From a virus, in the IMG/VR virus record IMGVR_UViG_3300029309_000233, positions 1 through 29,846 of that record: a DNA stretch of 29,846 bases; one strand, 5' to 3'. The notes beneath the pieces were generated by a model. It was given only the letters and a program-made list of their open reading frames with translations, had not been told where the DNA came from and did not search any database. Made by a program: the position numbers and the translations under genes. Below, one piece after another: positions 1 through 29,846 of the stretch (positions within the stretch are counted from its first letter, which is position 1; each line of letters opens with the position of its first letter).

Positions 1-99
1 ACAGATTTTGTTTGTAGGCATGTTCTTTTCTACTTGCATCATCATTTTGATTTCATCCTGTCTAGTGTGGTAGATGTCCTCATGTGATCTACACTGGGG
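1..99. repeat. Left copy of 99-bp terminal direct repeat
   Basis: Bases 1-99 are identical to bases 29748-29846. An open reading frame on the minus strand passes through the join without a break, so the redundancy marks a circular or circularly permuted molecule of about 29,747 bp. The length of 99 may simply be the assembler's overlap and not a biological terminal repeat. Confidence 0.95.
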
Positions 100-600
100 A
101 CTAGCCCACAAAAATCCATACTCTTTTGATGCAAAATCAAAACGTATGCCTGCTGCAGTACCACGTTTGTTGTAGATTCTATGTGCCCACTGTGATTTGA
201 CTGCATTGACAAATGTTTGACCATCATACCAGAAATGTCTCTGCAGAATGGTGTCTACATAGACCATGAATCTAGGTGGGTGTATCAAGTATTCACTGTA
301 TGACATTGACCCCACTTGATAGAGTTCTGCAAAGAATGTACGATACCTACCCCCATTTGCAGCAGACTTGACTTCTATTGTAAACTCATCAAAAAAACAT
401 CCAGTGACTGCATACCCTCTGATGTCATATGGGGCATCTGGTTTGATGTCTCTGGTCAGTAGAATCTGACTGCAATCTAGATACCCAGTCAGTGAACTGT
501 ATGTATCTAGATGCCAGATTGCACATTCTTGGACTGCCATTTCTGACAGTATGCCCCTGCACTTCAGTTTGTTGAACTCCTTTTTATCTATGGGTATCAT
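1..600 (-). CDS. PD-(D/E)XK-type nuclease (5' part; gene crosses the circular join)
   Basis: ATG at 600-598 overlaps the TGA of the primase-helicase gene (ATGA), so translation is probably coupled; I see no strong Shine-Dalgarno of its own. The frame stays open to base 1 and, through the 99-bp redundancy, continues to a TAG at 29709-29711, giving about 212 residues. Residues 57-60 (PYDI) followed by E76-V77-K78 in FTIEVKS fit the PD-(D/E)XK active site, with D59, E76 and K78 as likely catalytic residues. The rest of the protein, rich in Tyr and Trp, I do not recognise. Its place next to the primase suggests a role in replication, recombination or host DNA degradation; this is inference. It could also be a restriction-like or resolvase-type enzyme. 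Confidence 0.7.
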   Translation of the reverse strand, partial: MIPIDKKEFNKLKCRGILSEMAVQECAIWHLDTYSSLTGYLDCSQILLTRDIKPDAPYDIRGYAVTGCFFDEFTIEVKSAANGGRYRTFFAELYQVGSMSYSEYLIHPPRFMVYVDTILQRHFWYDGQTFVNAVKSQWAHRIYNKRGTAAGIRFDFASKEYGFLWASPQCRSHEDIYHTRQDEIKMMMQVEKNMPTNKIC

Positions 601-3104
601 TTGGTGTATGTCCGTTTGTTAGGGTCAAAACGTAGTGTGCCCCCATCATACAGTGTGTAGAGTTCATTCTGTAGTTTATTTGGCAGAGTGTCCACAGATA
701 CCCAGTCATGACCCACCTGTCTCATTTGCACAGGTTTGCCTGTTGATTCATCAAAACGTAGTTCTATGTCTACCTGTTTGTCACCTATCATGACTGTAGA
801 TGGTATCACTACACCATCATCAACACGGTCTGGGGCTATGTACCATCTACCTCTGACACCATTGTATCTACACTGTTTACCATCGTTCATCATGGTGACC
901 CCTAAACCTTTCAGTGCACCACTATACCACCTTAAATATGATTTGGGTCTGACAGATTTGTGTCTTTTTACGACAGACCCTGCATCTGTCTCCACCTCCT
1001 CAGTGTACACCTCATCTATCATGTCTGACAGTGTGAATACTCTGGTAGGGTTCTGGTCTATCCATTCCTCTAGCATGGTCACATGTACATCTACAGTTTC
1101 AAAACGTGTGTTTGATGCATTTGACAGGTTCTGCTCTGCAGCAGTCAACCAAAACTGCATGCCTGATTTGTATAGGTGCACTGCTTCAGCCCATAGTGCA
1201 TCACGTTCTGCAGACAGTTCTTCTGGGTCATATGAACGTTCACCATCTGTACCACCACCCTCTACGATCCAGAAACGTCTAGACCCTGTGCTGTCCTGCA
1301 GTATCTCATCATCATTGACTGTACCAACAATGACAGAATGACGTGGCATCACTACTTCTTTACGTCCGTATTTGGGTCTGTATTGATCCTCCTGAAGGGT
1401 CAGAAACCTTTTAACGTCATTGACCTCTGCACGTCCCATACCAGACAGTTCTGCCCACTCATGTATCCATGCTAGTCGCAGTTTTGTCAAACCATCGACA
1501 GTAGACACATCTATTTTTGCATCACTGAAAAATGACTGACCTGATGGGCATCTGCCTGCAATGATACGAAAAAACTCTGATTTACCTGCACCCTGCACAT
1601 CCTTCAGAATCAGCATGGTGTCTACCTTGCAGCCCCAGTCATATGCACGTGCTACTGCAGACACTGCCCATTTTTCTGCATATATTTTGTTCATTTGTGT
1701 GTCATTTGCATTCAAGTATTTTGAAAACAGATGCTGCAGACGTGGTGTACCATCCCATTCTAGACTGTCTAGATACTCTACCAGTGTGTCACGTTGGTTT
1801 TGATGGCAGTATGATTCTATGGCATCTATCACTGCCATTTTGCCTAGTCTACGTGATGGGTAGAAACGTCTACGTAGTTGTGACTGAATCTGTGTGTAGT
1901 GATGGTCACAGAAACGTTCACCATTAAACCATGTGTATCCTGTACGTTTGCACATCCACAAATCAAGGTCTAGAAGCCCTACCATGATGATGATGTTATC
2001 AACAGTGTCCAGTGGTGTCCATGACCCACCTCTGTTTGAGTATGACACCTCTATACCACTGTCAGAGATTATGCAGTCATGGTGTGTTCTGTTTCTGCCT
2101 GATGTGCATCTGTATCTGCAGATACCTGTCAGTGTGTTTGCACGTCGTGAAATGAATGCACCACCCACAGACTGACCACCCTCTGCTATGCATTGTATGT
2201 TGCCTGATTGATTTTTTTGTAGTGTGTCCCAGTTTTCTATGTAGTACATGAATGGTCTGGGTGTACCTGTGGCATCTGTGATCAAGTGTGCACCTGTCAC
2301 AATGTCACGTCTGTATCTGTCAGGGGCATCTGCAGATTCTGTCTCTGTTGTCTGCTGCGCTGCACCTGTGGTTGTACTGGCAGATGTAGTTGTACTGGCA
2401 GATGTGCCTGTGTTGATTGCATATCCTGCATCTATCAGTGCAGATGCCTTAAACACAGACCCAGACCCTGACTGCATCCATTCTGTACCTGCTCTGTCTA
2501 CTCTGTATGAAGGTTTGAACCAAAATCTGCTAGGGTCTTTTGTTGATTCATCCAGATGGGGCATCATTTGTTCTATTGCATACCAGACCCCACGTCTATC
2601 CTGTGTGATGTAGTCAGATGCCTGTACTGGTTCATCAAATGGTACGATGACTCTGAATGCACACAGACCCTTTTTTGCAGGTGATTTGTGGCTGAATGAT
2701 GAATAGGCTACATGGCAGATACCATCAAAGGCATCTAGTGTTGCAGACATCTGTTCATCTGTCAGACCATCAAAATCAAATACCATAGCATGCACTGTGT
2801 CTACTTTTGATTTTGCCCTGTTTCCTGTCAAGTCTGACCATGTGACTGGGGCAAATATGCCTGCATGAAGTTTACCGTGTTCTGTAACCTTGCCTTTTTT
2901 CTCTGTCTCTGACAGGTCATCAACCTGCAACATGGTTGAAATAATAGATGCAAGTGCTACAGAACGTACCTGTGAATTTTTTAGATTGTTTGTGGTGTAC
3001 CATCCATCTGAAGGGGCAGGGTGATGGGTGCATGTGAGTGACCAGTTTTCTGGGTCATAATGTGTGTCAGATAGACACGAACGTGATATACTGTATTCAG
3101 TCAT
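597..3104 (-). CDS. Primase-helicase (PrimPol-like N-terminus, VirE-type SF3-like helicase C-terminus)
   Basis: About 835 residues. The N-terminal third resembles archaeo-eukaryotic-type phage primases: VFDFDG (about 107-112) supplies two acidic residues, a basic segment near 139-150 and DPSRFWF (190-196) follow. A Thr/Ser/Ala-rich linker lies at about 236-257. The C-terminal part is a virulence-associated-E family helicase: Walker A LKDVQGAGKS (500-509), an acidic Walker B-like IHEWAELS (547-554) and the sensor stretch ending STGSRRFW (605-612). The frame is open to a GTG at 3236, but I choose ATG 3104: it has AGAGGT nine bases upstream, and the promoter at 3189-3217 lies inside the longer version. 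It is first in the main leftward operon, next to the putative origin, and probably primes and unwinds phage DNA. Confidence 0.85.
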   Translation of the reverse strand: MTEYSISRSCLSDTHYDPENWSLTCTHHPAPSDGWYTTNNLKNSQVRSVALASIISTMLQVDDLSETEKKGKVTEHGKLHAGIFAPVTWSDLTGNRAKSKVDTVHAMVFDFDGLTDEQMSATLDAFDGICHVAYSSFSHKSPAKKGLCAFRVIVPFDEPVQASDYITQDRRGVWYAIEQMMPHLDESTKDPSRFWFKPSYRVDRAGTEWMQSGSGSVFKASALIDAGYAINTGTSASTTTSASTTTGAAQQTTETESADAPDRYRRDIVTGAHLITDATGTPRPFMYYIENWDTLQKNQSGNIQCIAEGGQSVGGAFISRRANTLTGICRYRCTSGRNRTHHDCIISDSGIEVSYSNRGGSWTPLDTVDNIIIMVGLLDLDLWMCKRTGYTWFNGERFCDHHYTQIQSQLRRRFYPSRRLGKMAVIDAIESYCHQNQRDTLVEYLDSLEWDGTPRLQHLFSKYLNANDTQMNKIYAEKWAVSAVARAYDWGCKVDTMLILKDVQGAGKSEFFRIIAGRCPSGQSFFSDAKIDVSTVDGLTKLRLAWIHEWAELSGMGRAEVNDVKRFLTLQEDQYRPKYGRKEVVMPRHSVIVGTVNDDEILQDSTGSRRFWIVEGGGTDGERSYDPEELSAERDALWAEAVHLYKSGMQFWLTAAEQNLSNASNTRFETVDVHVTMLEEWIDQNPTRVFTLSDMIDEVYTEEVETDAGSVVKRHKSVRPKSYLRWYSGALKGLGVTMMNDGKQCRYNGVRGRWYIAPDRVDDGVVIPSTVMIGDKQVDIELRFDESTGKPVQMRQVGHDWVSVDTLPNKLQNELYTLYDGGTLRFDPNKRTYTK

Positions 3105-3188
3105 AGGGGCTATACCTCTGTTGATTGTTTGTTTATTTGGTTTTGCCTGTGCAGGTTGGTTTGTCGAAACACCTGTGCAGGCATTGTC

Positions 3189-3217
3189 AGTATATGGGGT
3201 TCTGACATTTCTGTCAC
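3189..3217 (-). promoter_or_regulatory. Sigma70-like promoter for the main leftward operon
   Basis: On the minus strand GTGACA (3217-3212) and TATACT (3194-3189) are separated by exactly 17 bases; each matches consensus at five of six positions. Transcription would start near 3182, leaving a leader of about 78 bases before the primase-helicase ATG at 3104. Confidence 0.6.
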
Positions 3218-3227
3218 CAAAAAATCT

Positions 3228-3521
3228 AGGTGTCACACCACTTTTTGCAGATGGGTGACACAGGTGTCACGGATAGACACCTATTAAGTTTATGTGTGAC
3301 ACCATGTGTGACACTTCATAGACCTGTAAAAATGGATGCTCTGATACACCTGTCATACTGTCACACCAAAACGTAGAAAAAAACATTTTCTTAGAATCCG
3401 TGCCAAATGACCTACATCTAGCATATTTGGCACGGGTTCTAGGGTATGTTTAGAATCTGTCAGCATGTGTGACACCTGTGACAGGCTCTGTACATGACCT
3501 GTAATGGGTCACATTATGTGA
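3228..3521. other. Putative replication origin: iterons, long hairpin and AT-rich tract
   Basis: The longest gene-free stretch (3105-3572). The 12-mer ATGTGTGACACC occurs at 3292-3303 and 3465-3476, with a one-base variant directly abutting the first (3304-3315). Related GTGTCACA at 3230-3237, paired GTGACAC/GTGTCAC at 3255-3261 and 3264-3270, and CTGTCACACC near 3358-3367 add to the cluster. A 17-bp hairpin stem sits between them, next to an A/T-rich run (3373-3397). Iterons plus a dyad beside a primase-helicase gene is a typical origin layout for small replicons; the assignment is inferred. The same TGTGA/TCACA words could instead be repressor sites. Confidence 0.5.
3392..3441. other. Long perfect dyad (hairpin) in the origin-like region
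   Basis: Arms 3392-3408 and 3425-3441 pair over 17 positions, 11 of them the perfect core CCGTGCCAAAT / ATTTGGCACGG, with one G-T pair, around a 16-base spacer. No T-run follows on either strand, so it is not an obvious terminator. It is GC-richer than its surroundings and lies between iteron clusters, which fits a protein-binding or origin structure. Confidence 0.6.
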
Positions 3522-3527
3522 TACTAT
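3509..3527 (+). promoter_or_regulatory. Extended -10 promoter with overlapping palindrome for the 3573 gene
   Basis: TGATACTAT (3519-3527) is an extended -10 element; a good -35 is not visible. The palindrome TCACAT-T-ATGTGA (3509-3521) overlaps its upstream edge and could be an operator. The same 9-mer precedes the rightward exonuclease gene at 6346-6354. Confidence 0.5.
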
Positions 3528-3572
3528 CTAGATGTTGATAAAACACGTCACAGGGGCATACAGAGGTCAGAT

Positions 3573-3920
3573 ATGAGTACATCAGAGCAGGGCATAGTCA
3601 GACTGGTTAAAATGTTGCTACGTGGCATCAGAACAGAACACCCTATAGACCCAGAACAGGCTGCAGAGCACTTTGAACATGCTCTAGATGCTCTAGAACT
3701 ATTGTATGTACATGATGATGGTGCAGGGTACATCATAGATGGTGTAGAGCCTGTCATGTATGCAGAGTTTTCTGATGATGGTGTGTCATTTGATGAACAC
3801 CATGAACATCCAAAAACACTAGATGTGATCCATTGCGCCTTGCAGACCCTGACCCATATGGAACTGCAGACACTGCTGCCTGATGAGGATGACAGCACTG
3901 ATGACCTAGAATGGGTCTAA
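3573..3920 (+). CDS. Acidic hypothetical protein, 115 residues
   Basis: One of only three clear rightward genes. AGAGGT lies five bases before the ATG. The protein is strongly acidic (Asp/Glu-rich throughout, ending near PDEDDSTDDLEWV), with no membrane segment or signal peptide. Residues 26-45 (DPEQAAEHFEHALDALELL) look like an amphipathic helix, and the middle is His/Asp-rich (DEHHEHP, about 73-79). Codon choice (GAT, GCA, CTA) matches the phage's other genes, unlike the Ser/Cys-rich frame on the opposite strand. I do not recognise the family. Small acidic early phage proteins are often DNA mimics or inhibitors of host factors; its position beside the origin makes a regulatory or anti-host role possible, but nothing proves it. 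Confidence 0.75.
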   Translation: MSTSEQGIVRLVKMLLRGIRTEHPIDPEQAAEHFEHALDALELLYVHDDGAGYIIDGVEPVMYAEFSDDGVSFDEHHEHPKTLDVIHCALQTLTHMELQTLLPDEDDSTDDLEWV

Positions 3921-3929
3921 AACAAAATA

Positions 3930-3954
3930 GGGGTATCAGTCAGACCGATACCCC
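3930..3954 (-). terminator. Leftward terminator of the methyltransferase operon
   Basis: GGGGTATC (3930-3937) pairs with GATACCCC (3947-3954) around a 9-base loop between converging genes. On the minus strand the stem is followed by a T-rich run (TATTTTGTTTTA, 3929-3918), the form of an intrinsic terminator for leftward transcripts. Rightward there is no T-run. Confidence 0.65.
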
Positions 3955-3973
3955 AGTGTGGTGCAGATATAAC

Positions 3974-4900
3974 CTACTGTATTAGGTCATCTAGTAGTCC
4001 ACTCTGCAGAATCTGTCTACCTACCCATTCAGATGCCTGTGGTGTGATTGCATTGCCCAGTGCCTTCAGTCGTTTGTTGTGTTCTCTGATCGTGGTTTTG
4101 TCCAGTCCATTGGGAAACCCATCATTGCCTCTACAAATGATGGGTTCAATCGTGCGCCACGTTTTATTGCATCTGCCTCTGTTATGTTCAGTTTTTCGCA
4201 AATTACTATCGGTAACATTGCACCGTTGTTGTGTATTTTGCGTCTGCGCCATGCTGCAGGGTGATGTGGTTGCATCGCTGGCAGTTTTGCTGTGGGTGTG
4301 GGTAGTGTTACATATTTCAATACTGCTGCTGGTAGGCTCAGACCATATCCTCTGTCCTTTGATTTCAAATCTGCGGGTGATATTTTTGCCCGTTTCACGT
4401 CGCTTGCTGTGGGGGTAGGCAACACAAAACCATCTTTTTCTGATATGGGGTAAACCAAAATCTTTTCCAGTTTGTATAGTACACCATTCTGCATCATACC
4501 CTGCTTCGGCAAGGGTTCTAAATACGTCATGTCCCCCCAATCGAAGGATTGCTGCAACGTTCTCAAGGACGATAATTCTGGGTCGTATTTCGCAAATGAC
4601 CCTAAACATTTCGTAGTAAAGACTAGACTTTTTACCATTGTTAATACCTCTTTTTTTTCCAGCTATTGATATGTCCTGACATGGGAAACCACCACACAGT
4701 ACATCTACTGATTCTAGATTGTGTGCACCTACTGTACGTATGTCATCATAGATGATTGCATCTGCCCAGTGTTTACGCAGTACAGACTGACAGAACTGAT
4801 TCTGTTCTACCTGCCAGATGGTCTTGCACTGGGGCAGTGCACGTTCTAACCCCAGTTCAAAACCACCTATACCACTGAAAAGTGAACCCAGTTTGATCAT
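3974..4900 (-). CDS. DNA (cytosine-5-)-methyltransferase
   Basis: 308 residues, normal for a phage C5 methyltransferase. SAM-binding motif I LFSGIGGFELGLE (7-19), catalytic PCQ with C74 (73-75), ENV (113-115), motif VIII around QTGKDFGLPHIRKRW (143-157) and C-terminal motif X RLKALGNAITPQ (277-288) are all present, so the enzyme should be active. It transfers a methyl group from SAM to cytosine C5 in a sequence set by the variable region at about 165-276. Start ATG 4900 has AGAGGTGAC just upstream and overlaps the TGA of the HTH gene. It is last in the leftward early operon. Codons 88-278 also carry a second protein in the +1 frame, and the phage's compositional signature is lost over that stretch. 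Likely role: protection from host restriction. Confidence 0.93.
   Translation of the reverse strand: MIKLGSLFSGIGGFELGLERALPQCKTIWQVEQNQFCQSVLRKHWADAIIYDDIRTVGAHNLESVDVLCGGFPCQDISIAGKKRGINNGKKSSLYYEMFRVICEIRPRIIVLENVAAILRLGGHDVFRTLAEAGYDAEWCTIQTGKDFGLPHIRKRWFCVAYPHSKRRETGKNITRRFEIKGQRIWSEPTSSSIEICNTTHTHSKTASDATTSPCSMAQTQNTQQRCNVTDSNLRKTEHNRGRCNKTWRTIEPIICRGNDGFPNGLDKTTIREHNKRLKALGNAITPQASEWVGRQILQSGLLDDLIQ
4066..4638 (-). CDS. Methyltransferase-companion phage protein, encoded inside the methyltransferase gene
   Basis: 190 residues, wholly inside the methyltransferase gene, same strand, +1 frame. It shows the hallmarks of a protein type often found just downstream of phage C5 methyltransferase genes: a SLRTLQ segment (24-29), KQGMMQNG (45-52) like the usual RSGMMRNG, LPTPTASD (73-80), and the C-terminal LNPSFVEAMMGFPMDWT (164-180) like LNPxWVExLMGFPxGWT. 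Its function is not known to me. At about 4101-4126 the same bases encode GFPNGLD of the methyltransferase and GFPMDWT of this protein. ATG 4638 lies in codons 88-89 of the host gene; I see only a weak purine-rich stretch (GGAAAAAAAAGAGG-like, interrupted) upstream, so expression may depend on reinitiation. CpG density and context change over the overlap, as dual coding predicts. Confidence 0.78.
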   Translation of the reverse strand: MVKSLVFTTKCLGSFAKYDPELSSLRTLQQSFDWGDMTYLEPLPKQGMMQNGVLYKLEKILVYPISEKDGFVLPTPTASDVKRAKISPADLKSKDRGYGLSLPAAVLKYVTLPTPTAKLPAMQPHHPAAWRRRKIHNNGAMLPIVICEKLNITEADAIKRGARLNPSFVEAMMGFPMDWTKPRSENTTND

Positions 4901-5388
4901 CTGTCACCTCTGAACAGTAGAGACATGTGACCTAGCATATCCTTTTGTGACATCTGCTCTAGTTCTGCAAACATTGCTGCAATCTGATTGTAGATGTACA
5001 GGTCACCACACTGACGTGTACCCTTGACCCAGTTGTGTACAGTCTGACGTGTGACACCTAGACGTTCTGCCAGTCCTGCAATGGTCATTTGATGCAATCT
5101 ACACATGACACGTAACCATGCACCAAATGTCAGAGTAGACATCATGTCATAATACATTTGGTGAACTGCAAACTTAGCATTTGATTCTGACAAATGTTTG
5201 ACCATCATACCAGAACTGTACAGGACTGCAACCCATATGAAATCATTTTCAGATTCACACCATTGCACCTTGACCTGTCCAATATTTAGACCACCATTAT
5301 GAATCTGAAAGGTCTTTTTTTTGTGTTCACGTGCTGCAGTTCTGCCCCAGTTTCTAATGTAGTCTCTAGTTGATTTTGATTCTGTCAT
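4897..5388 (-). CDS. HTH (Cro/CI-type) DNA-binding protein
   Basis: 163 residues from ATG 5388, which overlaps the preceding TGA and has AGAGGA nine bases upstream; the open frame extends further (to 5523) only through the neighbouring gene. Residues 1-75 are basic and polar with no recognised domain. Residues about 88-135 form a helix-turn-helix: FGAWL, then MTIAGLAERLGVTRQTVHNWVKG (101-123). The layout FGxWL ... T(I/V)xxL ... G(I/V)xxxxxxxW(V/I)(K/R)G recurs in two other proteins here (27376-27954 and 29447-29701), suggesting a paralogous regulator family. It probably controls phage transcription. Its gene sits directly before the methyltransferase. Confidence 0.8.
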   Translation of the reverse strand: MTESKSTRDYIRNWGRTAAREHKKKTFQIHNGGLNIGQVKVQWCESENDFIWVAVLYSSGMMVKHLSESNAKFAVHQMYYDMMSTLTFGAWLRVMCRLHQMTIAGLAERLGVTRQTVHNWVKGTRQCGDLYIYNQIAAMFAELEQMSQKDMLGHMSLLFRGDR

Positions 5389-5660
5389 TTTCTTTTGTCC
5401 TCTGTCATTGTTGGTTTGATGATGATTGCATGATGAATACCCCAGTGCATTGCAGCAGGGTACTGTTTGTTGATTTTGTTGACGATATTTAGTAACTGAT
5501 AGTAGGTGGGTGGTTTTTTGCACTTCAGAATGTCGTCAATGTTCTGCAGACTGATCAGTGTGACCCTGTGCAGGTCTACATCAGACCACCCCAGTTCATT
5601 CATGTACTTCTGAATCTGTTGCACCATCTGCTTCTGTTGTATGTACTGTTCTGGTGTCAT
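5385..5660 (-). CDS. Hypothetical protein, 91 residues, possible divergent HTH
   Basis: ATG 5660 overlaps the upstream TGA; AGGGGTGCACA precedes it, the same ribosome-binding context as the gene before it. The protein is helical and Gln/Lys-rich at the N-terminus (EQYIQQKQMVQQIQKYM), followed by a stretch (about 24-66) whose spacing of hydrophobic residues resembles a small HTH fold: VDLHRVTLISLQNIDDIL then KKPPTYYQLLNIVNKI. I do not recognise a named family. It lies in the leftward early operon between an unknown gene and a clear HTH regulator, so a regulatory role is plausible but unproven. Confidence 0.65.
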   Translation of the reverse strand: MTPEQYIQQKQMVQQIQKYMNELGWSDVDLHRVTLISLQNIDDILKCKKPPTYYQLLNIVNKINKQYPAAMHWGIHHAIIIKPTMTEDKRK

Positions 5661-5986
5661 TGTGCACCCCTATTTACTACCTGTTCTATAAATGTCTGTG
5701 CACGGTCTAGTGCTGCCTCTACTGAATCAAAATACACACGTTGAATAGGCTCTACAGTTTCTGTTTCTGTGATTATATTTAGACTGTATGTCAGTTTTGG
5801 TATGGTATGTTTGTAGACTCTACCATAGATGTAATCTGGTACATCATGATGATTTCTACTGTCTAGTCTCATTTGTATTTGCCATTCTTGCTGATTGCTG
5901 GCATTATACACCCACACACTTTTGTCTGGTGTACATATTTGTGACCATCGTACACCATATGACCCATCTACTATTTCATATGTCAT
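5657..5986 (-). CDS. Hypothetical protein, 109 residues
   Basis: ATG 5986 is chosen over an earlier in-frame ATG because it overlaps the stop of the tiny membrane-protein gene upstream (ATGA) and has GGGGGTGCACA before it. The protein looks compact and soluble, with alternating hydrophobic residues suggesting strands (for example YIYGRVYKHTIPKLTYSLNIITE, written here as YIYGRVYKHT then IPKLTYSLNI) and a C-terminal helix (SVEAALDRAQTFIEQVV). No recognised family, signal peptide or membrane segment. Genes on both sides are joined by 4-base overlaps, so it is certainly within the operon. Confidence 0.65.
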   Translation of the reverse strand: MTYEIVDGSYGVRWSQICTPDKSVWVYNASNQQEWQIQMRLDSRNHHDVPDYIYGRVYKHTIPKLTYSLNIITETETVEPIQRVYFDSVEAALDRAQTFIEQVVNRGAQ

Positions 5987-6120
5987 TGTGCACCCCCATT
6001 CACCCATACTGCTACGTCCACCAGTATACGCATAAAAGGCATGTACAGGGCTGCAAGCCCCACACACACCATGAAGATACCAAAGTTTTCACCTGCAGCC
6101 TTTGCTTGTTGTTTTGTCAT
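5983..6120 (-). CDS. Tiny single-span membrane protein, 45 residues
   Basis: ATG 6120 has AGAGGT eight bases upstream, the phage's standard ribosome-binding site, and the TGA overlaps the next ATG. The product begins MTKQQAKAAGENFG, then carries a hydrophobic segment (about 15-40: IFMVCVGLAALYMPFM and RILVDVAVWV) and ends NGGAQ. It is probably an inner-membrane peptide. As first gene of the early operon it could act in host takeover or superinfection exclusion; this is speculation from position and topology only. Confidence 0.6.
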   Translation of the reverse strand: MTKQQAKAAGENFGIFMVCVGLAALYMPFMRILVDVAVWVNGGAQ

Positions 6121-6149
6121 TGTTGACCTCTGTTTGGTTATTTGGTTTT

Positions 6150-6202
6150 AGATAGTTCGTCTATCTGGTATAAAGTTAACGGATGTATGCAGATATGTCA
6201 AA
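6150..6202 (-). promoter_or_regulatory. Probable promoter/operator of the leftward early operon
   Basis: A perfect -35 TTGACA reads leftward at 6202-6197; the -10 about 17 bases on is poor (TTAACT, 6179-6174). Just downstream lies the inverted repeat AGATAG-TTCGT-CTATCT (6150-6166), which could be an operator. The 6121-6374 gap between divergent genes otherwise holds only the rightward promoter and an AT-rich spacer with the palindrome TACCGGTA (6273-6280). Confidence 0.35.
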
Positions 6203-6345
6203 CACTGTTTACACTGTGAACTGTTTTAATGTACAAAATATGCAGATTTTACCTATCTATGATGCCGATAGTACCGGTACGTGTTTTATTTTGGACATTT
6301 TACACATATATATGGTGCAGATGTCTGCAGACGTGGTGCAAAATC

Positions 6346-6354
6346 TGATACTAT
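6346..6354 (+). promoter_or_regulatory. Extended -10 promoter of the exonuclease gene
   Basis: TGATACTAT is identical to the element before the other rightward gene at 3519-3527. The -35 region (TGCAGA, 6326-6331) is weak. The predicted start near 6361 leaves a very short leader before AGAGGT at 6364-6369. Confidence 0.45.
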
Positions 6355-6374
6355 GGGTCAGATAGAGGTATGAC

Positions 6375-6908
6375 ATGGATTTACAGAACCCCAGAACCAT
6401 TCATTTTGTTGATTTGGAGACTACACACCTAGACCCTGTTCATGGTGAAATCATAGACATATGTATCTTGACTTCAAAGGACTGGGGCAAAACACTTGAC
6501 AACATCTACTGCACCAAAATCAAACCAGTACACATAGAGACTGCAGACCCTGCATCACTGAATGTGAATGGGTACAATGAATCTGACTGGGCAGATGCAC
6601 CTGTGTGGGCAGATGTCGTTGCAGAGGTATCACAGATACTGTCAGATGGTATTATCTGTGCACATAATGTACTGTTCGAAATGAAGTGGTTAACCCATCA
6701 CTGCTACAGAATCACACACAGACATATGTGTACACAAACACTAGCATACACATTTCTGCCCCTACGCAGTCCATCCCTATCTGCTATCAGAGACTACTAC
6801 AAATGGTCACATGATGATGCACACACAGCCTATGCAGATGCATATGACTGCTACCTGTTTTTTGTCACTTGTATCACTGACCCACTGCCTAATGTAGGGG
6901 TACTATGA
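6375..6908 (+). CDS. DnaQ/RNase T-fold (DEDDh) 3'-5' exonuclease
   Basis: 177 residues, the size of a bare exonuclease domain. HFVDLETT (10-17) gives D13 and E15 of Exo I; AHNVLFEMKWL (96-106) matches Exo II HNxxFDxxxL but has E102 where Asp is usual; DAHTAYADAYD (148-158) is Exo III with H150 and D155. The family removes nucleotides from DNA or RNA 3' ends using two metal ions. AGAGGT lies five bases before the ATG and a promoter just upstream. As a lone rightward gene with no phage polymerase present, it may process recombination ends, proofread for a host polymerase, or degrade nucleic acid. The Asp-to-Glu change may lower or alter activity. Confidence 0.8.
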   Translation: MDLQNPRTIHFVDLETTHLDPVHGEIIDICILTSKDWGKTLDNIYCTKIKPVHIETADPASLNVNGYNESDWADAPVWADVVAEVSQILSDGIICAHNVLFEMKWLTHHCYRITHRHMCTQTLAYTFLPLRSPSLSAIRDYYKWSHDDAHTAYADAYDCYLFFVTCITDPLPNVGVL

Positions 6909-6991
6909 TGACCAAAAAACAGACAGTTTTTTCTATTGTACTGAACAGGGGTATAGAACGTCCGGACAAAAAAAGTCCGAAATCGTCCTAG
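6908..6991 (+). CDS. Possible 27-residue basic peptide entering repeat element A
   Basis: ATG 6908 overlaps the exonuclease stop (TGATG), so coupled translation is possible. The product, MTKKQTVFSIVLNRGIERP then DKKSPKSS, is basic. It reads through the left terminal repeat of element A. There is no independent Shine-Dalgarno and element B does not preserve the frame, so it may be chance. Confidence 0.25.
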   Translation: MTKKQTVFSIVLNRGIERPDKKSPKSS

Positions 6992-7182
6992 AAACTTTTT
7001 TATACTAGTATACCTCTAACAGTTTAAAATCTGTCAGAATCCATTCTAGAGCCTGTCAGAGGTATGTTTTTTATGTCACTGGATGTAAAACATGTTTGAC
7101 AAAATAGTTAGAATACCAGTACATAAAACAGGTATAAAATAGACCATTTTGCAGTGTTTTGGTCAGTGCTCTGTTCAGTACA
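6937..7182 (+). repeat. Repeat element A (246 bp, 11-bp terminal inverted repeats)
   Basis: Bounded by TGTACTGAACA (6937-6947) and its exact reverse complement TGTTCAGTACA (7172-7182). The core 6964-7128 aligns with the minus strand of element B (22961-22797) with about 9 differences in 165 by hand. Internal features: CGGAC-T7-GTCCG hairpin sequence near 6963-6980, palindrome TATACTAGTATA (7001-7012), dyad ACCTCTAACAG / CTGTCAGAGGT (7012-7022 and 7053-7063), and AGAGGT followed by a nine-codon frame (7073-7099, MSLDVKHV-stop). It lies between the converging exonuclease and lysis-end genes. There is no clear target-site duplication. Confidence 0.85.
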
Positions 7183-7297
7183 TTTTTTTGCTTGCTTTTA
7201 TCGCTTGCATTTGTTTCTGTGCTGCCCTTTTTCGTCTGTGCACCTTCTTTGAACCTGCATGTGATTTGTACCCACCTTTGACCTTTACTACTGGCAT
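7175..7297 (-). CDS. Small very basic protein, 40 residues
   Basis: ATG 7297 overlaps the upstream TAA (TAATG) and follows AGAGGGG. The product starts MPVVKVKGGYKSHAG, followed by a Lys/Arg/Gln-rich helix (SKKVHRRKRAAQKQ, MQAIKASKKMY). The N-terminus MPVVKVKGGY resembles short phage proteins beginning MPVVRVKGGYRWG; their function is unknown to me. Its stop codon TGA lies inside the right terminal repeat of element A (TAC TGA ACA), so the gene end and the repeat are fused. It is the last gene of the leftward late operon. A longer overlapping frame (7071-7334) is less convincing because it lacks this start context. Confidence 0.65.
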   Translation of the reverse strand: MPVVKVKGGYKSHAGSKKVHRRKRAAQKQMQAIKASKKMY

Positions 7298-7617
7298 TAC
7301 GCACCCCTCTGGAAACTTGCTTTAATTTCGTCAACCACCTTGCATATGATGTCTAGTTTCTGTTCTAACAGGCTGACCTTTTTGTCTAGGTCGTTTATCT
7401 CTTTGACCAGTGTTTGACGCATCACATCTTCTTTGTCTTGCATATCTGATATGACCTTGTCATACCTTGCACGGACATCAACCATCTGTGCCTCATACCG
7501 TTTTTCACGTGCATCTGATCTTTTCTGCTGCTCTTTATACTGCCACAGTAGAAACATGGCAAAACCTACATTAGGTGCACCATTCATCAAAAATGTCAGT
7601 ATCTCCTGTTCTGGCAT
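7297..7617 (-). CDS. Holin-like membrane protein (BhlA/UviB-like)
   Basis: 106 residues from ATG 7617 (AGGGG six bases upstream); the frame opens one codon earlier with GTG. A short N-terminal part with a single hydrophobic segment (NVGFAMFLLWQY, about 17-28) is followed by a highly charged coiled-coil-like region to the end (KEQQKRSDAREKRYEAQ; KEINDLDKKVSLLEQKL). This topology is that of BhlA/UviB-type holin-like proteins. Its place two genes from the amidase supports a lysis role, letting the endolysin cross the inner membrane. The family call rests on topology and context only; a spanin or unrelated membrane-anchored coiled coil is the alternative. Confidence 0.55.
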   Translation of the reverse strand: MPEQEILTFLMNGAPNVGFAMFLLWQYKEQQKRSDAREKRYEAQMVDVRARYDKVISDMQDKEDVMRQTLVKEINDLDKKVSLLEQKLDIICKVVDEIKASFQRGA

Positions 7618-7626
7618 CACAGACCC

Positions 7627-7839
7627 CTACAGATTTTTCAGTATGGGTTCTAGTTTTGCAGGTAGGTCTAGGATGTGTTCTATGATGATTTCTTGACGTT
7701 CATCACGGGTCACCTTTGCACCTCCATCAGAGTCCTCTGATTTTGCTGCTTGTATATCGTCTACGATCTCTACCACTATTGGGTAGAGTTGTTTCAGAAT
7801 CTGTGATACCATTTTGATTTTTTTCCAATCTAGTTGCAT
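7627..7839 (-). CDS. Small acidic hypothetical protein in the lysis cluster, 70 residues
   Basis: ATG 7839 has AGAGGT seven bases upstream. The product is soluble: a helical N-terminus (WKKIKMVSQILKQLYPIVVE), an acidic patch (AAKSEDSDGG) and a second helix (RDERQEIIIEHILDL). There is no signal peptide or membrane span. It sits between the amidase and the holin-like protein, a position often held by a lysis regulator or antiholin, but I do not recognise the family. Confidence 0.6.
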   Translation of the reverse strand: MQLDWKKIKMVSQILKQLYPIVVEIVDDIQAAKSEDSDGGAKVTRDERQEIIIEHILDLPAKLEPILKNL

Positions 7840-7851
7840 GATTTACCTCTG

Positions 7852-8421
7852 TTAACTGTTTTCAAGGTGATACTGAATACCCTCTGCCAGTGCTACACCC
7901 ACACGTTTGATACCCTCTGGTGTGGTCAGTGCTGCATGGTCAGGGCAGTCTATAAATAGTGGTTCAAAACATACTGCAATAGGTTTACCCACGTTGCAGA
8001 TTGTACTGTATGCATTTTTTGTCCAGTCATCAGGGGCAGATGGTATGGTCTTTGCATCTGCTAGTTCTGGGCATGCGTTCAATAGTCGTAGGTTTATGGC
8101 ATGCGCTAGACCTGCCCCAGATGTAGACCTGTGGTCATAGAATGATGCCCCATATGACCCACCACCTGCATTCACGTGGCAAGCGATGTAGACACATTTA
8201 CCATTTACATTTGCACAATAGTCATTTACACGTCTGTGTCTATCTGTATACCATCCATCTGTCAATACACAGACATCAAACCCCTGCATACGTAGATGGT
8301 TCTCTGCATGAAATATGTACTGGGATGTCAAATAGGTTTCTGTCACCTCTGCATTTGCAGCCCCTTCATCATTCCACCTATTGGGTTTGCCCAGATGCTG
8401 TCTGTCTAGAAAAATCATCAT
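7852..8421 (-). CDS. N-acetylmuramoyl-L-alanine amidase (endolysin, Amidase_3 type)
   Basis: 189 residues from ATG 8421 (AGGTG four bases upstream; the next ATG, 8418, is equally possible; the frame opens at GTG 8448). IFLDRQHLG holds the first zinc ligand (H9), a Glu of AEVTE (25 or 28) the second, and CHVNAGGG (81-88) the third (H82); FEPLFI (152-157) supplies the likely catalytic Glu. This is the single-domain catalytic core, with no wall-binding domain and no signal peptide, so it needs a holin or equivalent to reach peptidoglycan. It cleaves the bond between muramic acid and L-alanine. The holin-like gene lies two genes downstream. Confidence 0.85.
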   Translation of the reverse strand: MMIFLDRQHLGKPNRWNDEGAANAEVTETYLTSQYIFHAENHLRMQGFDVCVLTDGWYTDRHRRVNDYCANVNGKCVYIACHVNAGGGSYGASFYDHRSTSGAGLAHAINLRLLNACPELADAKTIPSAPDDWTKNAYSTICNVGKPIAVCFEPLFIDCPDHAALTTPEGIKRVGVALAEGIQYHLENS

Positions 8422-8479
8422 GATACACCTACTATACCACCTGTGCACTGTGTGTCACGGTCTGTGACGTGTCCTGTCA

Positions 8480-10102
8480 TCATTCAAATAATAGGGTGAA
8501 CGTCCACCTGTTACCTTTCCACACCTTTGCAGATACTATCATACGTCTGTTCAGTACAAAATACCGTTCTATGGTCACATCTATCAAGTCACCCACTCTG
8601 AGGTATCCCAGTTCTGCAGCAGCATCTACATCAACAGTATAGACTGGTAGACAGTTTGATCTGACTGTCTCCATAGCAACCTTGACTGCAGTGTCTCTGT
8701 CATAGATGTAGTCTGCCTCTATGGTTGCAGGTTTGTGCCCGTACAGATTCACACTCTTTTTTGAAAAGTTTGTGGGTAGGTCGTATGACTCTAGTGGTAC
8801 ATCTGTGATTCTGACCATGTTTGTGTGTGACTGGTCGTGACCCCGTTTTGCATATCGTAGGGTCACCACATTTACAAGGTCTGTTGTGTCTCTGAATGAC
8901 GTTATAGGACTGGTCTGGATACATTCTTTATCATCCCCCACACTGATAGATGTAACTGATGACAGATGTGTCAGTGCCCACATCTGATTCAGTATAGGAC
9001 GTAGACCACGTGCACCGACTTGCACGGATATGGGCAGATGGGGCAGAATGTTTGCCTGTAACCACTCAAATGCAGACACATCTGGGTCTGTGATGTACCC
9101 TGCAAAACTGTACTGATTTAGAATCACTGACAGGTTTGCCCATGCAGCATCATCAAAACGTGTACCAGACCTAGTCAGTGCCCATCTGCAGATGTCCCCA
9201 CCCCGTGACAGATCACCATCACCATACTGGTTTGATAGACCACCACCTGTCATATAGAACCACCACTGCCTACTGTCACCTGCACCTGCATGATTTGGCA
9301 TAGCAACACCATCTGCTGCAGTCAGTTCTATGTATGAATAGATGTTACCTCTACCATCATTTGCAAACTGTACTGCCTTTGTAGCAGATTCATAATTATC
9401 ATCCTGTATCACTGCCTGTGTAGCATCTACTGCATGACCTGCAATCATAAAATGTGCACTACCACTAGAAAACACTTTTGTGCAGTAGGCAGGTAGAGCA
9501 TAGATATTTTTCTCTGTACCCTCTGTCTGTCTGACCTTGTACCCTGCTGACCCCAGAACTATGGGGTATGGTTTACCATCTGCTGTATCTATGTGTCTGT
9601 TGCTGAATCTATCGTCTATGTACTTGTTTGAATCCATCAGTAGATTTGATGCATCATAGGGTGGTGACTCTATACTGAATGACACAAAATCATCAAGGTC
9701 ATCAGGGTCACCTATCTGTGGTGACTGTATCAAACCTCTGTACAGTATCACCCTCTGACTGTATGTCTGTTGCACCTGTTCATTCTTTGTGAGAACATAG
9801 AAAAACTCTGCATCTGTACCTTCTAGACTGATACCACGTGCCCACTGTTCTAGTACATTCACGTCCTGCAGCACTAGACCCATCATCACTATGTTGTCCT
9901 CTACATCTGGGGCTAGGATGGGTGCAGATTCTGTGTAGTCAAAATCTCTGATGGTAGGTAGGTATTCATAGACATCACCATCCTCTGCAGTCAGGGTGAT
10001 GTACTCTGTACTGTACCTGTGTGTTTTGCCTGCAAAATCAAACTGCACACAGAATACAGGTCTAGCACCCATCAGTTCATGACGTGTATATACATCTGAC
10101 AT
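8480..10102 (-). CDS. Tail tip / baseplate-type protein, 540 residues
   Basis: ATG 10102 directly follows the TAG of the 1100-residue gene, with GAGGT eight bases upstream. The protein is beta-rich with many Tyr, Asp and Thr residues; a segment near 165-190 (DDRFSNRHIDT, GKPYPIVLGS) and the C-terminus (LRVGDLIDVTIERYF) have the look of hub/tip proteins that follow tape-measure and receptor genes in siphophages. The final third resembles the barrel-like end of tail-tip proteins. No enzymatic motif seen. Located between the large receptor-type protein and the amidase, it most likely completes the tail tip. At 8548-8558 it contains the exact 11-mer that forms the ends of elements A and B. Confidence 0.6.
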   Translation of the reverse strand: MSDVYTRHELMGARPVFCVQFDFAGKTHRYSTEYITLTAEDGDVYEYLPTIRDFDYTESAPILAPDVEDNIVMMGLVLQDVNVLEQWARGISLEGTDAEFFYVLTKNEQVQQTYSQRVILYRGLIQSPQIGDPDDLDDFVSFSIESPPYDASNLLMDSNKYIDDRFSNRHIDTADGKPYPIVLGSAGYKVRQTEGTEKNIYALPAYCTKVFSSGSAHFMIAGHAVDATQAVIQDDNYESATKAVQFANDGRGNIYSYIELTAADGVAMPNHAGAGDSRQWWFYMTGGGLSNQYGDGDLSRGGDICRWALTRSGTRFDDAAWANLSVILNQYSFAGYITDPDVSAFEWLQANILPHLPISVQVGARGLRPILNQMWALTHLSSVTSISVGDDKECIQTSPITSFRDTTDLVNVVTLRYAKRGHDQSHTNMVRITDVPLESYDLPTNFSKKSVNLYGHKPATIEADYIYDRDTAVKVAMETVRSNCLPVYTVDVDAAAELGYLRVGDLIDVTIERYFVLNRRMIVSAKVWKGNRWTFTLLFE

Positions 10103-13100
10103 CTATCTGACCTCACGTAGTAGCACTGTAGACACTCTGAATACTTCACCAGTATTGTTTGTCTGCAGTTCATCACCTATGACATGTTCTATCTGTACAT
10201 CTGTACCCAGTGTGCACAGCATGTGTTCATGGTATCTATTCAGTGTGATGTGTGTACTGGGTAGTTTTGGCAGTGAAGGTAGATACACCACTGCATCACG
10301 TGACCCATCTACATACTGCACCAGACCCATCATATTCATAGGGGCATCACCACGTGCTGCAATGGGGTCACCTGCAAACAGATTATAGTAGTCTGGGTCT
10401 GCAGGGTCTGCAAACAATGATGACGTATCTACCCCATCTGTCCACGCTACTCTGATGACTCTACCACCTGCGCCCTGTCTCTGACTGTACAGTGTCCCAG
10501 ATGGCATTTCTGATTCAATCACATTTGATTCAAATGAAATAGTACGACCACGACCATACTGGGGTGACGTGATGACCACAGAACCCAGTACCATCGTACC
10601 TATTTCAAAACGTCCCTGTGCAGTTTTCTGGGACGTGATGACTATTCTGACACCTGTGTATTCACTAGCATTCAGAATCACACTGCAGGCAGATGGTATC
10701 AAATATGCAGTGCCTGATGTAGGGTCTGTCTGTTTGACACCTGCTAGTGATAGATATGCACGTTTTGATGATGTTGCTGCCAGTACACCAGACCCATTTG
10801 ATTCTACTACACGTTGCACTACGTTGCCTGCACCATCATCAATCAACACTGACCACTGTGCACATTCATTCAGATGTAGATACACACCAGACCCTGCTGT
10901 ACTGGTCAAGGCTGCACCCACTCTACTGAAGGCAAAACCAGATGCACCATTCACTGTATTGTTGACTGTTGCAACACTTGACCATGTTGTACCATTGTGT
11001 GTCTGTACTACAAACTGTTTGAAGTTGATACCACTCAAATGCAGACCTGTTGCCTCTGACTGGGTATGGGTGACTGCAGTACCCTGTAAACTGGTATTCA
11101 TCATGAATGCAATGGTTTGTGCAGGCACTAGGTCTACATCTGCATTTGCTACTGTGTCTGTCATCCACCCTACATCTGGTGATGGTGATACTGTGTGCAG
11201 AACACGTTGCACTGGTGAACCATACTGGGGTGTGATGGTATATGTATCACCCTCACGTGCTGCACCATCTAGTGTAGACAGTTCCAGACCATCCTTCACT
11301 GTGGTGAAAAATCCCCTACCTGCATACTGACGTGCATTTGTGTCCCCACGTTTCCATTCTATACCGTTTGCAGCCCCTACACCATATGAAAAGAAATGAT
11401 AGTCACATGATAAACTACCTGTGAATACACCAGTGAACCTACTACCCCATTCTATTTTTTGAGTAGTGTTAGAATCTGTTGTTAGTGTTCCTGTCAGTTC
11501 TACATACTGCAGTGGTGAACCTGCTGCAGCATAGTTGACAAACACATCCCCAGTTTTGTTATCTAGATACAATAGAATCTGCACACCATCTGTCAGTGTC
11601 AAACCTGTTGCAGATGCAAGGGCAGAACCATACCCTGCATGCACGTCATAAACATAGATAGCATTATTTGTTACTAAAACCTGCAAATAGTAGGTATCGG
11701 TGTTTGTCTGTGTCTGAATCTGTACACCAAATATAGCACCATTCAATGCTGACCCACCTGTGACATTTGACAGTTTTGTGTGAATCAGTGCACCATTTGT
11801 TTTGTCTGTGATGGTCTGTACATAGTTTACAGTTTCTCCTGCAGCACATGTCAGTGTGATATGGTCACCACCTAGTGCCTCTACAGGTGCACCTGATATT
11901 GTACGTGTCCACACACCACCCTGTGCAGGTAGATCTGCTGCAACCCAGTCACTACGGTTATAGCCCCATTCATAGTCATCAGGGTATGCACCTAGACGTG
12001 GGTACTGCTGAGTAGACCACACACCTAGACTGACCATCAGTAGACTGTCTGCTAGATTGTTTGTGCCCTGATTATTCCAGTTACAAAATAATAACTGTTC
12101 ACCCTGACCTGCACATGTCTGCAGATTGATGATGCCTGCACCTGTTACGGTCACTACGTTGTTATAGACAGTAGATGCACCAAATGATGCAGCCCCGCCA
12201 AAGTATTCCCACTTTGATGCATAGTCCTCTACACCGATACCTGCTAGGTCACTATATGCACCATGCACCTGTGAGCCTGCAAATGTTGCATGGTATGCTG
12301 CTGCATAAAAATACAACCTACCATCTGTGTCCTTTGACATGGTGATGTCACCATCTATCAGACGATTACTAGACCCTACTGCAAGTGATGCAGTGAAGGT
12401 ACTGGCAGAGATTATGCCCAGTAGATTAAAAACACTGTCAAATGCTGATGATATACGGGTAAAACTGACACTATCTGTACTGGATATGTACCCTATGATG
12501 AACACACCATTATGTTCTACCACCTGTGGTAGATAGAAGTGTGACCCATCAGATGCTTCAGCCTGATCAACATAGTCAAACGTCATACCACTGTTTGATG
12601 ATGCATACTGGGTGATTCTACTGCCAAAACTGACAGATGTGTCATGTAGATACAGACCTGCAATCAACAGTACCTGATGTGTAGATGCAGCTAGTGCAAG
12701 TGGTTGCAAATCAAAACCAGATGCCCCTGCACCTGTTGTACCATCTACATCTATGTCTTCTGGTAGTGCCTTGCTAGACACCAGTTCAAAGGTCTGCCCA
12801 TCGTCTACTGACCTGTGTATGTGAATGTTTGCTACACTTTTGACAGGGTCAATCACCCACACTGCACACAGTACAGACCCATCTGACAGTTCACAGATTG
12901 TAGGGAAACGTTTGTTACCTACTAGACTACTGTTGTCCTGTTCATCTATGGTGACACTACTGTACGTGCCTGTGGTGCTGATTCTACCCACACGTGACTG
13001 ATTCAGTGTCACTGTCACATATTCGTTTGCTATGAGTACAGTACCTGTAGACAGTCTGAGTGCTTTACGTGGTGTGTATGATGTATTCAATGACTGTGAC

Positions 13101-13405
13101 TGCAACATCTGCACATCTGTTATTTTGTTTGGAGGCTCTGCACCATAGTGTGCTGCATCACCCTCATATTTCCAAACGTGCCCTGCATTATCTGTGACAT
13201 GCCCTGCCCTTTTTGTGACCACCTCTATAGTTTGGGTCTGTGTACCCTTTGTGACTATCTGCAAATCTGGGTCACTGGTTGACGTGGGTATCCCTGCAAA
13301 TTCACCATTCTGTGTCAGACTTGATTCTGATGACCACCAGTGGTCACTGGTGAACTTGAATGGTGCAATGAAACCACGTAGGTGTGATGGTGTTATATCT
13401 GCCAT
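10103..13405 (-). CDS. Large tail protein with sialidase-like repeats, probable receptor-binding protein
   Basis: 1100 residues, the largest gene. A short N-terminal domain (about 1-110) precedes a region to about 440 with sialidase/BNR-like Asp-box sequences: SVDDGQTFEL and SSNSGMTFDY fit S-x-D-x-G-x-T-W/F loops of six-bladed propellers, with strands such as TICELSDGSVLCAVW. The remainder is Gly/Thr/Ser-rich beta sequence (VDLVPAQTIAFMM; SVVITSPQYGRGRT) typical of tail fibres or lectin-like domains. It follows the tape measure directly, the usual site of host-recognition proteins. Propeller domains in phage tails often bind or cleave glycans; I cannot see whether catalytic residues are present. 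Confidence 0.65.
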   Translation of the reverse strand: MADITPSHLRGFIAPFKFTSDHWWSSESSLTQNGEFAGIPTSTSDPDLQIVTKGTQTQTIEVVTKRAGHVTDNAGHVWKYEGDAAHYGAEPPNKITDVQMLQSQSLNTSYTPRKALRLSTGTVLIANEYVTVTLNQSRVGRISTTGTYSSVTIDEQDNSSLVGNKRFPTICELSDGSVLCAVWVIDPVKSVANIHIHRSVDDGQTFELVSSKALPEDIDVDGTTGAGASGFDLQPLALAASTHQVLLIAGLYLHDTSVSFGSRITQYASSNSGMTFDYVDQAEASDGSHFYLPQVVEHNGVFIIGYISSTDSVSFTRISSAFDSVFNLLGIISASTFTASLAVGSSNRLIDGDITMSKDTDGRLYFYAAAYHATFAGSQVHGAYSDLAGIGVEDYASKWEYFGGAASFGASTVYNNVVTVTGAGIINLQTCAGQGEQLLFCNWNNQGTNNLADSLLMVSLGVWSTQQYPRLGAYPDDYEWGYNRSDWVAADLPAQGGVWTRTISGAPVEALGGDHITLTCAAGETVNYVQTITDKTNGALIHTKLSNVTGGSALNGAIFGVQIQTQTNTDTYYLQVLVTNNAIYVYDVHAGYGSALASATGLTLTDGVQILLYLDNKTGDVFVNYAAAGSPLQYVELTGTLTTDSNTTQKIEWGSRFTGVFTGSLSCDYHFFSYGVGAANGIEWKRGDTNARQYAGRGFFTTVKDGLELSTLDGAAREGDTYTITPQYGSPVQRVLHTVSPSPDVGWMTDTVANADVDLVPAQTIAFMMNTSLQGTAVTHTQSEATGLHLSGINFKQFVVQTHNGTTWSSVATVNNTVNGASGFAFSRVGAALTSTAGSGVYLHLNECAQWSVLIDDGAGNVVQRVVESNGSGVLAATSSKRAYLSLAGVKQTDPTSGTAYLIPSACSVILNASEYTGVRIVITSQKTAQGRFEIGTMVLGSVVITSPQYGRGRTISFESNVIESEMPSGTLYSQRQGAGGRVIRVAWTDGVDTSSLFADPADPDYYNLFAGDPIAARGDAPMNMMGLVQYVDGSRDAVVYLPSLPKLPSTHITLNRYHEHMLCTLGTDVQIEHVIGDELQTNNTGEVFRVSTVLLREVR

Positions 13406-13406
13406 G

Positions 13407-15650
13407 TTAGTATGCCCCTGACCCTATTCTACGTGGGGTCATTCGTGCTACTGCACGTGTGTATCTATCAAAATGTTTGAACGGTTGAATGATGATGGGT
13501 GCACCCATCTGCCCAGTCTGATTCTGCAAACGTCTGACACCCTCTGCACCACCTAGTGATGATACTGTAGACCTGTCTAGGACTGCCTCACCACTTAATA
13601 GATTTGCCTGTACTACATCAGGTGCACTACTGGATGAACCAACCATGCCACCTACATCAAACTTTGGTGGTGACTGTGCCATGACTGCAGCAGTCTGTAG
13701 ACCTGATGCTGCTAGAACTGCTGCTATCGTTGCACCACGTGCCACAGGTGGCAGTGCAAGTGCCTGCGCTACTGCCTTTGCAGTGCTGAATGCAATGTCT
13801 GCTATAGCTGCAGTCTGATTCAGTTTGAACTCCTTCAGTTTCAGTTCCTGCACCTGCGCCTGAAAACCTTTTTCTATAGATGCTTTGTGTTCTGCAGCCT
13901 GTTGTGCAGTGATCACACCATCTTTGACCATTTTGTCTATTGCAGCCTGTTCATCATCAGCCCGTGTTCTAAACTGTTCTATCTGTTGTTCATGCGCTAC
14001 AGACATCAAATCTGACAGTGCAGTGATAACATTCACAAAGTTTGACCCAACGTCTGCTACACGGTTGATTGCATCCTGTTGACTACGTATGATGTCATCC
14101 TGTGCATCCTTTTCTGCCTTTGCACGTTTGTCTATGTCCTCTAGTCTTTTCTTTTCTATCTCTGCATTCAGTGCTTCTATTTCTTTTAGTTCCTGCAGCC
14201 TGTTCTGTGCCCCTGTTTCTTCTAGGTTCTGCAGTTCATCAGTCAGCAACAGTAGTGCATTCTGTTCATCTACAGAAAGTTCACGTGCCTGTGCAGCATC
14301 TATCAGTGCATCTATTTCTGATTGTATACTGTTGATTTGTGAATCAATAGCCTGCCCCAGTTCTTTTATCTGCTGCACCTGTTTTTCATACTCTGGTGTC
14401 AGTCTGTCTGTCAGTTGATCTTCTAGTTCTACATTCTGCAGAATGACATCTGATACTGCTTCTGTGGTTTTGTTGATTACTGCCTGTACTTGTTTTGCAG
14501 CATCATTCAGGTTGTTCATTTCATCTGCTGCACGTTTTGTTGCATCTGCAGTCTGACCCATTTTTGCAGGGGCTACTGATGCAGCAGACAGACGTTCAAA
14601 CTTTGCTACCTCATCAGTAGCACGTGTGAATGTACTGCCTAGATTTGTGTAGGCTGCATCCAGTTCACGGGCATTGTCTTGCAGTATGACCTGTGCCCTG
14701 TCTACCTCACCTGTCATTGCTAAAAATGCAGCCTGTCCCAATATGAAAATGTTTTCAAATGACTGACCCACTACTGCCATGACATCTTTAGTGATAGACC
14801 CTAGAAATATGACTGATTTGGTGGCAAACTCTATACCCATATTTAGACTGTTTTTACCTGCAACAGATTCAAATACTGACTGCATAGTACCCATTGCCAC
14901 CGTTCCAAACTCTGCCATTTTTCTCTGGAATGTTGCCATAGATGCCACAGCATCCTGTTCTACACTGACACCAAACTGTGTAGCCAGTTCTGTCATAGAC
15001 TCTAGATTTTCAAGTGCACCAGACTGAATCAGGGATGCACCACCAGACCTACCAAACAGTATCATAGCCTTTGCATTTCGTTCTGTGGTGTTTTCAAGTT
15101 GCCCCAGTGACTTCACTGCCTCATTGAATACCGTGTCTGCATCACGTAGGTTACCATCTGCATCTGCAACATCTACACCTAATGATTTGAATGCATCTGC
15201 AGTCAGTTTACTACCCATATTTGCAGAGTCCATAGCACTCTGAAACTTAATCAGACCACCCTCTAGATTTCCAAATGCTAGCCCAGAACCCTCTGCTGCT
15301 AGTCGTAGACCTGCAAGTGTGTCTACTGCTATCCCAGATTTTGCTGAAGCATCTACCAGTTCATTTGTCAGGTCTGCCATTTTCTGACCAAATGCTACTG
15401 CTGCTGCACCTGTTGCTGCTACTGCTGCACCCACTGCTGCAAATGATTTGCCCAGTTTCTTCATTTTTGCACTGATAGACCTACTGGTCTTTTCAGCAGA
15501 TTTATCCATTTTATCGAAGTTTTTACCCAGTTCCTTCGCAGCCTTTGATGCCTGTGCATCTGTGATATTGGGTATCTTTTTTAGATTATTTTCTAGGTTC
15601 TGTGTGGATGCCGTGAATGCTATATTCACAGATTTGTTAACGTCTGCCAT
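13407..15650 (-). CDS. Tail tape-measure protein
   Basis: 747 residues. After a basic N-terminus come a hydrophobic Ala/Gly segment (FAAVGAAVAATGAAAVAFG, about 70-88) and the family's usual region (LVDASAKSGIAVDTLAGLRL), then long coiled coil, about 370-600 (QELKEIEALNAEIEKKR; IDKRAKAEKDAQDDI). A second hydrophobic stretch (ARGATIAAVLAASGLQTAA) lies near 655-680. At the family's roughly 1.5 angstrom per residue the tail would be near 110 nm. AGAGGTGACAC stands directly before ATG 15650. It sets tail length and is probably ejected with DNA. The preceding chaperone pair supports the call. Confidence 0.9.
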   Translation of the reverse strand: MADVNKSVNIAFTASTQNLENNLKKIPNITDAQASKAAKELGKNFDKMDKSAEKTSRSISAKMKKLGKSFAAVGAAVAATGAAAVAFGQKMADLTNELVDASAKSGIAVDTLAGLRLAAEGSGLAFGNLEGGLIKFQSAMDSANMGSKLTADAFKSLGVDVADADGNLRDADTVFNEAVKSLGQLENTTERNAKAMILFGRSGGASLIQSGALENLESMTELATQFGVSVEQDAVASMATFQRKMAEFGTVAMGTMQSVFESVAGKNSLNMGIEFATKSVIFLGSITKDVMAVVGQSFENIFILGQAAFLAMTGEVDRAQVILQDNARELDAAYTNLGSTFTRATDEVAKFERLSAASVAPAKMGQTADATKRAADEMNNLNDAAKQVQAVINKTTEAVSDVILQNVELEDQLTDRLTPEYEKQVQQIKELGQAIDSQINSIQSEIDALIDAAQARELSVDEQNALLLLTDELQNLEETGAQNRLQELKEIEALNAEIEKKRLEDIDKRAKAEKDAQDDIIRSQQDAINRVADVGSNFVNVITALSDLMSVAHEQQIEQFRTRADDEQAAIDKMVKDGVITAQQAAEHKASIEKGFQAQVQELKLKEFKLNQTAAIADIAFSTAKAVAQALALPPVARGATIAAVLAASGLQTAAVMAQSPPKFDVGGMVGSSSSAPDVVQANLLSGEAVLDRSTVSSLGGAEGVRRLQNQTGQMGAPIIIQPFKHFDRYTRAVARMTPRRIGSGAY

Positions 15651-15753
15651 GTGTCACCTCTGATACACTACACCATATCACAATGCAGACTATACAGGTG
15701 AACAGACACCATGAATACAGACGTGCATTCAAATGTCTGACAACCTCTGTCAT
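15637..15753 (-). CDS. Tiny single-span membrane protein, 38 residues
   Basis: ATG 15753 overlaps the TGA of the HK97-gp10-like gene; AAGG lies nine bases upstream. The product MTEVVRHLNARLYSW is followed by a strong hydrophobic span (CLFTCIVCIVIWCSV) and a short basic end (THGRR). Its 3' end contains the ribosome-binding site and first codons of the tape measure, so translation of the two is tied. Several Cys residues lie in the span. Function unknown; it may be only a coupling peptide. Confidence 0.5.
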   Translation of the reverse strand: MTEVVRHLNARLYSWCLFTCIVCIVIWCSVSEVTHGRR

Positions 15754-16184
15754 TTTGATGCCTTGATACGTTTGACTGTGGCATCTGCAATCTGTTGCAG
15801 CACCTTCTGTACACTTTTCTGTGCAGGTGACCATAGAACTACATCTGCAAGCCGTTTGCCCTGTCTGATGTTTGTACTAGATTCCCTACCTACTCTGATT
15901 GCATAGGCATATGGTGCAGTGTTCTCTACAAATGCTTCTATGGTGTGAGGTGGTATGATTCTGATACCAGTTTTGTGCATGAACCTTGACCCCTGTGATT
16001 CACCATATTTAGGCTGACGTGTTAACCACTGTTTTTCACTGTCCTGTGCTAGTTTCTTTGTGGTGTCCTCTAGAACCTTTACTACAATAGAATCTGCAGA
16101 CCTGATGATGTCTAGGTACATGTCACGGTCTTTACCTTTGATTTCTATTGACCCTTTGCCTTTACCGTATCGCAGTGTCGTCAT
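15750..16184 (-). CDS. HK97 gp10-like head-tail/tail component
   Basis: 144 residues. The N-terminal half is basic and helical (DIIRSADSIVVKVLEDTTKK); the second half holds IRIIPPHTIEAFVENTAPYA and YAIRVGRESS, the pattern of HK97-gp10-like proteins (beta region with a conserved A-x-Y near V-N-x-x-Y). Such proteins act at the tail-head joint or in tail completion. ATG 16184 lies inside the end of the frameshifted chaperone frame, so it is coupled to it. Its place between tail chaperone and tape measure is not the commonest one for this family, which lowers certainty. Confidence 0.55.
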   Translation of the reverse strand: MTTLRYGKGKGSIEIKGKDRDMYLDIIRSADSIVVKVLEDTTKKLAQDSEKQWLTRQPKYGESQGSRFMHKTGIRIIPPHTIEAFVENTAPYAYAIRVGRESSTNIRQGKRLADVVLWSPAQKSVQKVLQQIADATVKRIKASK

Positions 16185-16395
16185 TTGCTTGTTTCCATTT
16201 TTTGATTCTGTCTAGTTTTGCCTGTGTATTCTTTGTGTCTGCATCCTTCTTTGATTCATGGCACATCATGTAGTCTACATACAAACGTGCCTGCAAATCA
16301 GAACCCAGATTTGAATACCAGTCTGGGTCACGTCCCCAGAACCTAGAAATAGCAAATGCATGCCTCTCTACATGTCCTGCTCTGGTGGTTCTATA
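16162..16395 (-). CDS. Frameshifted C-terminal part of the tail assembly chaperone (GT-type)
   Basis: This frame has no usable start: it opens just after a TGA in its own frame and encodes about 77 residues, including HAFAISRFWGRDPDWYS, LGSDLQARLYVDY, and a basic end (LDRIKKWKQANDDTAIR). Codon choice is typical of the phage. It lies -1 relative to the 16368-16727 gene, and the overlap where a shift can occur is short. Lambda gpG/gpGT-style tail chaperones use exactly this arrangement, with the fused form recruiting tube subunits to the tape measure. The fusion would be about 188 residues, spanning 16727 to 16162. Confidence 0.72.
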   Translation of the reverse strand, partial: YRTTRAGHVERHAFAISRFWGRDPDWYSNLGSDLQARLYVDYMMCHESKKDADTKNTQAKLDRIKKWKQANDDTAIR

Positions 16396-16727
16396 AAAAC
16401 TTCAGTTTCTGCAACCTCTACTGATGATGGTAGTGCCTGTGCCATGAGTGATATACACTGCATACCAGATTCTAGAATCTGACCTACTGGTACATCTGCA
16501 CCTAGTAAAACATCTAGACATTTTGACCCATAGTCTACTGTGTTTGTCACGTGTCTCTGTTTGGGCAAACGATGGTCAGATGCACAGAGACAAATGGCAA
16601 TGGCACACAGTCTACCAGTCACTGACCTGTTCTGGTCATCAGACCACTGTGATATGATGTCAAAACAGGTAGACAGTGATGGTATGGTGCATTCAAGGTC
16701 ACCAAATGTATTTAATGTTATTTTCAT
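16368..16727 (-). CDS. Tail assembly chaperone (G-type, unshifted product)
   Basis: 119 residues, ATG 16727 preceded by GGGGGT. The protein is mostly helical with a Cys-rich core (CFDIISQWSD; LCAIAICLCAS) and an acidic Pro-containing tail (VEVAETEVFIEPPEQDM). It lies between the tail tube gene and the tape-measure cluster, where G-type chaperones sit. A -1 shift at the T-run 16399-16395 would replace its last eight residues with the downstream domain. No sequence motif alone proves the family; synteny and the second frame do. Confidence 0.72.
   Translation of the reverse strand: MKITLNTFGDLECTIPSLSTCFDIISQWSDDQNRSVTGRLCAIAICLCASDHRLPKQRHVTNTVDYGSKCLDVLLGADVPVGQILESGMQCISLMAQALPSSVEVAETEVFIEPPEQDM
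16392..16401 (-). promoter_or_regulatory. Probable -1 programmed ribosomal frameshift site
   Basis: On the minus strand the codons GTT TTT ATA (16400-16392) give a run of five T. Slippage of the Phe tRNA by one base moves the ribosome into the 16162 frame. The window for shifting is bounded upstream by a TGA in the new frame and downstream by the TAG at 16370-16368. It is not a perfect tandem-slip heptamer. Confidence 0.5.
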
Positions 16728-16763
16728 GTTGACCCCCTTCAGTCAATGAAATGTTATGCAATG

Positions 16764-17261
16764 TTAGGTTTGTGCATATGCTACACCATCGTAGCATTCA
16801 CCACTGATTTCAATAGTGTTACCATCTGCAGATTCAGACAGGTTTGTCACTTCTAACAAACATTTAGAGTAGGTAGCCGTGTATGTTTTACCTGACCCCA
16901 CTGCACTGGTGTCACATTTGAACTCTACAGACTGCAGGAACTGTTCAAAACCATCGCCACCTGTTGATGACAGGGGTACTGCATTGTGAAAACCTCTATT
17001 GTAGATACGGTCTAGAAGGTTGTCACCTGTGGTGTCTGTAAGTGAACGCATGTGTACACTGAATGAAAATGTGATGACTGGGTCATCCCCTTTACGTAGA
17101 CCGACAATAGCACCTCTATCACGGATGACTACACGGTCTGCAAGTGGTTCTGATGAACTGAAGTCACCTACCTCAAATGATACTACATATGATGCTGCAG
17201 CATTGTCTGTGATTGTGATAGTACCGTCACGACGTGTACCGACTACTAAACTCTCTGCCAT
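16764..17261 (-). CDS. Major tail (tube) protein
   Basis: 165 residues, beta-rich: TITITDNAAASYVVSFEVGD at the N-terminus, then VITFSFSVHMRSLTDTTGD, and a C-terminus with alternating strands (TYTATYSKCLLEVTNL, NTIEISGECY). This is the usual composition and size of siphophage tube proteins. AGAGGT stands before ATG 17261. It lies between the tail terminator-like gene and the chaperone pair, the canonical order terminator, tube, chaperones, tape measure. It polymerises into the tube through which DNA passes. Confidence 0.78.
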   Translation of the reverse strand: MAESLVVGTRRDGTITITDNAAASYVVSFEVGDFSSSEPLADRVVIRDRGAIVGLRKGDDPVITFSFSVHMRSLTDTTGDNLLDRIYNRGFHNAVPLSSTGGDGFEQFLQSVEFKCDTSAVGSGKTYTATYSKCLLEVTNLSESADGNTIEISGECYDGVAYAQT

Positions 17262-17273
17262 GATAAACCTCTG

Positions 17274-17717
17274 TTATGTGAGTTGAATGTAATGTAAAAC
17301 TGAAAATGATAGTGTGAGCGTACACCATTCACCAGAGTCTGCTAGTTCATTGTCTAGACCTGTGAATCTGATTTGCAGACTGTCATGCAGTGGTGTACTT
17401 CTGTTTGTGATGATTTCTATGACCTGTTCTGCAGCGTCTAGTGCATTGTCATATGACTCTATCTGGTCTTTTGGTCTGATTCTGAATGCAAACCTGACTG
17501 ACATCTGTGTATCTGTCATGATACCATCTGACCTACGCTGCCTGTCATCCTCTCTACTGGTGACAGTACCCACACCCACACTGAAACGTTTGTGGGCTAT
17601 CGTATTTGGTGAACGTCCATACCCATCAAATGGGTTACGTGATTCATCAAAACCTGACAGGGTAGTGACTGCAGATGCAAACCTTTTTCTGATTGTTGAT
17701 AGAGATACTGCAGACAT
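17274..17717 (-). CDS. Tail terminator-like protein
   Basis: 147 residues. ATG 17717 follows the TAG of the upstream gene at once. The protein combines a helical N-terminus (TIRKRFASAVTTLSGF), a strand pair around MSVRFAFRIRP, a helix (ALDAAEQVIEIITNR) and closing strands (CTLTLSFSVLHYIQL): the alpha/beta pattern of tail-terminator proteins such as lambda gpU. These cap the tail tube and join it to the head. Position directly before the tube gene agrees. A minor capsid or tail-completion protein is the alternative. Confidence 0.62.
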   Translation of the reverse strand: MSAVSLSTIRKRFASAVTTLSGFDESRNPFDGYGRSPNTIAHKRFSVGVGTVTSREDDRQRRSDGIMTDTQMSVRFAFRIRPKDQIESYDNALDAAEQVIEIITNRSTPLHDSLQIRFTGLDNELADSGEWCTLTLSFSVLHYIQLT

Positions 17718-18473
17718 CTAGTACCGCCTGTACCATGTAGGTGGTGCAGATGTGTAGATCACACCCAGTGATGCACGTCTGTGGTTTTCATTGTCTGCCC
17801 TACCATCTTGATTCATGTCATAGGTAAACTTCAGACGTTTGAAATCGAACTCCATTTCTTTTCTGTGGGTACGGGCTAAATCAAGGTATCTACCTTCACC
17901 TAGACCACTACTATCCATGTCTTTGAAAATCAGATAGAAGGTCAGATTTTTATGCGCTGCACGTAGTGACTGGGGTGACATAATCAAGTATTCAATGTTA
18001 CCCAAATCACGGATACGTTGAATGAGTTGTACCCATGCTTCATCGATATAGGTTTGATATGAACTGCCTAGACTACTGGGTCTGATTGTTGACAGGTCAC
18101 TGTACTCTGCTTCTAAATCTAAATCACTGATGACAGGATACAGGGCAGACAAACAGATAGCACTGGGTTTTTTGAATGTGTGGGTGACCCCATCTATAAT
18201 CAGTTCCCAGAACTGCATGTACCCATCTGACAAACGTAGGGTAGTAGGCAGTTCTGCAGGACTGATAGAGTAGGTAGCAACATTTGCAACCACAGACACA
18301 GCAGTACGGGCTATGACATCATTGCCCTCTGGGTCTACCAGTTTGAAATAGGCAGAGGTAGGTGACTGCAGTGCATTGTCTCTATAGACAGGTAGGTCTA
18401 CAGTGCATGCTCTGTTTCGTTCCAGTACCTCATGTATTCTGATTCTGGGGCTGTATAGACGTTCTGTACCCAC
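17718..18473 (-). CDS. Head-tail region structural protein, 251 residues
   Basis: Starts with GTG 18473, which carries the genome's standard signal one base changed (AGGTGACACGTG instead of AGGTGACACATG). An N-terminal beta part (about 20-110, e.g. TVDLPVYRDNAL, YFKLVDPEGN) resembles an Ig-like or fibre-binding fold; the C-terminal half is helical (YIDEAWVQLIQRIRDLGN; KEMEFDFKRLKFTYD) as in head-tail adaptor proteins. It lies where connector/adaptor genes are expected, between capsid-linked genes and the tail terminator. I do not recognise a named family. Confidence 0.55.
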   Translation of the reverse strand: MGTERLYSPRIRIHEVLERNRACTVDLPVYRDNALQSPTSAYFKLVDPEGNDVIARTAVSVVANVATYSISPAELPTTLRLSDGYMQFWELIIDGVTHTFKKPSAICLSALYPVISDLDLEAEYSDLSTIRPSSLGSSYQTYIDEAWVQLIQRIRDLGNIEYLIMSPQSLRAAHKNLTFYLIFKDMDSSGLGEGRYLDLARTHRKEMEFDFKRLKFTYDMNQDGRADNENHRRASLGVIYTSAPPTWYRRY

Positions 18474-18483
18474 GTGTCACCTG

Positions 18484-18816
18484 TTATTTGTTATCTACAT
18501 TCAAAATCAAATACCATGCAGATGCATCACTGACTAACATGGCAAATTCATTTGGTGCTAGGTTCACCTGTTCTACTGCTTGATTGTTTTGTACACTCAG
18601 ATTATTTGTATTACCTACATTCACAATGCAGTAGACACGTCCATCCTTTTCTGCAGGTAGTATGACATTTTCATCACTACCACCACAGTCAATCACTTGA
18701 AACAATGAATCTTTATCTGTCAATGTAATACCATCAGAAATAGTACGAATCTCTACACCACCTGCTAGCAATAGTGGACGTGGGATTTTGAAAAATGGTT
18801 TACCGTTGTATGCCAT
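18484..18816 (-). CDS. Small beta-rich structural protein, 110 residues
   Basis: AGAGGTGACAC abuts ATG 18816. The sequence is nearly all strand and turn: GGVEIRTISDGITLTDKDS, then NVILPAEKDGRVYCIVNVG, NLSVQNNQAVEQVNLAP and a C-terminal AWYLILNV. This ladder is common in phage fibre heads and capsid decoration proteins (a value-or-blank, NxV/NLxV pattern). No charge clusters, membrane span or enzyme motif. Lying among head and connector genes, it is probably a virion surface protein. Confidence 0.55.
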   Translation of the reverse strand: MAYNGKPFFKIPRPLLLAGGVEIRTISDGITLTDKDSLFQVIDCGGSDENVILPAEKDGRVYCIVNVGNTNNLSVQNNQAVEQVNLAPNEFAMLVSDASAWYLILNVDNK

Positions 18817-18838
18817 GTGTCACCTCTAGTGTGTTTTG

Positions 18839-18979
18839 TTATTTTGACCTATTGTCAATGCGTTGTGCACGTTTGACAACCTCTGCACGTACTGCTTCAC
18901 GTGATACATTGTGACCAGACTGTTTTTCCTGTTTGTATAGTCGTTCTGTCACTCTGTCTACCTGTTCTTTACTAGGCAT
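18839..18979 (-). CDS. Small helical basic protein, 46 residues
   Basis: ATG 18979 is chosen because AGAGGTGAACAG lies directly before it; the open frame extends to 19060 only inside the preceding gene. The product begins MPSKEQVDRVTERLYKQEK, is charged and helical throughout (REAVRAEVVKRAQRI) and ends DNRSK. The N-terminal pattern resembles other short phage proteins beginning MPSKxQ. Function unknown; its position in the head block suggests a minor virion or assembly protein. Confidence 0.55.
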   Translation of the reverse strand: MPSKEQVDRVTERLYKQEKQSGHNVSREAVRAEVVKRAQRIDNRSK

Positions 18980-18983
18980 CTGT

Positions 18984-19640
18984 TCACCTCTTTTTGCTTT
19001 GTGATTTGGTTGTCTTTGCTTTTGTTTCTGGTGGGTCATCATTGACTGCATGGATAGCATCGTATGCTGACTGCATTAGTTTTTTCATTTCATACAGTTC
19101 ATCCAGTTCTTTTTTGACCTCTGGTATGTGTTGGAACTTCAGTTTGCGGTCTATTTTACGGTCTAGTAAATGCTGTTTTGATAGAACTACCTCTACTTCA
19201 GGTGGGGCTATCACACCCATCTCTACCAGTGACAGTCTGAACTCATTGAATGCAGCAGTGTCTGTATTCCAGTATACCTTGTTACCTATCTGTTTGGGTA
19301 TGTCCCACTTCAGTCTGTAGTGGTATCCACCGTGCTTTGTTTCGTACCGTGCAATGTATCCGAACTCTCTATCAATGACAGTCTGCCCATTTTCCATCAG
19401 TTTCATTCTTGCTATCGTACTGTCTGCACCCTGTGGTGTACTCTCTACACCATTGACCCCTGCAATCTCATGTAACTGTCCAAACTGGGGCAACCATACC
19501 CACGTGTCACCCATCTGTGTCAGTTCCCATGCAAATGGTGAATGCAATAGATAAAATGGGGCATTGGGCATCACGTTCAAAAGTGGTGCAGTTTCCTGTC
19601 TAGTGCCTGTCCATGATGTAGGTGTAAATGTTGTACTCAT
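18984..19640 (-). CDS. Hypothetical protein in the capsid cluster, 218 residues
   Basis: ATG 19640 follows an AAGGGA. The N-terminal half is Trp/Tyr-rich (FAWELTQMGDTWVWLPQFG, YIARYETKHGGYHYRLKW), the C-terminal quarter is a charged helix (EVKKELDELYEMKKLMQSA) ending in a basic tail (KAKTTKSQSKKR). No known motif recognised. It lies immediately downstream of the major capsid gene behind a strong RNA structure, so it is made from read-through or its own start at lower level. A head-associated or head-completion role is likely from context only. Confidence 0.6.
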   Translation of the reverse strand: MSTTFTPTSWTGTRQETAPLLNVMPNAPFYLLHSPFAWELTQMGDTWVWLPQFGQLHEIAGVNGVESTPQGADSTIARMKLMENGQTVIDREFGYIARYETKHGGYHYRLKWDIPKQIGNKVYWNTDTAAFNEFRLSLVEMGVIAPPEVEVVLSKQHLLDRKIDRKLKFQHIPEVKKELDELYEMKKLMQSAYDAIHAVNDDPPETKAKTTKSQSKKR

Positions 19641-19690
19641 AACTTTTTCCCTTTGTATGAATGTTGTTTGTGTTTTGTGTGACTACACAC

Positions 19691-19750
19691 CATGACCCCG
19701 TAGGGTCATGGGTGCAGGGTACAAAGGGATTAAGACCCAAAGCACCCATG
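19691..19750 (-). terminator. Paired hairpins downstream of the major capsid gene
   Basis: CATGACCC (19691-19698) pairs with GGGTCATG (19703-19710) around four bases; CATGGGTGC (19707-19715) pairs with GCACCCATG (19742-19750) around 26 bases. The two stems share bases 19707-19710, so they are mutually exclusive. No T-run follows directly on the minus strand. The likely effect is partial termination or mRNA 3'-end protection that raises capsid over downstream products. Confidence 0.5.
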
Positions 19751-19757
19751 AAACCTT

Positions 19758-20669
19758 TTAGGCATCAGTCACGATTTTGACGATACGTGCATCCTCTGTC
19801 AGAGCAGCCCCACAGTAAAGATGACCCATTACCTCTGTCAATGCAGACGACTCATCTCTTTGGAACGCGACTACAACAGGTGTACCTGCAGGTCGGATCT
19901 CAACACCTGCACCTGCTAGTGGTCGTGGTGTACCTACTGCATAGGCTACTGCACCACGTGACATCATTGCACCGATTTTGTTCCCAGTTGCTTCTGTGAC
20001 GTATGATGATTTAAAAATCTCTACACCACCAAAACGACCTGCAAAACCTTGCCCTTTAGCCTCTAGCATATCTTCAGTAGCAGGACTGAATGCTAGTGCA
20101 TTGTTTGATTCACTACGCAATGAATCACGAAGGTCTGAAAGTTGTTGTGGGTGCAATACACAGTAGAACTGCCCATCATTGTTTTCTGACTCTAACTGGA
20201 ACATAGCATCATAGAAGTCATCTACAGACATGTCCACACCTGCAGTCCCTACACTGTTTGATGCACTTGAAAATGTTGCAGCGATGATAGCACTGATACG
20301 TGCTTCAGCAGACATTGCCATTTTAGCAGCGATACTGAACGGGTCAATGTCTAAACCCAGCCCCGTCATAGCGGCGAGATCAGTGATGTCGTAACGCAAA
20401 GCCGACCTGCCCACAGTGATGTCTGCAGTAGTTGGTGTCAATGTGGCAGCAGTTACATCTGCATTTTCAGCAGCAGCAGCAAATGGTGTAGCAGCACCCC
20501 AGTTTGCATATCGCATACGCATCACTTTTGAACCGATGCCTGCAACGTCACCTGCAAAAAGTAAAGCACCAGAATTACGAATAGAAGCAGTGTCTGCAAG
20601 AATAGCACGTACTTCATTTTCAATCATAGCAGCCAGTCGGAGGTTGCCCAAATCTGAGTAAGTAGTCAT
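19758..20669 (-). CDS. Major capsid protein
   Basis: 303 residues, in the usual range for a phage capsid subunit. N-terminal helix LRLAAMIENEVRAILAD, then beta segments with SKVMRMRYANWG, TADITVGRSALRYDITDLA, FYCVLHPQQLSDLRDSL (about 170-186) and GKVEIFKSS-like VEIFKSSYV. The segment VLHPQQLSDL and the closing GAVAYAVGTPRP are typical of HK97-fold coat proteins. AGGT lies nine bases before ATG 20669; a weak promoter-like TACTAT reads leftward at 20691-20686. It has more normal codon use than its neighbours, including a CpG-dense patch at 20335-20410. It forms the icosahedral shell around the scaffold encoded at 23234. Confidence 0.88.
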   Translation of the reverse strand: MTTYSDLGNLRLAAMIENEVRAILADTASIRNSGALLFAGDVAGIGSKVMRMRYANWGAATPFAAAAENADVTAATLTPTTADITVGRSALRYDITDLAAMTGLGLDIDPFSIAAKMAMSAEARISAIIAATFSSASNSVGTAGVDMSVDDFYDAMFQLESENNDGQFYCVLHPQQLSDLRDSLRSESNNALAFSPATEDMLEAKGQGFAGRFGGVEIFKSSYVTEATGNKIGAMMSRGAVAYAVGTPRPLAGAGVEIRPAGTPVVVAFQRDESSALTEVMGHLYCGAALTEDARIVKIVTDA

Positions 20670-20824
20670 TTTTTTATACCTGTGGATAGTATTTTTTAAT
20701 AGTGTGAATCTGTACGGACTATTGCACTGTTTACGGTTGTGAACCTATCCGATGTCTGACCAGCTCCATACTGCAGTGCAGTCATGTAGTCTGTGTGTAT
20801 TCTATCTCAAAATGTGTTAGTATT

Positions 20825-20833
20825 TGCTACAAT
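20825..20833 (+). promoter_or_regulatory. Extended -10 promoter of the rightward 20876 gene
   Basis: TGCTACAAT fits TGN plus a five-of-six -10 (TATAAT). No clear -35 is visible. A start near 20840 leaves about 35 bases of leader with AAAGGG before the ATG. The remaining gap 20670-20824 between the divergent genes shows no gene. Confidence 0.5.
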
Positions 20834-20875
20834 GACACATACTGTCATTCAAACCACACACAAAGGGTCACAAAC

Positions 20876-21211
20876 ATGTCTACCTACGACTACACAAACA
20901 CAAATGCCTACCCAAGAATAGAGACTGTAGAGAGTGTCACCACGTCTGCAGTACAAATCACACTACCACGTGACTGCACATCTGTCAGTTTTGGTTCTGT
21001 TGCTGCACTGCACTGGTCAAACACAGGTTCTGCAGGGGATTCTATGGGGTCTACTACATCAGGTGCAGACATCACTTCATATGCATTTGTCCCTGCTAAC
21101 AACATGTTTAATCTACCTATGGAACAGGGCAAACAGTCAAATAGAAATCTACTGGTAGTGACACAGTCTGGGACTGCAGACCTGCACATCTGTATCATCA
21201 AAACTAAATAA
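20876..21211 (+). CDS. Small beta-rich virion protein, 111 residues, on the opposite strand
   Basis: ATG 20876 is chosen for the AAAGGG upstream; the open frame begins earlier at 20795. The protein is strand-rich: TTSAVQITLPRDCTSVSFGS, ITSYAFVPANNMFNLPMEQ, NRNLLVVTQSGTADLHICII. This is the look of a decoration or fibre-head protein with one beta sandwich. It is the only clear rightward gene inside the structural half, wedged between the capsid and the fibre genes and having its own promoter, so it is expressed independently of the leftward operon. Family not recognised. Confidence 0.65.
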   Translation: MSTYDYTNTNAYPRIETVESVTTSAVQITLPRDCTSVSFGSVAALHWSNTGSAGDSMGSTTSGADITSYAFVPANNMFNLPMEQGKQSNRNLLVVTQSGTADLHICIIKTK

Positions 21212-21212
21212 A

Positions 21213-21249
21213 AGAACCCCTACGTGATGGGGATACACATAGGGGTTCT
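21213..21249. terminator. Terminator between converging genes
   Basis: AGAACCCCTA (21213-21222) pairs perfectly with TAGGGGTTCT (21240-21249) over 10 bp. On the minus strand the stem is followed by a T-rich run (CTTTTATTTAGTTTT), so it should end leftward transcripts of the fibre gene; it also bounds the rightward gene. With this terminator, capsid transcription presumably starts anew at its own promoter. Confidence 0.65.
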
Positions 21250-21270
21250 AGGGTGTGAAGGATTGAGTGT

Positions 21271-22620
21271 TTACAAAGACACTGCAATGTCAATACCAGT
21301 CAAACCTACAAGTGATTTGACAGTGATGACTGATGATGATGTGTAGACCTTTTCAAGTTGTACGTCGTTACCACTTGAATCCATTGCAGTCACCTGTACC
21401 AAACGTTCACCCAGATTGTGGGTCAAGTTCAATGCAGTGTTTGCAGTCAATGACTGATTTGCAAATGATTTTCGGATACTGGACAGGGCTACCAGTACCT
21501 GACCACCTGATACTGTTGCAAGGTTGCCTGCAGCAGGGTCTGCTGTGATTGCTGCCTGTGCTCTGGCTGTGGTGAAGTACAGGGCAGAACTGTGCTCTGA
21601 TACGTTCTGGGTGGTGGCATTCAATGAGATTTCACCTGCATTGTAATCAATACCAGTACCACCTGACAAATGTGCGTCTACACGGGCTGTAGTAAAGTAC
21701 AGGTTTGAACTGTGCTCTGACACGTTTTGGGTGGTGGCATCCAAACTGTAGACACCATCAGCATATGACAGACCAGTACCTGCATCAAACTGTGCAAATA
21801 CAGACGATGCAGGCAAACTGAATGCACCTGTACCATTGTTGTATGTCAACAGTTGAACATCTGGTGAACTGACAGATGCAAGTGAAATAGAACTTCTGAC
21901 ACGGGCTGCAGTGTGGTAGAGGTTTGAACTGTGCTCTGACACGTTCTGGGTGGTGGCATTCAATGAGATTTCACCAGATGCATAATCAATACCAGTACCA
22001 CCTGACAAATGTGCATCTATACGGGCAGTGGTAAAAAACTTATTGTTAGACCCTTCTGTGATTTGATCTGACGTGGCATTCAATGAAAACTGACCATTAG
22101 AATAGGCTAGACCAGTACCTGCACTGAAAAATGCTTTTATCTCTGCTTGATCTGCAGTGAATGCACCAGTAGAAGCATCATAGTCAATACCTGCAGATGC
22201 AGAAAGTTTTGAACGTATCTGGGCATCAGATAAACCACTGTTTACTAGATCAAAATCATTTGCATTGCCTGCAGTCCCACCGTTATGGATGTAGGCTTCT
22301 GTAGGTGATGGGGTGGTCAAGAAAACGATGTCACCTTCTTGAAAGTTCGACCCTGTGTAGACATTTGAAATGAATGCAGACAAATCTGCCTGTGAACTGT
22401 TGACTGTGACTGATGTGATGGTCAGTGGGTCTATTTTAAGTTTGTTGACCCCACCCTCTGCAACGACAGATGCAAAGTTTGCACTGTCAGAATGGATTGC
22501 GTTAATTACATTTCCATGCAAGTACCCACGTGTGATTAGGTGTTCATCATTGCTGACTGTACCTTTTTGTTTTACGATGCCTTCAAATGTTACTTCAGGG
22601 GCTAGAAATCTTTGTGCCAT
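21271..22620 (-). CDS. Repeat-containing fibre/virion protein
   Basis: 449 residues. An N-terminal domain (1-125) holds EGDIVFLTTPSPTEAYIHNGG, a phrase common in phage virion proteins. Then come about 40-residue repeats around NVSEHSSNLYFTTAR and DAHLSGGTGIDY..GEISLNA (at about 182-222, 223-240, 296-336 and 337-355), the NLYFTTAR fibre repeat. The C-terminal domain (about 390-449) has LTHNLGERLVQVTAMDSSGN, similar to the small protein at 23007-23225. It is probably a capsid or tail fibre that binds the host surface. AGAGGT precedes ATG 22620, a promoter lies at 22675-22702, and a terminator follows, so it can be a single-gene unit. Nearly identical DNA repeats could change repeat number by recombination. 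Confidence 0.7.
   Translation of the reverse strand: MAQRFLAPEVTFEGIVKQKGTVSNDEHLITRGYLHGNVINAIHSDSANFASVVAEGGVNKLKIDPLTITSVTVNSSQADLSAFISNVYTGSNFQEGDIVFLTTPSPTEAYIHNGGTAGNANDFDLVNSGLSDAQIRSKLSASAGIDYDASTGAFTADQAEIKAFFSAGTGLAYSNGQFSLNATSDQITEGSNNKFFTTARIDAHLSGGTGIDYASGEISLNATTQNVSEHSSNLYHTAARVRSSISLASVSSPDVQLLTYNNGTGAFSLPASSVFAQFDAGTGLSYADGVYSLDATTQNVSEHSSNLYFTTARVDAHLSGGTGIDYNAGEISLNATTQNVSEHSSALYFTTARAQAAITADPAAGNLATVSGGQVLVALSSIRKSFANQSLTANTALNLTHNLGERLVQVTAMDSSGNDVQLEKVYTSSSVITVKSLVGLTGIDIAVSL
21577..22040. repeat. Direct repeats inside the fibre gene
   Basis: Stretches around GAACTGTGCTCTGA followed by ACGTT(C/T)TGGGTGGTGGCAT recur near 21590, 21705 and 21925. The blocks 21577-21670 and 21912-22025 match closely for about 100 bases, encoding the NLYFTTAR-type repeats. 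Confidence 0.7.
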
Positions 22621-22651
22621 GTTTAGAACCTCTATGTGTGTTTATGAATCT

Positions 22652-22702
22652 GTGACTGGGCTACAGTCACCAGTAATATATCACCCATGTCTGTGTTGTC
22701 TT
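22652..22702 (-). promoter_or_regulatory. Promoter with start-site hairpin for the fibre gene
   Basis: Leftward AAGACA (22702-22697) and TATATT (22680-22675) are 16 bases apart; TATATT matches five of six. The inverted repeat GTGACTG-GGCTA-CAGTCAC (22652-22670) falls at the predicted start and may be an operator or leader hairpin. The rest of the 22621-23006 gap is mostly repeat element B. Confidence 0.45.
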
Positions 22703-22743
22703 AAATATGACAGGACATGTCAGGTATTTTTTGTGCTGTTTTA

Positions 22744-22987
22744 TGTACTGAACAGAGTAGAAAAAATAAGTACACAAAATTATAGATTTTTGGTCATTTT
22801 GTGTACTGGTATTCTGACTATTTTGTCAAACATGTTTTACATCCGGTGACATAAAAAACATACCTCTAACAGGCTCTAGAATGGATTCTGACAGATTTTA
22901 AAGTATTATAGGTATACTGATATAAAAAAGTTTCTAGGACGATTTCGGACTTTTTTTGTCCGTTTGTTTTTAGGTATGTTCAGTACA
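22744..22987 (-). repeat. Repeat element B (244 bp, inverted copy of element A)
   Basis: Bounded by the same TGTACTGAACA (22744-22754) and TGTTCAGTACA (22977-22987). Its core 22797-22961 matches element A in the opposite orientation with about 9 differences in 165; the flanks between core and ends have diverged while the 11-bp ends stay identical. It keeps AGAGGT plus the nine-codon frame (22852-22826, MSPDVKHV-stop). Unlike A it contains a consensus TATAAT (22910-22905) on the minus strand, though without a good -35. It lies upstream of the fibre-gene promoter and downstream of the 23007 gene. Confidence 0.85.
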
Positions 22988-23006
22988 AATCATGAAAACA
23001 CCTATT

Positions 23007-23225
23007 TTATCTGTAGTAGATCACACCTGTTTCTGTTGTTTGAAACGTCACAGTGAATGTCAGATTGTTGTTATAGGTAATGTCACCATAGACCTGTGAC
23101 CCACCTATCTCAATCCAGACTGCAGGTCTGTACCCTAGACCATGTGTCACTACAATACTGGTTTGATTTGTGAAGTCATGACGTGATGGGACACCTGCAC
23201 CATCACTGAAAAGAAATGTAGACAT
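23007..23225 (-). CDS. Small fibre-domain protein, 72 residues
   Basis: AGAGGT lies before ATG 23225. The sequence is one beta domain: TSIVVTHGLGYRPAVWIEIG, then VYGDITYNNNLTFTVTFQ and ending ETGVIYYR. The phrase (V/L)THxLGxRxVxVxxxDxxG is shared with the C-terminal domain of the 449-residue fibre protein, which lies on the other side of repeat element B. It is probably a virion surface domain; it may have been split from, or may associate with, that fibre. It ends the head operon that begins with the terminase genes. Confidence 0.6.
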   Translation of the reverse strand: MSTFLFSDGAGVPSRHDFTNQTSIVVTHGLGYRPAVWIEIGGSQVYGDITYNNNLTFTVTFQTTETGVIYYR

Positions 23226-23233
23226 GACTACCT

Positions 23234-23944
23234 CTAGAACTTGAATGGTGAATCTGATTTGCCTGTCTGACTGTAGTATGCCTGTCTGATTGCATCCCTA
23301 TTCTGACTGTAGAATGCAGGGTCTGTTGCACGTTTCAAAATGTCATTTGGTACAGGTGCACCTGTTTGTGCTGCTACACCATTGTTTGATGAAGGGGCTA
23401 CAGGTGGTGGGGTCTGCATTTGGGTCTGTGGCATCTGCATCTGTGGTTGCATTTGGGTCTGTGGCATCTGCTGCTGCATCTGTGGTTGTGCAGCCTGTTC
23501 TGTCTGCTCTGATGCCTGTGGTGCTGATATGAATGGGCGCAGGACTGCAGGGGCAGATTCAGGATTCTGATGGATGGTCTGCATCCAGTCTGACAGGGGC
23601 TGCTGATCCTTTTTATTTCGTCCCTGCATTTCACGTTCATATGCCCATTCTACTGCATCCCGTACCCCGTTGTCTGTGATACCGTATTGACTGATAACAG
23701 TGTGACGTTCATAACGACTATTTGCAGTGGTCAGTTCACCACGTAGTGATTCTACCTGCTGTGTCAGATTGTCTACTAGACCTACCTTTGCAGATGCTTC
23801 ATCCAGTTTAGACTGGTATTCTGATAGACGTGATTCTGCAGTAGTGAGTTTTTCACTGTATTTTGCAATCCTCTGTCTGACTATTTCGTCTACGTGTGTC
23901 TTTTTGACATACTCTACACCTTCATGTGTGATTGTATTGGACAT
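23234..23944 (-). CDS. Head scaffold protein
   Basis: 236 residues. The N-terminal part is charged coiled coil (EIVRQRIAKYSEKLTTAESR; SEYQSKLDEASAKV), then a helical stretch, then a Gln/Met/Pro low-complexity run (about 152-181) and a C-terminal helical hook (DPAFYSQNRDAIRQAYYSQ). That build, between portal and capsid genes, is typical of scaffolds that template head assembly and then leave. AAAGGG precedes ATG 23944. There is no protease gene nearby, so removal may be without cleavage. Confidence 0.72.
   Translation of the reverse strand: MSNTITHEGVEYVKKTHVDEIVRQRIAKYSEKLTTAESRLSEYQSKLDEASAKVGLVDNLTQQVESLRGELTTANSRYERHTVISQYGITDNGVRDAVEWAYEREMQGRNKKDQQPLSDWMQTIHQNPESAPAVLRPFISAPQASEQTEQAAQPQMQQQMPQTQMQPQMQMPQTQMQTPPPVAPSSNNGVAAQTGAPVPNDILKRATDPAFYSQNRDAIRQAYYSQTGKSDSPFKF
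23417..23488. repeat. Imperfect tandem repeat in the scaffold gene
   Basis: Two units beginning CATTTGGGTCTGTGGCATCTG (shown here as CATTTGGGTCTG then TGGCATCTG) occupy 23417-23449 and 23450-23488, the second longer by six bases. They encode the Gln/Met/Pro-rich run. Confidence 0.7.
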
Positions 23945-23966
23945 TGTTTTCCCTTTGTGTGTGTGG

Positions 23967-25424
23967 TTAGAATGTTAGATTGTCATTTTGTATTTTGAGT
24001 AGTTCACGTTTTGCATCTGTGTCATCAAAATCTGGATGCAAAATCTTCATAGCATCTACCTTTGAAATCAAACCAGATGCCAACAGTGCAAGCATGTTTT
24101 CCCTTTGTTCTTTTGATTCCTGTGGGCTTAAAGGGATTGCATGATACTCTACCCTGTACCCAGTTTCTGGGTATGATGTGTTCATGTATCTGTTTGAAAT
24201 CTTTGCACTGATTTCAAGTGTTTCTACATCTGCACGTCTGAATGCAGGTGCATATTTGCGCTGCGATTCACGTAGACTAGACCGACTGATAGCAATAGCA
24301 TAACCACTACGGGGGTCACCAGACATTTTCTGCACGTCTGCAGGGTTGATACCCATGTATGAACTGATACGACGTTCATAGACCGTTATAGACTCTAACA
24401 TCTGCCCTACATCACCACCTGCAGCATACTGACCTATCTGGGGCTGCTGACCTGCTTGCAAATCTGGGTCAGGGGTGAACACTAGAATAGATGCAGGGTC
24501 TGATGCAATAGCCTGTCTACGTGCTTCTATATTGTTGTCAAATGTATCTAGACCTGCAAGTGTAGCCCCCATCAGATAGCGTTGTGGGTGTGAACAGTCC
24601 CTGCAGAGGTGCAGAAAATATGTGTATAGCACTGCAGCATTCAGTGCCCCCATCACTACTTCACGGTTTGCATATGCATCAAACAAATGACCGTGTATCT
24701 CTGAATGGTACAGACTGTATGGTAGAAATGGTGCACCTGTACTGTCTCTGTAGGGATATGCAGCACCTGTCATAGACTGCCCCAAATACTTTTGTGTCAC
24801 GTCATCTGCACGTTCACCATTCTGATTCACTGTGTAGATTTCATAGATAGGGTTCTGTGGATCTTTGATTGACAGATGGTCTACTGTCCATTCATGTTTG
24901 TTACATTCATGACAGAAACGTAGACGCATTTCTTTTATGGTGTGGGGTCTAGATGGGTCACCTGCAGATGCTTCTGCATCTACCATGTCTACTGTCACAA
25001 TACGATACAACAGACCCTGACCATCATCAGTCATGTCTACACGTATAAAACATTCATTCATGCCCAGTGTGTAATACTGTACCTTCTGCATCATAGACCA
25101 TAGACCTGCAGCATTTACATGCCCTTCACGTCCCACCAGACCTTCAGCAGACTGTCCTGTAGATTCTGTGACACTGATTGTAGGTGGTTCTACATAAAGA
25201 CCACACAGAGCATCTACAGATGCTTTGAATATATTTGATGACATATCAGGCACACCCCATGCAGCCTGTCTAGACTCTGGTATGTGTTGACTGATTTCAT
25301 CTATTAAGTCCTGCAACCACTGACCACACAACATTCTACGACGTAGTCCACTGTGTTCTATCCTTCTTTGTGTAGCCTGATTTGGTTGCATAGGCATTGC
25401 AGGTATCTGTGTGTCTTTGTACAT
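23967..25424 (-). CDS. Portal protein
   Basis: 485 residues from ATG 25424 (AGGTG six bases upstream, within the stop region of TerL); the frame opens three codons earlier with GTG. Landmarks fit phage portals: an N-terminal region with DLIDEISQHIP, FIRVDMTDDGQGLLYRIV, the wing and stem (LHLCRDCSHPQRYLMG), and ERRISSYMGINPADVQKMSG then GYAIAISRSSLRESQRKY, the usual region near the active helix, followed by PLSPQESKEQRENMLALL. It forms the dodecameric channel at one vertex that receives the terminase and later the connector. Directly after TerL, as usual. Confidence 0.85.
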   Translation of the reverse strand: MYKDTQIPAMPMQPNQATQRRIEHSGLRRRMLCGQWLQDLIDEISQHIPESRQAAWGVPDMSSNIFKASVDALCGLYVEPPTISVTESTGQSAEGLVGREGHVNAAGLWSMMQKVQYYTLGMNECFIRVDMTDDGQGLLYRIVTVDMVDAEASAGDPSRPHTIKEMRLRFCHECNKHEWTVDHLSIKDPQNPIYEIYTVNQNGERADDVTQKYLGQSMTGAAYPYRDSTGAPFLPYSLYHSEIHGHLFDAYANREVVMGALNAAVLYTYFLHLCRDCSHPQRYLMGATLAGLDTFDNNIEARRQAIASDPASILVFTPDPDLQAGQQPQIGQYAAGGDVGQMLESITVYERRISSYMGINPADVQKMSGDPRSGYAIAISRSSLRESQRKYAPAFRRADVETLEISAKISNRYMNTSYPETGYRVEYHAIPLSPQESKEQRENMLALLASGLISKVDAMKILHPDFDDTDAKRELLKIQNDNLTF

Positions 25425-25429
25425 TGTTT

Positions 25430-26854
25430 TCACCTACTGATTTTGGATTGTTTTGGTGCTCTGTATTGATGGTCAATGATTCCCATTGTAGCATATCTCA
25501 GACCATCTATGCAGTGTTTCCATTCACTCATGACATCCATACCACCATTTGACTTCATTGCCCAGTATTTCAGTGATTTGATGGTACGTTCTGCACGTGG
25601 AAAAATTTGGAATCTACCTGCACACATCAGTTCATGCAATGCGCTGCACCCATAGTAGACACTGTATCTAGGTTTGTAGGCAGTTCTGATTCTGAATGGT
25701 AGTTTACCTTTTGGGTAGTGTAGCACGTGGGCAAATGCTGCCATCAGCATCGTGTTTGACATTCTGCCCCCATTCTTTTTTGACCCACCATGTGACCTGT
25801 CACCTGTCCACCTCTGGATGTGTGCTACGTCTAGACCGTTCCTTTTTATCATTGCTATGATTGCCTTTGCATGTATTTGGGCAGATGCGCCAGATGCTAC
25901 ATATTCGTCTACTACATACACTATAGGTTTGTCACGTTCTGTCACGTCTACTGCTGTCAAAATAGCAACCTGTGATGCAATGTCATGCCCATGATCAATA
26001 CCGATAGACCAGATGTACTGTCTGTCCGGTGGTGGGGTCAAATCTGACACTAGGTCATCAGTGAACTGTTCAAAGATTCTACCCTCTGGGATGCCCCCAT
26101 CCCAGTCACCATTCATACGTACGTCACGGTCTAGGGGAAGGTAGGACATGCGCAGTGATTCTATATCTGACTCTGACATAAGGGGTCTGCATCCCAGTGG
26201 GGTGCAGTTCTCTACATTCATGATACCTACGTGTTCATGCACGATACCATCTTTAACTAGTTTCTTTAACCAGTCCACAGGTGCACCTATAGGTGTCAGT
26301 GTGAATAACATAGTGCCCTTTGTACGGGTGGTTCTGGCACGTAGTTCCCCGAACAGGTCAGGTGGGGGAGGTTCATCCGACCAAATATGGTCAACCGTTC
26401 CAGAGGCTATTCCTAAAGTACCCTGATTCGTCGTCTTAAATCTCACTAAACTACCGTTTTTGAAGCGAACTATCGGTGCGCCCGTACCTCTGTAGCCCTT
26501 ACCCCTAGCGAACTCCACAGATGGGTGCAGTTCATGTTTGGGTACAAGTTCATGAAACTTGCCCATGATGGTTCTGGACTGTTCCCATGAATGACAGATT
26601 ACCCATGCCTCTATGGGTGGTGGTGGTACTGGTTTGAATGGATGCATACCCAGACATCTGCAGATGGTGTCAAATGCACCACACACAGTTTTGCCTATCT
26701 GATTGCCTGCTCTGAATAGAACTATCTGGTGTCTGTCCTCTAGTACCTGTTTCTGAATCTGTGTAGGTTTCCAGTAGCGCAGTGGGTTCTGCTCTGCATC
26801 TGCAGTCAGTCTACCTGCAGTACGTGCAATACTGGCAAGGGCTGACAGATTCAA
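25430..26854 (-). CDS. terL: Terminase large subunit
   Basis: 474 residues. Walker A RAGNQIGKT (48-56), Walker B IWSDE (157-161, with E161 catalytic), coupling motif around TLTPIG (185-190), and RNase H-like nuclease with D287 (GIDHG), D316 (VVDEY) and D450 (CIDGLRYA). It packages DNA into the prohead and cuts it. The start appears to be TTG 26854, overlapping the TerS stop (TTGA), with GGTGG upstream; no better start is near. DNA at 26365-26515 (residues about 113-164, around Walker B) has a foreign composition: about 11 CpG, none in ACGT, and codons such as CGC, TCG, GCG and TTA that are rare in the rest of the gene. Confidence 0.93.
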   Translation of the reverse strand: MNLSALASIARTAGRLTADAEQNPLRYWKPTQIQKQVLEDRHQIVLFRAGNQIGKTVCGAFDTICRCLGMHPFKPVPPPPIEAWVICHSWEQSRTIMGKFHELVPKHELHPSVEFARGKGYRGTGAPIVRFKNGSLVRFKTTNQGTLGIASGTVDHIWSDEPPPPDLFGELRARTTRTKGTMLFTLTPIGAPVDWLKKLVKDGIVHEHVGIMNVENCTPLGCRPLMSESDIESLRMSYLPLDRDVRMNGDWDGGIPEGRIFEQFTDDLVSDLTPPPDRQYIWSIGIDHGHDIASQVAILTAVDVTERDKPIVYVVDEYVASGASAQIHAKAIIAMIKRNGLDVAHIQRWTGDRSHGGSKKNGGRMSNTMLMAAFAHVLHYPKGKLPFRIRTAYKPRYSVYYGCSALHELMCAGRFQIFPRAERTIKSLKYWAMKSNGGMDVMSEWKHCIDGLRYATMGIIDHQYRAPKQSKISR

Positions 26855-27372
26855 GATGCACCACCATCATATACTGTGAGTATCTGCCCTGATAGCATGT
26901 CTATCAGTTTGTCCTTCAGTATGGGTGGTAGACCATTCACTGTCATTGCAATAGTGTGCAGCAGTTCATCCGTATTTGTCACACCATCTAGTTCCTCTGC
27001 ATCACGTTTCATCTGCATGTATTCATCATGAACCTGTAGGTGCAGTCTGTGGAACTGGGGTAGTGCATGTTGTGACCCTCTGTCACGGGTTGCCTGTATA
27101 TCCTGTGCAATCTCTACCAGTTTTGCCTGTCTGAATAGCACTGGGTCATGTTCTACCCCTGCATGTGACTCTACTACAGTCTGTGAAGGGTCTGCAGTCT
27201 CTGCCCTTTTCAGTTTCTTATTTTGCCCATTGACTATTCTACTGATGGTTGATTTGTGTACATCATATTCATTTGCTAGTGACTGATAGGTGTGACCACC
27301 TGCTTGATACTTCTCAAGTATGGCAAGCCGTTCACCCTCTGACAGTGTACCCCTGTTGGTATTCCGTGCCAT
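26851..27372 (-). CDS. terS: Terminase small subunit
   Basis: 173 residues. N-terminal HTH (LSEGERLAILEKYQAG; SLANEYDVHKSTISRIVNG, about 9-48) for DNA recognition, a charged middle with helices (FRQAKLVEIAQDIQATRD; HDEYMQMKRDAEEL) for oligomerisation, and an acidic tail end (SGQILTVYDGG). AGGTGACGT precedes ATG 27372. It lies directly upstream of the large subunit with overlapping stop and start, and selects phage DNA for packaging. Confidence 0.78.
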   Translation of the reverse strand: MARNTNRGTLSEGERLAILEKYQAGGHTYQSLANEYDVHKSTISRIVNGQNKKLKRAETADPSQTVVESHAGVEHDPVLFRQAKLVEIAQDIQATRDRGSQHALPQFHRLHLQVHDEYMQMKRDAEELDGVTNTDELLHTIAMTVNGLPPILKDKLIDMLSGQILTVYDGGAS

Positions 27373-27375
27373 ACG

Positions 27376-27954
27376 TCACCTACGGTTGCAGTTTTTATTC
27401 TTATCAAGAGAAAAAATATCGTGGTCAATGCAGGTGCACGGGTCTACTGATTTTATCACACTATCTACCTGCAGTGTGTCTTCTACTGCATCAGACTCTG
27501 CATCTGTCATGTCTGGTGTCAAGTCACCTGCACGTTTGTCTGCTGCTAGTGCTCTGTCAAATGGTATGAAGTATAGACGTTCATCATTTGAATCTACACC
27601 TGCATTCAGTGTCTCACCATCCAAAAGATTCTGATTCCTTTGTGTTGATCTGTGTGCCTTGATCCATCTTCTTTGTGCATAGACTGCTTCAGGAAAAACT
27701 ATTATAGCCTCTGACAGTAGGTCAAATGGTCGTGTGCCTGAATGCTGTGATAGTGTGTCACAAACCTCTATCAGATTCAGTATGCGTGGTGTAGTGTTGC
27801 CCCGTATCCATGAATAGATGACTGAATATGATATGCCTATCTGCTCTACCAAATCCAGTACAGTCAGGTTTGATTCATTCATGTGTGTTACCAACCAGAT
27901 GCCAAATGATGACATTTTATCAGTGGGTGTCAGTCGTTTTCTGTGTCTGCCCAT
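27376..27954 (-). CDS. HTH (Cro/CI-type) DNA-binding protein
   Basis: 192 residues from ATG 27954, which follows AAAGGGA; the frame opens at 28077 only inside the resolvase gene. A basic start (MGRHRKRL) leads to FGIWLVTHMNES and the HTH NLTVLDLVEQIGISYSVIYS-W-IRG (about 28-52). The layout is shared with the proteins at 4897-5388 and 29447-29701. The C-terminal half is acidic (DAESDAVEDTLQVDS) with two Cys near the end (PCTCIDHD), possibly a metal or dimer site. It sits just before TerS, so it may control late genes. Its stop is within the TerS ribosome-binding site. Confidence 0.78.
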   Translation of the reverse strand: MGRHRKRLTPTDKMSSFGIWLVTHMNESNLTVLDLVEQIGISYSVIYSWIRGNTTPRILNLIEVCDTLSQHSGTRPFDLLSEAIIVFPEAVYAQRRWIKAHRSTQRNQNLLDGETLNAGVDSNDERLYFIPFDRALAADKRAGDLTPDMTDAESDAVEDTLQVDSVIKSVDPCTCIDHDIFSLDKNKNCNRR

Positions 27955-27973
27955 AGTATCTATCCCTTTGTTT

Positions 27974-28333
27974 TTATATTGTTTTGATAATAATACTATA
28001 ACACCATTCACCTTTGCTGTAGTTCTTTGTGGCAGATATGGTCTGTATTTGGCAGTCATCATTGTATACAATGTCATTCAGTGCATCACAGACAGACCCA
28101 AAACAGTTTTGTACGTCACGTCTACGTCTGTCACCGAATGTAACATCTAGATGCAGTGACACAGGTTTGTCTGTTGCCTGCAGCCCTGCACAGGTCATTG
28201 TCATGATCGCTGCTGCACGTAGTTCTGATTCAAACTGTCTGACACTGTTGTCTTTTACCAAACGTCTACCACAGATTATCATTTGATTCTTTTTTGATGG
28301 TATTTTGCCCTGTCTGTCTATCCTCACCATCAT
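27974..28333 (-). CDS. Holliday-junction resolvase, RusA family
   Basis: 119 residues from ATG 28333, which overlaps the preceding TGA; the frame opens at 28357. The family core is clear: GDRRRRDVQN (68-76), CDALNDIVYNDDCQI (82-96), with the conserved acidic residues D73, D83, D92/D93 and a later Lys (K103) of the active site. RusA enzymes cut four-way junctions symmetrically and help resolve branched DNA in replication and packaging. It lies between a small basic protein and an HTH regulator in the head operon. Confidence 0.85.
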   Translation of the reverse strand: MMVRIDRQGKIPSKKNQMIICGRRLVKDNSVRQFESELRAAAIMTMTCAGLQATDKPVSLHLDVTFGDRRRRDVQNCFGSVCDALNDIVYNDDCQIQTISATKNYSKGEWCYSIIIKTI

Positions 28334-28614
28334 GTGCGTTTTTTCCGACGTGCCCACAGTGATTCACATGCCCAGTATCGTGCAGTCAGTTTACTGGGTG
28401 GTTTTGAATCGCATTGCATCCGTGCTCTAAAGTTTTCATTTGCAGGTGCACTGTAGTTATGTCTAAAACCTACTGCACCAAACTTGATCAGTTTCTGTTG
28501 TTTACCTTTGCATGCAAGCACTACACGTTTTTTGACACCATAACCTGCTTCACCACGTCGGAGGGGTCTAGGTTTGTTGCATGATAGTTTTGATTTATCT
28601 ATACGTTTTGCCAT
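28330..28614 (-). CDS. Conserved small basic phage protein (CNKPR/KACKG type)
   Basis: 94 residues; AGAGGTGACAC before ATG 28614. SKLSCNKPRPLRRG near the N-terminus, then VVLACKGKQQKLIKFGAVG and ARYWACESLWARRKKRT match a recurring phage protein that reads like xMxCNKPRRTP...KACEGGKEKIIRFGxxG. The function is not known to me; the very basic sequence suggests DNA or RNA binding or virion packing with DNA. It pairs here with the DUF5872-like gene, as it often does. Confidence 0.7.
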   Translation of the reverse strand: MAKRIDKSKLSCNKPRPLRRGEAGYGVKKRVVLACKGKQQKLIKFGAVGFRHNYSAPANENFRARMQCDSKPPSKLTARYWACESLWARRKKRT

Positions 28615-28617
28615 GTG

Positions 28618-29001
28618 TCACCTCTGTTTGCCCTTGTGGATACCTGTACGTGCAGTCTGTTGACCTTTACTGGTGGCACGCCGTTTTGCTCTGTTTGCCT
28701 TTGCTAGTTTTCGTCTACCCTCTGGTGTAGCCTTCAATGCACTGATTGCACGTTTTGGTAAATACACACCATTTTTACCTGCAGACTGCCAGTCCTGACC
28801 AGTCCACCTAGTCAGTGACCTCTGTGCCTTTGTTCTACCTTTTGGTTTCTTATATCCACCACCTGCAGACTCATATTGTTTGACTAACATCTGTGATTTA
28901 CGTGCAGACCACTGACCAGATTTACCACCCTTTGAACCTGCCATTATACGTTTTTTGATACGTTCACGTAGTGCAGGCTTTGTGTATTTGTCTTTGTCCA
29001 T
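28618..29001 (-). CDS. DUF5872-like basic protein
   Basis: 127 residues, ATG 29001 after AGAGGT. The N-terminus KYTKPALRERIKKRIMAGSK, followed by GGKSGQWSARKSQMLVKQYE, AGGGYKKPKG, SLTRWTGQDW and YLPKRAISALKATPE matches the DUF5872 pattern (RxKxxIMAGxKGGxxGQWSARKxQ). The family is widespread in viruses and bacteria and of unknown function. It is very basic and probably binds nucleic acid. Its start overlaps the stop of the upstream gene by one base. Confidence 0.78.
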   Translation of the reverse strand: MDKDKYTKPALRERIKKRIMAGSKGGKSGQWSARKSQMLVKQYESAGGGYKKPKGRTKAQRSLTRWTGQDWQSAGKNGVYLPKRAISALKATPEGRRKLAKANRAKRRATSKGQQTARTGIHKGKQR

Positions 29002-29378
29002 TATCTACCTCTGGTGACTCTGCTGCGCAGCCTGTTTGAACGTGGGGGTTTTCTAGAGGCTGCTGCAGCTTCATATGCATTTGTGTACATCTGGTCTACT
29101 GACTCTGTGACCTGTGTAGTTTTAGGTGTGTTATCACGTTTCATCAGATTGTATACCTGTTGTAGTGCTGCAGGCATCACTGGTATAGGTTTACCACGTG
29201 TGGCTGCAGGTTTGTTGATAGGTTCACCACTGACCTGCAGTCTGCCTAGTGACTCTAGACGTATTGCTGTTGCTGTTGCTTGATCCCTTGCCATTCCAAA
29301 CCTTGACATGAACTGGGGTATAGCCCGTTCTATTCGTTTGTTTGCTGACCTGCCTATGATGGTGATTTGTTGTGCCAT
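29001..29378 (-). CDS. Basic hypothetical protein, 125 residues
   Basis: ATG 29378 is chosen for the GGGGGCACA before it (compare the same context at 5986); the frame opens earlier. The N-terminus MAQQITIIGRSANKRIER and a helix (IPQFMSRFGMARDQATATA) lead to a Pro/Lys segment (EPINKPAATRGKPIPVMP) and a basic C-terminus (SRKPPRSNRLRSRVTRGR). No family recognised. Its first 155 bases are shared with the zinc-knuckle gene in another frame. In the small basic gene cluster it may be DNA-associated. Confidence 0.6.
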   Translation of the reverse strand: MAQQITIIGRSANKRIERAIPQFMSRFGMARDQATATAIRLESLGRLQVSGEPINKPAATRGKPIPVMPAALQQVYNLMKRDNTPKTTQVTESVDQMYTNAYEAAAASRKPPRSNRLRSRVTRGR

Positions 29379-29439
29379 TGTGCCCCCAGTCACAGTCACA
29401 TGGGTCACATCCACAGACTGCACAGTATTCTGTATTCAT
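29224..29439 (-). CDS. Zinc-knuckle-like small protein, overlapping in another frame
   Basis: 71 residues. ATG 29439 follows AGGTG four bases upstream. The N-terminus EYCAVCGCDPCDCDWGH is the C-x2-C-x-C-x2-C-x-C pattern of small zinc-binding phage proteins. A His cluster (NHHHRQ) follows, and the remainder is polar (Asn/Ser/Thr-rich). The first 61 bases are outside other genes; the other 155 overlap the start of the 29001 gene in the +1 frame. Composition in the overlap is less biased than around it, as for dual coding. The early part looks real; the exact end is less sure. Confidence 0.55.
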   Translation of the reverse strand: MNTEYCAVCGCDPCDCDWGHNGTTNHHHRQVSKQTNRTGYTPVHVKVWNGKGSSNSNSNTSRVTRQTAGQW

Positions 29440-29446
29440 TCTACAC

Positions 29447-29701
29447 CTATCTGTTCTGTATCATATGTTCTGCAGCAGATTTGACTGCATCTGTCATATC
29501 CTGACCTGTCATGTCTGCTACACATTCTACCAACCATAACCAGTCATCAAACCTCAAAACAGTTTCACCCTTCAGTATTCTGTACAGGGTTCTGATGTGA
29601 ATACCAGAGTAGTCTGACAGATGCTGCACAGTGACCTGTACTGGACTGATTTGGTCATAGACCCAGTCACCAAATGATGCACGTGAAATAGGTGTAGGCA
29701 T
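29447..29701 (-). CDS. Small HTH regulator, 84 residues
   Basis: ATG 29701 lies seven bases after the nuclease stop (29709), so coupled translation is likely; no strong Shine-Dalgarno is seen. FGDWVYDQISPVQVTVQHLS then GIHIRTLYRILKGE (about 10-46) form a Cro-like HTH, followed by LRFDDWLWLVECVADMTG, a helical dimer region. It has the same layout as the proteins at 4897-5388 and 27376-27954. Its place between replication and small-gene clusters suggests a Cro-type switch role; no operator is proven. Confidence 0.75.
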   Translation of the reverse strand: MPTPISRASFGDWVYDQISPVQVTVQHLSDYSGIHIRTLYRILKGETVLRFDDWLWLVECVADMTGQDMTDAVKSAAEHMIQNR

Positions 29702-29708
29702 GTGCAGA

Positions 29709-29846
29709 CTATATCACATTTCTGTCTGTTAGATTTGGCAAACCTTCACAGATTTTGTTTGTAGGCATGTTCTTTTCTACTTGCATCATCATTTTGATTT
29801 CATCCTGTCTAGTGTGGTAGATGTCCTCATGTGATCTACACTGGGG
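29709..29846 (-). CDS. 3' end of the PD-(D/E)XK-type nuclease (with redundant bases)
   Basis: Continuation of the gene that begins at 600: bases 29747-29709 encode the last residues (EGLPNLTDRNVI) up to TAG at 29709-29711. Bases 29748-29846 repeat 1-99 and should not be counted as a second gene. Confidence 0.7.
   Translation of the reverse strand, partial: PQCRSHEDIYHTRQDEIKMMMQVEKNMPTNKICEGLPNLTDRNVI
29748..29846. repeat. Right copy of 99-bp terminal direct repeat
   Basis: Exact copy of bases 1-99; see the left copy. Removing it leaves a 29,747-bp circle. Confidence 0.95.

Follow-up and report, generated by a model that had tools for sequence, protein, structure and literature searches.

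Two overlapping reading frames in a phage genome appear to encode complementary parts of one C5-cytosine methyltransferase, with candidate target-recognition cassettes in the smaller chain

Why should a phage methyltransferase gene contain a second open frame of 190 codons, and what would that frame encode? The question arises in IMGVR_UViG_3300029309_000233 (the window, meaning the whole 29,846-nucleotide stretch that was analysed), a tailed-phage contig on which terminase, portal, major head protein, tape measure and primase/helicase were recognisable. The outer frame (positions 3974–4900) encodes a 308-residue C5-methyltransferase catalytic chain, hereafter alpha, with motifs I–VIII and X but without motif IX. 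The inner frame, beta (4066–4638), lies wholly inside alpha in its +1 frame; all features of alpha and beta are on the minus strand. Profile searches of the two frames separately, proposed in a preliminary description of the locus, recognised both: alpha matched Pfam PF00145 (E=9.7e-45) and PHROG 363 (E=3.6e-72), and beta matched PHROG 1008, annotated as 'DNA methyltransferase' (E=1.4e-20). That description took beta for a whole phage gene, normally encoded separately, overprinted inside the methyltransferase. We favour another reading, to which we give a probability of about 0.86, namely that a single C5-cytosine methyltransferase is made as two polypeptides from overlapping frames, with motifs I–VIII and X in alpha and the recognition cassettes and motif IX in beta.

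The position of beta within alpha follows the motifs. Beta starts at alpha residue 88–89, past motif IV (GGFPCQ, residues 70–75; 4676–4693), which contains the catalytic cysteine in single-coding sequence and whose GFPCQ was invariant in the alpha alignment. It ends at alpha residue 278, ahead of motif X (LGNAITP, residues 281–287; 4040–4060), for which LGNAxxP was conserved in the same alignment. These borders are the ones originally described, and both products look intact, as had also been proposed, with motifs I–VIII and X present in alpha and all 190 codons of beta open. Shine–Dalgarno-like sequences were found for both chains, GAGGTG (4905–4910) four nucleotides upstream of the alpha ATG and GAGGT (4646–4650) seven nucleotides upstream of the internal ATG of beta. 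The start of alpha and the end of a repressor-like upstream gene (4897–5523) share four bases, which suggests translational coupling.

Whether the inner frame is coding was examined in the window and in its relatives. When synonymous codons were permuted within the window's methyltransferase, the +1 frame stayed open in 0 of 20,000 shuffles (mean of 7 stops); the third frame over the overlap contains 20 stops. Strong avoidance of CpG marks the whole contig (1–29846; observed/expected 0.32), and the main departure from it is the methyltransferase overlap. The overlap had a CpG ratio of 0.81, above all 2,771 same-size segments outside it (maximum 0.71), which is what lost synonymous freedom would give, and the disappearance of the CpG bias noted earlier was thus borne out. 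We then compared relatives, using 57 complete, distinct overlapping alpha/beta pairs, mostly from viral contigs, among which 19 independent pairs of relatives served for divergence. The fourfold-degenerate sites of alpha are second codon positions of beta. Their divergence was 0.404 upstream, 0.147 in the overlap and 0.263 downstream, i.e. 2.7 times less change in the overlap than upstream (Fisher P=1.6e-29), and the overlap was lower in 18 of the 19 pairs. The amino acid divergence of alpha went in the opposite direction, rising from 0.131 upstream to 0.273 in the overlap. In the stretch of alpha from ENV to motif VIII (HxRxR; 4433–4564), which lies under the N-terminal segment of beta (SSLRTLQQ ... 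KQGMMQNG), fourfold divergence was 0.170 compared with 0.404 upstream.

In matched cassettes of the recognition zone, the divergence of beta by codon position was 0.133, 0.108 and 0.303, a coding pattern, whereas the amino acid divergence of alpha (0.367) was like that of the untranslated third frame (0.368); the cassette pairs were picked by beta identity, which favours the beta figures but affects the alpha/third-frame comparison less. Over the 1,295 codons of these cassettes there were no stops in alpha compared with 73 in the third frame. Both frames of the overlap are therefore coding, and in the recognition region constraint falls on beta while alpha behaves like the shadow.

It is barely credible that beta is a mere shadow, held open by alpha motifs and codon bias and never translated: although SSWRTSQ, SGMMRNG and LNPxFVExMMGFPxGWT are +1 readings of VLENVS, GYDAEW and EPxxRGxDDGxPxRxD, and although the frame overlaps a methyltransferase in most relatives, the shuffles, the constraint on fourfold sites despite faster alpha divergence, the shadow-like behaviour of alpha itself in the recognition zone, the second frame of certain actinophages running on past the alpha stop and two relatives carrying the halves in frame in one chain all contradict it. 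The preliminary description had rested the second gene largely on hallmark words of a second family. The motifs are present, but since several, SSWRTSQ and SGMMRNG among them, are +1 readings of alpha motifs, such words alone could not prove a second gene. Its statement that GFPNGLD and GFPMDWT come from the same bases was correct, although the position is 4099–4120 rather than about 4101–4126. Its central claim, that the 190-codon frame is dual-coding, withstood the question of whether the homologues are only methyltransferase shadows or carry stops, because the two in-frame single-chain relatives, the four actinophages extending past the alpha end and the fourfold constraint together mean that real coding survives.

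The canonical order of a C5-methyltransferase is motifs I–VIII, recognition domain, motif IX and motif X. Alpha has the features of PF00145, with motifs I, IV (PCQ), VI (ENV), VIII and X all found. Its AlphaFold2 model was mostly confident for residues 1–170 and 265–308, its fold matches M.HhaI, and the best PDB matches were M.HhaI and M.HaeIII. Residues 175–260 had a pLDDT of about 32–50; this linker between motifs VIII and X (4115–4378) is predicted to be disordered and is an out-of-frame reading of the recognition region. Motif IX was not found in the same chain as motif X, ahead of which alpha is predicted to be disordered and reads CRGNDGFPNGLD. Judged by the model, residues 175–260 of alpha hold no recognition domain.

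Motif IX was found at the C-terminal end of beta (LNPSFVEAMMGFPMDWT; 4099–4149), the least changed zone of the beta frame, where ARLNPSFVEAMMGFPMDWT aligned without gaps with RRLTPRECARLMGFPDTY of phage KL3 and with the equivalent motif IX of Dcm-type enzymes. A motif IX HMM gave weak scores with distant canonical enzymes (KL3, E=0.12), the two clearest enzymes being matched at the right place, and a strong match with single-chain relatives (Acidimicrobiales genome L171, E=1.5e-14). Using tblastn, 68 phage records matched beta. No model of beta was found in Pfam or NCBIfam, a phmmer search of the PDB with beta returned no useful match, and nine very distant betas, once aligned, proved too diverse to serve as a scan profile. 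The AlphaFold2 model of beta alone was poor (mean pLDDT 58.6), with only the motif IX end reaching ~75–86, so the recognition fold rests on no confident structure; a poor model might be expected for a chain that needs its partner. On the sequence evidence, beta is the recognition and motif IX half of the same C5-methyltransferase, not an unrelated gene, and overlap is usual in its family.

Phages, prophages and plasmids share the layout, which was seen at ~170 places and with few exceptions uses the +1 frame. In a pattern scan that was seeded with beta, and so conditioned on its presence, and that counted a few contigs twice, a detectable alpha accompanied a motif IX match at 177 places; the match was in the +1 frame in 173, in the same frame in two and in the +2 frame in two, and motif X was inside alpha in 157 of the 173. 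The 10 judgeable motif IX places without alpha were all near contig ends. Conversely, a scan seeded with alpha found beta in all nine full-length relatives, a tenth match covering only the N-terminal half. The layout was found in tailed phages, on Leptospira and Acinetobacter plasmids, and on contigs of Bacteroidota, Bacillota, Cyanobacteriota and Pseudomonadota. The idea that beta is normally encoded separately was rejected, as about 170 examined places show it overlapping a methyltransferase and the scan gave no clear stand-alone copy. On the Leptospira interrogans and Acinetobacter baumannii plasmids (L016 and L017), the overlapping pair is annotated as one DNA cytosine methyltransferase. 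In Edaphocola aurantiacus (L180), a single alpha is followed by two motif IX matches, of which the second lies in the +2 frame and is possibly a second beta.

Two further layouts were found beside that of the window. In the actinophages Eagle, JangDynasty, Euratis and Juno112, alpha stops right after motif VIII and the second frame alone carries motifs IX and X. In two relatives, phage Nimbo gp63 and the Acidimicrobiales genome, both halves are in one frame; gp63 of this Mycobacterium phage (L148:360–2384) is a 674-residue single-chain C5-methyltransferase with motifs I–VIII, then four cassettes opening with LPTP, motif IX and motif X. In Doomphist (L151), a related phage, the corresponding region carries an annotation of split genes. 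Layouts with a single chain, one switch and two switches thus exist side by side.

A programmed frameshift might instead fuse both frames into one long polypeptide. In its favour, single-chain relatives exist, and for the Corndog-type phages of Cluster O a frameshift, a hop or splicing was left open in 2015, beside two products (PMC4351075). However, beta of the window ends before motif X, so a single frameshift gives no complete enzyme and a second shift back would be required. Moreover, an internal ATG with a Shine–Dalgarno match of at least 5 was present in 49% of the 57 loci compared with 19% expected from synonymous resampling of alpha, a level reached in 0 of 300 simulations, and M.EcoHK31I has been described as two polypeptides (PMC3404938). 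We therefore regard a fused product as improbable, and two polypeptides as likelier than one joined chain on these sequence features. The Corndog-type methylase pair resembles the window in its +1 overlap, and coding potential with the strongest ribosome-binding site was reported inside the upstream frame (PMC4351075). It differs in where motif X is found: its large frame terminates after motif VIII, leaving motif X to the second frame, whereas in the window motif X stays in the large frame; JangDynasty, a Corndogvirus, was among the phages that we examined.

In M.EcoHK31I of E. coli (YGGCCR), the small chain is read from an alternative frame within the large chain. By its published description this enzyme is the closest known case: it consists of two polypeptides, motifs I–VIII and X lying in the larger chain together with a predicted recognition domain, and motif IX in the smaller (PMC3404938). 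The division of motifs is the same as in the window. In the window, however, the evidence points to recognition in the small chain, with multiple cassettes, and the published placement is itself a prediction. If M.EcoHK31I is followed, the contribution of beta would be limited to motif IX and a scaffold, and recognition would fall to a domain in the alpha linker. This has little chance of being right, given that the linker is predicted to be disordered and diverges like an untranslated frame, that alpha of the JangDynasty type ends right after motif VIII, and that in Nimbo the LPTP cassettes follow motif VIII and precede motif IX, where a recognition domain normally lies. Recognition appears to reside in the small subunit, and beta very probably picks the DNA target from interchangeable modules, judging by their position and variability. 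The earlier suggestion that the overlap bears on target recognition fits the predicted cassettes between motifs VIII and IX. The window system also differs from M.EcoHK31I in being carried by a phage, and none of the neighbouring genes examined was recognised as a restriction enzyme.

M.AquI (CYCGRG) is likewise a C5-methyltransferase that occurs naturally in two chains, but its cut is inside the variable region, motifs IX and X are both in the small chain and an extensive overlap is not described (PMC3404938). Motifs IX and X are not together in the small chain of the window; they are in the second frame of Eagle, JangDynasty, Euratis and Juno112. An excerpt of the GeneTack survey, which covers conserved frame transitions, does not mention C5-methyltransferases. 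A phage methylase with an out-of-frame HNH insertion was considered and set aside as a different phenomenon.

The part of beta that separates the GMxxNG segment from motif IX consists of consecutive ~30–50-residue cassettes (median 44 residues), each opening with LPTP or similar. The window has two, type M (LPTPTASDVKRAKISPADLKSKDRGYGLSLPAAVLKYVT; 4306–4422), which is also present in L091, and type A (LPTPTAKLPAMQPHHPAAWRRRK...ADAIKRGAR; 4150–4305), which groups with the 29-member cassette group A. Among the 57 loci, 14 had one cassette, 33 had two and 10 had three, in the combinations A, B-A, E-A, C-A, B-C-A, B-C-D, G-A, G-L-D and L-D-A, with M-A in the window. Otherwise similar enzymes differed in their cassettes. 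L142 and L094 were 92% and 93% identical in the flanks (motifs I–VIII and IX–X) and 65% between them, with C-A compared with B-A, and L024 and L091 were much alike in the flanks, with A compared with M. Phages Nimbo, Shivanishola and HumptyDumpty had four or more cassettes. The longest array seen was that of Arthrobacter phage HumptyDumpty, with approximately seven LPTP-type cassettes in a row (L150:697–1974).

Could the cassettes be structural repeats or spacers rather than recognition modules? No target is known for any of them, modelling yielded no confident fold, and this explanation has an appreciable chance. We nevertheless consider it doubtful, as the cassettes lie exactly between motifs VIII and IX, form a mosaic among otherwise similar enzymes and are in the size class of recognition modules. 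Methyltransferases of Bacillus temperate phages have been described as arraying several recognition domains in a single enzyme, which protects against many restriction systems (PMC12707154, citing Trautner 1996). By analogy with these arrayed domains, the LPTP cassettes are probably target-recognition modules, of which two are predicted in the window, one to three in the 57 relatives and more in HumptyDumpty and Nimbo. The Bacillus multispecific enzymes are single polypeptides, whereas motifs and putative modules are divided between two frames in the window and the cassettes are in a separate overprinted chain, for which multispecificity is suggested by the same analogy. With recognition apparently in the small subunit as mix-and-match cassettes, the enzyme would probably be a multi-target anti-restriction methylase.

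Taken together, we propose that one mRNA would give alpha, the catalytic chain, and beta, started at the internal ATG from its own ribosome-binding site. Beta would supply the recognition region and motif IX, and the two chains would come together in the arrangement of an ordinary C5-methyltransferase. In the recognition region, alpha would link motif VIII to motif X through a disordered, unconstrained stretch in which only stops must be avoided. The exchangeable LPTP cassettes, M and A here, would each probably be one target-recognition module, and with recognition built in this way a phage could change or add specificities. The likely role would be to shield phage DNA from host restriction. 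We infer translation of both chains, their assembly, recognition by each cassette and the anti-restriction role from these features.

A broader proposal is that a widespread phage system stores recognition modules in an overprinted subunit, where cassettes are gained, lost and swapped with both frames kept open, so that one recombination event would re-target the small subunit and rewrite the tolerated disordered linker of alpha. The system would have originated from a single-chain enzyme that underwent a frame switch once or twice, and all three stages would still exist. We see the odds on this broader proposal as evenly balanced.

New here are the selection-test evidence of dual coding, the apparent placement of recognition in the small chain, the cassette mosaic, the layouts found side by side and the wide distribution. 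Two products from overlapping frames are a candidate answer to the Corndog-type puzzle of 2015, two products or a frameshift. The overlap is long and ancient, with each protein constrained in one part and free in another, and it is maintained across phages and prophages of many bacterial groups. Annotation often gives the large chain only, or names both 'DNA methylase'. If the cassettes are indeed recognition modules, phages would possess a large natural repertoire of interchangeable C5 specificities, overlooked by present annotation.
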